Source: Pomphorhynchus laevis (Eukaryota > Acanthocephala > Palaeacanthocephala > Echinorhynchida > Pomphorhynchidae). Taken from it: 64,000 nucleotides of DNA. Below, piece by piece: positions 1 through 64,000 of the stretch (within the stretch, counting starts at the first letter, position 1; each line of letters opens with the position of its first letter). Under the pieces are notes generated by a model. That model saw nothing but the letters and a program-made list of their open reading frames with translations. It searched no databases and was not told where the DNA came from. The stretch spans positions 170,955 to 234,954 of the forward strand of contig WNNJ02002222.1 of NCBI GenBank assembly GCA_012934845.2, in the 5' to 3' direction. The position numbers and the translations under genes are program-made.

Positions 1-1289
1 CCTCGTAAACCTCGCAAATAAGTAGATTTATAGAATATCTTGATAAAATGAGCAGATATTTAATATAGAAATAAAATTTAATCAGAATGATATCCCTTGG
101 CAGAAAGTAATGTAAATAATTGTTTTATGCAATCTTGAACGAAAGAAACTATTCACGGCCAAAAGAGCAGTCCGGGCATCTTTGACAAATAAAGCAATCA
201 TAAACTCTCGAACACCAAAATATAATTGGCTAACCCACCCAAATCAATACTCAATAAATCTTAATGCAACACACGTAATTGTATATTTCGCCCATCATAT
301 AGGATGAATGCATATCCTTTGAATGCATACTTTTCAATTAGAGAGTAGCGTTTAGCTTAGCTTAGTTTACAAAATGATAAGTCCCAAGATGTTTACTCTG
401 CGTTGAATATATTAAGCTGACTTTCGATATTTTGTCCTAGTGGAATATTTATTTCGAATAGTTCCTTACCGTGAAAATCACAACCTTTCTACTAGAGAAA
501 TTGAATAATAAAAGTATACTTTATGAAGATAAATACTTGTCGGTTTAACTTATTCATAAATAGACATTACACTCTTAAATCAATCGTATATTTTTAGCAC
601 TAGTGATAACTAAACGACTCAATCGAGAATTCTTTCTTTTACCTGAACAATGCGGTTTTCGTAGTAATCACTAAATAGTTGATACAATACAAAGTATTAT
701 TAATAAGGTAGTTACGTTATTTCATAAGTGTTTACTTCTTTATTGTACATTTTTCGATTTTAGCAAAGCCTTGGCATCATCGATAGAACTTTACTTCTCA
801 GCTAATTATCTACTCAAATTCACAGCTCTTCAAACTATTAGGTTAATCTTACAAACGAATGCAGTTTTTATTTCACAGTTTATAATATACTGAGTACTTC
901 ACGGTACACAAATCCTTTTCACTATTATTATGTATACAGTGGTTTGATCGAAAAAGGCCGTTCCAACCGCTCATTGTACAGCACAGCACATGAAACAAAA
1001 TCAAAATATCAGTAACGAGTAACTCAAAGATAAAGCTTTCTAATGTTGTCATATCTTATTCAACTGTTGACCAAAGCCTTAAATTGCCTTGGTGATTATG
1101 CATCCGCGATGCCACGTGGTAATGAGCTCTACAACTTATACGTTCTGCGTGACAATCGCAATACCATTGTGAACCTTTCAATTTGCCTTGTACGCAACAT
1201 AAGTGAATGGACCCTATGACGTTGTCAGACATTCATTTCAACAAGGTCGCTTGAATACCAACACATCCCCTATAATATATGCCAAATCC

Positions 1290-1290
<1 letters not shown>
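1..1290. other. Unassigned A+T-rich sequence
   Basis: I see no open reading frame with recognisable motifs, no RNA gene and no clear repeat of other parts of the window in this stretch. It is A+T-rich non-coding sequence, either intergenic or intronic. Confidence 0.5.

Positions 1291-1291
<1 letters not shown>

Positions 1292-1361
<70 letters not shown>
1292..1361. repeat. (AT)n microsatellite
   Basis: An uninterrupted run of about 35 AT dinucleotides. Apparent Tyr-Ile reading frames across it are artefacts of the repeat. Such runs are common insertion points for the short repeat families in this window; several family boundaries below fall in TATATA. Confidence 0.97.
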
Positions 1362-1364
<3 letters not shown>

Positions 1365-1460
1365 TAGTGCGAAAAATCGCTTGTAACTGTGGTCCAGGAG
1401 CCTAAACAGGCTACTATTGATTTTAAATCCATATGAGTTGCTAAAAAACTGGACTTCGAT

Positions 1461-1600
1461 CATCTAGCATGGGACTTTCGGGTGTGATCCTCGTAGGACC
1501 GTTCATTTAGATATTGTAATATAGATATATTGTAATATAAATATATTTTAGATATTAAAATAAGATACTTTTACAACCTCTATATATATGCCTATATATC
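1461..1600 (-). repeat. Repeat family F, inverted copy
   Basis: The segment is the reverse complement of two copies at 2485-2605 and 2670-2790. The shared part includes a G+C-richer block read on the minus strand as GGTCCTACGAGGATCACACC, followed by AT-rich sequence with ATATTACAATATC motifs. Part of that block resembles the GGTCCTGCGAGGATCCC block of family H at 2384-2400, so F may be a terminal piece of an H-like element. Function unknown. Confidence 0.75.
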
Positions 1601-1659
1601 TTTCCTATATAGATGCCTATATATGTTGTATATGCCTATATATATCACTATGCTTTCCT

Positions 1660-2015
1660 CATGAAGAGGCATAAACACCAGTTTATGCTCTCTCCGATGA
1701 TTCAGATTAAGGGTAGTTCTGTTTTTCGAGCTTTAAATACTGTTTAAGCGTGTGTTAAGGTGCCTATAGATGATTATTAAAGTCACGGTACTGATGAGCT
1801 CCGTTAGATCGAAGCGCGTATACCGTTGTGAAGTTTGTCGTCATACATAGGATGACTGGGCATACGTAGCGACTTTGAATAATGCAAGAATAATTCGGTT
1901 CTATTTCTTAGTCTGATGAGGATATATAGAATGCTGCCTGGTGTTTATGCCTCTTCATGAGGAAAACATAGTGATATATTTATGAGTACACCAGTGAGTG
2001 TCCCAGGGCAGGTGT
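1660..2015 (+). repeat. Repeat family E, copy 1 (retrozyme-like)
   Basis: This block matches minus-strand copies at 29345-29810 and 29811-30160. Landmarks are the CCTCATGAAGAGGCATAAACAC ends, the AGGGTAGTTCTGTTTTTCGAG segment split into shorter shared words, and a candidate hammerhead core at 1783-1828. The copy ends in GGGCAGGTGTAACAAC next to an (AT)n run. No protein is encoded. Its size and ribozyme-like core resemble animal retrozymes; that assignment is an inference. Confidence 0.65.
1783..1828 (+). ncRNA. Candidate small type I hammerhead, family E copy 1
   Basis: CTGATGAG lies at 1791-1798. The stem I strands TCACGGTA (1783-1790) and TACCGT (1821-1826) are complementary over six pairs. 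GAA at 1811-1813 is followed by the palindrome GCGCGT and then A1820 as the residue before the predicted cut. Stem II is poorly formed in this copy, so it is probably inactive. The two minus-strand E copies have a better stem II. Hammerheads with palindromic stem III are known from Penelope-like elements; activity here is not shown. Confidence 0.5.

Positions 2016-2021
<6 letters not shown>

Positions 2022-2069
<48 letters not shown>
2022..2069. repeat. (AT)n microsatellite
   Basis: A run of about 24 AT dinucleotides joining the end of the family E copy to a family H copy. It marks the junction between two unrelated repeat units. Confidence 0.97.
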
Positions 2070-2071
<2 letters not shown>

Positions 2072-2430
2072 CTTTGTAATCTATTATATTGGTCATTTAG
2101 TGATCCCGCTGATGTCTATTACACTGAAAAGAATTCACTGCATTGACTTCGAAATAGCAAGCTACGTCATGCAATTAGCATATAGTGAATTCTTTCTGCT
2201 TTAATCTATATATCGTATGTTTTTCATGTGCATACACTGTATTGATGCAACTGATGAGGCTTCTCAAAGCCGAAACGGTACGCCGTCTTGCAGTGTAGAA
2301 GCATGAAATTCTCTATATATAGAGAAAAGCAGATAGGTGTAATAGACAGTCCTGGTTGAATCAAACCTTTTATTTATATATTGGTCCTGCGAGGATCCCA
2401 GGCGGCGGTGCTGTTTCCTTTGTAATATAT
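2070..2430 (+). repeat. Repeat family H, copy 1 (retrozyme-like)
   Basis: One family H unit: GATCCCGCTGATGTCTATTA near the start, an AGTGAATTCTTTCTGCTTTA block, a hammerhead core (2244-2297), then a segment around 2384-2404 that reads GGTCCTGCGAGGATCCCAGG. The same order of blocks recurs at 26010-27176, 27777-28460 and 34126-34385. No coding potential. Confidence 0.8.
2244..2297 (+). ncRNA. Type I hammerhead ribozyme, family H
   Basis: All core elements of a hammerhead are present in order: stem I strand TGCAA (2246-2250), CTGATGAG (2251-2258), stem II GGCTT/AAGCC closed by a CTCA loop, CGAAAC, stem III ACGG/CCGT closed by a 4-nt loop, then GTC ending at 2287. TTGCA (2288-2292) completes stem I. 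The predicted cut lies between 2287 and 2288. Every catalytic-core base I know to be required is intact, so this copy could be active. Stem I is short, so loop contacts or dimerisation may be needed. Confidence 0.88.
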
Positions 2431-2484
2431 ATAATAGGTTGTAGTAAGTTATATATATTTAATAGGTTTAATAAGTTGTATATA

Positions 2485-2790
2485 TATATTGTAAAAGTAT
2501 CTTATTATAATATCTAAAATATATTTATATTACAATCTATCTATATTACAATATCTAAATGAACGGTCCTACGAGGATCACACCCGAAAGTCCCATGCTA
2601 GATAACATATATATAGGCATATACAACATATATAGGCATATATATAGAAAAAATATATAGGCATATATATAGTAAAAGTATCTAATTATAATATCTAAAA
2701 TATATTTATATTACAATATAGCTATATTACAATATCTAAATGAACGGTCCTACGAGGATCACACCCGAAAGTCTCATGCTAGATAACATA
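2485..2790 (+). repeat. Repeat family F, two direct copies
   Basis: Two near-identical copies, 2485-2605 and 2670-2790, are separated by AT-rich TATATAGGCATATA sequence. Both are inverted relative to the copy at 1461-1600, so families E and H1 sit between inverted F arms. The segment ends at the first family A unit. Confidence 0.75.
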
Positions 2791-2931
2791 TATATAGGCA
2801 TATACAACCTCTGCCTAGTGTTTAAAGATGGTGCGCACAGCAATTCGATCTGGTTAAGAGCGTAAGCCTCAGACAATTTAGCAAAGTGTCGGAAACGCCT
2901 TTATTAACAATGTCACACAGTCAACCGAAAC

Positions 2932-3008
2932 GAGCAGTGTGTACCTCATTCTACTGATGAGTGTTGCCGGGTACTCATCATTTCGATGCTGAAGTGGTCG
3001 TCTAGAAG
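2932..3008 (+). ncRNA. Reversed-order hammerhead module, family A unit 1
   Basis: It contains the GAAA strand, CTGATGAG (2953-2960) and a GTC ending at 3002. The stem II upstream strand reads TCAAC in place of GGCAAC, which weakens stem II. Stem I (TTCTA with TAGAA) is intact. See 3681-3768 for the fully annotated copy. Confidence 0.6.
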
Positions 3009-3302
3009 TGACATGGTGACTGAAAGTCGTGAATCGAAGTCCAGTCTATCAAGCAACACCATTTATTATAAATGCCGTATTTCGTAAGAAATCCTGGACC
3101 GTTGTTTACTCAGCACATCCGTGCACTACTATTATACCTGCCGCATCCATTTAGGATCCAACGAGTGCAGCGACAATTCAGCAACAACCTCTGCCTAGTG
3201 TTTAAGGATGGTCCGCACAGCAATTCGATCTGGTTAAGAGCGTAAGCCTCAGACAATTTAGCAAAGTATCGGAAACGCCTTTATTCACAATGTCACACAG
3301 GT

Positions 3303-3390
3303 CAACCGAAACGACCAGTGTGTACCTCATTCTACTGATGAGTGTTGCCGGGTACTCATCATTTCGATGCTGAAGTGGTCGTCTAGAAGT
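3303..3390 (+). ncRNA. Reversed-order hammerhead module, family A unit 2
   Basis: The stem III strands ACGACCA (3311-3317) and TGGTCGT (3376-3382) are fully complementary. CTGATGAG is at 3335-3342, the GTC ends at 3383, and TAGAA follows for stem I. Stem II is TCAAC with GTTGCC, one or two pairs weaker than in unit 3. The distance between equivalent GTC sites in units 1 and 2 is 381 bp. Confidence 0.62.
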
Positions 3391-3680
3391 GACATGGTGA
3401 CTGAAAGTCGTGAATCGAAGTCCAGTCTATCAAGCAACACCATTTAGTATAAATGCCGTATTTCGTAAGAAATCCTGGACCGTTGTTTACTCAGCACATC
3501 CGTGCACTACTATTATACCTGCCGCATCCATTTAGGATCCAACGAGTGCAGCGACAATTCAGCAACAACCTCTGCCTAGTGTTTAAGGATGGTCCGCACA
3601 GCAATTCGATCTGGTTAAGAGCGTAAGCCTCAGACAATTTAGCAAAGTGTCGGAAACGCCTTTATTCACAATGTCACACA

Positions 3681-3768
3681 GGCAACCGAAACGACCAGTG
3701 TGTACCTCATTCTACTGATGAGTGTTGCCGGGTACTCATCATTTCGATGCTGAAGTGGTCGTCTAGAA
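3681..3768 (+). ncRNA. Reversed-order hammerhead module, family A unit 3 (reference copy)
   Basis: In order: stem II strand GGCAACC (3681-3687); GAA at 3688-3690; stem III strand ACGACCA (3691-3697) with extra GTACC (3702-3706); stem I strand TTCTA (3710-3714); CTGATGA (3715-3721); stem II partner GTTGCC (3724-3729); GGTAC (3731-3735); a small hairpin insertion; stem III partner TGGTCGT (3756-3762); C3763 as the residue before the cut; and stem I partner TAGAA (3764-3768). All hammerhead core strands are present, but in the order GAAA, CUGAUGA, UC, the reverse of the normal cyclic order. A monomer would be a crowded pseudoknot, so action in a dimer is inferred. Confidence 0.68.
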
Positions 3769-3851
3769 GTGACATGGTGACTGAAAGTCGTGAATCGAAG
3801 TCCAGTCTATCAAGCAACACCATTTAGTATATATATATTCACAATATCACA

Positions 3852-3945
3852 CAGTCAACTGAAACGACCAGTGTGTACCTCATTCTACGGATGAGTGTTG
3901 CCGGGTACTCATCATTTCGATGCTGAAGTGGTCGTCTAGAAGTGA
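3852..3945 (+). ncRNA. Reversed-order hammerhead module, decayed family A copy
   Basis: The module is complete but has CGGATGAG in place of CTGATGAG, a core change expected to inactivate it. The downstream sequence is truncated and rejoined at about 3945, so this is the rearranged unit of the array. Confidence 0.5.
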
Positions 3946-4149
3946 TGCCGTATTAAATTGCCGTATTTCGTAAAAAATCCTGGACCGTTGTTTACTCAGC
4001 ACATCCGTGCACTACTATTATACCTGCCGCATCCATTTAGGATCCAACGAGTGCAGCGACAATTCAGCAACAACCTCTGCCTAGTGTTTAAGGATGGTCC
4101 GCACAGCAGTTCGATCTGGTTAAGAGTGTAAGCCTCAGACAATTTATAT

Positions 4150-6031
4150 ATCTCTATCACTTCCAACCAATTCGCATCTCATTTGCAACGCAAAATAAAT
4201 CGAGCTTTGACCTCAATCCACGTAATATTATCTTCTAGTTTCTCCTACCTTGCCCCATATCATACTGAACTGTTTCACTTTTCACTTTTATCTATCGAAA
4301 GCGTATCTGATGCCCTAGCACGATTACCCAATTCAACCTCTCCTCTCGATCCTGTTCCAACATACATTCTAAAGTTACTAAGTGACACCATCAGCCCATC
4401 TCACTACCATTCGTCGACACCATCAGACACCATCTCACAAGTGTCTTCAACATGTCTATCCATTTATCACACTACCCTTCGTCGTTCAAACATGCCATAG
4501 TTCGCCCATTATTAAAGAAGCATCACCTTGATCCAAGTTCCGCCTCCTCCTATAGACCAATATCAAACCTTCCGACCATCTCAAAACTTTTCGAGCGTCT
4601 CATCCTCAGACAGGTAAGCAACTACATATCATCAAATTCTATGTTTCCACCTTTTCAATCAACATATCGACCACAACATTCTACTATGACCGCATGCACA
4701 AAACTCTCCAATGATCTACTTCTTGCTCTTGACAAACATCTAGTAAGCCTTGTAATTTCACTTGATTTATCCTCCGCCTTTGATGTAGTTGATCACACTA
4801 TACTTCTCTCATGTCTCAAACAACGTTACTGCTTCTCGTCTCATGTCATTTCTTGGTTCAAATCCTACCTCTCAAATCGCTCTTATCACGTAGTCTCCAA
4901 CTCCAACTCTTCTGCGCCGGTTCCTCTCAGCTGCGGTGTACCACAAGGATCCGTTCTAGGGCCGCTTCTTTTCACCCTTCTTCTTGGTGATTTATCTTCC
5001 ATCGTGGTCCCTTTCGGCTTTGAAGTTATTCAGTACGCTGACGATATAGTAATCTATGCATCATGCACACTTACATCTGCATCCAACCTCGCTTCTGATG
5101 CATCGTCTTGCCTCTCTGTTATTCACGCATATCTTTGTTCAATCCGTATGTTTTTAAACAACGAGAAATCTAACATGATGTAGATAACACCGCGCCACTC
5201 TTACACCCTCGATTTTCCAGTATGCATACACAATTTCCGTCTACCAGAAGTGACTATCATGACAATCCTCGGTGTCCCTTTTGACAATAATCTCTCGTTT
5301 CTGTCTTTTATTCGTAGCAAGATCAGTTCATGCTCCCTCATCCTCCATGACATTCGAAGTGTCCGTAGAAACCTCGACGTCAAATCGACAGCTATTTTAA
5401 TCTCCAGCCTTTTCATGCCTCGTCTAGAATATTGCTTAGGTCTTCTCGTAAACTGTCCAGCATATCAATTTCACTATCTTCAAAGGATTCTGCACATGGC
5501 TGCTAGGGTCATCTTCCGCCTTTGCAAGTACGACCACATCTCCAACACCCTCCGCATCCTTAACTGGCTCGACATTCCGAGCCGCATAACCTCTCAAATT
5601 CTCACACTTGCATGGCAAATCAAATTCCGGCACAACCCTCCTTATCTATATCTTCCTGATAGCGCATCCAATATGACGACTGGTCTCTCCCTAAGAAGTC
5701 ATCGTTTCTACTCGTTTTTCGTCCCCCGTCACAACAGTAATCACGGATATCGTGCGTTCACCATCGCTGCACCACGCCTTTGGAACAAACTTCCTCGAGA
5801 CACAAAATCATTGACGTCGCTTAAACACTTCAAAACTTCCTTGATCGCCATACTTCTTGCAAACGAACTAAAATAACACTTTCGGCCGAAATCAATTCAA
5901 TAACTCTACTTACAAGTTCAAACATTCATCGGACGTAAACTCGTCTTTTAATTTTTATAGTGGGCATGTAAATGGTTCTATTTTACCATAACGGCCACTC
6001 TAAATAAATACTATTTTCTATTCTATTCTAT
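4150..6031 (+). mobile_element. LINE A copy 1 (CR1/L2-like), 5'-truncated
   Basis: This is a non-LTR retrotransposon fragment covering the reverse transcriptase and C-terminal region. One reading frame runs from 4452 to 5876, broken by a single TAG at 5181-5183 where another copy has TGG. RT motifs visible are SLDLSSAFDVVDH, GVPQGSVLGPLLF and QYADDIVIYA (catalytic YADD). The C-terminal part has LQRI and WNKLP motifs typical of CR1/Jockey-group LINEs. It lacks the endonuclease. The 3' end is an AAATAAATAC stretch with (TTCTA)n repeats, typical of a CR1/L2 tail. It interrupts the family A array. Confidence 0.9.
4452..5876 (+). pseudogene. LINE A reverse transcriptase, one in-frame stop
   Basis: The RT domain occupies roughly the first 240 codons and ends at a TAG (5181). 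The same frame continues for about 230 codons with the C-terminal domain. The catalytic YADD motif is intact. Because only one substitution breaks the frame, this copy is comparatively young among the LINE A copies here. Without an endonuclease domain it could not act on its own. Confidence 0.85.
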
Positions 6032-6037
6032 ATATAA

Positions 6038-6305
6038 CAACCTCTGCCTAGTGTTTAAGGATGGTCCGCACAGCAATTCGATCTGGTTAAGAGCGTAAGC
6101 CTCAGACAATTAAGCAAAGTGTCGGAAACGCCTTTATTCACAATGTCACACAGGCAACCGAAACGACCAGTGTGTACCTCATTCTACTGATGAGTGTTGC
6201 CGGGTACTCATCATTTCGATGCTGAAGTGGTCGTCTAGAAGTGACATGGTGACTGAAAGTCGTGAATCGAATTCCAGTCTATCAAGCAACACCATTTAGT
6301 ATATA
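6038..6305 (+). repeat. Family A unit after the LINE insertion
   Basis: A partial family A unit beginning CAACCTCTGCCTAGTG and ending at CACCATTTAGTATATA. It contains the reversed-order module at 6153-6240 with all strands intact (GGCAAC, CGAAAC, CTGATGAG, GTTGCC, TGGTCGTC, TAGAA). It meets an inverted copy at 6306. Confidence 0.88.
6153..6240 (+). ncRNA. Reversed-order hammerhead module, family A
   Basis: Same arrangement as at 3681-3768, with identical stem II (GGCAAC/GTTGCC), stem III (ACGACCA/TGGTCGT) and stem I (TTCTA/TAGAA) strands and an intact core. Confidence 0.65.
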
Positions 6306-6465
6306 TATACTAAATGGTGTTGCTTTATAGACTTGACTTCGATTTACGACTTTAAGTCACCATGTTACTTCTAGACGACCAAGGAGTACTGGCAACACTC
6401 ATTAGTAGAATGAAGTACTCACTGGCCGTTTCGGTTGCCTGTGTGACATTGTGAATAAAATGGGT
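6306..6465 (-). repeat. Inverted, divergent family A fragment
   Basis: Reverse complement of the family A module region, beginning TATATACTAAATGGTGTTGC and running to GTGTGACATTGTGAATAAA. On the minus strand the core reads CTAATGAG in place of CTGATGAG. The stem III arms lack the small hairpin insertion, as in the 35-36 kb copies. With the preceding unit it makes a head-to-head palindrome. Confidence 0.8.
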
Positions 6466-6469
6466 ACTC

Positions 6470-7690
6470 ATTTACTGATGAAGCTTTGTTGTTGAAGCAA
6501 AGCGCGTTTATAAAAAAACATCAAGTGCACTTATTTATTTCTGTCTTTTTTTGGCGGTTTTACTCAATTACAAAACCTTCTAGTTATTCTTTATATGCAC
6601 AAATGCGTATCTGTTGGTTACGAGAATAAATTGATCATGGATAAATTTATCATGAAGGATAAATTTTCTTAAGAAGATTTATCTTTCATGTCACAAGAAA
6701 AAGAGTCAAGCCAGTGTGTCCTGATCTAGAAAAGAAAAGAAAACTTTTTGCATTAAATTTTTGGAAACCTGTTTTATAGCCCCAAACACCTTTTATTAGT
6801 ATCTGGGTATACATCTTGCATCAAAATTGTCATTTAGTGAACATACTTAACTCAATTGATTACAAATAGCTATGGATTCGTCTCCAGTTCACCGGCGTTG
6901 TTATCTATCTTTTGAAAAAGCAATGATGTATCTTAACTTAAGATTGTTACCGATTATATTCTATGCAATAGAATACTAATTGCGAAAATTATTGTCGGAT
7001 AATCATGTAAAATATTGTCAACTATAGTTTTAACAATTTCGTGAATTTCCTCTTTCACTGAAACTATGTGAAATTCACTGAATGTATCACACAAAAAAAC
7101 GTTTTCTAGGCTGCATCACATTTTTGAAAGTACAGCATTAGAATTATCGAACGAATTCTATCTCACATCTGTGTATATTCAATTAGGTTAAATAGATGCA
7201 TATAATTTAAAGCGTTATTCTAATTTAAATTCTTAAATTTAAAAATATCTAAATTTTTAAAGTATCTAAAAAATAAAAATTTTGTATATTTTTGGAAATC
7301 TGATCCATATCCCAAAACACGTTTTTACCTATTTTTAATTATTAACTATAAGTATTTTAGTTTCACGGGTCCTTTGTCTAATCGCTCAGTATTTCACAAA
7401 TCTAGAAAGATATCCTATCACTTCGTGAATTATCGCCCAAATGGATAAAAGGTCAAGTAAGACAAGCCTAATCCTAACATAACTTAAATCTAGCATCGTT
7501 AAACGCATATTTATACAATTAGCATTTGAGATTAATGTACATACGAGATCCACGTCGCATAACTGCGTCGAGGTCGTTTATTTATTTTTTAGTGATCGGG
7601 AAACTCGCTTGTACGCAGAATTCTAAATGTTGTATTACAACAGTCACGAATAAAGTTTTGAAGGCAGGAGCTGAAATGAAATAAAATATA
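6470..7690. other. Unassigned A+T-rich sequence
   Basis: No conserved coding, RNA or repeat signal seen. Short homopolymer and TTTAAATT-type tracts only. Confidence 0.5.
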
Positions 7691-7779
7691 TTTTTAATGC
7701 AATATTATTACATACAGAGCATTAGCCACGAGGCTGTTTTGCTAAATCACGACAATAAAAAAGAAAGAAAAAGAAAGAA

Positions 7780-9302
7780 AAAGGTTATTTATAAAACGCC
7801 TCGATTTGACTTACCACATCTGGCTTCATTAAACAATTTATCAGCATTTTTTGAAAATCCTGAAAGCTCGCAGCATTCACAACGGAAGGGGGTAAATCAT
7901 TCCATAAGTTACACCCTCGGTGGGAAAGTTGAAATTTTTTAGATAATTTTTCATGGTACAAAATATCTAGACAAAGAAAATGTCCTCTTCCTTGTCGACT
8001 ATTTCTCATAGTAACTTCAGTGGGGAACCTTACACAATATAAGGCACGTATAGCCTTCCTACGAACATTATTCGTGTTTAATCTGGTCTTAAGAGTTTGA
8101 TCAACGATGATTCCCAGATCTGGATACATTACTTAGCTCAGATTCACGCTCGGTTGGAAAGTCGAAATTTTTTAGATAATTTTTCATGGTACCAAATATC
8201 TAGACAAAGAGAATGTCCTCTTCCTTGTCGACTATTTCTCATAGTAACTTCAGTGGGGAACCTTACACAATATAAGGCACGTGGAGCCTTCCTATGAACA
8301 TTATTCGTGTTTAATCTGGTCTTGAGAGTTTGATCAACGATGATTCCCAGATCTTTGTGATGGATACATTACTTAGCTCAGATTCACGCTCAGTTGCGAA
8401 GTCGAAATTTTTTAGATAATTTTCCATGGTACAAAATAATGTTCCTACAAACATTATTCGTGTTTAATCTGGTCTTAAAAGTTTGGTCAACGATGATTCC
8501 CGTATATTTGTGATGAATACCTTACTTAGCTCAGATTCATGAATATTATACGTATAGGGAATATTTGCTCTTGTTAGTTATCATCATAATACATTTGTTA
8601 CATTGAGCAAAGGACCAGTTGACCGACAATCAAGATCACTTTATAGTGAAGTGCAATCCGACGAACTCTTGACAATCTTCCAAATTTTGACATCGTCAGC
8701 AAATTCTAAGTGAGAACTTTTGAAGCATAAAAAACCGCTAAGGAATATAATAAGCAGTAGCGGACCCAATACGGAAGCTTTAGGAACACCAGTTGAAATT
8801 TTTCTGCTCTTTGAAGATGTGCTATTAATACGCACTCTAAAGGATCTTTGAACAAAAAAATTGTTTATCTTATTACAAATTTAACGAGAAACACAGTGAA
8901 ATAATAATGATAATATTCCTTCATGGGGGCTATGTCAAAGGCCCAAGAAATGTCCAAAAATACGACATCAACCGAGTTACCATCACTGAGAGCATCCACC
9001 CATTCTTTACGAGATTGTAATAAATTGGTCAAGCAAGAGCAAACTGGCCTAAAACCGTGTTGAGAGTTTACAAGGACATGAATACAAACAAAATGTAGAT
9101 GTAGTCTCTTAGCAATAATACGTTCAAGTATCTTTGAAAAAATACTCGTGAAACTTATTGGACGAAAATCTGAGCATGCTTGAGCTGGAATCCTCTTATC
9201 TAGAGGAACAACAGTAGCTATTGTTCCTGCGGATATTGTTCCTGCGGATAAACCATCCTTTTTCAAGGACATTTCTCCTGTCGCATTCATCCGTCTAAAC
9301 AA
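7780..9302 (-). mobile_element. LINE C fragment (CR1-like), with internal tandem duplications
   Basis: Three minus-strand pieces make one decayed LINE. 9302-8865 encodes FRPISFTSIFSKILERIIAK, HGFRP and the VDVVFLDISWAFD motif. 8835-8641 encodes GVPKASVLGPLL and FADDVKIW (catalytic FADD). 8129-7785 encodes a C-terminal domain with HRGCNLWNDLPPSVVNA. The C-terminal region is repeated: 7917-8146 recurs at about 8147-8384 and again, partly, at 8385-8540. Frames are broken between pieces. Its sequence is clearly distinct from LINE A. Confidence 0.82.
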
Positions 9303-9399
9303 ATCTTCTCAATATAATCCTTCCCAGCCTCCTCTTCTACAAATTGTTGTTAAGCATTGCTCTCACACGTCTTCTGTCCTCTCTCAACGATTTAAATTC

Positions 9400-9606
9400 A
9401 TGACATCTTCAACAACTCGAATTTTCCCTGATCGCACCCCTTCTGAAATCGCACAACTCTCTTCTGCCCGCATCAAAAAACAGCGTCGCGAGGAAAACGG
9501 CGAAACATCACTCTCCATCCGAAACATAGACGGAAATTTTCAAGTTGTCCACACCCGTCCCAAAATTCGATGGCGCTCCATCTCCCCTATGTGTCTTCTC
9601 CACTAG
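9400..9606 (+). pseudogene. LINE A ORF1 C-terminal end
   Basis: Sixty-eight codons ending SISPMCLLH, rich in basic residues (SARIKKQRREENGE). No zinc knuckle is visible in the retained part. The reading frame overlaps the start of the endonuclease frame at 9545. I assign it to ORF1 by position only. Confidence 0.5.
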
Positions 9607-10141
9607 ACTCTTTCGCCACCACACACGGTTTCCGCCTCGGCCTCCTTACACTAGATCTATTCTCAATAAATCCGATATTATCCTCAACCTATTCACCAAG
9701 CAATCCATCGATCTCTTTTGCCTCACCGAATCCTGGCACTCAGATTCCGACGACCTTTCCATTCGCCGTCTGCTCTCTGCCGGTTGCTCCCTAGTCGAAT
9801 CCGCCCGCCCCCTCAGCTTATACCCTTCTAAATTCTCTAATCATGGCGGCATCGTCGCATGCGCGCGTCACCCCGCGTCTCTTCGCAAAATCAATCCCCC
9901 TTTCACACCTTGCTCTTTTGAATTGCTCACCTGCCGTTCTTCTAACACGATCACTCTAGATCTCGCTATTGTATACCGTCCTGATTCATCAGCTCCTACA
10001 TCCTTATTTTTTACTAAACTCGCTGACCTCCTTTCTCATTGTTCTTGGTCCTCAATCCCTTCACTCGTTCTAGGCGACTTCAACATCCGCCTAGACCACC
10101 CCTCTTCAACGGATTACATCCGGTTCATCAACATTCTATAA
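9545..10141 (+). pseudogene. LINE A APE-type endonuclease (broken)
   Basis: The protein shows SILNKSDIILNLF, the FCLTESWHSDSD motif (catalytic Glu of APE-like endonucleases), a NHGGI block and LVLGDFNIRLDHP. The frame shifts at about 10140; a different frame carries on with recognisable but damaged sequence to about 10900. The intact counterpart region is at 48949-49887. Confidence 0.8.
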
Positions 10142-10933
10142 AACTACAATTACAAACTAATCTCCACTGTCCCTATACATATCCTTGGTGGGGCACTCGA
10201 CATCATCGCTGTCCTCGATCATTTTGCTACCTACACCTCACTGCCCATCTCTAATCCTGGTCTATCCGATCACTTTCTCGTCACCCTTGATCTCACTCAC
10301 AACCACACCCCTCCTCACACACCTACAATCCTACGTCGCCCTTGGAGAAATCTTGACCTCTCCCTTCTCCGATCTACCTTACTCAAATCGTCTTTATCCT
10401 ATCCCACAAAAACATATTCATCTCATCACGATCTCGCCTTTCTTTTCGACTCTGAACTCACATCCACTCTCGACCTTATCTTGCCCTTCGAGTCTCACCC
10501 ATACCGTCGCTTGCACCGTGCACCATCGTTTGACATCCAATGCCTACTCTCAAAACGTCAACTCCGCCATGCTTTTCGAGACTATCACCGCTCTCTCAGA
10601 CGTGATTTCCGCTCGATCACTCCGTATTTCCGTGATTCCTATCTTGCTCTTCGCCGGTCTTATCTCAACATACTACGTACCAAATGCAACTCCTTCTGGC
10701 AGCATAAATCATCACTTCATTCAACTCTAAGACTTTATGGCATACTTTTAACTCAATCCTGGCTCGTTCATCTTCGCCGTGCAACATCAATGCCCATAAT
10801 TATTCGTCATTTATCCAGACTAAAGTATCCACGTTGCTCTATCACACCCCGGTCTCCATCCTATCCTACTCTGCCCCGCCTAGCCTCATCCTTCCGGAAC
10901 TCTTTAATCTTCTCCCTGTAAACTTTCATGCAG

Positions 10934-10979
10934 GTAAAAATTTTCATGCAGGTCTCCCTCGACCTGCATGAAAATTTAC
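10934..10979. repeat. Perfect-arm palindrome inside LINE A copy 2
   Basis: GTAAA(A)ATTTTCATGCAGGT and its complement ACCTGCATGAAAATTTAC face each other across about 8 bases. An additional similar arm occurs at 10918-10932. The hairpin sits where this copy loses coding sequence relative to other LINE A copies, which suggests a template-switch or repair scar. Confidence 0.8.
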
Positions 10980-11330
10980 AGTGTTTTGTCCTCATGTTCT
11001 TGCCCAACAAAACCTCACCTGCCAATCCCCTGCCTACTCACATATTAAAATCCACATGCTCATCGATATCCCCGTGTCTCACAACTTTGTATCCGAAGTC
11101 GTATCTTCCCTTCACACTGAAAATCCGTCATCGTTCGTCCCATCCTTAAGAAACAATCACTCGACCCATCCCTTCCTTCTAGCTATCGCGTCATTTCACA
11201 ACTCCATACTTTTTCTAAGCTCTTAGAACGCCCCATCTTTATACAGATCAACGCTTATCTCTCCTCATCCAATATATACCCTCTTTTCCAATCCGCTTTC
11301 CGATCTAATCACTCCACAGAAATCGCCTGA

Positions 11331-12365
11331 ATGAAAGTTTACAACTACTTACTCATTTCTCGAAATAAGGCTCTATATAGTGTTCTCATCTCCCTCGACC
11401 TCTCCTCCGCCTTCGACATCGTCTACCATTCCTCCCTACTTTCTCGCCTTCGCTATGATTACGGCTTTTCTTCCTCTTCCGTAGCGTGGTTTGCCTCATA
11501 TCTATCCGACCGTTCATTTCGCTTCTGTTCTAATTCATCATCCTTCCCTCTGATCCCTACCTTTTGCGGGGTCCCACAAGGTTCAGTCCAAGGTCCCCTG
11601 CTTTTTTCTCTTCTGCTTGGTGATCTCTCTCCGTTTATCAAACCTTTCTCCTTTAACGTCATTAAATACGCCGATGACATCTTCATCTATAATTATGCAC
11701 CCGCACATCGCATACACGATATCGGCATTTCTGCCTCCAACTGTCTTTCTTCTATCTACAAACGTCTCTCCAATCTCCATCTCGTTCTAAACCCCGACAA
11801 GTCCAAAATAATGTGGATCCTCCCCCGTAAACCAAACATATCTCCTCCCACTGTATCTTTTGCCTCATCGATCATCCCCATAGTTCACAATCTCATTTTC
11901 TTAGGCCTCCGTTTCGATGATCACCTTTTTATTAAACCCTTCGTCCGTGACAAGGTCCGCTCGTCTAAATTAATTATCCGTGACATCCGCCGTATCCGCC
12001 CCCATATATACTTCCGTTCTTGTATGTCTCTTTTTTCAACGCTTCTTTTTCCTAAAATCGATTACTGCCTTAGCCTTTTCGCCAATTCTCCAAAATTCAT
12101 CATCCTACCCCTACAACGAATAATCAACACCGCCGTTCGAGTGCTCTTTCGTCTCCGTCGCTTCGACCACACATCCACATATTTCGCCCAACTCTCCTGG
12201 CCCACCATCCACATCCTTATCAAACTTCGCCTTCTTCTCGTAAATTTTCGTCTCATCGCTGTCGGCTCCCCATCGTTCATCAACCTTCCTTTCTTAGACG
12301 ACACTCGCCCCACCTCGCTATCGATGCGTTCCCGTCATACCCTCTTACTCCACGTTTCCAATTAA
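11331..12365 (+). CDS. LINE A reverse transcriptase, open frame
   Basis: 344 codons without a stop. RT motifs in order are ISLDLSSAFDIVYH (residues about 20-35), FCGVPQGSVQGPLLF, VIKYADDIFIY (YADD active site), LNPDKSKIMWILP and the C-terminal LPLQRIINTAVRVL block. The ATG at 11331 follows a stop at 11328-11330 and is probably not the native start; the parent ORF2 would begin upstream with the endonuclease. The frame ends before the C-terminal part seen in other copies. Likely non-functional in isolation. Confidence 0.85.
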   Translation: MKVYNYLLISRNKALYSVLISLDLSSAFDIVYHSSLLSRLRYDYGFSSSSVAWFASYLSDRSFRFCSNSSSFPLIPTFCGVPQGSVQGPLLFSLLLGDLSPFIKPFSFNVIKYADDIFIYNYAPAHRIHDIGISASNCLSSIYKRLSNLHLVLNPDKSKIMWILPRKPNISPPTVSFASSIIPIVHNLIFLGLRFDDHLFIKPFVRDKVRSSKLIIRDIRRIRPHIYFRSCMSLFSTLLFPKIDYCLSLFANSPKFIILPLQRIINTAVRVLFRLRRFDHTSTYFAQLSWPTIHILIKLRLLLVNFRLIAVGSPSFINLPFLDDTRPTSLSMRSRHTLLLHVSN

Positions 12366-12739
12366 TCCAACAACTACGGTATCAGATCCTTCCTTGTTGC
12401 CGCCCCACTTGACTTGAATCAACTCTCTCTCAACGTCCGCCGCGCTCCCTCCTTTATCACCTCCACCGTTCACACCTTCTAGACACATTATTTACATTTT
12501 TGTTTTGTTGTGGTCATGTAAACGTGCGCTGGCACGCATTTGCCACTTTAAAAATATTTTTTTTATTCGCCATAACTCAGGAATACATTAATGACTCAAA
12601 CTGTAACAAAATATTTGTGTTAAGCCACCACATAGCACTGGAGCTAAAATACGAATCGAGAAAAGTGAAATACGGTCGGGCCTAGTCTATCCAAAAGAAT
12701 CAAGTTTTAAAATTTAATTACAAATAAAATTTGTTTTTA

Positions 12740-14832
12740 TTATTGCAGGCGCGAGTTTTAAGTGACACATGGGCTCTAGGGGTAGCCCTAATTGTTCCCA
12801 TGAGTTAAGAATATCAGTGACCGATAAGTCCCTACTCTTGAAGTCACCCCAAGATGATTGATTAAAAAATTAAGTGGCTCAATCATTGTGAAGGGATAGT
12901 GAGTCCTCTTGAACTTTATAAAGGCCAAAGCTACCAATACAACCCGATGTTCTCACCTTCCTGCAAACAAATTTTTCTTTCATAAATATCTTAAAAAAGA
13001 TTGCTAAGGATTAAGACGAGCAATGCTCGCCGTATCCCTGCTCAGCTAGAGCCTAAATCTAGAAGTCCAATACTCATTCGAGAGAGCCTGTCTGAGGGAA
13101 CAGAGGTATTGGGAAGGTGTAAAATTTTTCGTAGGCCTTGAACTTTGTCTGACTGCGATTGAAAATTTGACCTTTATATGTAGTGGCAAGGATCCCGGTA
13201 GTTTGTGAAATGAGATAGGAAATAAATATGGTCATACTCGCATTTCCTACAACAGGAAATAGTCGGATAGCTGTCTGGAAAAGGCCACTCTTATTGGATC
13301 AAATTGGTATCTCCTTCGCAACAGCGTATCTTCCCTTAACAGCCAACGGAATAGGTCGTGCTAGGTAGACAATTGTTGGTGCGACTGCTCTGTAGGAAAG
13401 GACTTTAACATCCACTTCTCATGTAGCTGTAGTATATCAAGGAGATAATTTGATGTTGTGCCATGAAAAGTAGAGAAAGGTGATTGTGAATAGGATAATC
13501 GTTACTGGCTCTGCTTGTGCAGCATTAATCTAACGACTAGTTATGTCGTTCAAGTCACCAAGTAACATGCTATAACCGCTGCCCAATATACGATACAGGA
13601 TGTCACGGTTTTTGTGAATCTTTCCCAGTCGAATATAGATATTGCCGATGCTGATACATTTATTGTTCTTCCAGAGTGTTATCGCTAAGCAAGATATGGC
13701 TAGACAAGAGTAGTTCAGTTAGAGGGAAGATATTAAATTGTTCTTAACTAAGGTTAGGAGACCTTGAGATTAAGAGGAGTGAGTGGGGTTATGTGCGGCG
13801 TAAAGTGGATAATTATGTACTTTGGTAAAAATCAAGAAATGCACTGGGGTAACCGGATAGATCTAGTCCCCTGAAGAACTATTACATATGTATCGCGACC
13901 AGTTAAAATGCTAAGAGCAGAAGCACCTCCCGAGTTCTACTGAATGATGCTCAATGGCAACGGCTCGGTACTACTTACCATTGCATTATGTTACTAGATA
14001 GCAACCAACCCCCTAGTTGGAACCAGAGGTGGGAAAATTCTCTTTCCCACATCCAGTCTTAGCAGAGAGATCGATTTTTTATCCTTGCCAGTATAGGCAG
14101 TATCTTCATTTCCCGATGCAACGGTTCCGTTGTGAATTTCCCACTTTCGGCCTTTAGTCATCTTGACAGAAAGTTAATTGACTGAATCCGTTCGCTTATT
14201 AGACAGTATAGTAGGTACCGGATGCGATGAGAGAAGAGTTATTAGTGCTTCCACCAACCTAATGATAAGCTGCTACATATTATTATTGCATTTAATGTCA
14301 ATAATTTTGAGCAATTTCGATTTGTAAAGTGGTTATGGTGATGCTATCGAGACATTACTGATGAGGAGTGTTGTCACTTCGCCGGCACGATGTGGCGTTG
14401 TTGAGATTTTTAAACCGGAACACCTGCTGTACTATGCAGGATAATATTCGCCGTAGTTGCAGCATGACGCCTTGATAGGGCATTTGTCGGTGATGTGGAT
14501 ATTATCTTCAGACCCATTTATACCACATCTATGAGAAAAAATGGAATTAGACTCCCAGTGTACCCATCTCCGACAGTTGTCGCAGTTGGTATGTGAGTCA
14601 TCTGTAGATACTTGAATGAATTTGAGTTTGCATCCCCATGAAAGGGTTGCAAGCTGTGCGAGTCGGACAAACTGAATTGTTTGTAGAGGAATTTGCAAAT
14701 GCCACAGGGATGATGTCGCCCCCATCAATGATATGATGACATATCCATTAATGATATCTCCTCAGCAATAAGGTCTGAAATAATGTTAGTTATTTTAGCC
14801 AAGACTTGGATCGGTTTGAATGCTATACTTCC
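12740..14832 (-). mobile_element. LINE B copy 1 (I/Jockey-like), decayed
   Basis: Strongly related at DNA level to the LINE B element at 30185-34082, for example the ATTAAGACGAGCAATGCTCG block at 13010-13029 against 31793-31812. It covers the endonuclease part of ORF2 and reaches ORF1. Frames are scrambled by many stops and indels, so it is old. The RT region is missing at its 3' side, where LINE A copy 2 ends and about 180 bp of AT-rich sequence intervene. Confidence 0.85.
14432..14728 (-). pseudogene. LINE B ORF1 zinc-knuckle remnant
   Basis: The 98-codon frame includes TNCDNCRRWVHWESNSIFSH and a CCNYGEYYPA block. These align with the two CCHC-type knuckles of the better ORF1 at 32909-34048 (CNCCHKWGHWASTC and CNNCGGDHPAW), with several zinc ligands lost. 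Such gag-like ORF1 proteins bind LINE RNA. This one is broken. Confidence 0.65.
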
Positions 14833-14847
14833 AAGATTAGTATAACA

Positions 14848-15045
14848 TTAACCAAGGAGGACGTGTTTGAATGTGATTAAGGAGGGAGCACGGCGGACGT
14901 TGAGAGAGAGCTGATTCCAGGCGAGGAAGCGGCGACGAAGGATCGGATACCGTAGTTGTTGGAGAAATTGGGAAAGTGGAGTAAGAGGGAATGATGGGAA
15001 CCCAGTGATATAGAGGTGAGGCGAATGTCGTCTACCAATACTATA
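14848..15045 (-). mobile_element. LINE A 3'-region fragment
   Basis: The minus strand encodes LITFKHVLLG, LAWNQLSLNVRRAPS and a LYITGFPSFPLTPL block, matching the C-terminal domain of LINE A (compare WNQLP near 51740). It lies head to head with the plus-strand LINE A fragment that begins immediately to its right. Confidence 0.75.
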
Positions 15046-15049
15046 CCCA

Positions 15050-16815
15050 TAGTTAGTGTTGCAACAACAATCCCCATGATTATTCGTCATTTCTCCAACC
15101 AAAGTATCCACGTTGCTCTTTCACACCCCGGTCTCCGTCCTATCCCACTCTGCCACGCCTAGCCTCATCCGTCCGAAATTCTTTCATCTTCTCCCTGTCT
15201 CACCTACCGAAGTCTCATATATCCTCATGTCCTTGCATAACAAAACCACACATGTCAATCACCTGCCTACCCACATACTTAAATCCATATGCTCATCGAT
15301 ATCCCCTTTACTCACAACTTTGTTTACCTCGTCCATCTGCTGTCGTATCTTCCCTTCACACTGGAAATCCGCCATCGTTCGTCCCCTCCTTAAGAAACAA
15401 TCACTCGACCCATCCCTTCCTTCTAGCTATCGCGTCATTCCACAACTTCATACTGTTTCTAAGCTCTTAGAACGCATTATCTTAATTTCGATCAACGTGT
15501 ATCGCTCTTTATCCAATATGTACCCTCGTTGCCAATCCGCTTTCAGCTCTAATTACCCCACATAAATCGCCTGCATGAAAGTTTACAACGACCTACTCAT
15601 TTCTCATGGCAAGGATCTATATAGTGTTATCATCTCCCTCGAACTCTCCCCCGCCTTCGACATCGTCTACCATTCCTCCCTACTTTCTCGCCTTCGCTAT
15701 GATTACGGCTTTTCTTCCTCTTCCGTAGCGTGGTTTGCCTAATATCTATCCGACTATTTCTTTTGCGTCTGTTCAAATTCATCATTATCCCCTCCCATCC
15801 CTATTTTTTGCGGGGTCCCACAAGGTTCAGTCCTAGGTCCCCTGATTTTCTCTCTTCTGCTTGGTGATCTCTCTCCGTTTATCAAACCTTTCTCCTTTAA
15901 CATCATTAAATACGCCGATGACATCCTCATCTATGCTCATGTACACGTACATCGCATACACAATATCGGCATTTCTGCCTCCAACTGTATTTATTCTATC
16001 TTCAAACGTCTCTCCAATCTCCATCTCGTTCTAAACCTCGACAAGTCCAAAATAATGTGGTTCTTCCCCCGTAAACCAAACATATCTCCTCCCACTGTAT
16101 ATTTTGCCTCATCAATCATCCCAATAGTACACAATCTCACTTTATTAGGCTTCCATTTCGATGATCACCTTTCCCTTAAACCCTTCGTCCGTGACAAGGT
16201 CTGCTCGTCTAACTTAATTCTCCGTGACGTCCGCCGTATCCCCCCCTTATCGACTTCCTTTCTTGTATGTCTCTTTTTTCAACGCTTCTTTTTCCTAAAA
16301 TCGATTACTGCCTTAGCCTTTTCGTCAATTCTCCATAATCCATAATCTTACCCCTACAACGAATAATCAACACCGCCGTTCGAGTGCTCTTTCGTCTCCG
16401 TCGCTTCGACCACACATCCACATATTTCGCCCAACTCTCCTGGCCCACCATCCACATCCTCATCAAACTCCGCCTTCTTCTCGTAACTTTTCGTCTCATC
16501 GCTGTCGGCTCCCCATCGTTTATCAATCTTCCTTTCTTAGACGACACTCGCCCCACCTCGCTATCGATGCGTTACCGTCATACCCTCTTACTCCACGTTT
16601 CCAATTACTCCAACAACTACGGTATCCGATCCTCCCTCGTCGCCGCCCCCACTCGCCTGGAATCAACTCTCTCTCTACGTCCGCCGCGCTCTCTCTTTTA
16701 TCACATTCAAACACTTCCTCTGCTCACATCTTCTCGACGTATGATTTACATTTTTGTTTTGTTGTGGTCATGTAAGCGTGCGCTGGCACTGATTTGTTAC
16801 GTTAAAATAAATATT
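15050..16815 (+). mobile_element. LINE A copy 3, RT and 3' end
   Basis: Closely parallels 10780-12560 base by base but with scattered stops and substitutions. Recognisable pieces are the pre-RT block at 15113-15565, RT motif GVPQGSVLGPLIF and KYADDILIY at 15800-15935, and the C-terminal part at 16055-16821. It ends in the GTGGTCATGTAAGCGTGCG 3' signature and a TTAAAATAAAT tail at about 16815. Confidence 0.88.
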
Positions 16816-16817
16816 TT

Positions 16818-18183
16818 TTAAAAAGGAAGGTTGATGAACGATGTGGAGCCTACCGCGATGAGACGAAAAGTTACAAAAAGAAGGCGGACTTGAATGCCTA
16901 TGTGGATGTTGGGCCAGGAGGGTTGAGCAATATATGTGGATGTTTGGTTGAAGCTACGGAGACATAAGAGTACTCGAACGGCGGAGTTGATGATGCGTTG
17001 TAGGGGTAGGATGATGGATTTTGGAGAATTGGCCAAAAGACTAAGACAGTAATCGATTTTAGGGTAGAGAATCGATGAAAGAGAACTACAAGAACAGAAG
17101 TCGATAAAGGGGCGGATACGGCGGATATCACAGAGAATTAAGTTGGACGAGCGTACCTTGTCACGAACGAAGGGTTTAAAAGAAATGTGATCATCGAAAT
17201 GGAAACTTAGAAAGTGAAATTGTGAATTATGGGGATGATTGATTAGGCAAAATATACAGGTTGAGGATATATGTTAGATTGACGGGGAAGGATCCACAAT
17301 TAATTTAAACTTGCCTGGGTTTAGAACGAGTTGGATATTGAAGAGACGTTTGTATATAGATGAAAGACAGTTTGAGGCATAAATGCCGATATCGTGCATG
17401 CGATGTGTGGGTGCATGAGCATGGATGAGGATGTCATCGGCGTATTGCACGACGTTTAAGGAGTAAGGTTTGATAAACGGAGAAAGATCGCTAGGCCGAA
17501 GAGAGAAAATCAAGGGACCTGCGACTGAACCTTGTGGGACCCCGCATAAAATAGGGATGGGAGGAGAGGATGATGAATTTGATCAGACTCGAAAAGAGCG
17601 GTCGAATAGATATGAGGCAAACCATGCTACGGAGAAGGAACAAAAGCCATAATTATAGCGAAGGCGAGAAAGTAGGGAGGAATGGTAGACGATGTTGAAG
17701 GCGGAGGAGAGTTCGAGGGAGATGAGAACCTTATATAGAACCTTGTCATGAGAAATGAGTAGGTCGTGGTAAACTTTCATGCATGCGATTTATGTGGAGT
17801 AATTAGAGCTGAAAGCGGATTGGAAACGAGGGTACAGATTGGATGAAGAGCGATTCACGTTGATCGAAATTAAGATTATGTGTTCTAAGAGCTTAGAAAC
17901 AGTATGGAGTTGTGAAATGACGCGATAGCTAGAAGGAAGGGATGGGTCGAGCGATTGTTTCTTAAGGAGGGGACGAACGATGGCGGATTTCCAGTGTGAA
18001 TGGAATATACGACAGTGGATGGACGAGGTAAACAAAGTTGTGAGAAAAGGGGATATCGATGAGCATATGGATTTAAGTATGTGAGTAGGCAGGTGATCGG
18101 CATGTGTGGTTTTGTTGGGCAAGGACGTGAGAATAGATGAGACTTCGGCAGGTGAGACAGGGGGAAGATGAAAGAGTTCATCT
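16818..18183 (-). mobile_element. LINE A copy 4, inverted relative to copy 3
   Basis: On the minus strand it runs from HLPPVSPAEVSSILTSLPNK (from about 18181) through SLELSSAFNIVYH, VVQYADDILIHA and LPLQRIINSAVRVL to about 16818. It lacks the last roughly 300 bp of the element. With copy 3 it forms a long inverted repeat of about 1.3 kb per arm with almost no spacer. Several stops break the frame. Confidence 0.88.
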
Positions 18184-18292
18184 ATTTTTTTGTAAATATG
18201 ATCATTGTCTAAATTTTTGTGTCTAATCTTTATGCAACGACTAAGAAATCGGTTATCAATCAACAAGAACAAAAAGCTGAAAATTGCTAAAG
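18184..18292 (+). repeat. Partial duplicate of the ONECUT 3' flank
   Basis: The sequence from TTTTTTTGTAAATATGATCA to GAAAATTGCTAAA matches 20745-20860 closely, including ATTGTCTAAATTTTTGT, TATGCAACGACTAAGAA and AACAAGAACA words. At 18260-18320 the AAAATTGCTAAA unit is further repeated. The original is most likely the host 3' flank, so this is a segmental duplicate that a LINE A copy now abuts. A short dispersed repeat present in both places is the alternative. Confidence 0.75.
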
Positions 18293-18740
18293 TTGAAAAT
18301 TGCTAAATTTGAAAATTGCTTAAATTGTGATACAGACCAGGTTGTCAAGCTTCTTTACAGGAAGAAGCTCGTCGTGGTTGAAGCCTTGATAGTATATTTG
18401 TTAAATAACAGAACTGTTTATTATCGCGTCTTGTAACAATCAATGCAACTGATGTTCGTGCGTTCCTTTTTATTTTAAAAATTTTATGATAAACTGTGTA
18501 ATATATTGTTTGCGTGGTAGTAACTTTTATCTTTGTCTGCGGCTCGTGAGTTGTTGATCTATAGTATCTGTTTGATATATTGTTTGTAACCCAATTTATT
18601 TATTGTCTTTTCAAAAAATAATGTATGTTTAGGCTGTAAAAATATTCTTTGTAAATATTTTTTGTATAAAAATTATATAAATAATACATTATTGAGAGAA
18701 AAATCATATCCGGCATTGAAACGAAGAAAACAGAATTATT

Positions 18741-18790
18741 TTTTCAATATTTCGCCTACCGTTTGTAGACATTTTCAAAGGCATCTATGA
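18741..18790 (-). ncRNA. Decayed PLE-type small hammerhead
   Basis: The minus strand reads GTCTAC, AAACG, GTAGGC as stem II, then GAAATATTG. The AUAU palindrome would serve as stem III. The CUGANGA strand has decayed to TTGAAAA, so activity is not expected. It resembles motifs at 25041-25086 and 39398-39446 and lies next to PLE coding sequence. Confidence 0.55.
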
Positions 18791-18949
18791 TACAAAGAAA
18801 AAATACAAAAATGTACAATAACTTAAAAAGTTGACAGAGAAATCAGATCTACCTTTTCATGTCATTGCTTCTGAAAAAAAGTGACCAAATTCTATTTTCA
18901 AAAACAAGGTCATCTCGTCGATCCATCTTATAAAAGGTTGTCGCTGTTT

Positions 18950-19245
18950 ATATGTTAAGATGCTCAGACTGCAATGTGTGCTATTTTTGTCAGTCGGGTC
19001 GCTCTTTAAAAACGGGAATAAGAGATCATAGAAAGGCTTAAAGATGGTGGGAAAGTCTACTGTCGCTGATCATCCCCTATGAACTAGTCACGCAATTGTG
19101 TTCGATGATGCTACGATGTTGTATCATGAAAGACGATATTAAAACAGCTTGACGTTCGAGGCTGTTGCAATATCATTATTAAATCCCACCCTCGATGATC
19201 AGAATGAACTCAGATTATTAACATTCGATTAAAATAACTCTACCG
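18950..19245 (+). mobile_element. Penelope-like element remnant: GIY-YIG endonuclease domain
   Basis: Translating in two frames with one frameshift near 19045 gives SDCNVCYFCQSGRSLKTGI, TGIRDHRKA, then GKSTVADHP, TSHAIVFDDATMLYHERRY and LTFEAVAISLLNPTLDDQ. These match the GIY-YIG domain plus its C-terminal extension in PLE proteins (YIGQTGRSL..R..EH, then the ALE.H and E..I blocks). Two or three stops are present. The upstream RT is not visible here. PLEs supply the RT and endonuclease for their own mobility and perhaps for the ribozyme repeats. Confidence 0.78.
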
Positions 19246-19732
19246 AAAGATATCTCGGTGTAGTATTGAATTTTTCTTGTTTGCCAATATGTCCTGTTGC
19301 ACGTTCTTTTATTTTTCTGGGAGGTATTTCACAATGAGCACAATGTGTTGCGTGAGCTCTTCAACATTCGATCAACTCGAGCTTTGCGAGGTCACTTGTT
19401 TTATCTTAGTCGCCGACGAATAGTACATTCTATGACGATTCAATTTAGACAACAAATAATAAATGGACTCGTTTAAGCGATGATATTGTAAATGCGGCAA
19501 CTTGTGAGCTCTTTAAACGACAGATTATTTTAAATTGTTGACTGATTTGTTTTTGTTTTTCTCTTTTTCTTTTATTTTCACTATCGATTTGTCGGCAACT
19601 CTGAGCTATGCTTGTAACGTTGTCTACATAATAATATATTATTGTTTTATTTATCTATATATTATAATCATATTTATATAATGGAATATGGATATCTTAT
19701 ATACATAATATATGATTATATACTATTAAATC

Positions 19733-20099
19733 AGCTAACTGAGTCTACGTATTTAATATAATTATAAAATAAACAAAACATAATAATGCTAAATCAAAAT
19801 TTAATAATTAAATAATAAAATTAAAAATTGTTTTTAGATTTTCTATAATTTAAATCAAGTTAAAAAAAATAAAATAAAAAATAAAATTTAAAATAAACGT
19901 CATTTTTATGAATTGACTAATAAATAACAGACGTTGTATCAGAATAAGAATTAGAGGTCATCAGGAGGAACTGCTATGCTATCAGGTTTCGGCCCCTAAC
20001 TCCTCTACCCAACATAGCAGCGGGGCCAAATACATGCTAATGATGTATTTCCTCTGAAATAACTATCTAGTATCTTATTCTAATGCAAAGAATATAATC
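19733..20099 (-). repeat. Repeat family M, copy 1
   Basis: An element of about 365 bp whose reverse complement recurs at 61660-62010, with a partial copy at 62650-62800. One end is CAGCTAACTGAGTCTACGTA; the other has imperfect inverted words (ATCAGAATAAGAATTAG near 19938 and TCTTATTCTAATGC near 20083). The G+C-richer core (19951-20025) holds a hammerhead-like arrangement. It has no coding capacity. It sits just upstream of the ONECUT exon, within its last intron. Confidence 0.8.
19951..20020 (-). ncRNA. Permuted reversed-order hammerhead-like module, family M copy 1
   Basis: On the minus strand: stem III strand CTGCTATGTTGGGT (20020-20007), A at 20006 as the residue before the cut, stem I strand GAGGAG (20005-20000), stem II strand TTAGGGG (19999-19993), CC, GAAAC (19990-19986), stem III partner ACCTGATAGCATAGCAG (19987-19971), stem I partner TTCCTC (19970-19965), CTGATGA (19964-19958), stem II partner CCTCTAA (19957-19951). 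All strands pair, with two extra C residues before GAAA. The order is a rotation of that in families A, B and D. Catalysis is an inference. Confidence 0.5.
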
Positions 20100-20181
20100 A
20101 TATTTATATAATATAATCATATTTATATAATGGAATATGTATATCTTAGCATATTTAATTATAATTTATTTGATCATTCAG

Positions 20182-20642
20182 TTAAAAAACGAAAAAGTAC
20201 TCCAGCGTGTGATACAATGTTGAAGAATGACCAACAGCAGAACTCGTCGTATGTTCATAATGATTTTTTCGGGATCAAAAATGAGCATGAGAATTTTGAT
20301 AACAATAATATATACTTCAGTAAATCGGTGCCTGCAAATACAGTAGAAAAAGAATCGTCCTTAATCACACAATCAAAAAAGCGTTCACGCTTAGTATTTA
20401 CCGACATACAGAGAAGAACTTTACAAGCAATTTTCAAAGAGACCAAGCGACCCTCTAAAGAAATGCAAATAACAATCTCAAGACAGCTTGGACTTCAAGT
20501 TAGTACGGTGTCGAACTTTTTTATGAATGCTAGAAGAAGATCAATGGACAAATGGATGAGCGATGATGCAGATGACGACGAAGAAGATGGATATCATGAC
20601 ACAGAGTTTAATTTGAACGAAAACGTGAATGGAGAAATATGA
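20182..20642 (+). CDS. onecut: ONECUT homeobox transcription factor, terminal coding exon
   Basis: The exon begins after a CATTCAG acceptor ending at 20181 and stops at TGA 20640-20642. Residues KKRSRLVFTDIQRRTLQAIF and SNFFMNARRRSMDKW form a complete homeodomain of the ONECUT (HNF6) class, with the characteristic Phe and Met in recognition helix positions 48 and 50 (SNFFMNARRR). An acidic tail (DDADDDEEDGYHD) follows. ONECUT proteins bind DNA in the nucleus through a CUT domain plus this homeodomain and regulate neural and endodermal genes. The CUT domain is not in this exon and was not found in the window; it should lie in an upstream exon. An in-frame ATG at 20130 is probably intronic. A processed pseudogene is unlikely because the frame is intact. 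Confidence 0.9.
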
Positions 20643-20975
20643 CATCATAATTTTAGTAGTTTTCTGCTCATGTTCAATGTTCCTTTATATTGCTTTAAAG
20701 ATTTCTTTGCAGATTATAATGTTTGTGTTTCGTTGTACTCAAATTATATATTTTTATGTAAATATGCTCATTGTCTAAATTTTTGTCTGATTTTTATGCA
20801 ACGACTAAGAAGTCGGTTCTCAAGTCAACAAGAACAGAAAGCTGAAAATTGCTAAATTTAGAATATTTATAATTTAAAAATTAAAAACATTTAATATCTT
20901 TATGCCTTTATAATACCTTTATGAAGCAATTTTAGCCTTTAAGGTTCATCGGCTAATAAAGCCCAACAAAAAACT
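20643..20975 (+). other. ONECUT 3' untranslated region (inferred)
   Basis: A+T-rich sequence after the stop codon. A canonical AATAAA lies at 20955-20960. The piece 20745-20860 is duplicated at 18184-18292. Extent is inferred from the polyadenylation signal only. Confidence 0.5.
20955..20960 (+). promoter_or_regulatory. Candidate polyadenylation signal for ONECUT
   Basis: AATAAA about 310 bp after the stop codon, the first clear signal on this strand after 20642. In A+T-rich DNA the hexamer is frequent by chance. Confidence 0.4.
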
Positions 20976-21319
20976 ACAAAATATTTCGGAATTTACTTCA
21001 AAAATTGCACTTGATGTGTATATTACGTTGAGCCTTTTGACAAATTGATTAAATTTGACAAAACTGATTAAATTGATTAATAGATTAATCAAATTGATTA
21101 AATTTGACAAATTGATTAAATTTTCTCGTGGTTACTTAGTAAGTTCTTATATGATGACTTATTACTTATAATTGTTTTACAGATCCCATCATATTTGTAG
21201 ATCTAATGAGATATACGAACTCATTAGTTCTCGTAAATAAGTTCTTACTCAAATTAGTTCATAAATAATGTAAATGGTTGATAATGATCCATTATTGATA
21301 AAGAATTATTGGAGCTGGA

Positions 21320-21357
21320 TCAAAAAATGAGAAAATTTAGTTGATATTTCGCTAATC
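21320..21357 (-). ncRNA. 3' half of a PLE-type hammerhead
   Basis: The minus strand reads GATTAGCGAAATATCAAC, matching the stem II, GAAA and palindromic AUAU parts of the motif at 39398-39446. The CUGANGA half is missing, and the adjoining GGAGCTGGATCAA sequence is shared with 25015-25031. It is a truncated PLE terminal repeat in inverted orientation upstream of RT sequence. Confidence 0.55.
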
Positions 21358-21374
21358 TCTATTATTTAATTGGG

Positions 21375-21560
21375 ATGGATGGAATTGTTATGTGGATTAG
21401 GTATGCCAATGATACATTTGTTTTTTTGTGAAAACACAATTGATGTACAGGGAACATTAAGAACAAAAAATTATTTTGATGAAAATATTCATCGGAAAAT
21501 AGAATTAGATTATATACTAATATTATTATATGTTGTTGTCAGAAGAACATCAAAATGGAA
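21375..21560 (+). mobile_element. Penelope-like RT fragment
   Basis: The frame reading GIVMWIRYANDTFVFL from about 21379 matches the PLE active-site motif W(I/V)RYVDDTF, with YVDD changed to YAND. A stop follows. Nearby frames give little else. It lies just downstream of an inverted terminal-repeat hammerhead, as at 28534-28975. Confidence 0.6.
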
Positions 21561-21633
21561 TATTAATGTCCCAACCTCTTAAAAAATATCTGCTGCCAAT
21601 TCTTTGTTTTTAAGAAGTAAAATGATTGTTTCC

Positions 21634-21738
21634 GATATAAATGAACATCAAGCGATATAAATGAATATAAATGAACATCAAGCGATATAAATGAATATAA
21701 ATGAACATCAAGCGATATAAATGAATATAAATGAACAT
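21634..21738. repeat. 30-bp minisatellite, about 3.5 units
   Basis: The unit GATATAAATGAATATAAATG plus AACATCAAGC is repeated in tandem with near-perfect identity. The apparent reading frame on the minus strand (repeated VHLYSFISLD) is created by the repeat and is not evidence of a gene. Confidence 0.95.
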
Positions 21739-21999
21739 GGGCCAAGCACTATTAATCTCATATCCTATTATGTTCCTGTTAAAGTGACAAAGTGTTCCGC
21801 TAAAGTGTTCCTGTTATGTTGACACTGGCAATTTAAGCTCTTTTATAAGTAAACACAAATCAGATTTTTATAAATAGCTCCAACGCATCCGAGAAGTACC
21901 CGGCAAAACAAATCCTTCCAAAACTTAACCGGCGTGTACTATATAAAGGTTCTGGGGTTTCTTCATATCTAAATGTATATCGCGGTATGGCAATCCTTA

Positions 22000-22990
22000 A
22001 TTATTCTTTCAAATTCTTCTCATCTATGCTTTCACGTTGCCTTTCCAACTATCCCGACTTTCGATCATATCAATCATAAAATTCTCATTAAAATCCTTAT
22101 TTTTAATATCACATATCCAAGGCCTTCCTTGTTCATTACATCGTATGTTGTTACCGAATAAAGTGTGCATTTTTGATAGCGTTTCTTTATTCGTATAATA
22201 AAGGAATCCTGCAAGGTGACATACCAAGTCCACTTACTTTTCACTTTTTGTTGAAGATCTACCAGCTTGCTTGCAACCGACACCACCCACTCCGAAATTT
22301 TTCATTTCGCGATGACCTGCTGATATTTTCGGTCTATATTCAAATCGCACAATTCATACTTGACCGATTCAACCTATATTGCATCACAAACAGCCTTACT
22401 GTCAACATTCTGAAGACCAAAGCCATTAAATTTCGCGGTGAAAATTACGCCTTGCTAATTTCGATAAATTTTTGCTAGATTATTGATCCATCTAATTCAT
22501 CACCTCCTATAAATATCTAAGCTTTCATCTAACCTCCACATGGTCATTTCGTCCCCACTTTGAACAAAAATAATGTAAAGTATAATCGGCCATATACGTA
22601 TATTGAAAACTTTCAAGTTTATCCTTACACGGTGCCCTTCGATTCTTTAAAATTATGCTAAATGATAACTTATGTAATATATTCCGACCTTTCAAGTATC
22701 AACGTAAAGCAATTAAATGCGTGTAAATGGCGCTTAATAAAAAAAAGTCTTTGAACTATCACCTAAAATCCATTCCACGCCAATTTTAGCAATCGTATCG
22801 ATTAAACCCTATCAGTAGACTATCGACAACATTTTTTGTCTCCCCATGAATCATCTGCAATCAAACAACACTGAACAATTTACTACTAAGCTCTTTGCAA
22901 TCAACACTAAAATAACCTCAGCCTCATCTAACTTTTGCATAGAAAGACCACTTATTAACCGCGCCTATATAAACAAATATCACGATACGA
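22000..22990 (+). mobile_element. LINE D fragment
   Basis: A decayed LINE RT. Frames 21973-22161 and 22173-22478 give PTFDHINHKILIKIL, then KGILQGDIPSPLTFHFLLK, FRDDLLIFSVYIQIAQ and LTVNILKTKAIKF. These match the RT palm (F.DH, QGDP.SP.LF, F.DDL.I.S with the active-site Ala lost). A YLSFHLTSTWSFRPHF-like thumb segment follows near 22515-22562. Multiple frameshifts. The QGD type of motif separates it from LINEs A, B and C. Confidence 0.7.
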
Positions 22991-23289
22991 TTTGAATAAT
23001 CCTTCGGCTGCTTGTTATATATTTAAAGGACATCACTGAGAATGTGATGGTAGCATGGACCTAACCTCTTTAAACTAGCAACGTGATTTTCTAAGCATCC
23101 TAACTTTATCGGCAGGAATTTTAATTGATGTCGTTGCTTGCTTTCTCACAAAATTCCTTTATTAAATACATTCTTATAATTTTTATAAGATTGTGTAACA
23201 CTGTGCTCCGGGAGTTAGAAAGCTTCAGTTTCATAATCGTAGATGTTGCCAAAAACCGGAGTTCGATTAATTGTGGAGCAGACTTCCTT

Positions 23290-23364
23290 ATCACTCCTAG
23301 ACGATCTGATGGTATCCGGCAGCACTCATCAGTATGGTGAACTATCATCAGTCGTTTCGACTGC
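23290..23364 (-). ncRNA. Reversed-order hammerhead module, family B copy 1
   Basis: Minus strand: GCAGTCGAAACGACTGATGA, a stem I strand TTCACCATA, CTGATGAG, TGCTGCC, then ATACCATCAG, ATCGTC and TAGGAGTGA. Stem II is slightly mismatched because GGCAGC has become TGCAGT. The core is intact. Confidence 0.58.
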
Positions 23365-23650
23365 ATTGTGATATATTTAAAAGGCATCTCCGAGAATTTG
23401 CTAACGTAGTAGCATGAGCATAGCCTCTTTAAACTAACAACGTGCTTTCCGGATCATACAAATTTTATTCGGCAGGAATTTTAATTGCTGTCGCTGCTTG
23501 AGTTCTCACAGGATCCATTTATAGGATACGTTTTTATAATTTAATCGCAGAATGTGTTAAACTGTGCTCCAGGAGCTAATAAGCTTCAGTTTCATAATTG
23601 TAGATGTTACCAAAAACCAGAGTTCGATTACATGCAGAGCAGACTTCCTT

Positions 23651-23725
23651 ATCACTCCTAGAAGATCTGATGGTAGCCGGCAACACTCATCAGTAGGGTG
23701 AACTACCATCAGTCGTTTCGGCTGC
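23651..23725 (-). ncRNA. Reversed-order hammerhead module, family B copy 2
   Basis: Minus strand GGCAGC, CGAAAC, GACTGATGGTAG, TTCACCCTA, CTGATGAG, TGTTGCC, CTACCATCAG, ATCTTC, TAGGAGTGA. The stem III arms pair over about 14 bases and stem I over eight. The residue trio before the predicted cut reads TTC where the other copies have GTC; the effect is uncertain. Confidence 0.6.
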
Positions 23726-23904
23726 CTTGTGATATATTTAAAAGGCATCTCCGAGAATTTGCTAACGTAGTAGCACGGACCCAGCCTCTTTAAACTAACA
23801 GCGTGCTTTCCTTATGATCCTAATTTTATTCGGCAAAAATTTTATTTGCTGTCATTTCTTGCTTTCTGATAGAATCTCTTTAGAGGATACATTTTTATAA
23901 TTTT

Positions 23905-24400
23905 ATACAAGTAGATTATCGACAACACTTTTCCCCTGAAACATCCGCATTTAAACAACACACTGAACAATTTACTACTAAGTTCCTGGCAATCAACCCT
24001 GAAATATTCCCAACCTCAAATACTTTGAAAACACTAAGGCATAAACCCCTAGCAAATAAAAGACCACTTATTATCCCCGCCCATATACACGCGTATCAGG
24101 ATAAGCTTTGCATAGTCCGTATCTGATGATGTAAATTTTGGCCCACATACACGGGTATCACGATAAGCTCTGCATAATCCGTATCTCATGTCACGATCGT
24201 TCAAATTATCACCGCTATAAATTTTGTCAAATTTAATGTACACCCATTTCTAATCTGTTTCATTGACCTATCCTTTCCAAATTAAAACTCAATCAAATCG
24301 ATTCGCTAACTACTGACCTCATCAACACCTGTGCCCCAAACCAACTAATCTCAATGCAATTGTTATATAATCGACAACTTAGAATTTAAAGTAAGCACAG
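23905..24400 (+). mobile_element. Second LINE D fragment
   Basis: Matches 22812-23000 (shared words ATTATCGACAACA, GAACAATTTACTACTAAG, AAAGACCACTTATTA). Coding signal is lost. It suggests the LINE D C-terminal region was duplicated around the family B array. A short tandem duplication (ATACACG.GTATCA.GATAAGC) occurs at 24082-24180. Confidence 0.6.
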
Positions 24401-25000
24401 GAAGCTGTTTATAAAATAGATTTCCGTGTCTGCAATTATGGTTCTAGTGGAATAATTCTTTCTTTAACATCCATTTTGTCAATAATGATAGGTATTTAGA
24501 CAACAAAAATGAGAAAACTCAATTTTTGAAAATAAAAATAAGAAAAATTATTTTCCAGATCCGGAAGAATTTGAAGAAAATGTAAATATAAAAATTCACA
24601 TTTCCTTTATCATATCTGATATAATCACAATCCGGGTTTTTTATGTTGTTTGATCGCAATAATTACCCTACTAATTTATTTTCATTAATTAATAGATAAG
24701 TAGTCCTTATAAACTTCATTTTGTCCCATTACCGCTGTAATCTCTAACCCATTTTACAATCTTTAAACACTCAAACTTGTGTTTAATCCCTTTTCTAAAA
24801 TGCTTTTGTTATTCGAAAATATATCATGTACCATTTTCAGATGACCAAAGTAAGCTTTATACGACTTGTACAATCTGTCAAAATCGAAATTGGCATTGAT
24901 ATCCAGCAACAGAGATATGCGTTTCAACAAGCAATGCTTTCATATTTATATAATTATTATGATGAAATTCACCGAAAGAATATACCAACGAAAACTTAAA
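24400..25000. other. Unassigned A+T-rich sequence
   Basis: No coding, RNA or repeat signal recognised. Confidence 0.5.
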
Positions 25001-25040
25001 ATTGATAAATAATTATTGGAGCTGGATCAAAGAAAGGAGA

Positions 25041-25086
25041 ATTTTTTTAATACTTCGCTAACTTCTGTTAGCATCTTCAGAAAATT
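25041..25086 (-). ncRNA. PLE-type small hammerhead
   Basis: CUGAAGA satisfies CUGANGA. Stem II pairs six bases with an AGAA loop. The core GAAA reads GAAG, and UAU replaces the usual AUAU palindrome, so this copy is probably weakened. Stem I can form from AATTTT and AAAAATT. Confidence 0.6.
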
Positions 25087-25167
25087 ACAGTTTTTTTTAT
25101 TTTTATATTTATTATAATGCACATGCATATTTTAAGATGTACATAAAAAATAAAATAAAAAACATTG

Positions 25168-25212
25168 TAATTTTCTGAAGATGCGAACAGAAGTTATCGA
25201 AATATAAAAAAT
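25168..25212 (+). ncRNA. PLE-type small hammerhead, partner copy
   Basis: CTGAAGATGCGAACAGAAGT, then TATCGAAATATA. The core GAAA and the AUAU palindrome are intact but stem II has two mismatches. Confidence 0.55.
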
Positions 25213-25249
25213 CCTCTTTTCTTTGATAAAGCTTCAGTAATTATTTATC

Positions 25250-25990
25250 AATAATGGATCAATATAAACTATTTAAAACTTAAGATTGAGTTAAAAGCTA
25301 AAAATTCCCAATTGCAATTTTTTTGCAGATCATGCAAGGAATGAAGTTCGTTTAAAACTAAAACGTGATTTGAAGGATTGCGACTTCAACTTATAAAGAT
25401 TTTTTTATTTACCTATTCTTGGGTGTATGAATAATCTTTAAATAATATTTAATATTTTAATGTTTAACCTGTAGAGATTAAAGACGTTTTCTTCGTCGCA
25501 TTCGAATACCAGAATGAGCAAGCATCGTCCAAAGAAAATTTAAAAATATATAAAACTAGGTTCTGTGATTGTATCAGATATGTGGAAAAGTGAATATTAT
25601 TTAAGATTTTACAATTTTTAATTATTTTCCAAAATTTAAAAAAGGAATAGCGGGATTAAAGCATGTAAGGATATGATTATCTACGTTTCACGATCAATCA
25701 CTGCGAATATTTTGTTTCCAACCAGACATAATACTCAAAAAATTAAATCGTTCTGGAACAATTCGAAAACAGGAGAGCGATACTAATCGGCAGATGATAT
25801 AATTTTTATAGTGCCAATCACAGAAAAGTGATGATATGCGTAAAGACATAAAAAATTATGTTATTCTCAATTTTTTAATCATATTTTTCTTGATTTGGAA
25901 ATTTATTTTTCTTATTTTTATTTACCAAAAACTGATAATTAATGAAGATGAATGTAGTATAAAGAAACAATTAATCAGCGGATATAAAAG
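25250..25990. other. Unassigned A+T-rich sequence
   Basis: A 63-codon frame at 25836-26027 is hydrophobic (Phe, Leu and Ile rich) as expected of AT-rich DNA and has no recognisable motif. I do not call a gene. Confidence 0.5.
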
Positions 25991-26044
25991 ATGTCTACTA
26001 CATCTATCTACCTCTCTTTATATATAGAGAATTTTATGTTTCAT

Positions 26045-26096
26045 CACTGCAAGACGGCATACCGTATCGGCTTTGAGAAGCCTCATCAGTTGCAGC
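26045..26096 (-). ncRNA. Type I hammerhead, family H, core variant GAUAC
   Basis: CTGATGAG, stem II GGCTT/AAGCC, then CGATACGG where the consensus is CGAAACGG, stem III and GTC intact, and stem I CTGCAA/TTGCAG. The A-to-T change is in the conserved GAA and should abolish cleavage. The same change occurs at 28416-28420. Confidence 0.75.
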
Positions 26097-26384
26097 ACAT
26101 ACAATGAATACACATGAAAAAACACTATTTTAATTAAAAGCAGAAAGAATTCAATATGCTAATTGCATTACGTTGCTTGCGCTTTCGAAGTCAATGCAAT
26201 GCAGTGAAATCTTTTCAGTGTAATAGACATCAGCGGGATCATTAGTTGATCAATAAAATAAACAAGAAAGGAAGCACCGCCGCTTGGGATCCTCGAGGAT
26301 CAATAAATAAATTAGAGATGTGATTCAACAAGGACTCTATTACACCTATTTGACCCTCTATATATAGAGAATTTCATGCTTCAT

Positions 26385-26436
26385 CACTGCAAGACGGCAT
26401 ACCGTTTCGGCTTTGAGAAGCCTCATCAGTTGCAGC
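26385..26436 (-). ncRNA. Type I hammerhead ribozyme, family H
   Basis: Intact core on the minus strand: CTGCAA, CTGATGAG, GCTTCTCAAAGC, CGAAACGG, TATG, CCGTC, TTGCAG. Six stem I pairs. The predicted cut is between 26393 and 26392 on the minus strand. Confidence 0.9.
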
Positions 26437-26751
26437 ACATACAATGAATACACATGAAAAAACATACTATATATAGATTAAAGCAGAAAGAATTCACTAT
26501 ATGCTAATTGCATGACGTAGCTTTCGCTTTCGAAGTAAATACAATGCAGTGAAATCTTATCAGTGTAATATACATCAGCGGGATCATTAGTTAATCAATA
26601 AAATACACAAGAAATGAAGCACTTCCGCCTGGGATCCTCAGAGGATCAATGAAAAAATTAGAGATGTGATTTAACCAGAACTGTCTACTTTAATATTCTT
26701 TCTGCTTTAATCTATATATAATATAATTTTCATGTGTATTCATTGTATGTG

Positions 26752-26806
26752 CTGCAACTGATAATGCGATAAAAAAAAGCCAAAACGGTATGCCGTCTTG
26801 TAATGG
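26752..26806 (+). ncRNA. Decayed family H hammerhead
   Basis: CTGATAATGCGATAAAAAAA replaces CTGATGAGGCTTCTCAAAGC, so both the core and stem II are lost. CAAAACGGTATGCCGTCTTG is still recognisable. Confidence 0.65.
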
Positions 26807-27097
26807 TGAAACATGAAATTCTCTATGTACAGAGAGGCAGATAGGTGTAATAGAAAGTCCTGGTTGAATTACATCTCTAGTTTATTTATTGATCTTTTGA
26901 GGATAACACGCGGCGGTGCTTTCTCTCTTTTTTATTTTATTGATCAACTTATGATACCGCTGATGTATAGTACTCTGAAAAGCATTCACTGCATTGTATT
27001 GACTTCCAAAGCGAAAGCTACGTCATGCAATTAGCATATAATGAATTTTTTTGCTTTCATCCATATATAGTATTTTTTCATGTGTGTTCATTGTATG

Positions 27098-27150
27098 TGC
27101 TGCAACTGATGAGGCTCCTCAAAGCCGAAACGGTATGCCGTCTTAGTGCT
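27098..27150 (+). ncRNA. Type I hammerhead, family H, stem I damaged
   Basis: CTGATGAG (27105-27112), stem II GGCTC/AAGCC with one mismatch, CGAAAC, stem III and GTC are intact, but the strand after the cut reads TTAGTG in place of TTGCAG, so stem I barely pairs. Confidence 0.72.
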
Positions 27151-27177
27151 AAAACATGAAATTCTTTATATATATTA

Positions 27178-27776
27178 TCGTATGAGATCATGAAGATCGA
27201 TTGGAATCGGGACTGGTGATCCTTTGATGGATTCTTATTTATGTAACGAATAGTTGCTAGGTCACACGAGGTGACTTTCGCATTGAAAACCAGCTACAGA
27301 ATCCTTCCTTCATGATATCCAATTCCATACACCCTGACTACTAACGGCGCCATTGCCACAACCGTTTTCGTTTCGCTCGCTTTTTGCCACATGTTGGTAG
27401 CCCCGGGCTCGTCAGAAGGCTGACTACCAAATCTTCGCCATTTTGAAATTTGACTTATCCGAGATTCGAGCTGTCACTCTCCGTACTTGGCTTGCGCTCT
27501 TGACTGCTAGGCTACGAATCCAGGATTACCAGATTTCACACAGTATATGAAACCTTCCATCATGATATCCAGAAACTGCATTGTCCGAGATGCTTCTCTG
27601 GCATGCTTATTATAGATTTTATCGTATGAGATCATGAAGATCGATTGGAATCGGGACTGGTGATCCTTTGATGGATTCTTATTTATGTAACGAATAGTTG
27701 CTAGGTCACACGAGGTGACTTTCGCATTGAAAACCAGCTACAGAATCCTTCCTTTATAATATCCAATTCCATACAC
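27178..27776 (-). mobile_element. tRNA-like SINE composite inserted into a family H unit
   Basis: A 600-bp insertion bounded by about 155-bp direct repeats (27178-27332 and 27617-27776), with a unique middle. The minus strand of the middle has a pol III A-box-like block (TAGCCTAGCAGTCAAGAGC, near 27513-27495) and a B-box-like block (CTCGAATCTC, 27470-27461), the spacing of a tRNA-derived SINE head. It lies inside a TATATA stretch of family H, whose sequence resumes at 27777, giving a short likely target duplication (TTATATA). The terminal direct repeats could mean a partial tandem dimer rather than true LTRs. Confidence 0.7.
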
Positions 27777-28047
27777 CCTTATATATAGCCAGATTTGTGT
27801 AATAGGCAGTCCTGGTTTAATCACATCTCTAATTTATATCCTCTGAGGATCCCAGGCGGAAGTGCTTCATTTCTTGTGTATTTTATTGATTAACTAATGA
27901 TCCCGCTGATGTATATTACACTGATAAGATTTCACTGCATTGTATTTACTTCGAAAGCGAAAGCTACGTCATGCAATTAGCATATAGTGAATTCTTTCTG
28001 CTTTAATCTACATATAGTATGTTTTTTCATGTGTATTCATTGTATGT

Positions 28048-28099
28048 GCTGCAACTGATGAGGCTTCTCAAAGCCGAAACGGTATGCCGTCTTGCAGTG
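28048..28099 (+). ncRNA. Type I hammerhead ribozyme, family H (best copy)
   Basis: Stem I CTGCAA (28049-28054) with TTGCAG (28092-28097); CTGATGAG 28055-28062; stem II GGCTT/AAGCC with CTCA loop; CGAAAC; stem III CGG/CCG plus the A-U closing pair around a TATG loop; C28091 before the cut. Nothing in the core deviates from consensus. Confidence 0.92.
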
Positions 28100-28387
28100 A
28101 TGAAGCATGAAATTCTCTATATATAGAGGGTCAAATAGGTGTAATAGAGTCCTTGTTGAATCACATCTCTAATTTATTTATTGATCCTCGAGGATCCCAA
28201 GCGGCGGTGCTTCCTTTCTTGTTTATTTTATTGATCAACTAATGATCCCGCTGATGTCTATTACACTGAAAAGATTTCACTGCATTGCATTGACTTCGAA
28301 AGCGCAAGCAACGTAATGCAATTAGCATATTGAATTCTTTCTGCTTTTAATTAAAATAGTGTTTTTTCATGTGTATTCATTGTATGT

Positions 28388-28439
28388 GCTGCAACTGATG
28401 AGGCTTCTCAAAGCCGATACGGTATGCCGTCTTGCAGTG
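28388..28439 (+). ncRNA. Type I hammerhead, family H, core variant GAUAC
   Basis: As the preceding copy but CGATACGG in the core, which is expected to be inactive. The variant is shared with 26045-26096, consistent with both arms descending from one duplicated segment. Confidence 0.78.
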
Positions 28440-28533
28440 ATGAAACATAAAATTCTCTATATATGAAGAGAGATTCAGATATGTCTGTATATAGATTGTA
28501 AAACAGAAAACAGGCAAGACAAATATTTCTTTA

Positions 28534-28570
28534 TTTCAACGTTTCGCCTCTCGGCTTCGTCAGGAAAATT
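28534..28570 (-). ncRNA. PLE-type small hammerhead with ACGU stem III
   Basis: Minus strand: TTTC, CTGACGA (28563-28557), AGCC GAGA GGC as stem II, GAAAC (28545-28541), GTT ending at 28538, then GAAATAAAG. Stem I is GAAA with TTTC. Stem III consists only of the self-complementary ACGU, so two molecules can pair their ACGU to build a full stem. This form is known from hammerheads associated with Penelope-like elements. Confidence 0.82.
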
Positions 28571-28654
28571 GTAATTTGCTTGAACAGTTGTATATATAAG
28601 TAATAATGCTATCGCTAAACAAAGAGTTAAACGTTATTAAAAACGTTTCGATCT

Positions 28655-28977
28655 TTGAACGAGCTTAATATGTCATTAAAATACAAGTTTCAGCAAACAT
28701 TGTCACTTAAAATCAATTTTAATCGATATATAGACGATATTTTTGTTGTATGGAAAAATTGGGAAGAATCTCCAACGCGGGTTTTAAAAAATACTACGAT
28801 ACAGGTCCTTTACAGTTTACTGAAATTTACTTTACAATTTTTTATTGGATATGTCCATCTTTTGGGGCAAAAATGATAGCTTGCAAACATAAATTGATCA
28901 AAAGCGAGTATCCCGAAAATATACTTACAGCCACGCAACTCGCATCGATTTTACTCAAAAAATATAAAATTAAATGA
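28655..28977 (+). mobile_element. Penelope-like reverse transcriptase fragment
   Basis: Frame 28655-28876 contains FNRYIDDIFVVWKNWEE, the PLE active-site motif (RYIDDIF..W). After a frameshift, frame 28750-28977 continues with a palm/thumb-like segment, then a tail with LASILLKKYKIK. The N-terminal RT and the GIY-YIG domain are absent. The small hammerhead 85 bp upstream is in inverted orientation, a known possibility for PLE terminal repeats. Confidence 0.75.
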
Positions 28978-29029
28978 TACATCGATATCATTATATCCAT
29001 ACGTATGTGTAGCACATATGCTTTATCTT

Positions 29030-29310
29030 ACGCTCTTTACAGCAATTCAATTTGGTAAAGATCGTTAGCCTCAGACAATAAACCAGTGTCGGAAACAACT
29101 TCATTCACAATGTCACACAACCAAAACGGCCAGTGGGTACTTCATTCTACCGATAAATGTTGCGGGTACTCCATTATTTCGATGCTGAAGTGGTCGTCTA
29201 AAAGTCACATTGTGACAGAAAGTCGTGAATTAAAGTCAAGTCTAAAAAGCAAAACCATATTGTATAAATGTTGTATTTCGTAAGAAATCCTGGACCGTTG
29301 TCTACTATAT
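29030..29310 (+). repeat. Diverged family A unit
   Basis: Recognisable family A from AGCAATTCAATTTGGTAAAG to GTAAGAAATCCTGGACCG. In the module, CGAAAC reads CAAAAC and CTGATGAG reads CCGATAAA, so it should be inactive. Confidence 0.75.
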
Positions 29311-29489
29311 ATAATTATATTTTATATATAATTATATTACATATATCACTTTTTTCCTCATGAAGATGCATAAACACCAGGCAGCATTCTATATATCTTT
29401 AACAGATCAAGATATAGAACCGAATTATTCTCGCAATATTCAAAGTAGCTACGTATGCCTAGTCATCTTATGTGTAACGATAAGCTTCA

Positions 29490-29537
29490 ACAACGGTAAA
29501 CGCGTTTTGCCCTTATGGAGCTCATCAGTACCGTGAC
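29490..29537 (-). ncRNA. Candidate small type I hammerhead, family E, ACGCGU stem III
   Basis: Minus strand: CACGGTA (stem I), CTGATGAG (29528-29521), stem II GCTC/GGGC with a CATAA loop, AAAA in place of GAAA, then the six-base palindrome ACGCGT (29505-29500), T29499 before the cut, and TACCGT (stem I partner). The first G of GAAA is changed, so activity is doubtful, but the architecture is complete. Confidence 0.6.
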
Positions 29538-29951
29538 TTCAACAATCATCCGTAGGCACCTTAACACACGCTTAAACAGTGTTAAAAGCTCGAAAAACAG
29601 AACTACCCTTAATCTGAATCATCAGAGGGAATTTAGCATAAGCTCTGTGCAATGCAGTGCGTATTGCAGTTTAACCATGAATCAGGCACTAAATTCCTTT
29701 TAATAGAAATGCTGTTTTAAAGGGACACTTTAAAGTGTACAAATATATAAAATATAAGTTGTTGTTACACCTGCCCTGGGACACCCAATAGTGTACTCAT
29801 AAATAAATCACAGTTTTCCTCATGAAGATGCATAAACACAATGCATCATTCTATATATCTTGATCAGACCAAGAATAAAACCGAGTTATTCTCGCAATAT
29901 TCAAAGTCGCTACGTATGCCCAGTCATCCTATGTGTGACGATAAACTTCAA

Positions 29952-29997
29952 CAACGGTAGACGCATTTTGCTCATACGAAGCTAATCAGTACCGTGA
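29952..29997 (-). ncRNA. Candidate small type I hammerhead, family E, second copy
   Basis: Minus strand: CACGGTA, CTGATTAG, stem II GCTT/GAGC, AAAA, ATGCGT, C before the cut, TACCGT. CTGATTA violates CUGANGA at the second G. Stem II pairing is kept with different bases from the first copy, which supports a once-functional fold. Confidence 0.52.
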
Positions 29998-30174
29998 CTT
30001 TAATCATCTGTAAGCATCTTAACACGCGCTTAAACATTGTTTAAAGCTCGAAAAACAGAACTACCATTCATCTGAATCATCAGAAAGAATTAAGCATAAG
30101 CTATGTGCAAGGCAATGCGTATTGCAGTTTTAACATGCATCAGGTACTAAATTCACACTGATGATTCAGATCAA

Positions 30175-30184
30175 GGGTAGTTCT
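30175..30184 (+). repeat. Target-site duplication, left side of LINE B
   Basis: GGGTAGTTCT, repeated exactly at 34083-34092. In the intact family E copy at 1715 this word occurs once, so the LINE insertion duplicated it. Confidence 0.9.
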
Positions 30185-30306
30185 AATAATAAAGACTTTA
30201 TTAATAATCAAACAACATGCAAGTCGGTCAAGTCGGTTAGTACAAAGTCAAAATCAAAATACAGTCAACATCTTCGTAACCTTGTCAACTTCTTTCTTCC
30301 CAGTAA

Positions 30307-32768
30307 TTATGGCCTCAAATCCACAGGGATCTGAGCCCTCCAACCAATCCAACACGCCGCTTTCCGACTGAACGACCCGGGATCTTTCACCTTCCGAAGA
30401 GACCAGTCGACGCGGACTATGTTGGGTAAGCGAGAGATGAGGAGCTTAAGAAACCTTAGTCTTTGCTCTGGGGGACGTCCTCTAGAGAAGAAGACTAATC
30501 CCGAGATAGCCCAGGTGCCCCAGAGGCGCACCTGAGTTTTCCCCTTCAACGACAGATGCTGGGCCCGCTTCAGAGCCCAACTAGCTATCTTCAGGACACG
30601 TTTAAGTCTATCCAGGTCACCTTTCGCCGACCAGTTCACCGAAACGGTGAACCCCAGGTATTTTACTCGACTTGTGAAGGTAGGGAGTGGATCAGAGGCA
30701 AATAAGGAAGCTAGAGCAGAGAGTGCTAGTCTCTTAAGCTTTTTCTTCGTCGCAGGGGAACCATGAAAGACAACCACCTGCGATTTGGAGGAGTTTAGAG
30801 TAAAATTGGACCTGGGTAACTGGTCTTTTAATCTTAAAAAGAAACGGCTGTTGTTAGAGACTACGTCCTTACACCTGCGTCCAGAGAACAGGGCTGTGGT
30901 GTCATCAGCGTACACCATTAGACGTTGATCACGCTGTTTAAATATTTTGAAGAGATTTATTGAGGCAGCAAGATACAAGATAGGAGAAAGAGGGGAACCT
31001 TGAGGCACACCCGTAATAGGGTAGAACTGACGCGCATCAGGGTCGTCTTCGTAATAAAATCGCTTGGTTTACAACAGTACCTTCACCCTGATAACAATTC
31101 TCGCAGGCAACCCGAGGGACCTGAGAGAAGAGATAACAAAAGGTATGGAGATGCGGTCAAATGCAGCAGAAAAGTCAAGGAAAACAGCCACAGCAAGTTG
31201 ATGTCTATTCTCCCGACAGAACTGATGCACTTCACCTACTGCTGAATGGACCGAGCGACCTTTGACGAACCCATGGAAACCATGTGGGATTAAGTTACGC
31301 CTACTTAAATGATCGCGGATTCTACGCGCAAGCGCTTTTTCGTAGATCGATACGAGGGAATTCTGAATCGAAATGGGCCGCAGGTCTTTCGGACATGATA
31401 CCGGATATTTTTTAGGAATAAAAATTCTACGGCTAACGTTGATGCCGGCCACATCGGATGGGGTGGCTAATAGGATTGTGATGGCCACCTCCCTTCTTTG
31501 ATCAGCTGTCAAAAGCTGACAGACACGAGAAGAGAGTGGAGCGACGGTTTTGGAGGTGCCCGGAAGAGGCCCCAGGCATTGAGCATATCTGGAACAGAAA
31601 TATCTCTACTCCTGAAGTCTCCCCAATGCGGGATTGGTTGCGGTGATTGAGTGGCTCCATAGTTGTGTAGGGATAATGACTCCTCCAAAACTTTATCAAT
31701 ACCAATACTTCCGATCCACCCAGATGCTCTATCCTTCCAACAAACAAACTTCTCTTTCTTGAATATCTTCCAGAAGGAAGACTGAGAAGGGTTAAGACGA
31801 GCAATGCTCGACTTATCCTTACTCAGCTGGAACCAGTATCTGGTACGCCAGTATTCTTTCGAGAGCGTCTGTTTGGCAGAAGAAGAGAGGTCAGGGAGAT
31901 GCAGCAGTTTGGCCAGGACTCTGAGTTTTGTCGGAGTGGGACTGAAAATGCGACCTTTATAGGTAGTCGATAATAACGCGGTGGCTTGCGAAGAGAGATA
32001 GGAATTAAATTTGGTTAAACTCTCATTGCCAATTCGGGGGAAGCGTTGGATAGCTGCTTGGAAGAAAGCCACTCTGATGGGATCGAAGTGGAATCTTCTA
32101 CGAAGCAGAGAATCCTCTTCAATCCGCCAACGAATCAGGTCATGAGAGGTGGACAGATGTTGCCGCGATTGCTCCGTGCAGAAGGGTTTAAGCAACCACT
32201 TCTCATGGAGCAATAATAAGTCGAGGAGTGAATTCGTTGATGTGCAATGAAAGGAGGGTGAGGGTGGTTTATGAATAAGATAACCGTTCCTGGCTCTGCG
32301 GAGTGCTGCATTAATCCAACGACCAGTTCTGTCGTTGAAATCACCTAGTACCATGTCATAGCCGCCATCAATTATCCTATCCAGGAGATCACGGTTCTTG
32401 TGAATCTCTCCTAGACGAATATAGACGTTGGCTAGACTGAGGCGTTTACCGTTCTTGACGAGTGTTATAACTAAACAAGACAGGGCAGGACACGAGTAGT
32501 TCAAAATGAGGGAGGATCTTAAGGAGCATTTAACTAAGGTCAAGAGTCCTTGAGAAGAAGATGAGTGAGGAGGGGTTATATACGGAGTATAGCGGGTATG
32601 AATGTGCTTAGGGATAAATCGAGTAATTTCCTGGGGGAGACGGATAGACCGCGTCTCCTGAAGGACTATAACATCCGCGTCTCTACCAGATAGAAGCCTA
32701 AGGGCAGAAGCACCTCCCGAATTCCACTGAAGAATATTCAGTGAAAAAGGCTCGGGCTTACTCACCAT
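30307..32768 (-). pseudogene. LINE B ORF2: endonuclease and reverse transcriptase, two lesions
   Basis: From the start at 32768: LNILQWNSGGASALRLLSG, VIVLQETRS (catalytic Glu), VLGDFNDRTGRW and a DLIRWRI segment make an APE-type endonuclease, 419 codons to 31509. A frameshift near 31510 moves to the RT: LRPISIQNSLVSIYEKALAR, HGFVKGRSVHSAV and FLDFSAAFDRI. A TAA at about 31069-31071 stands where another copy has a Tyr codon. The same frame resumes with MPQGSPLSPILYLAAS and VYADDTTALFSG, then a basic C-terminal domain ending at 30307. The enzyme would nick target DNA and prime reverse transcription. Confidence 0.9.
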
Positions 32769-32908
32769 TGTGATAGATTAGTTGGAACTGGAGAATCCAA
32801 CCTAGACAGAGCCAGGAGTGGGAGGGTTGCCCTTCCCACCACTAGCTCTATCAGGGGTTAATCCTCCCTGGGCAATATCTTCATCTCCCAGGCCATAAAG
32901 GAGCTTCC

Positions 32909-34048
32909 CTATCTTAATAGGGGGACGGTCCGGGCGGAAGCGCCCCTCTTCTTGGATTTCGGAATATCGGCAGCTGCCGGAATCGAAGGAGCTGCAAGGA
33001 ACGCTCCCAGCAGGGGTGCCATCATTTGCTGAATTTGAGAGAGAATTGTTTTCTTAGTAGTATCTAAGAGATAAAGAATATCTTTATTGGACATTCTGTC
33101 AATAGTATTTGAATCAGAAGTAACTTTGGAAAAAGTCTTGTTTGATGGTGAAGCGGAAATGTGTCGATTCCTATATTTTTTGAATAAGCGACAACGACGG
33201 GACCACGCAGGGTGGTCTCCGCCACAATTGTTGCAATGAGAATTAACAACACATCTGTCATCACTCAACAGGGAAGAACACATAGTATTCGAGCACACCC
33301 CACATCTTTTTTCTTCCTTGCAAGTAGAGGCCCAATGCCCCCACTTATGGCAACAGTTACAATGCGGAAATGTCCAGTTATTGGATTCAATCAACGTAAA
33401 TCGAATATTGTAACCCATAAAAGGGTTTAAGGAATTTGAACATAGAATATGACCATTATCAAGGTCGCACGTGGCAAAAGCCACAGGTAGAGCCTCACCC
33501 GATTTGGAACGTAGAGGTCTGACAGAGGATAATTTGAAAATCTTCTTAAGCTGTTCCAAATCAGCAGATTCCAAAAATGAGGGAAATTTGTTCATTTTTA
33601 GTGTTGCCTGAATTGGCTTGAGATCTAGAGTCCCTAATTGGGACAAAAATTTTTCAAAGTATTTCTGGTATGCCCTCATCAGGTCGTGAGTGGCGAATGA
33701 GACTCTTATAGAATTAGTTAGAATTTTTAAATTGTTAAATACTACTCTCCCAGGGTAGTCAAGCACAAAGTTTCTCAAAAATATATTGAATAAATGATGT
33801 TTTTCCACTGACTTGCTCGAAGTAATAAATGCCAGATTATGTAGCTTTTGTATAGGGGGAAGTTCCCCTTTTTCAGAGTTAACAACAATCGAAAAGTCAC
33901 TTACTTGCTCAGTTGAACCAGAATTAAATATTGAAAGTACCTTGACTTCCTTGTTGCAATCCGGAGTAGGTCCGTTGTTCCCCGGGAACGTTTGAGTGTC
34001 TTGCAAAGTTGTGTCCAGGTCGGAAAACTTCTTTTGGTCTTTAATCAT
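32909..34048 (-). CDS. LINE B ORF1, gag-like zinc-knuckle protein
   Basis: Open for about 380 codons from the ATG at 34048-34046 (MIKDQKK). An upstream in-frame ATG at 34177 lies outside the element, in flanking repeat DNA, so it is not used as the native start. The C-terminal half has CNCCHKWGHWASTC (CX2CX4HX4C) and CNNCGGDHPAWSRRC (CX2CX3HX6C), nucleic-acid-binding knuckles typical of I/Jockey-group ORF1 proteins, followed by a Ser/Lys-rich tail ending RTVPLLR. It probably binds LINE RNA in a cytoplasmic particle. It is the longest intact frame in the window. Confidence 0.9.
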   Translation of the reverse strand: MIKDQKKFSDLDTTLQDTQTFPGNNGPTPDCNKEVKVLSIFNSGSTEQVSDFSIVVNSEKGELPPIQKLHNLAFITSSKSVEKHHLFNIFLRNFVLDYPGRVVFNNLKILTNSIRVSFATHDLMRAYQKYFEKFLSQLGTLDLKPIQATLKMNKFPSFLESADLEQLKKIFKLSSVRPLRSKSGEALPVAFATCDLDNGHILCSNSLNPFMGYNIRFTLIESNNWTFPHCNCCHKWGHWASTCKEEKRCGVCSNTMCSSLLSDDRCVVNSHCNNCGGDHPAWSRRCRLFKKYRNRHISASPSNKTFSKVTSDSNTIDRMSNKDILYLLDTTKKTILSQIQQMMAPLLGAFLAAPSIPAAADIPKSKKRGASARTVPLLR

Positions 34049-34082
34049 TGAAAATCCTGAGCTTTTTTGTATGTTTATTGAG

Positions 34083-34125
34083 GGGTAGTTCTGTTTTTCG
34101 AGCTTTACACACTGTTTAAGCATTA
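34083..34125 (+). repeat. Family E remainder, with right target duplication
   Basis: Begins with the second GGGTAGTTCT (34083-34092) and continues TGTTTTTCGAGCTTTA as in family E at 1718-1740. It ends at about 34125, where family H begins. Confidence 0.85.
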
Positions 34126-34387
34126 AAAGGTTACACTGAAAAGAATTAACTGCATTGCACTGACTTCGAAAGCGCAAGCTATGTCATGCAATTAGCATAT
34201 AGTGAATTCTTTCTGATTTAATTTATATATAGTATGATTTTCATGTGTATACATTGTATTGATGCGACTCAGTCAGGCTTCTCAAAACCGAAAACGGTAC
34301 GCTGTCTGGCAGTGTAGAAGCTTGAAATTTTTTATATATAGAGAGAGAAGTAGATAGATGTAATAGACAGTTCTGGTTGAATCAAAC
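34126..34387 (+). repeat. Family H unit, decayed ribozyme
   Basis: Starts at TTACACTGAAAAGAATTAAC and runs through the GAATTCTTTCTG block. The hammerhead region (34261-34315) has CTCAGTCAGG for CTGATGAGG and GCTGTCTGG for GCCGTCTTG, so it is inactive. Confidence 0.8.
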
Positions 34388-34425
34388 CTCTAGATGTCGG
34401 AAATGCATTTTCACAATGTCACAGA

Positions 34426-34496
34426 GGCAGCCAAAACGGCGTGTGATAGTTTATCTTACTGACGATGGCTGCTGGCTATCACATGATTGTCTAAGA
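34426..34496 (+). ncRNA. Reversed-order hammerhead module, family D copy 1
   Basis: Stem II strand GGCAGCC (34426-34432); AAAA (variant of GAAA); stem III strand from 34435 reading ACGGCGTGTGATAG; stem I strand TCTTA (34454-34458); CTGACGA (34459-34465, fits CUGANGA); stem II partner GGCTGC (34467-34472); stem III partner CTATCACATGATTGT (34476-34490); C34491; stem I partner TAAGA (34492-34496). Stem I has co-varied relative to families A and B. Confidence 0.62.
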
Positions 34497-34778
34497 GTGA
34501 CGAAAGTTTGCAGACTAAAGAATATGCTCGATTCAAACACCCACACAAACAAATGGGAAGATTGCTAATCCCAATCTCGAGCAATACCGATTCAAACGAA
34601 AATGTTATTAAATAGAAAGAATCGATCCACTAAATCTCGGTTTCTTACAGTCAAGCATCCGAAAGTTTGATCCTCTGGTTGTTAATGATAGTCTGGATTG
34701 CAAATTGTAGGATTTAAGAGCTAACGCCACCTACAATTAGAGCTAGATGTCGGAAATGCATTTTCACAATGTCACGGA

Positions 34779-34852
34779 GGCAGCCTAAACGACGGGTGAT
34801 AGTCCATTTTACTGACGATGGCTGCCGGATATCACATGACCGTTTTGGAGTC
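34779..34852 (+). ncRNA. Reversed-order hammerhead module, family D copy 2
   Basis: GGCAGCC, TAAAC (core variant), ACGGGTGATAG, TTTTA, CTGACGA (34812-34818), GGCTGCC, ATATCACATGACCGT, then TTTGG. Stems II and III are retained. The GAAA and UC positions are changed, so it is probably inactive. Confidence 0.55.
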
Positions 34853-35323
34853 ACGAAAGTTTGTAGGCTAAATAATATGCTCGATTCTGACAACTACACA
34901 ACCATATGGAAAGAATCGCTTATCGCAATCTCGAGCAATACCGATTCAAACAAAACCTTAAGATTATATATACCTGTGAGTAATTCATTATACTGATGAG
35001 TGCTGCCGGTTACTCATTGGTCGTCAAGAAGTATAATGGTGACTGAAAGTCGTGAATCGAAGTCCAGTCTATCAAGCAACACCATTTAGAATAAATGCCG
35101 TATTTCGTAAGAAATCCTGGACCGTTGTCTACTCAGCACATCCGTGCATTACTATTATACATGCCGTATCCATTAAGGATCCAACGAGTGCAGCGACAAT
35201 TCAGCAACAATCTCTGCCTAGTGTTTAAGGATAATCCGCACAGCAATTCGATCTGGTAAAGAGTGAAAGCCTCAGACAATTAAGCAAAGTGTCGGAAACG
35301 CCTTTATTCACAATGTCACAAAA

Positions 35324-35395
35324 GCAACCAAAACGACCAGTGAGTACAGCATTCTACTGATGAGTGTTGCCGGGTACTCATTGGTCGTCTATAAG
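35324..35395 (+). ncRNA. Reversed-order hammerhead module, family A short form
   Basis: GCAACC with GTTGCC (35366-35371) as stem II; AAAA variant core; ACGACCAG followed by TGAGTAC (35333-35347) pairs with GTACTCATTGGTCGT (35374-35388) as a continuous stem III of about 15 bp; stem I ATTCTA (35351-35356) with TATAAG (35390-35395), one mismatch; CTGATGA 35357-35363; C35389. The stem III and stem I strands are separated by only three bases, so a monomer could not fold as a classical hammerhead. Confidence 0.62.
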
Positions 35396-35676
35396 TGACA
35401 TGGTGACTGAAAGTCGTGAATCGAAGTCCAGTCTATCAAGCAACACCATTTAGTATAAATGCCGTATTTCGTAAGAAATCCTGGATTGTTATATACTCAG
35501 CACATCCGTGCACTACTATTATACATGCCGTATCCATTAAGGATCCAACGAGTGCAGCGAATATTTAGCAACAATCTCTGCCTACTGTTTAAGGATAAAT
35601 TCGATCTGGTAAAGAGCGTAAGCCTCAGACAATTATGCAAATTGTCGAAAACGCCTTTATTCACAATGTCACACAG

Positions 35677-35748
35677 GCAACCGAGACAACCAGTGAGTAC
35701 TTCATTCTACTGATGAGTGTTGCCGGGTACTCATTGGTCGTCTATAAG
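35677..35748 (+). ncRNA. Reversed-order hammerhead module, family A short form, second copy
   Basis: As the preceding copy, but CGAGACAACC for CGAAACGACC. The equivalent C is at 35742, giving a 353-bp cut-to-cut unit. The core GAAA is altered. Confidence 0.55.
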
Positions 35749-36029
35749 TGACATGGTGACTGAAAGTCGTGAATCGAAGTCCAGTATATCAAGCAACCCC
35801 ATTTAGTATAAATGCCGTATTTCGTAAGAAATCCTGGACCGTTATATACTCAGCACATCCGTGCACTACTATTATACATGCCGTATCCATTAAGGATCCA
35901 ACGAGTGCAGCGAATATTCAGCAACAATCTCTGCCTACTGTTTAAGGATAAATTCGATCTGTTAAAGAGCGTAAGCCTCAGACAATTATGCAAATTGTCG
36001 AAAACGCCTTTATTCACAATGTCACACAG

Positions 36030-36101
36030 GCAACCGAGACAACCAGTGAGTACTTCATTCTAATGATGAGTGTTGCCGGGTACTTATTGATCGTCTAGAA
36101 G
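36030..36101 (+). ncRNA. Reversed-order hammerhead module, family A short form, third copy
   Basis: GGCAACCGAGACAACCAG, then TAATGATGAG for TACTGATGAG, and TCGTC ending at 36095 followed by TAGAAG. Two core changes, so inactive. Confidence 0.52.
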
Positions 36102-36239
36102 TGACATGGTGACTATAAGTCATGAATCGAAGTCCAGTCTATTAAGCAACACCATTAAGTATAAATGCCGTATTTCATAAGAAATCCTGGATAGTTGTAT
36201 ACTCAGCACATCCGTGCACTAGTATTATATATATGTATA

Positions 36240-36600
36240 TATTTTTTGTGGAGGTGTTTGAATCGAGCATATTCTTTAGCCTGCAAACTTTCGGCAATCC
36301 TAGACGGTCATGTGATAGCCGGCATCTATCGTCAGTAAGATGAACTATCACACGCCGTTTCGGCTGCCTCTGTGTCATTGTGATAATGCATTTCCGACAT
36401 CTAGCTCTAATTGTAGGTGGCGTTAGCTCTTAAATCCTACAATTTGCAATCCAGACCATCATTAACAACCAGAGGATCAAACTTTCGGATGCTTGACTGT
36501 AAAAACTGACGATGGCTGCCGTCTATCACATGGTCGTATTGGAGTGACGAGAGTTTGCAGGCTGAAGAATATGCTCGATTCAAAAATTTACCCATATATA
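36240..36600. repeat. Family D fragments, inverted pair
   Basis: A minus-strand family D unit (36240-36485) carries a nearly intact module. A plus-strand fragment follows (about 36500-36590: ACTGACGATGGCTGCCGTCT onward). They share the GAATATGCTCGATTC word in opposite orientations. Confidence 0.8.
36296..36367 (-). ncRNA. Reversed-order hammerhead module, family D, best core
   Basis: Minus strand: GGCAGCCGAAACGG with intact GAAA; the stem III strand continues CGTGTGATAG; TCTTA; CTGACGA; TAGATGCC (stem II partner weakened); CTATCACATGACCGTC; TAGGA. Stem III pairs over about 13 bases with a small bulge. Confidence 0.6.
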
Positions 36601-36683
36601 TAATTGATCAATATTTATTGGCTAAGCAAGTTACTGTAAACACCAGCAATAGAAAACATAGTCAATCTTTTAATGTAAAACGT

Positions 36684-36775
36684 TTCGTTCTTACCCGGAT
36701 GTAAGTATTAATAACCAAGAATTTTTAAAAAGTTCTTTGTTATTAATACTTACATCCAGGTAAGGACGCAATTTA
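36684..36775. repeat. Inverted repeat with GAAACGTT arm
   Basis: CGTTTCGTTCTTACCCGGAT and onward through TATTAATAAC is mirrored by GTTATTAATACTTACATCC and AGGTAAGGACGCAA, around an AT-rich centre. The minus-strand arm ends CGAAACGTTTTAC, like the 3' end of PLE hammerheads, but no CUGANGA is present. It is probably a diverged PLE terminal repeat pair. Confidence 0.65.
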
Positions 36776-37009
36776 AAAAAAAATATTGATTATGTTTTCC
36801 ATTGATGGTGTTTTACGGTAGATTACTTAGCTAATAATTATTGATGAATTATGTAATAGAACTCAATGGAGAGTCCGAGAGGACAGTGTTATTACGTGTT
36901 GAACTCTTCCAATGATTAAAACTATAACAATATATAAGATAAGTCCGCTGTGGGGAATGAAACAACGGTAACGATTCCGAATGGAATTCGCAATGTATTC
37001 AAGGTAGTT

Positions 37010-37325
37010 GCCGATTGAAACATACTTCGATCAACGAACTGCATGTTTCATGTCACTTCTAGACGACCACTTCCCCATCGAAATAATGGAGTACTCGGCA
37101 ACTCTCATCAGTAAAATGAAGTACCCACTGGTCGTTTCGGTTGCCCTTCTGGCTGGAGAGCAAAATCCTCAAAGTTTAATCAACGTGTCGGAAATGGCTT
37201 CTTTTACTTTCACACAGGCAACCGGAACGACCAGTGGGTATTTCATTCTATTGATGATTGTTTCCTAGTACTCCATCATTTTGGTTCTGAAATGGTCGTC
37301 TAGAAGTGACATGGAGCATGAAGTT
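37010..37325. repeat. Family A fragments, inverted pair
   Basis: Minus-strand module region (37050-37145: GGCAACCGAAACGACCAGTG on the minus strand) followed by a plus-strand copy (37180-37320: GGCAACCGGAACGACCAGTG). In the minus copy CTGATGAG is intact; in the plus copy it reads TTGATGAT and GAAA reads GGAA. The ends lie in unrelated sequence. Confidence 0.8.
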
Positions 37326-37444
37326 CGTTGATAGATGACAGTTTTAAAAGAAACTGAAAAGATCTTTGTCAGTTTCTTTTGAACTTTTAAATATATGATA
37401 GAATCCATGACGGATCCTGACCGGCAGCTTCAATCTACATTTTC

Positions 37445-37985
37445 ATTATATATAATTTAATCGCAGAATGTGTAAAACTGTGCTCCGGGAGCTAAACAGC
37501 TTCAGTTTCATAATCGCAGATGTTGCTAAAAATTGGAGTTCGATTACATGCAGAGCAGACTTCCTTATCACTCCTAGCCGATCTCATCGTAGCCAGCAGC
37601 ACTCATCAGTAGGGTGAACTACCATCAGTCGTTTCGGCTGCATTGTGATATATTTAAAAGGCATTTCAGAGAATTTGCTAACTTAGTAGCATGATCATTG
37701 CCTATCTAAACTGACAACGTTTAAAGAGGCTATCAACGTTTATATATATTATATATATAATTTTAAATCAGATTGTGTTAAACTGTGCTCCGAGAGCCAA
37801 TAAGCTTTAGTTTAATAATTGTAAATGTTTCCAACAGCCAGAGTTCGATTACAAGTAGATCAGCCTCTGTATCACTCCTAGACGAGCTGATGGTAGCAGG
37901 CAGCACTCATAAGTAGGGTTAATGTCCATCAATCGTTTTGGCTGCCTTGAGATATATTTAAAAGGCATCTCTAAGAGAAATAAAT
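37445..37985 (-). repeat. Family B units, minus strand
   Basis: Two units, with reversed-order modules at about 37570-37641 and 37871-37946. Both have decayed core or stem positions (for example CTTATGAG in the second). A TATATATTATATATATAA junction separates them. Confidence 0.82.
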
Positions 37986-38173
37986 TATATTAAATTAAAT
38001 TATAAAAACGTATCCGATAAATGGATCCTGTGAGAACGCAAGCAGCGACGGCAATTAAAATTCCTGCCGAATAAAATTTGAATGATCCGGAAAGCACGTT
38101 GTTAGTTTAAAGAGGCTATGTTCATGCTACTACGTTAGCAAATTCTCGGAGATGCCTTTTAAATATATCACAA

Positions 38174-38249
38174 TGCAGTCGAAACGACTGATGATAGTTC
38201 ACCCTACTGATGAGCGCTGCCGGATACCATCAGATCGTCTAGGGGTGAT
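38174..38249 (+). ncRNA. Reversed-order hammerhead module, family B, plus strand
   Basis: GCAGTC with GCGCTGC region as stem II (imperfect); GAAAC with A15.1 at 38184; stem III strand ACGACTGATGATAG (38184-38197) with ATACCATCAGATCGT (38224-38238); stem I TTCACCCTA (38198-38206) with TAGGGGTGA (38240-38248), eight pairs and one bulged G; CTGATGAG 38207-38214; C38239. Stem I directly abuts stem III with no linker. Confidence 0.64.
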
Positions 38250-38534
38250 AAGGAAGTCTGCTCTGCATGTAATCGAACTCTAATTTTTGGCAACATCTAC
38301 AATTATGAAACTGAAGCTTATTAGCTCCTGGAGCACAGTTTAACACATTCTGCGATTAAATTATAAAAACGTATCCTATAAATGGATCCTGTGAGAACGC
38401 AAGCAGCGACGGCAATTAAAATTCCTGCCGAATAAAATTAGGATAATCAGGAAAGCACGTTGTTAGTTTAAAGAGGCTATGCCCATGCTACTACGTCAGC
38501 TAATTCTCGGAAATGCCTTTTAAATATATCACAA

Positions 38535-38592
38535 GGCAGCCGAAACGACTGATGGTAGTTCACCCTACTGATGAGTGCTGCCGACTACCATA
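38535..38592 (+). ncRNA. Truncated reversed-order module, family B
   Basis: GGCAGCCGAAACGACTGATG, TTCACCCTA, CTGATGAG and TGCTGCC are all consensus, but the stem III partner and the cut site are missing after CTACCATA. Confidence 0.6.
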
Positions 38593-38699
38593 TAAAAAAG
38601 GCATATCCGAGGATTTGCTTACGTGGTAGCATGGGCCTAGTCTCTTTAAACTAACCATGTGCTTTCATGTGCTATATATAGCACATTTATATTAAAACT

Positions 38700-41600
38700 A
38701 ACCATGTGCTCTATATAATAAGATTTATATTCATGTATCAACTTATGTTATTTTTAAATTGTATTTTTCTGACTCGAGAGCATATAAATATAATAAATAT
38801 TTATTATATTTATTTATAATTATACGTAATTTAGTTTATTAGCCATGTAAGTAGATAAAAGAAGGGTACACAGTATTTAAACATTTTGAAAACAATTTTT
38901 TACTTCGTTTATTTACTTTTATTTTCTTTGCTTTTTGTTTTTCCTAAAATTTCGTTAAATTGACTTAACGTAAAATGAATATTATTGTTTAATTACATGG
39001 TGTAAATTGCATATCGCTACAAAGTGAATTATTAGTTTAAAAAATATTAGTTTAAAAAAATAAAAAATAAAAAAATTATTTAAAAATAATTTTTTTTAAA
39101 TTATTAGTTTTTAACCTAGTAGGAAAATGTTTATAAAATGATCAAAAAGTTCTAATATCCGAATCTGTAATATTTTTGTTTGTTCCACCGGGATTTTGAT
39201 ATTAAGTTAATTTGTCGAGTTTCAACAGGATATTGTAGTCATCATTGAGAACGTTAGTCTAACTACATTGATATATTCATAGATTATTCATGTTATTAAA
39301 ACGAACACGCAGAAGTAAACTGATACTTTTTTGAAAACAATGTTTGAAAATGAAATTGTTTAAAGAATTATTGAAGCTAAATCAAAGAAAATACAAATTT
39401 TTTTATCGATATTTCGCTAACCTCTCTTAGCATCTTCAGAAAATTTTAATTTTCTGAAGATGGAAAGTCACTGTATTTTATATAATATATTTTATATTTT
39501 TTATATAATATATAAAATTATATCTTATAATATATTTTATATATTCAAAAAGTCACCATAGTCACTATATTCGATAGCTCCAACTACCAACTTCAAACAA
39601 TTGCATTCAGTTTTTTAAACATTTTTGCACAAGTTTGCTATTTAACCAGAAAACAGTAAATACTCACTAATTTGACACAGGAGAACACACCAAAGATATC
39701 AAAATGATAATTAAATATAAAATAAAAATATAATTTTCATAACGTCGCCGTATTTTACTGCACTATTAAAGATAAATAAAATCAAATCAAAATTTTTTTA
39801 ATTACTCTGTAGAATTTAATGTTTATTGAAAGTAAACTATCGTTTTTGTTTTGTTACTTGTTAAAATTAGGCTCAAATTACATTTATTATTTTCAAGAAC
39901 GTATGTCTGCTTTGATTTTGGAAGGATCTTAATTGAGGATCGTATTGTAAGGATCTTAATTAAGGATCTTAAGCTTTATTATTGAAAAATAACATTTTTC
40001 TAACTAATGATCTTCAGTTTTAACTTCATGGTCTACATGATTCTAAAACTGTTCTCGGGTGTGAAAAATGCCATTTAGAACTGAAGTTGCTACAATAATG
40101 TAATTCGATCAGATAATCACATATATATTTTAAAATAAAAACCTAAATTTACTAAATCATCGTTTTAATCTTATACACCTGATAATTTTACAAGCAAGCA
40201 TTTGTCCCGTACACAAGTTTAAAAATGTAAAATATAAAAATGTAGTTAGTTTACTTATCATACGCCTAGAAATGCCATTAAGTTCAAATATAAAAGTTGC
40301 ATGAAGTATCACGAGTATTCAGATTGCTTTATTTCCCCATACACAAAAATGTTTGCTTGAGTACATAAATATTCAAATTTCTTTAATGAAGATGTTATTT
40401 CAATAATTTAATAATGATCTAGAACGCTTTTAGATTTGTCAAAAGTAAATTTCTGATATCGCATATTGAACACAAAAATGAGATATAATTTATATCGTTT
40501 TCTGAATGTTTTATTTGCAAATATCATTTAATGGTTTCTCAATCACGTCGCACAATTCGTCTGCTTTATATTGCAACAGCATATACATAATAACGCTATC
40601 AGGTTATTTTAAATCAGGTTAATATTTTTACAGCTTATTTTTAGCAAAGCTGCTCGCAGCATTAAGAATTACTTTCACCTTTTTTAACCATGATGATTTT
40701 TCAATTAAAAGAAGATAACGCCATCACATTCGGATTGTCATCTATTCCGTCAATGGAAAACCTTTTTGGTTTGATATTCACATAATGATTTCTACATTTT
40801 GCAATGTCAAAATTTTGCTTCTATAGTTTTCAAACATGTGCTTTCCGAAAAAAAAAGGTTTAAGAAAATCATTATGTTTGTTAAACAGGGCGTTTGTGTG
40901 ATGGTTATTGCAAATATAACTTCCATTGTATTTAACTTGTGATGTGCGGTAATGCGATTATCCGCGACAAACGTAGGTAAATCAAGTAAATTTAAAGGCT
41001 TGGAATGTCAAATGAATCATATGTCTGTTTATTTGCTTGCTTTGCCAGATATTTAATTATAAGACGGTAGTTATATTAAAAAACTTAATCCTAAAATCAT
41101 TTTTGATAACATGTTTTGAAATGTAACTGGATAATTCGAACCAATTAGGACGATTACGCTTGTGTAAGTACTAATCGGTTTTATAGGCATATTTTGCATG
41201 AAATCAGTGTATCTTAAATAAGCCTAGCGAGATTATGATATCGATCATTAAAAGGTTAGTTAACTTCTGCCAGTCTGCTAAGTTGCGTCTTAATAAAAAT
41301 ACAATAGCTTAAAGAACTTAACTGAATAAACAACATTCAGCTATAACGATACTCACATTTTAAATTCGAGTATTTATATTTATTTATGGCGACCCTTATT
41401 TAAATATTGAAAGGTCGTATTCATTTTTGAGCATTTTTATGTATTGACGGCTTACATAGTCTCGCCATCTTATTTGTACTCGCTTTGAAGCACTGATTTG
41501 AGGAACGGTTTAAGAATATTGAGACGTTTATACTGTTATATGTAGATGCATCGTAACTTCGATTTCATTTTAAAAGCTACCAACAGTTTACTTTTAAAAA

Positions 41601-41735
41601 TTAAAAATCTTGACCTTCAACAATTAAACACTATTATATAGGTATGTCTATGGAAAATACAGGTTTATAAAAGTGGATATTGTAAACATACATTAACTTA
41701 AAAGTACACTAATTTACAGATTTACAACTTAAAAA
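38700..41735. other. Largely unassigned A+T-rich sequence
   Basis: Except for the hammerhead-bearing fragment at 39398-39463, I see no coding frames, RNA genes or repeats that I recognise. A short local repeat AAGGATCTTAATT.AGGATC is at 39923-39972. Confidence 0.5.
39398..39446 (-). ncRNA. PLE-type small hammerhead
   Basis: Minus strand: AATTTT, CTGAAGA (39439-39433), TGCTAA/TTAGC with a GAGAGG loop, GAAATATC. GAAA intact, AUAU palindrome as stem III, C as the residue before the cut, stem I with AAAAAATT. It is followed by an inverted half copy (39450-39463, TTTTCTGAAGATGG). The best-preserved AUAU-type copy in the window. Confidence 0.75.
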
Positions 41736-41739
41736 ATTT

Positions 41740-42235
41740 AAATTTCCAACTTGAATGATGAAAAGGAGACGGTCGATTTTATGGCTGTTTATACAAGAGA
41801 TGATGAGCAGAATAAAAAGTAAACGACGGTTACAGTTTGAGAAAAATGATAGAGCACGGAGAATGTGCTCCAAGCATTAAGTCACTTTTCGATTTCATGG
41901 AAATGAGTCGAAAAGTGATCCAAAGATACGGAATAGAAGGAGTTTTTCCATAGCTACACAGTTGGATTTAGAGAGGCGTGAAGTGATGTGAACAAAACGA
42001 CTGAGGCAAAGCGGATACGCACGGCGGAATTCACAAGGCGCTGATGATGAAGAAGGAAGGATTTAAAGGAAAAAGCAAAAAGACTAAGGCAATAGTTGAT
42101 TTTAGGAAACAATAAACTGGAGATAAAAGTGATAGGAAGCGAACTTCTGACACGGCTAAGGTATCAAAGTAGGATATTGCAAGAGCGGAGTGTGTCGCTA
42201 ACGAAGGAATCGAAAGCTTCACGTATTTTTAAAGT
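41740..42235 (-). mobile_element. Decayed LINE A 3' fragment
   Basis: The minus-strand frame 42222-42031 and its surroundings match the LINE A region before the C-terminal end (ATTACTGCCTTAG.C.TTTCGC-type sequence; IALVFLLFPLNPSFFIIS corresponds to the CLSLFSNSPKFIIL frame read out of phase). No open frame persists. Confidence 0.6.
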
Positions 42236-43030
42236 CGTATTGATATTGATTAATATTAATATTGATCTATGATACGGTATTAATTTATAATATTGAATTA
42301 ATCTATAGTATTGTGCTCAGGAAGAACAAAGATTGGTTACAGAAAACGTCTAAAAGTTGAGCAACTTAATGAACATAACGGCGTCGAAAAAATGACTTTT
42401 CATTAGGAGATACATTATATTTTCTTAATAAACTTATATTGGATACCATGACAACTTATAATATTAAGTCAACATTTAGCACATTAGGTGCTTAGTCTCT
42501 TATTGTGTTTTGTAGTTTAAATTAGAAATGACGCGCAAAGTTTTTAAGAGTTTTAAAATGTTTTTTAAATGTTAAGATCATTATTCAAATAAACATATTA
42601 GTTTTATGCTATAAAAAGTAAAACGTATTTATTTCATCCGAAAATGAAATAGTCAATGAAAAATTAACGAAAAACAATATCTAGATGTTGACATTTAAAT
42701 GTTAACAAAATTTATTTAAAAAATGAAAATTGAATAAAAACAGTGTTTATGGGAACGACAAAATTTAGTATAATGATTTTAGGAATCATTATACTATCCC
42801 GGGACAGATTTAAAAATGTTCGTTTTGATCCGACACATTTTAGGCATTTCTAACATCGACTGAGGGATTAGTTTTTATGAATACAAAGAAATCTTTCAAG
42901 TGAAATTTTTTATAAAAACGATATGTCGGGTCGATTATCAAAAATAAAATCAGGTTTAACCAAAAATATCACATTTATAGATTTTAATAAAACTTGAAAA
43001 ATTAACCACTATCATTTTAAAGAGTTAGAA
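42236..43030. other. Unassigned A+T-rich sequence
   Basis: Short AT-rich repeats (ATTGATATTAATATTGAT-like) near 42235-42300; nothing else recognised. Confidence 0.45.
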
Positions 43031-45245
43031 ATGCATCCATCATACTTTGTAAAGGTCGTGGAAAGCAAACTTCTGAAAGAAGTTGTTTGTACAGTCGATG
43101 CAAGGTCCCTTTTTCGAAGACGTAACTAGAACACTCAAATGAAGATGATCTCTTTGTAAGCAGTGAACCAACATAGACGCTTACAAAGCAAGAATTGGTA
43201 ACGTTTTTAGAAATTTGAATCCAATGTGAACAGCGAATTGAAATACGGTCAAATTTAACGGAAAAGTAAAAAAAACAGCTACAGATAACTGATGACTGTT
43301 CTCCTGGCAGAACCGATACACTTTATCACAGCTGAATTAACTGATCATCCACTAATATACCCATAAAAAGTTGGTGGGATCAAATTTCCCTAGCTAAATG
43401 ATCGTAGATTTTACGAGCAAGCGCTTTTTCGTAAATGGAAATGAGGAAGTTTTGAATAGAAATTGAATGCTGATCTTTGGGCACGCCACCGGATTATTTT
43501 TCAATAACAAATTCTTCTTGCAACATTATAACATCAATATCAGATGGTGAGGCTAACAGCATTGTGATAGCGATCTCCGTTCTCTGACTATCTATCAAAA
43601 GCTGATAGACCAGAGTGGAGATCGGCGTATGAAATTTGGAGAGTTTTGATTAGGGACTCCATGAGTTCAGAATATCAGTCATTTACAAATCTCTATTCTT
43701 GAAACTATACAACGAAGAGATTGGTTGCGATGAAGAAGTAGCCTGATAATAGAGTAGAGAAATCGACTCGGCTAAAATTCTGTCAAGGCCTAAAGTACTA
43801 ATCCAACTTGAGGCCTTCTGTTTCTAACTGACAAACTTCTCTCTTAAATATCTTCCAGAAGGATGACTGGTAAGGGTTAAAGAAGGCAATGCAGGCTCTA
43901 TCTCTACTCAGCTGAAAGTCTGTAACGAGAACCCTAATATTCTTTCGAGAAAATCTGTCTAAAGGAGTCAGAAATATTGGGAATATGTAGTATTTTAGCT
44001 AGAACCTTGTTTTGTTCGAGTATGATTGAAAATGCGACCTTTATAAGTTTTCGATAAAATCCTGGTACCTTGATGTGGGAGATAGGAATTAAATCAGATC
44101 AAACTCACATTGCTTACAAAGGTAAAGATTCCGATAGCCGCATGGAAGAGGATACTCTGATTGGATCGAAGTAATCTTATTTACAGTAGTGTATCTTTTT
44201 CTAACCTCCATCAAAGTAAGTAGTGTGAGGTGGACAATTGTTAACGCGACCGTTCAATAGAGAATGGTTTAATCAACTACTTTTGATGAAATAGCAAAAT
44301 GCCAATGCAAGAATTGGTAGATGTGCAGTGAAAAGTGAGGGCCGGTGGTACATTAATAAAGTATTAGTTCTTTACTCTGCAGAGTGCGGCTTTAATACAG
44401 CGACCAGTTTTATCTTTGTAGTCACAAAGTATCATGTTATAACCACGCCAATTATTCGATCCAGGAGGTCGTTATTCCTATGTATCTCCCCTGGTCGAAT
44501 GTAGATATTGACTCTGCTAATTAGCCTGCTGTCATTACATAATATTACAGCTAAATAAAACAGGACAGAACAATATAAGTTCAGTAAGAGGGATGATCTT
44601 AGTAATCATTTAACTAGGGATATAATACCTTGAGATGAATAGGAGTGACGAGGGGTTATGTACAGAGTATATGGGGTATTAATGTGATGTGGTAGAAAAC
44701 GGAAAAGACCCTGAATGGTCCGAATTGATTTAGTTACTTGAAGGGCAATGACGTAAGCATACGGCCTTACAGAATACAAAGGGCAGGATCACCTTCCGAA
44801 TTCCATTGAAGGATGATAAGTGAAAAAGGGCTTTTACTAATTCTCACTGCGCTGACCTACAAACGGAAAAGAACAACCTATTAGTTGGGGTTACTCAGCC
44901 ATTCATTGTCAGAACCTATGTGGATATATCATCCACGCTCGTTATGTTTGCGTCGTCCTGCCATCCATTTATCTCCTTTTCTAGATAATTAAACTTTTAT
45001 TTTCTGATTATCGCTGTCACTGGACGCTACTTTCTTGTTAGTGGTTGCTGCTGGTACAAAAATGGATTGATGAGTCACAATAACGATGATAACTTTTGTT
45101 ACCATTGTTTCAATATTCTTTGCAAAATTAGTTAGTATTTTCTCCAATAATGTAGATAACTCCTCAAAAGACGTTTCCGGAGGAGCTAGATCAATTTTGT
45201 AAGATTAAGCTAACAATTTGAGTATATTGTTGTTTTGGTGACTGC

Positions 45246-45880
45246 TTATGTAATTTTTGAAAAATTAACATTTCTTGCAGAATGCCGGGTTTTTCTGTTC
45301 GTATTAGAGCAAGTCAGATTAAGGTCATTGGGAAATTCATCTTCCAAGGGTTGATAGTTTTTGCACGTTAAACATCTAGGGGAGTTAGTACATGCCGATC
45401 CCCAGTGCCCCCACTTATGACATTTTTTATAGTGCTGGAAAACTATATTTGTCCCTAATACGAGGTTATGCTTGTTTCTTTCTAAGTCCATCATACTTTG
45501 TAAAGGTCGTGGAAAGCAAACTTATGAAAGAAGTTGGCGTCCTTGATATCATATTGGCGTCCTTCATATCATATTGGAGCATATTGGCGTCCTTGATAGC
45601 ATATTGGCGTCCTTGATAGCATATTGGCGTCCTTTATATTGGCGTCCTTGATATTGGCGCCCTTGATAGCATAGATTCTTTCTAATTCCACAAGATCATA
45701 TTTCCTTATGTATATTTCAATGCTAGATATTTTAATTGTTACCATGATTGCTTTATGGTTGAGATGCCCGTAATATTTTAGGTTATCCCTGAAACACTTC
45801 ATATAAGAAAGAGCAAAGTCATTTGAAGCAACACCAATTTTAAATGTTCCGAAAAATTTCCAATCAGAGTTATAGATCAC
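45246..45880 (-). pseudogene. LINE B ORF1 remnant with one zinc knuckle
   Basis: Frame 45494-45246 has a YKKCHKWGHWGSACTNSPRC stretch (knuckle with first Cys changed to Tyr or Lys context) followed by CLTCKN. Frame 45880-45569 carries the N-terminal part. A minisatellite expansion has inserted between them. Confidence 0.7.
45540..45670. repeat. Minisatellite inside LINE B ORF1
   Basis: About seven imperfect copies of a 14-24 bp unit based on ATTGGCGTCCTTGATAGCAT. It expanded within the decayed ORF1, since LINE B sequence is found on both sides. Confidence 0.92.
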
Positions 45881-46194
45881 TCTATCAGAGTATATACAAA
45901 TAAAGGGTCTTGGGAGTTTTCCGAAATATTTCTCTACTTAAAGTGAAACTTCAATTTTAATATCCACCAGATTTATGAGTTTCTTCACAGGAGGAAGCTC
46001 CATTGTTTCAATTGGAATTATCACTTACATTTATCTCGTAATTTCCGATGTTGTAGAATATTATTTTTTACCTGAGGATCGACTTTATGAATTTCATTAA
46101 TATTTGCTTCATTTTGCTTATTTTAGCTTGTTTGTTTGAACCTCTGACAGTGCACAAAATCAACATTTTGCTTATTTGCTATGATTAATAATAA

Positions 46195-48700
46195 GATTTT
46201 ATTAACAAAACAAACGACAACTATCTAATTATCATAAATAAGCAATAACACGATTAGAGCCAAGAAAAAATGAAAGACTATTCTGTTGACAAATTACTTC
46301 ACCATTCTTTTTTCTTCATCAACTATTATAGCCTCAGGTCCTGAGGGATCTGAGCCTCCGACCGCAACAGCGCGCCGCCTTCCGACTGAATCATTCAGGT
46401 CTCCTACTCCCCCCAAAGTGTCCAGTCGAGTCGGACTATGGCCGGTAAACGGGAGATGAGGAGCTTAAAACATTAAGTTTTGCTCTGGGGGACGTCCTCT
46501 AGAGAAGACTAATCCCGAGATAGTCCAAGAAGCGTGCTTGGGTTTTCCAATTCAATGACAGATGCTAGGCTCATCTAAAGCTCACCTAGATCACTTCAGG
46601 ATGCGTTTAAGTCTCTCCAGGTCAGCATTTGCAGACCAATTCATCGTAACGGTGAACCCTTGATATTTTACTCGACTCGTAAATATAGGGAGTGGTTGAG
46701 GGTCCAAAATGGAGGAGATTGCTAGTCTTTTCAGTTTCTGTTTTGCAACAGGGGCTCCATGAAAGACTACCACCTGAGATTTGTTGGAGTTTAAAACAAG
46801 ATTGGATGGTGATAACTGGTCTTTTAATCTTAAAAAGAAGCGGCTGACGTCCGAGACTACATCTTTGCTCCTGCGTCCAGAAAACAGGGTCGTGGTATCA
46901 TCAGCGTATACCACTAGATGTTGATAACGTTTAAATGTTTTGATGATAACAATGGAGGCAGCAAGATATAAGATAGGAGAAAGTGGGGAACCATTAGGCA
47001 CACCTGTAATAGGGTAGAACCGATGTGCATCAGGGTCGTCTTCATAAAATAACCGCTTGGTGTACAGCAGAATCTCAACCCTGTTAATAATTATCGCTGT
47101 CAACCCAAGAGACCAGAGAGGGAAAATAACGAAGGGAATGAAGATCTGGTTAAATGCAGCAGAAAACTTAAGAAAGACAGTTACAGCAAGCTGATGACTG
47201 TTATCCTGACAAAACTGATACACTTCACCAATTGCTGAATGGACCAAGCGACCTTTGACAAAGCCATGAAAACTAGTTTAGACTAAATTACGCCTACTTA
47301 GATAGACACGGATTCTACACACAAGCGCTTTTTCGTAGGTTAAGGTGAGGGAATTTTATATCGAATGGGCCGCAGGTCTTTGGGAAATGTGACTAGATTA
47401 TGCTTAGTAAAAAATGTTTTACGGCTAATGTTGAAGCTAATGTTGAGGATATCCGTGACAGATAGATCCCTGCTCCTAAAGTCACTCAAAGTCGGGATTA
47501 GTTATGGAGAAATCTCGGCTTCATAGTTATGCAAGGCTAGTTATTCCTTTAAAACTTTATCAAGGCTTACGCTACCGATCCATCCCGATGCCCTCTCACG
47601 CCAGCACACAAATTTCTCCTACTTAAATATCTTCCAGAAGGAAGCCTGAGAGGGACTAAGACGAGTAATATTCGCCCTGTTCCTACTCAGCTGAAGCCTA
47701 TATCTAGAACTCTAGTATTTATTCTAGAAACCTGCCCGAAGGAAGCAGAGATTTTGGGAAGATGTAGCATTTTTGCTAAGACCTAAAGTTTTGTTTGAGT
47801 GGGACTGTAAATGCGACCTTTATAGATAGTCGAAAAGATCCCGGTAGCTTGCGAAATGAGGTAGGAATCAAATTCGTCAGACTCTCATTCCCTATTCCTG
47901 GGAAGGTTGGATGACTGCCTGAAAGAATGCCACTCTATTAGGATCAAAGTGAAACTTCCTTCTAAGCAACCTATCTTCTTCAAGCCGCAAGCGAATAAAG
48001 TCATGATAGGTGGTCAGTTGTTAACGCGACTGCTCTGTACAGACGGGTTTTAACAACCATGTCCTATGTAGCAGTAAAATATCGAGGAGCGAGTTTGTTG
48101 TAGAACAATGAAAGGTAGGGGTCGGTGGTTTGTGTATACGATAATCGTTGCTGGCTCTGCGAATTGCTGCATTAATCCAACGACCAGTTATATTGTTGAA
48201 GTCACCTAGTAGCATGTCGTAGCCGCTACCTAAACTACGGTCCAGGAGGTCACGGTTCGTGTGAATCTCTCTTGGCCTGATGTAGACATTAGCTATGTTG
48301 ATACGTTTGCCGTTCTTGACAAGTGCTATAACTAAACAAGACATGGCTGAGCACCAGTAGTTTGATAAGAAGGTGGACCTTAAGGAGCATTTAACTAAGG
48401 TTAAAAGACCTTGAGACGAAGAGGAGTGAGGCGTGGTTATGTACAGAGTAAAGTGTGAGTAAATATGCTTGGAGATAAATCGAATAATGTCTTGGGGATA
48501 AATCGAGTAATGTCTTGGGGAAAACTTATAGACCGCGTCTCCTGAATGACTATAACATCTGCATCACTACCGGATAGAAGCCTAAGTGCGGAAGCACCTC
48601 CAGAATTCCACTGTAGGATATTCAGTAAAAAAGGCTCACGAGTACATCTCATTGCGATGATTAAACCATAGTGGGACGCCCACCGTCTTGTTGGAACCAG
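46195..48700 (-). mobile_element. LINE B copy 4, ORF2 with 3' end
   Basis: Minus-strand copy containing the endonuclease start (48652: RCTREPFLLNILQWNSGG), the endonuclease core at 48344-48021 (MLLGDFNNITGRW), a degraded middle, and an RT frame 47247-46591 with VTVFLKFSAAFNQI, GVPNGSPLSPILY and VYADDTTTLFSG. ORF1 is absent. The 3' end near 46195 has AATAATAAGATTTTATTAAC, like copy 2. Confidence 0.88.
46591..47247 (-). pseudogene. LINE B RT domain, open for 218 codons
   Basis: Retains the palm motifs with the active-site YADD and the LERLKRILK segment at the C-terminus. It lacks the N-terminal RT blocks and the endonuclease in the same frame. Confidence 0.82.
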
Positions 48701-48764
48701 AGGCGAAAGGGTTACCCTTTTCGCCTCCTGTTCCAGCAGGCAGGGACATTTGCTTGGTCCATTC

Positions 48765-48915
48765 AGGCAGGGTCGCTCGGTCCATTTAGCAGTGGGTGAA
48801 GCGCATCAGTTCTGTATGGAAAATAGTCATCAACGTAATGTGGCTGTGTTCCTTGACTTTTCTGCTGCATTTGACCCATTTCCATTCCCTTTGTTATCTC
48901 TTCTCTCAGGTCCCT
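48765..48915 (+). mobile_element. LINE B copy 5, left piece of an interrupted element
   Basis: Plus-strand LINE B RT sequence (GGTCGCTCGGTCCATT to TTCTCTCAGGTCCCT) matching the minus-strand region 31255-31105 of copy 2. It stops at 48915 and its continuation begins at about 51930, after LINE A copy 5. Confidence 0.88.
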
Positions 48916-48938
48916 AAGACCTGAGAGAAGAGATAACA
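48892..48938. repeat. Perfect 20-bp palindrome at the LINE A insertion junction
   Basis: TGTTATCTCTTCTCTCAGGT (48892-48911) and its exact reverse complement (48919-48938) are separated by CCCTAAG. The left arm is LINE B sequence; the right arm is an inverted copy of it placed at the 5' junction of the LINE A insertion. Confidence 0.95.
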
Positions 48939-48948
48939 TTTCTCCCCC

Positions 48949-49887
48949 TTGTCTTCTTCGATAGTCGATCTCGATCCTAAGCATACTTTTCGTCTTAGTC
49001 TATTCAACACTCGCTCCATTCTTCATAAAGCTGATATGCTCCTTGATATCTTCGATCAATTATCTATCGATATTCTCTGCATTACCGAATCCTGGCATTG
49101 TGACTCCGACGATCTTGCTATTCGTCGTATATGTCGCTCTGGTTGTTCTTTAGTTGAATCAGCTCGTCCAATTGCCTCTCATACATCTACTGCTTTTAAC
49201 CATGGCGGTATAGTTGCCATTGCTCGTCACCCAATGTCTTTACGTAAAATTAACGTTAACATCCGTTACACCTCGTTCGAATTACTCATATGCAGATTAT
49301 CAACTCCTTTCCATCTGGAACATGTGATTGCATACCGTCCAGGTTCAGTTGCCCTCTCACATATATTCTTTAAAGACCTTGCAGATCTTATGTCTCACTG
49401 TTCATTGTCTTATACTCCTTCTTTTGTTCTCGGTGACTTTAACATTCGTCTTGATCGCCCGGCTGACTCTATCACTTTAACTAATCTTTTTTCTGATTTT
49501 AACTATAAATTACTTTCAACAAGCCCAACTCATATTCTCGGCGGTGCTTTCGACATCATTGCTGTCCCTATCTGCTTCAATGAATATACTTCCTTGTCAA
49601 TTACTGATCCCGCTTTGTCCGATCATTTCCCTGTCACTCTTACTCTTACTCGTCCCCATCCTCCTTCTCCGCCTTCACCAATATCCACAACAATTCGACC
49701 CTGGAAACTTCTCGATATCCCTATTCTCTGCACAGCCTTACTCAATTCTTCACTCTTTTCACTTCCTCTTAACTATCTCTCTCCCGATGATCTCTGCATT
49801 CTGTTTGATTCTGAACTTATGTCTATCATCAATAAACTTCTGCCTAGTCGACTCCGACGCTCTCAGCGCTTGCGCCATGCTCCCTGA
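48949..49887 (+). pseudogene. LINE A APE-type endonuclease, best copy
   Basis: 312 codons open: RLSLFNTRSILHKADMLLD, DILCITESWHCDSDD (catalytic Glu), NHGGIVAIARHP, FVLGDFNIRLDRP and a DPALSDHFPVTLTL end block with the catalytic SDH. All main APE motifs are present. A stop at 49885 precedes the linker to RT, which continues in the other frame (49544-50662) with LPNKTSPSDPIPTHLLKN. Confidence 0.88.
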
Positions 49888-50249
49888 TTCGATTCTGACT
49901 GTAGTCTTTCTAAGCGTCGACTCCGTCACTCTTTTCGTATGTATAAATCGCTTTCTTAAACGTTCTCCCAACTCACTCCCTCCAAATCTCCGTGATTCCT
50001 ACTTTTCTCTACGCCGTTCACATCTTATTCTTATACGTACTAAACGTACTATCTTTTGGCGAAATCAACTCGAGTCATCTTCCAACTCTAAATCTCATTG
50101 GAAAATCTTAAACTCAATTATTTTACGATCATATACCCCTTGTAATATAAATCGTGATGAATTTTCTTCTTATCTACAAACTAAGCTATCTAATTTACTT
50201 TCCCTACTACCCGTAGCCCCCTTGTACCCACTCTTCTCTTTAAATACTT

Positions 50250-51823
50250 CCCTCCCAGAACTATTCCACCTTCTTCCCGTTTCGTCTGATGACGTTTCTT
50301 CGGTTCTGCTGTCATTACCTAATAAAACCTCTCCTTCTGACCCAATTCCTACTCACTTGCTTAAAAATATCTGCTCCTCTATCTCACCCTTCCTAACCAC
50401 ATTGTTCAACTCGTCCATCCATAGCCGTACATTTCCTTCCATCTGGAAATGCGCCACTGTTCGTCCTCTCATCAAAAAGCAATATCTCGACTCCTCACTA
50501 CCATCTTCGTACCGTTCAATCTCACTCCTCCCAACCCTCTCTAAACTCCTTAAGCGTCTCGTTCTCAAGCAAGTTAATACATATCTCTTTTCCTCTAACT
50601 TGTTTCCTCCCTTCCAAGCCGCTTTTCGCTCTAATCACTCTAATGAAATTGCCTGTCTTTAAGTTTATAATGACTTACTCATCTCGCGCGATCATAAATT
50701 ATGTAGTGTCATAGTTTCTCTTGATCTATCGTCTGCTTTTGACATCGTCGATCACTCGATTCTTCTACATCGCCTTCGTCATGATTATGGCTTCTCTTTA
50801 CCCACTGTATCATGGTTTTCTTCATATCTATCAAACCGTACATTTCGCGTCTATTCTAACTCTTCTCTCTCCAATCCTTCATCCATCCCGACCGGTGTTC
50901 CACAAGGCTTTGTATTAGGCCCTATGCTTTTCTCTCTTCTTCTCGGTGACTTGTCTTCGATTTCTCATAAATTTAACTTCCATGTTATGCAATATGCTGA
51001 TGACATTATCATCTATGCTCACGCACCTGCTTATCGTATTCATGATCTTAGTGTTTCTGTTTCCAGCTGTGTTGTCTCAATTTCCAATCATCTTTCTTCC
51101 CTTCGCCTTTCTCTGAATCCTGATAAATCTAAAATTATGTAGATCCTACATCGAAGCTTCGGCGTAGAACCTCCTTCCGTATCATTAAATTCTACAATTC
51201 TTCCTATCGTTGATAATCTCGTTTTCCTAGGCTTTCATTTCGACAACCGACTTTCACTTAAACCTTTCGTTAGTGATAAAGTACGCTCATCTACCTTGAT
51301 ACTCCGCAATATCCGTCAAGTTCGTAGATTGATCGATTTTCCTTCTTGTATGACTCTCATATCTTCTCTTCTTTTCTCAAGACTTGATTACTGTCTTAGT
51401 TTATTTTCCAACTCACCTAAATTCACTCTTCTTCCTTTACAACGCATCATCAACGCTGCCGTCCGAGTTCTCCTCCGTCTTCGTCGTTTTGATCATACAT
51501 CCCACTATCTTGTTTCTCTTGATTGGCCTACCATTTATTGTCGTGTTCAAATTCGTCTTCTTATCATTGCTTTTCGCCTTATAACTTCTAATAGGCCTTC
51601 ATTTCTCAACCTTCCTTTTCTCGACAACTCTCGTACCGTGTATTGTGCTCTGCGTTCCCGTAATTCCCTTCTTTTATATGTCCCAAACTACTCTACCTCT
51701 TTTGCCTTCCGCTCCTTCGTTGTGGCTGCTCCTCTCTCGTGGAATCAACTGCCTATTCATATCCGCCAATCAACATCTATGCCGTGCTTCAAACGCCAAA
51801 TCCAATTCCATTTCAACAATTAA
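50250..51823 (+). pseudogene. LINE A reverse transcriptase, frameshifted
   Basis: RT pieces in order: pre-palm block ending FRSNHSNEIACL (to 50662), a frameshifted palm (50660-50920), LLFSLLLGDLSS and MQYADDIIIYA (50924-51142, ending at a TAG where another copy has TGG), then the C-terminal domain (51296-51823) with LLPLQRIINAAVRVLLRLRR and WNQLPIHIRQS. Confidence 0.87.
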
Positions 51824-51925
51824 CTAATTATCCGTGACTTTTGATGTTCTTTTTTTGTTTGTTAGTGGTCATGTAAGCGTGCATTTTGCACGCATTTGCC
51901 ACTTTAAATAAATTATTATATTATT

Positions 51926-52800
51926 ATGTATTCTCTCATTTCACTTGGGTTGCCTGCGAGAATTGTTAAGAGGGTGGAGATATTGCTGTACACCAAGCGA
52001 TTTTATTACGAAGACGACCCTGATGCGCGTCAGTTCTACCCTATTACGGGTGTGGCCCAAGGATCCCCTCTTCCTCCTATCTTATTTCTTGCTGCTTTCA
52101 TCGAACTTTTTAAAATATTTAAATGTGAACAACATCTAGTGGTATACGCTGATGATACCACATTACTGTTCTCTGGACGCAGGTGCAAAGACGTAGTCTC
52201 GGACATCAGTCGTTTATTTTTAAGATTAAAAGACCAGTTAACCCTGTTCAATCTTATCTTAAACTCCGTAAAATCGCAAGTGGAAGTCTTCCATGGCGCC
52301 CTCAACAAAGCGAAAACTTAAGAGACTAGCATTCTCTGCTCTGTTCTTTATTTTGGTTAATCAACCACTTTCTACCTTCACGAGTCGAGTAAAATATTTG
52401 GGGTTCATCGTAACAGTGAACTGGTCGGCGAAAGCTGACTTGGATAGACTTAAACGTATCCGGAACAGATCTAGGTGGGTCCTAAAATAGGCCCAGCATC
52501 TATCATTGAATGTGAAAAACCAAGTGCGCCTCTGGGGTACTTGGGCTATCTCGGGATTAGTATTCTTCTCAAGAGAACGTCCATTAGAGCAAAGGCTAAT
52601 TTTACTCAAGCTCATCGTCTCTTGTTTACCCAGCATAGTCCGCATCGATTGGACTCTTCATGGGGGGGGGTTAAAGACCTCGGGTGGGTTAGTCAGAGGG
52701 CGGCGTGTTGGATTAGCTGGAAGGCTTAGATCCCACTGGATCTCAGGCCATGATGGTGCAAATATTTGGTTTTTTGACAATTTTTTCTAGTTTTCAATTT
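51926..52800 (+). mobile_element. LINE B copy 5, right piece
   Basis: Continues the RT interrupted at 48915: LGLPARIVKRVEILLYTKRF, ITGVAQGSPLPPILF and VVYADDTTLLFSGRR (to 52321), then a shifted frame with a VKYLGFIVTVNWSAKADLDR block and the C-terminal basic region to about 52740. Frameshifts near 52310 and 52490. A run of nine G at 52663-52671 suggests slippage. Confidence 0.88.
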
Positions 52801-52879
52801 TTTCTTTAATAGTATTTATTATTATTTATAAGAAATTTTGTTGTTATATATCAAAAAGCACTGTGTTTAACTCAACAAA

Positions 52880-53930
52880 ACACTATGAGTCAGAGACACG
52901 AATCTCCTTCCTTAAATTGCTATGGCCCATATCAATTTTTCAATGAGAATCTCTCACACTACGGTTCCATCCAGTTTAAACCTATTGACGCGACCCTGAA
53001 AATAGCAAACATCATACTTCATATAGATGGCAACGACAAAAACAGCCTATATAATCCATTCAAGATACACCATATTTTTTCATTAAAGGAAGAAAATGTT
53101 ACCAACTTTCTTTAGCATTCCGCAACACCACTGCGGGCAATGCCGAGCTGCTATCAAAATCTGCCGTTAACCCTTTTATGGGTTGTAATTTAAAATTCAA
53201 TCTGATTAATGTTAATGCCAAACATTTCCCCATTGCTACAAATGCGATAAGTGGGGGCATCGGGAATAAAGCTGTCACTCCCTGCTTGTGGTGTATGTAG
53301 TTTAAAGGACTTGGACCACTTTAAAGGTAAACAATGCACCAACCCTCAGCACTTCGCCAATTGTGGGGGAGATCACCCATCGTGGTCCAGGAAGTGCAGA
53401 GAATTCATGAATTATGCTAAGTGTCATGCCGATAGTATTCCTAACACCAGTTAACCGGGGTCCTTTGCTGGTGTTAGCAAAAGTAACTTGTCGGATCAGG
53501 ATTTTAATCGGACTTATTGATGAAAAACATCGTATAACTTTCAAGAAAATGGAGCTCATAACTACACTCGTGAATGCTCTTACTATGTCTCCTTTATCTT
53601 CTGAAATCACAATATTTGCTACCAAAAAACAAGGTGCCTAAGTACAAAACCCGGTCCATACCAGACTTTCCAAAAAAGGGAAGTTCTGGCAAGTTAAACC
53701 ACCGGTGTCGGAAAATGAAGATATTGTTCGGGGGCAACGGACCTCTTCTACTGAGCCCGGATGTGGGATGGAAGACCTTCCCACCTCTGATTCCAATTAA
53801 AGGAGGGATGTTCCCTTCCGGCTACTCTAAGCAATGGAAACTAGTCCAGATACTCTTTCACTGAATATTGTTCAGTGCAATTCGGGAGGTGCTTCAGCCC
53901 TTAGCCTTTTATCTGACAGAGGTTTGCTTG
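52880..53930 (+). mobile_element. LINE B copy 6, ORF1 and start of ORF2
   Basis: Plus-strand remnant: NFFNENLSHYGSIQFKPIDATLK-type N-terminal sequence (written here in part) near 52940, a CDKWGHRE-type knuckle near 53240, then NCGGDHPSWSRKC at about 53355-53400, and at 53840-53930 the ORF2 start (LNIVQCNSGGASALSLLSD). It is cut off after the first 35 endonuclease codons. Confidence 0.82.
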
Positions 53931-53949
53931 ACATCAATGGTGGATGTTA

Positions 53950-55060
53950 TATGTCGAGATGAATGTGTCAAAATACCTAGTCATAGCAATAGAAGTTATC
54001 ATTGAAATATCATGATCCGAAAAGTTTATAGAATTAAACTGTTGGCTAACGATAGAGTTGAATCGCCCGGAATATGTCCATGACGAAATGAAGTAACTGG
54101 AGTTGTCTTAATGATGTACCTCGCGTGCTTCTTACAATTCTTCATCTGCTTCTACAAGGATAGAATACCTCGATTTTGTTGGTAAGTTTGATGGCAATAA
54201 GTAAACTATCAGATGGAAATACACAGGGTCTATACTGTACTACGCAGCACTATATTACACTATACCAGTGTAGAACAACCGAATGTAAAAGAAACGCGTC
54301 AGCAAGAGATAAAGATTTGGATAGCAGATGGAATCATGCAAGGATGATGAGAAAATGAGTCATTACACTAACAATTATGAATCAATAACCGAAAGGTAAA
54401 ATTAGTTCAGTATTGGATTTACAAGAATTGATCACGTATATCAGCTATCATACGAACAGTGACGCGAATGAATGTGATGATAACATAAGAAAATAGAGGA
54501 TAGTCGAAGGCTTGACGGAGTTAGTAGATCTTATAAGATCATATCTACAAATTCACTTTCACATGAAGCTATGGCAATATAAATTAGTGCGATTTGATGG
54601 AGTCATATACCTGCTTACTAAACTTGGGTTTGGCCTATGCAGAGCTCCTCGGATAATGACGAAAATCCTAGAGGTATTTATTTTCGATTTGCGGAAAATT
54701 TTAAGCTAATTTTCCAGTAGCAGGATGGCTTTGATATGCATGCTTTTCTAAAGAGATTAGCACACGACAGCAAATTAAACAATTTGGTTGGAGGAGTTTC
54801 GTCAAAAGCTGTGAATATATTTAATCGACTCAAAACGGATGATCTAGTAAGCTAAATTAGGACTATACATATGGAAAGAATCGTATAGTTTGGTATGACG
54901 GCAGTAATTTGGTCATGGATGTGCGGCTGAACATTGCTGGTAGCTGTGTAGGTAAAGCGTATTTCGTATGGAACATAATAAAACTATGAAGCTAGATATT
55001 AAACCAGCACTATATAGAATATTATATCTCGGGAATTAAATAGCTTAAAATTTTCTAGAC
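53950..55060 (+). mobile_element. BEL/Pao-like LTR retrotransposon pol remnant
   Basis: Frame 54512-54709 reads TELVDLIRSYLQIHFHMKLW, LVRFDGVIYLLTKLGFGLCR and APRIMTKIL, matching the RT of Pao-type elements (VDL..AYLQI, LTRLGFGL..APRIM). Upstream is a KGKISSVLDLQELITYISYH block; downstream near 54890-54960 is an IVWYDGSNLVMDVRL and NIAGSCV block typical of the RNase H region. Stops and indels throughout. I see no LTRs, protease or integrase. Confidence 0.75.
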
Positions 55061-56855
55061 TTCTCAAGTCCATTTTCCATAAAGTCAATACCATAATCAT
55101 GTACAATAGACGTTTGCTCAAACATGTCAACCTCTTCAAGCAACGACCATCAAGTTACGAATTTGGCGTTATCCATCAGAAACGTAAATCCTTCAGAGAC
55201 ATATTATGCCAACTAAAGAATTGTTGACATATCAACAGACTTGAACGGATCGACCTGCCACCGTTCCAATGCGTTCGTTGAACATAAGAATGAGAAGACT
55301 AATTATGTTGTTTAATATAATAAAATTAAGAATGAGAAGACACAATGTTTTATGCAAGGAAGGTTATACTTGCATAAAAAGCCTATTGACTGAATAAATT
55401 AAACAAAATAAAATGAATCAAAGCAAACACAGAATTGGTTCTACTATCCGAAGCATTAATTAAATAAATAAATAATTAAATACATAAATTACATTTCTTC
55501 ATCTTCTTCGACTTTTTTGTATTTAATCAAAAAGTCGTCGTGATATCTTGTAGATCTGACGACGAACGCACTCGCGTACAAAAAATATTAAATAATATTT
55601 TAATAATAAATATATCTAAACATTTTTATGAACGGTTATTCGTTCATATTAAGTTATAAGAGTATATAAGACCTGTAAGTCTGTAAGAGTGGACGTAAGT
55701 CAGCAGGTTTATGAAATTAGGTGACATAATCTTGTTTAAACAGCTACTGTGGTGTAGCTGTGCAGAACTTTAGGTTCTTCAAACCCTATATGCTATTTAT
55801 ACTTGTTCAAAGCATCATTATTTTGGTATACCTTTTTCCTACCATTAATATTTTGCCTGTGGTGTATCTAAATTAAAATTGAAGTTAATCTTTATTATAC
55901 ACTACATGCTACTGGTTAAATTACAAAATGTACAACCGATTGGAATTCGACTCCTGAATATCTTCGGCAATATTGTATCACCAATTTGCTGATAGATCGT
56001 TACGAGTGTATTTTCGGACGCCTTGATATTCTTGTTTGTTTTATTTCTATATCAATATATCGAATTGATATGTAAACTTAAACCAAACACGTGACTTGAA
56101 GATGAGGCAGTCATCGAAAACTATCACTTTCAAAAAACACAGACGCATAATCCAGTACATTTCTCTAGAAAAATATAATTTTCAGCTACCATTAATATGA
56201 CGTTGTCGTGGTCTATATACGTCTATTTTACTAGGGAGCGTTCTTTTCCAATTTCGTCTAAAAATGACAACAGAAAATCGAAAAAACTACCGTTAAAATA
56301 TCCAATGCAGTTACTACTTAAAACGATTTCTAATATTTGAAATTGGGTTGAGGTTGCCTTCAGTTAAGCCACAATATGAATCCAATGGGTCGACCTTAAA
56401 TATCCATATAACTCTTTTCTGTTGTCAGTGCCGGACAGAAGCATTATAATAGAGCGTTGTTTTGGAAAAAAAAACAAAAAAATCAACATTTGTTTTTAAT
56501 TTACTTTTGTTCAAGAATGATGAGCTTCGCGCTGCTTTGCTATCCACAAAAGATTAACTGCGCTTTTTACCCCCGTGATGAATATAGAACCTGATTTCTA
56601 CAGCTGCTGTTTTGCTTGATATAAAGCGAAACACGGATTCCCAATACTTTTTTGTGATTTACTTTAGAAAAATAGATACAAATAATTGAGCCAAATTTAC
56701 TATAATAACGGACTTTATTCAACAACATTGCGAATACTGATTTCACCACAGACTACTTCTCTAATTATCTATAGCTACTTCTCTAATTTGTACAAAAATT
56801 GTTAAGCCCAAAAATATTAACATAAAAAGCTTCTTTAAAGCTAATAATATATTGT
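55060..56855. other. Unassigned sequence upstream of the TSC22-type exon
   Basis: 55060-55320 is less A+T-rich and may be more of the retrotransposon, but no domain is recognisable. The remainder is A+T-rich and featureless to me. A promoter could lie near 56800 but nothing specific identifies it. Confidence 0.4.
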
Positions 56856-56859
56856 AAAT

Positions 56860-57514
56860 ATGCGAGAAACTAACGGTAACAATGCATTTATTTCATTTGG
56901 CGATGACGATCATTCTTTAAACATTTGTACAGACGACAGTTCAAATACAGTGCCGTCGGAATATGATGTTACTTTCCAAATACTACGTGTTTCAGACAGT
57001 AAAATAAATACTATTGAGTCTTCCTCCTCGATTTCTACTTATGTCAATCGATCACAACAAGACAATACTGCGAATTGCGTGCCGACTGCTGTGATTATAA
57101 CATCTGCTACCTTAAAAACACCAATGGAAAATGTATTACCTCCCCAGTCCTTATCATCAAACGTTGCTGCTAGCAGCAATGTTAGCACGCTGGAAAGTGA
57201 TCGTTTATCTCGAATTGTAGAGGATGATAGGGTTGCTTCGAATGTGGACAAGAAAACAGCTTATCCACATAGTTCAGTAATTACTAGCAATACCTGTGAT
57301 CATTGCGGTACTTTGGGGAATGTCACTACTGATTACAGTCAAGTCAGCTTGCTGAACGAATTGACTGCTGGTAGTACTGAAGCAATGCAAGACAGCTCCT
57401 CTTCTATAACTAATCGGTTTAGATTTATCAAAGTGGATCGATCATATACTCGTGGACGGTGGAAATGTGACGACTATGCAGATTCGGATCAGTCATTAGT
57501 CAGCAAGGAATCCG
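56860..57514 (+). CDS. TSC22-domain family (bunched-like) long-isoform 5' coding exon
   Basis: An open frame from ATG 56860 encodes a Ser/Thr-rich, low-complexity protein ending with NRFRFIKVDRSYTRGRWKCD at residues 185-204, then DYADSD. This is the conserved motif (SRF.VV..D...  .RGRW.C.D) of long TSC22D and Drosophila bunched isoforms, near the end of their large first exon. The exon probably ends at the donor TCCG|GTAAAT (GT at 57515-57516). The frame runs on to 57681, but that part reads into intron and then LINE DNA. The leucine-zipper TSC22 domain should be in downstream exons; none was found before 64000. Long TSC22 proteins regulate growth and cell-volume signalling. Confidence 0.8.
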
Positions 57515-57520
57515 GTAAAT
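57515..57520 (+). promoter_or_regulatory. Candidate 5' splice site of the TSC22-type exon
   Basis: G|GTAAAT fits the donor consensus and falls shortly after the conserved RGRW motif, where long TSC22 first exons usually end. Confidence 0.55.
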
Positions 57521-57639
57521 TTAATTTATGCGAAAATTACTGTAAAAATTCATATAGCTTTTTTAATATTAATATTAAAAACATTTTTAATAGTAATATT
57601 AATATTAAAACTAGAAGCTCTTTGCTTTTAGTTTTGTGT

Positions 57640-57800
57640 TTAGAATCGAATAGAATTTATTTAGAGTGGCCTTTGTGGTAAAATAGAACCATTTACAGGC
57701 CCACTATAAAAATTAAAATACAAGTTTACGTCCGATGAATGTTTGAACTTGTATGTAGAGTTATTGAATTGATTGTTTAAGTTTATTTAGGATTTATAAA
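57640..57800 (-). mobile_element. 3' end of LINE A (copy-1 subfamily), antisense in the intron
   Basis: The minus strand matches 5880-6030: CAATTCAATAACTCTAC, AAACATTCATCGGACGTAAA, TTTATAGTGGGC, ATGGTTCTATTTTACCA, then CCACTCTAAATAAATTCTAT. The LINE tail lies at the left end (about 57640), so it is a 5'-truncated insertion of about 160 bp just downstream of the candidate donor. It creates the last part of the spurious open frame. Confidence 0.88.
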
Positions 57801-59030
57801 AATTTAATTTTTGATACTAGATATTTAAATAGGATTGCTTCTATGTACACTTATATTTGACTAATCTAACGCGTTCTAAATTGTTTAAATTGTGAAATAT
57901 TTTGTTGAATTTTAAGATTTGATTTTCTAATCTAATATTAACAACTGTGAAATAACCAAGTTTGCATGTATAAGTTTACGAAACTTAACAAGGTGAGCGA
58001 ATATTTGAGAATTTCAAAGTACGAGTTCTTCGATCGCCAATCATGCATTCTGAATAGATCACGACGTTAACATTGTAATAGTAATCTATGATATTGATGC
58101 AGATTTGACTCACTTTACATTAAAATTGATAGTGCCGTTACGATTTAAACGATTTTTTTGACAGCCTGCGTTAATCCTAAAAACGGTCTCACGACGCTTT
58201 TATTTGTTTTCGTATATAGGACTCAGATTATGGTATATTCCAAGACATTTTACACCATAGTTCCCTTGCTTTGAAGATTTTTGTATATACGAGGAGCGAG
58301 TGAAACCATCTTTCACTGCACGAAAGCATTGTTCCAGTATATGCTTAAAATTTCTGACAATGAATAGATTACGAAAATTTATTTAGCACGACAGCTATTT
58401 GCTATGAAGCGATCGCTATTCGTTGTGAATTAAAAACATTGATCGTAGTAACTTTGGTTCAGACCTTGAACCACATTTCTAAGTTCACGTTATAAACACA
58501 CGTTATTGTTTAAATTCAACTGAATACTAAATGTTCGCGTCTGTCTTAATATGCATTGCTTAACGTGGATTATAGATGTGAATAGCTTCTTGTTTCAGTT
58601 TCAATTTTATCTGCCTTATTTGTCATGGGTAGTATTTTTATTTGACATGGCCACCTCTCATCTGATTTTCAAAATACCAAAAGTACACTAATTCACATGA
58701 ATTAAATATATAATTCATTTGAATACTATAGGTAGTGAATTACTATAGGTAGATATCGTAATCAATATGTTACTTATCAATCAATTTACATTTTTTGAGG
58801 TTTTTTAAAGACTTGATAAAACGCCATGCTAAGATACGTAAGATCACTTGAATAGAATATATAGCGTGAAATAAATCTTGGTTCTTAAATTTTCTTAAAA
58901 AATTATACGCATTTATAGAATATCTCCAGAAAGTAGACAATTAGAGCATTTTGCCTTAATTTAATAATTTCGGTTTGTCAACAAATATAAATGGTATTTT
59001 TTAAATAATTAAAAACAAAAGCAATCACAA
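57800..59030. other. Unassigned A+T-rich sequence, probably TSC22-gene intron
   Basis: No coding or repeat signal recognised. The direct repeat AATACTATAGGTAG / AATTACTATAGGTAG at 58721-58750 is local. Confidence 0.45.
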
Positions 59031-59035
59031 AGAGA

Positions 59036-59430
59036 TTTTTTTAATATTTTGGCACTCTTTGACGTTGCCTTCAGGATTAACTGAAACAATAATTTACAGC
59101 TAAACGAACACGCTATAATGTTAGTAATTTAAAATCATTTTAAGCGCTCAATTTGGTTTTGATTGTTTGAATATTACGTATTTAATTGTTCGTTTATCCC
59201 CAATTACTTTTGGATTCAATTATTTCTACATTTTTAAAGTTAACGTCACGGACAGTGTCAAGGGCATGACCCACCTGTTTCGATTTAAATATTGTATAAG
59301 AGTTTTTTATGTTCACTAATGCGGTTAGTAATCTTTCCCTCTTTTGTTCGATGTAGCAACTATTACATTAACTAAAATCAACCCTATAAACCTTGCACAA
59401 TCCCTCAAACTTATTTCATATGAATGACCT
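59036..59430 (-). mobile_element. Penelope-like element 3' part: GIY-YIG domain plus hammerhead
   Basis: Minus strand, in two frames with stops: KITNRISEHKK, then VGHALDTVRDVNFKNVEIIE and SKSNWG, matching the GIY-YIG endonuclease region of PLEs (RI.EHK, ..H..., F.N..I...). About 90 bp downstream on the same strand is a hammerhead motif (59080-59041). The order ORF then hammerhead-bearing terminal repeat is the expected PLE 3' end. Confidence 0.76.
59041..59080 (-). ncRNA. PLE-type small hammerhead, short CUGAAG core
   Basis: Minus strand: CCTGAAGGCAACGTCAAAGA, GTGCC, AAAATATT. Stem II GGCA/TGCC is clear and the AUAU palindrome is present. Two bases appear lost from the CUGANGA strand and GAAA reads AAAA, so it is probably inactive. 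Confidence 0.6.
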
Positions 59431-59599
59431 AATATTTGACCATATATTTTTCAGGAAGTTTATTAATGCGAGGAAGCGAAAATATATTTTTAGCTGACTT
59501 GGACCTAATTATACCTTAACGCTATTTTGTTTGTAATTTTCTTTAATGACATTATGAATCGTTCTACACGGCGTGGAAATTGGAGACTTAGAGATACTC

Positions 59600-59900
59600 A
59601 AAGGAGCTCATGAGCTCAAGACATTTGACGCACATATATTTCCAGCCGTATTTCGACTATCGAATAAAACTATCAAAATTTGGAATACACTACCCGAGTC
59701 ATTTACTTCTCTCACTGTTTCGTCAAATTCAAGCGACAACTGAAATCGTGGATTGCATGTGATGAAAGAATCGAACTTTGATTGAATTAGCCTTGGACAT
59801 ATTTTAATTAAAACGTCTTTATTGTTGAATAGATCAGGCAAAGCTGCCCTTGTTTGTAATAATCTTTTATATAAATTAATAACTATCGATTTATTATTTT
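59600..59900 (+). mobile_element. LINE C-terminal fragment, unclassified
   Basis: The plus strand encodes FRLSNKTIKIWNTLPESFTS, then after a frameshift FVKFKRQLKSWIACDERIEL and a stop. The WN.LP...  ..F...LK.W pattern is the C-terminal end of CR1/L2/RTE-type LINE ORF2. The 3' end is a short TTTATTATTTTAATTTATTA tail. It does not closely match A, B, C or D as preserved here. Confidence 0.65.
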
Positions 59901-60224
59901 AATTTATTACAATTAATTTATTCCAATTACTTCGAATAAAATGTTTATATAACTGATTTTGTTTTGGGATCTGTCCACGAAACAATGTTTTATCTGATCT
60001 TATTCAAATACATTCCAATGCGTAGGTGTTACAAAATTATAAAATGAGCAGTTTATTATAAAATAATAAACTGTTACAAAATTATAAAATGAGCAGATTA
60101 CTGATATTAAGAAAAAACGATCACGTTTGCAAATTAATCATATCAATTTCTTAACACTACATGTTGTAGAATTAAGAAATGTGTCATTTAGTGTCATAAA
60201 AAATATGTCTTTATAGTAGAAATA

Positions 60225-60300
60225 TAATAATTATATTATAATAATTATAATAATTATAATAATTATTAATTATAGCATTAATTATTAATCATTATTATGA
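60225..60300. repeat. (TAATTA)n-type low-complexity tract
   Basis: Repeats of TTATAATAA and ATAATTATTAAT with a CTAGCAAGCTAG palindrome just after it (60302-60313). Confidence 0.8.
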
Positions 60301-60329
60301 TCTAGCAAGCTAGATCATCATCTGTACAC

Positions 60330-60735
60330 TTTACCAGTTAATACGCAAACGAGTTGGCAGTCTCCGTGTGCTTCTAAACACCCCCTCGTTAGGAGGGTTT
60401 TTTTACACGGATATCACGACAAGTTTTGTCGCACTCGCATACCTGTCCATAAACGTGGAGTTTCGTGTGTGTTTTTTCTGTGGTGATAGATGTGAGTCTT
60501 TATCCCACGTATTTGAGTGCCCGGTGTTAGCGCAAAAATCTTTGAAGGAGATCGATAGGTTAAGTTTACGGCTAACCTGATAAACCTGCTAAATTTCTTT
60601 TGCCTGTTGGGAACTAGCGGTGGACTATCAAATATTGATATTATCTCAAATGAAGTCGTTGCACAATGTTTTATTTAATTTCTTTCATTTGGCCAAGTCG
60701 AGAGACGCAGTGCCCTAATAAATTTCCTCTACATT
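60330..60735 (+). mobile_element. LINE 3' end with C-terminal zinc motif
   Basis: Frame 60368-60580 encodes RVCFFCGDRCESLSHVFECP. CX2C followed by H and C is the C-terminal CCHC motif seen after RT in I, R1 and related LINEs (C..CG..E...H....C). A (TTA)n tract begins at about 60735, a common LINE tail type. No upstream RT remains. Confidence 0.7.
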
Positions 60736-60870
60736 ATTATTATTATAATAATTATATTAAATATAATAGAAATATTATATTAAATATTATAAATATTTAT
60801 ATTATTAATTATTTAATATTAATGTTAAATATTTATAAATATTAAAATAATATAATATTATAGTAGATCA
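60735..60870. repeat. (ATT)n/(TTA)n low-complexity tract
   Basis: Begins ATTATTATTATTATAATAAT and decays into ATATTAAAT repeats. Interpreted as the expanded tail of the preceding LINE fragment. Confidence 0.8.
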
Positions 60871-61024
60871 TATTATATTCTTACATTTTACATTATAAGA
60901 TATTTTATAAGTTAAGATTTTTATAATTTATAATTTTGCTCAAAAGCGACTGCAAAATATGAATTTTTATAATATTCATATAATAAATTCTGGATTATTC
61001 ATATAATCCAGTATTTTAATGGGA

Positions 61025-61125
61025 CGATTAATAGAAAATCATGTTTTAGATTAACGGTCATTAGAAGGACTGGTATTAATCAGGTTTCGCCCCTGTTTAT
61101 CAGCTCAGCATAACAGTCTAGCTTT
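61025..61125 (-). repeat. Diverged family M core, copy 4
   Basis: Minus strand GTTATGCTGAGCTGATAAAC, AGGGGCGAAACCTGATTAAT, then CTTCTAATGACC. It parallels the family M core (GGGGCCGAAACCTGATAGCA, CTCCTGATGACC). CTGATGA reads CTAATGA, so it is inactive. Flanks are unrelated. Confidence 0.6.
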
Positions 61126-61659
61126 GTGTTTTTCAAAGCTACGTAGTTTTGCCGAGCTTTATTAAGTTGCTACTTGCAACATTGTTTTGCCTTTAATTCA
61201 AGCGTAAAGTTTCATATGAAAGCATTGTAGCTTTCCAGGGAATTTTAAAATTTTAAAATTTATTTTAGAATTTTAAAATATACGATTATATTTCAAGAAT
61301 GCAGTACTCATGTTGCTCATTATTGTGAATATTGTTAATAGCGGAGGGTGATAACCTACATATGCATATAAGCTGACAGCTTACTCAATTACTACCTTTT
61401 TCTACATATTTCGTACTATTAACTGATTGTACAAATCCTGTAGGATAAATTTTAAAACTCTTTATAGTTATACTCTTTATGATTTTCTTCAAAATCATTT
61501 AAATAATTTAATAAATACATATTTTAAACTAGCTATAAAAATAACATCAAGCAGAAAATTGTAAAATATATAAATCAACACAATAATATAAAGAATAAAT
61601 TTAAACTCTTAAGTGACAAATTTTAATGGATGGATAATAAATAATATACTTTGTATTAG

Positions 61660-62010
61660 AATAAGAAACTAGATAGTTTTATTAGAGGAAATACATCATT
61701 AGCATGTATTTGGCCCCGCTGCTATGCTGGGTAGATGAATTAGGAACCAAAACCTGATAGCATAGCAGTTCCTCCTGATGACCTCTAATTCTTATTCTGA
61801 TACAACGTCTGTTATTTATTAGTCAATTCATAAAAATGACTTTTTTTAAATTTCAATTTTTATTTTAATTTGATATAAATTATAGAAAATCTAAAAACAA
61901 TTATTAATTTTATTATTTAATTATTACTTTTTGATTTAGCATTATTATGTTTTGTTTAGTGTATAATTAAATTAAATACGTAGACTCAGTTAGCTGATTT
62001 GATTTCTTTA
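61660..62010 (+). repeat. Repeat family M, copy 2
   Basis: Reverse-complement match of 19733-20099 along nearly its whole length, from TAGAATAAGAAACTAGATAG to AATACGTAGACTCAGTTAGC. The best evidence that M is a discrete dispersed element rather than part of the ONECUT gene. Confidence 0.88.
61719..61788 (+). ncRNA. Permuted reversed-order hammerhead-like module, family M copy 2
   Basis: Stem III CTGCTATGCTGGGT (61719-61732) pairs with ACCTGATAGCATAGCAG (61752-61768) over at least 13 bases; A61733 precedes the cut; CTGATGA 61775-61781 with CCTCTAA after it. Stem I (GATGAA with TTCCTC) and the GAAA strand (AAAA) have decayed relative to copy 1. Confidence 0.45.
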
Positions 62011-62204
62011 TTGGTTCTAACAAAGAGACATTATTTGCTTGTCGATATTATTATATGTCAATATTATTTGACAATATTATCATGCCGACACATAGTCGAT
62101 TCAAAGTCGATATCTGAAAAATCAACACTAAATCCAGAATCTCTTTTCATTTTCGATTAGATAGTTTTAAAGGAATAAAGAAGAACAAATTACCTTTTAT
62201 TTAA

Positions 62205-62250
62205 CATTACAATATTTCGATAACTCCTGCTATCATGGTGATCATTTCCT
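62205..62250 (-). ncRNA. Decayed PLE-type hammerhead, left arm
   Basis: Minus strand ATAGC AGGA GTTAT as stem II, CGAAATATTG with intact GAAA and AUAU. The CUGANGA strand is lost. Confidence 0.5.
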
Positions 62251-62469
62251 GCTATTATCATATTATGCTATCCTGATGTATCTTTGCATCATCAAGATAT
62301 CTCTTCCTACCCCAATGATGATAGCAGAAAATAAATAATTTCATTATTTTATAACTATCTAATCGAAAATGGAAGGAGATTACGAATTACATATTAAAAT
62401 ATTAAAAAATTTTAATATTTTTATTTTTAAAATATTTTTTAAAAATAAAGGGGCTAGATTTAAATTTTT

Positions 62470-62512
62470 TTAATCCTGATGGTGATAGCAGGAGTTATCG
62501 AAATATTGTTCT
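62470..62512 (+). ncRNA. PLE-type small hammerhead, right arm
   Basis: CTGATGG (62476-62482; last A of CUGANGA changed to G), stem II GATAGC/GTTATC with an AGGA loop, CGAAATATTG. GAAA and the AUAU palindrome are intact. Confidence 0.6.
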
Positions 62513-62649
62513 GTCAAATAAAGAGTAATTGTTTCTTCTTTGTCCCTTTAAAGCTATTTAATTAAGTTTATGCTAACTAATAGTCAATGTAATAGTACAA
62601 ACAGTTTATAAAATCATTTATATATAATTCAGTAATGATTAATGTTATC

Positions 62650-62800
62650 AAAATAAAACACATCTTAAGTGCATAATAAAATTAATAATTGTTTTTAGAT
62701 TTACTATAATTTAAATCAATTTAATATAATAAATTGTTTAATATTTAATCATATATAAATATTTTATTTCACATAACTGAGTCTACGTATTTTGTATTCC
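62650..62800 (-). repeat. Family M end fragment, copy 3
   Basis: GTTTTTAGATTTACTATAAT near 62691 and CATAACTGAGTCTACGTATT near 62774 match the AT-rich half of family M (19733-19870). The ribozyme-like core is missing. Confidence 0.65.
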
Positions 62801-64000
62801 AAATAAATTAGAATACAAAAGACTTTCAAACACGATTTTTTACCCCAGGATTTCAATTGATTAATAGATAATATAAAATGTTTTAAAATAAAGATTTGAG
62901 GTCACCAGTATCTTTCAATCCAATTTTTGATTATTTATTTTAAATAAAATAAATTTGTTTTTATAAATAAATAGTATAAAAATATAATATAATATTATAT
63001 ATATTATTTTATTAATTATTTTGATAAATTAGCGCATTTATGCTTATTATATTTCATTATATGGGCTAACACTCATTAGTTACAGATTATTAAGTTTGGA
63101 ATCTGATCACCATTAGAATTTGCTTATGAGTTGTTTGTTTATCACAATATTGTGTGACACGAATATCGAAATTATCGAAGAAAATTTAAAATTAGTTGCA
63201 ATCAATCAATATCGTTTAATGATAGCAATGATACAGCCCGAAATCGAATTTTGCTTAACGAAAGTTGTCTAATTGTCAAATTAACAAACACATATAAATC
63301 TTGACTTATTTCTGTTTTTGATTTCACTAATTAAAATTTTGTCCTTATAAACCTTTTCTGATTGCTGTTATGCTTTCCGTAAAACAGGCAAAAATGATCT
63401 CGGGATTGTTAAGTCTGAACGTATCTCTGACAATTCTTCATTGAGTCACTTGTATAGCAGTTTTACGAATGAGAAGCATGTTTCAGAGTGTAAGGATTAT
63501 TTATCTGTTTTAACTAATTTTCTATTAGTCTAGATTAAAAAATCTTAACTTAAAAATTGAACTTTTGTAATCCAGATAATAATTGGGATTTGGAATGTTT
63601 TGAATACGTACTTTTCAGTTGACCTAAAAATGATGTTTAATGGCCATTGGGCAGATAGCATCTTTTGATTTCAGTGAAGTTAAATCAAAAAGAATATAAT
63701 GTATTTGGATATAATGTGATCGTAACTGATCAGATTACCGTATTTTCACAACTATAGCCGGCACCAACTTGCAGAACATCAATCAGGAAATATTTCGATG
63801 CCGATTATATGTTAATTTTGCATTGACTGTATGATTTTATAAAAATTTTATTTTTGATCTTCATTTTTTAAATGAATTTAAAAGAAATTAATTAATAACA
63901 AATTATAATTAATATTTATATTTAATGTTATTGATAATCTTATTTAATCTTTTGATAAATATTTTAACAAATTAATTTAAATTTTATATTATAATATAAA
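62800..64000. other. Unassigned A+T-rich sequence
   Basis: No exon, RNA gene or known repeat recognised up to the window end. In particular I found no TSC22 leucine-zipper exon here. Confidence 0.45.

Follow-up and report, generated by a model that had tools for sequence, protein, structure and literature searches.

A GCS-ordered hammerhead motif in tandem repeats of the acanthocephalan Pomphorhynchus laevis, with covarying stems and possible docking between units

Positions 3681–3768 of the window (the whole stretch of 64,000 nucleotides of Pomphorhynchus laevis DNA analysed here) raise the question of how a hammerhead could work with its three conserved strands in reversed order. Read directly, the locus carries a GAAA block, then a CUGANGA block, then a cleavage-site block (G-C-S), and we regard the reversal as near certain to be real. 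This order is the cyclic opposite of that of types I, II and III, and no rotation of it gives the C-G-S cycle. The window copy does not hold CUGANGA, GAAA and site in the cyclic order of those types inside one unit; it holds GAAA, CUGANGA and site in one continuous stretch, as in type GCS. A preliminary description of this DNA had reported the reversed order with its crossing helices, and the pairing of all three stems (GGCAAC/GTTGCC, ACGACCA/TGGTCGT and TTCTA/TAGAA), and we find both as described, stems I, II and III being fully paired over 5, 6 and 7 bp. Stem II has an additional core-proximal G-C pair and a bulged U3723; this bulge and two further helices, P4 and P0, are present in the window copy and had been missed. 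The same description stated that no known hammerhead type has this topology, which is mistaken, for Eckert et al. 2023 (PMC10085705) had already named it type GCS. From the sequence, the predicted cut site lies 3′ of C3763 (GUC). Representatives of all seven families distinguished below keep the hammerhead core, that is, CUGANGA, GAAA and a U-H site flanked by stems I–III, although many individual copies are broken. Coordinates are collected in Table 1.

Table 1. GCS copies in the window and elements of the copy at 3681–3768
Feature	Position	Strand	Remarks
Tandem array of 381-bp family-A unit	2804..3831	+	holds 3681-3768
Family-A GCS copies in that array	2915-3014, 3296-3395, 3676-3775	+	all three intact
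P0 5′ strand	3671..3677	+	ATGTCAC; pairs 3769-3775
G block	3681..3697	+	stem II strand GGCAAC 3681-3686, C3687, GAAA 3688-3691, stem III strand ACGACCA 3691-3697
P4 5′ strand	3699..3706	+	pairs 3731-3738, one mismatch U3701/U3736 in window copy
C block	3710..3729	+	stem I TTCTA 3710-3714, CTGATGA 3715-3721, G3722, bulged U3723, stem II GTTGCC 3724-3729
P4 3′ strand	3731..3738	+	pairs 3699-3706
P4-stem III spacer	3739..3755	+	17 nt in family A; 0-1 nt at equivalent place in A′
S block	3756..3768	+	stem III TGGTCGT 3756-3762, C3763, stem I TAGAA 3764-3768
P0 3′ strand	3769..3775	+	GTGACAT; pairs 3671-3677
Degenerate family-A GCS copy	3849..3948	+	core broken; R1 + intactness script
Intact family-A GCS copy	6148..6247	+	R1 + intactness script
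Inverted GCS copy	6362..6444	-	core broken; R1 + intactness script
Family-C GCS copy	23288..23370	-	stem I weak; R1 + intactness script
Family-C GCS copy	23649..23731	-	cleavage-site G altered; R1 + intactness script
Degenerate GCS copy	29111..29210	+	R1 + intactness script
Two family-F GCS copies	34421-34503, 34774-34856 (span 34421..34856)	+	GAAA altered in both
Array of four A′-like GCS copies	34957..36107	+	copies at 34957, 35318, 35671, 36024; 0/4 intact by script
Family-F GCS copy	36291..36373	-	core present, stem II damaged
Weak partial GCS match	36475..36550	+	R1, E = 0.063
Intact A-like GCS copy	37050..37150	-	R1 + intactness script
Degenerate A-like GCS copy	37212..37312	+	R1 + intactness script
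Two degenerate family-C GCS copies	37565-37647, 37869-37951 (span 37565..37951)	-	
Two family-C GCS copies	38169-38251, 38530-38606 (span 38169..38606)	+	first intact, second truncated

Eckert et al. defined six hammerhead block orders, GCS among them, and showed that SGC and CSG sequences cleave. For GCS they reported a single sequence, GCS-1 of Caballeronia peredens (kobs 0.014 per min, significance unclear), and advised scepticism about this order because it showed no covariation. GCS-1 shares the 5′–3′ order GAAA, CUGANGA, site with the P. laevis repeats, but it is one bacterial sequence without covariation, whereas P. laevis has thousands of copies in seven families, with covariation, in tandem repeats of an animal. 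The P. laevis motif has the peripheral helices P4 and P0; the comparison with GCS-1 covers block order, copy number, covariation and host. The SGC and CSG types are likewise non-circular, and an extra helix joins their stems I and II, as P4 would here; in a few SGC RNAs, as described, that helix and the distal stem III are joined without a linker. Their block orders nevertheless differ from GCS, and their sources are metatranscriptomes (SGC) and metagenomes (CSG). Among open-licence PMC papers, preprints aside, a search by title and start of abstract found no other paper on GCS, acanthocephalan or later natural non-circular hammerheads. Within the open-licence papers searched, no GCS group before the P. 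laevis repeats shows covariation, and none comes from an animal.

How common is the reversed order, and do existing models recognise it? Searches of the genome and of the Rfam hammerhead families had both been proposed in the preliminary description. Across the 249-Mb P. laevis assembly, exact matches number 2436 for a strict A/C pattern (CGAAACGA..CTACTGATGAG..TCGTCTAG) and 2935 for a looser A/C pattern, copies of the window copy's kind being among the latter. An E/F pattern has 1999 exact matches and a G pattern 714 (22 rows with letters shown, all G-like); the backward control of each of the four gave 0. The looser A/C, E/F and G patterns together make about 5,600 matches, with family H and decayed copies left out and an overlap that is unchecked and should be small because core or site letters differ. 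A descriptor scan of 51 sequences (the window and 50 loci, partly overlapping, 344,333 bases) found 111 GCS, 9 CGS and 5 SCG matches, corresponding to 34, 6 and 3 distinct cores. A census by distinct context in 53 sequences gave 75 GCS, 8 CGS and 3 SCG, a ratio that is biased because the loci were mostly picked by GCS patterns. As for Rfam, no hammerhead model matches the GCS copies of positions 1500–6600. At gathering score there are 0 matches in the window, and at E up to 10 the 17 rows for 1500–6600 are all below gathering scores; the sole hammerhead row among them is a canonical copy at 2246–2292 (23.8 bits versus a cut-off of 52). One of these rows, a snoRNA family at 3268–3364 on the minus strand (E 4.6, below gathering), overlaps a GCS copy on the opposite strand.

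We tell apart seven GCS families, under names of our own (A, A′, C, E, F, G and H), with tandem spacings of 348–397 bp. Copies are 351 and 376–381 bp apart in A, 348–364 bp in A′, 356–361 bp in C, 393 bp in E (in locus L054), 357 bp in F, 397 bp in G and 370 bp in H, a family represented by a single four-unit array (L044). When individual units are compared by BLAST, A aligns with C (71% over 181 nt), A′ with C (72% over 152 nt) and A′ with E (65% over 127 nt) around the ribozyme, and G aligns with H (70% over 126 nt); between the A/A′/C/E group and the G/H group, the only matches are of 20–26 nt, at array ends. Where A′, C, E and F are aligned, the positions identical in all four fall mainly on P0, CGAAAC, CTGANGA, CGTCT and one upstream box; this alignment is no measure of flank conservation, because the C and A′ flanks run off the array ends. 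A box TCGGAAAYGC, about 35 nt upstream of the ribozyme, is common to A′, C and F. Family H has GUA in place of GUC as its site, and GUA is an allowed hammerhead cleavage site.

Two features are distributed together. Families A, A′, C, E and F have a linker of TTCA type ahead of stem I as well as an unpaired U next to CUGANGA in stem II; G and H have neither. This co-occurrence suggests a contact between the two; in addition, the CA of TTCA is able to pair with the UG beside CUGANGA, giving an alternative apical hairpin. A TTCA-type GCS pattern had 0 matches in viral contigs, and its two bacterial matches in genome contigs (L051, L052) are taken as chance because they are without the stems. Upstream of their ribozyme, family G units carry a B box like that of tRNAs (GAGTTCGAATC; L046, 5187–5198 and 5584–5594), as tRNA-derived SINEs do; a pol III promoter is only suspected, because ARAGORN finds zero tRNAs in the window and in five loci.

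The stems of the hammerhead co-vary across copies; the preliminary description had named the opposite outcome as one that would refute it. Alignment A3, built with MAFFT from 25 distinct copies (families A′, C, E and F), has 94.8% of the cells of 27 pairs paired, and 12 pairs change on both sides; MAFFT gaps misplace part of P4/stem III in C and E, so that only nine III/P4 pairs are counted. Double-change cells number 59, versus 16.1 ± 3.0 in shuffled alignments (0/500 as high) and 1 to 11 in slid controls. Stems I and II alone, which cross the rod described below, are paired in 92.6% of cells, with 29 double-change cells against 7.6 ± 2.0 shuffled (0/500) and 0 to 10 in slid versions. A set of 17 sequences with better E and F array members likewise gives 29 double-change cells, over 7 pairs, versus 9.7 ± 2.2 shuffled (0/500). 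In that set, three pairs of stem II vary between G-C and A-U (one of these three in just one copy) and one varies between C-G and U-A; in stem I, two pairs vary between C-G and U-A (one of the two in just one copy) and one between U-A and G-C. Further pair types of stems I and II are not above shuffles (432/500 as high in A3; 286/500 with 17 sequences). P0 has one pair with a double change, A-U to G-C, across families. One caveat is that independent events are few, because the changes are mostly between families and the rows within a family are related.

Swapping strands between families leads to the same view. Six families (A′, C, E, F, G and H) were compared in this way, and 163/164 of the listed pairs form inside a family; with strands exchanged, pairing falls to 79/140 in stem I and 95/162 in stem II, and P4 goes from 49/49 within families to 90/224. 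Stem III (94/110) and P0 (56/60) add little to this test because swapping barely lowers their pairing. The strands were picked by eye, with a leaning toward pairing, and the family F copy used (34421) has an altered GAAA and a stem III paired by wobbles. G and H were aligned apart because MAFFT misplaced G against the other families. Order, copy number, families and covariation are directly supported by the data, and from the pattern of sequence change it is highly probable that a GCS-ordered hammerhead is maintained by selection on its fold.

The two peripheral helices give this fold its outline. P4 closes the C block in each unit and differs by family: A′ has TGAGTAC/GTACTCA, C has CTGATGGTAG/CTACCATCAG, E has CCTAACCAC/GTGGTTAGG, F has TGTGATAG/CTATCACA, G has GTCTGGGT/ACCCAGAC and H has GCGTAGG/CCTACGC. 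The P0 helix, on either side of the G and S blocks, reads TGTCAC/GTGACA in family A′, TATCAC/GTGATA in both C and E, and GTCAC/GTGAC in F; no clear P0 is seen in the family G sequences. Nested predicted folds of A′, C, E (L054) and F are a rod of P0, internal loop, stem III, P4 and apical loop. The outer helix of the L044 E copy differs, and stem III is missing from the minimum-energy folds of G and H. Against shuffles, the nested folds score z = −4.15 for A′, −2.77 for C, −2.16 for E and −1.89 for F; the window copy (z −0.52) does not do better than its shuffles, 52/200 of which are as stable. The hinge between stem III and P4, read from the sequences, measures 1×17 nt in A, 10×10 in G and 9×9 in H. 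It is 2×1 to 3×2 in E, a single nt in both C and F, and none to one nt in A′.

We propose that each retrozyme-like tandem repeat unit encodes a self-cleaving GCS hammerhead, and that cutting 3′ of GUC (C3763 in the window copy) would free unit-length RNA from multimeric transcripts. The unit would fold as the rod, with the GAAA and cleavage-site strands in its internal loop and the CUGANGA strand in its apical loop, and stems I and II would arise once an apical loop docks on an internal loop. The favoured docking would join adjacent units in the same transcript, or two separate molecules. The blocks would then follow a canonical order, either that of type I, with C(n)-G(n+1)-S(n+1), or that of type II, with G(n)-S(n)-C(n+1). 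We favour docking between units because stem III and P4 are nearly continuous in A′, C, E and F; a continuous helix of 14–15 bp with usual A-form dimensions would be unable to return its own apical linkers of 4 nt and 2 nt to its base. Docking onto the next unit would have no such limit and would suit all families, and the arrangement of the units in tandem arrays is consistent with an available neighbour. Sequence does not assign stems I and II to one unit or to two, because neighbouring units are alike. That selection on the fold is combined with inter-unit docking as the main active form is, in our estimate, an even call. Hammerheads that work better as dimers have precedents: newt and viroid hammerheads are active as dimers (PMC6155905), and small Penelope-associated hammerheads cleave as dimers (Lunse 2017). 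In those dimers, as described, two hammerheads share an elongated helix III, whereas in our model the CUGANGA strand itself is exchanged. A more specific form of the model, which we put forward tentatively and at somewhat less than an even chance, is a strand-exchange hammerhead whose CUGANGA strand is hidden in the apical loop of its own rod and acts only on a neighbour, such that multimers would be chopped and monomer circles would stay whole.

It is also possible that a single unit forms a pseudoknot, with P4 bent back alongside stems I and II, and that the monomer self-cleaves. Short GCS-1 and SGC-type transcripts cleave in vitro (PMC10085705), and the stem III/P4 hinges of A, G and H are flexible. 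The C copy at L003:1832–1938 (row C4), moreover, differs from its neighbour by a double change in stem II (G-C to A-U), and a change private to one unit slightly favours docking within the unit. Set against these points, A′, C, E and F are nearly hinge-free, yet their P4 is kept by covariation, and the geometry would oppose keeping both P4 and stem III intact when a unit of these four families folds in cis. We consider cleavage in cis a genuine possibility, if one that probably does not describe the main form.

Another reading is that the motifs are relics, or a structural hairpin of the repeat, with a fold conserved for some other reason and no present catalysis. Copies were listed with a model, R1, which was built from nine sequences and had no other use. 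In the window it returned 28 rows, of which five 37-nt rows on type I copies (26381, 28067, 26041, 28407, 2263) were dropped and 23 kept. In 6 of these 23 copies the core is intact and each of the three stems reaches at least 3 bp; an earlier script, which ignored stem II and took the first CTGANGA only, likewise gave six, though a different six. The 17 failing copies speak for relics, as does the want of an Rfam ribozyme family match for GCS copies even at E up to 10. Non-intact copies in the window look like fossils, as expected of a transposed repeat. The representatives of all seven families, however, keep CUGANGA, GAAA and the U-H site together with newly paired stems I and II, which the rod alone does not need, and arrays of identical or near-identical units suggest recent amplification, so that a motif lacking present catalysis appears improbable. 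Finally, a chance arrangement of short words in a repeat, which the shortness of a single copy and one match to one of six decoy cores in the 53-sequence census (the other five gave 0) might recall, is hardly credible given 0 matches in three first-order Markov simulations of the size of the 51-sequence scan, backward controls of 0 and seven families with different stem sequences.

The repeats resemble retrozymes in several respects. Animal retrozymes, as described by Cervera and de la Pena 2020 (PMC7229834), are tandem units of a few hundred bp (about 350–390 bp in mussel) in thousands of copies, and the P. laevis repeats are likewise; those retrozymes carry a type I hammerhead, whereas the P. 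laevis repeats are GCS. Further marks of animal retrozymes are target-site duplications and abundant unit-length RNA, both circular and linear. Spacings of 348–397 bp, with a hammerhead in the unit, fall within the short tandem repeats (150–450 bp) that mark retrozymes, and the type I hammerhead that also marks them is not what the GCS-ordered units contain. In nine distinct contexts, family A arrays close on a common 3′ sequence, AACACCATTTAG, which runs on into TATA (TGTATA once) and TA repeats, and a fixed 3′ end of arrays fits retrozymes. A type I B repeat in L011 (near 142, minus strand) ends in AAGCAACAYCATTTAGTATA, nearly identical to the A-array end, and GCS A arrays end with AAGCAACAYCATTTAGTATA-like sequence and then TA-rich sequence in L005, L006, L012, L019, L025, L034 and the window (near 3831 and 6300, both strands). 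These near-identical ends suggest that A arrays and the type I B repeat may share mobilising machinery.

Other elements lie nearby. The window has canonical type I hammerheads (CTGATGAGGCTTCTCAAAGCCGAAACGGTA..GCCGTC) in repeats of about 340 bp at 2251, 27106, 28055 and 28395 on the plus strand and at 26429 and 26089 on the minus strand. Minimal type I hammerhead-like sequences with a very short stem III occur at 1791 (+) and 29528 (−), and we take them to resemble the hammerheads of Penelope-type elements. Between two GCS arrays are a LINE-type reverse-transcriptase fragment (RVT_1, 4452–5183) with TA-rich flanks and a segment without a Pfam match (5250–5876). A type I B-like sequence at about 34281–34420 directly adjoins the family-F GCS units, possibly as a chimeric element. 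One protein encoded in the window matches GJ496_009307 of P. laevis with 100% identity over 62% of its length. Repeats make up about 66% of P. laevis DNA, with Penelope-like elements contributing about 15% of transposable-element content (PMC7943196). By term search, the words 'ribozyme', 'satellite' and 'Penelope' do not occur in the genome paper's main text (PMC7310846).

Eckert et al. (PMC10085705) left GCS open, and a diverse, covarying set from an animal would go far to show natural use of this order. The P. laevis set would also mean that a populous group of ribozymes escapes the Rfam models, and GCS repeats would widen the retrozyme class beyond type I. The set would likewise offer a test of whether multimer-only cleavage separates concatemer processing from circle stability. 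If strand exchange is true, what looks like a non-circular permutation would be canonical hammerheads linked in a chain and trading one strand, and the selfish RNA of these repeats would have a built-in length sensor.
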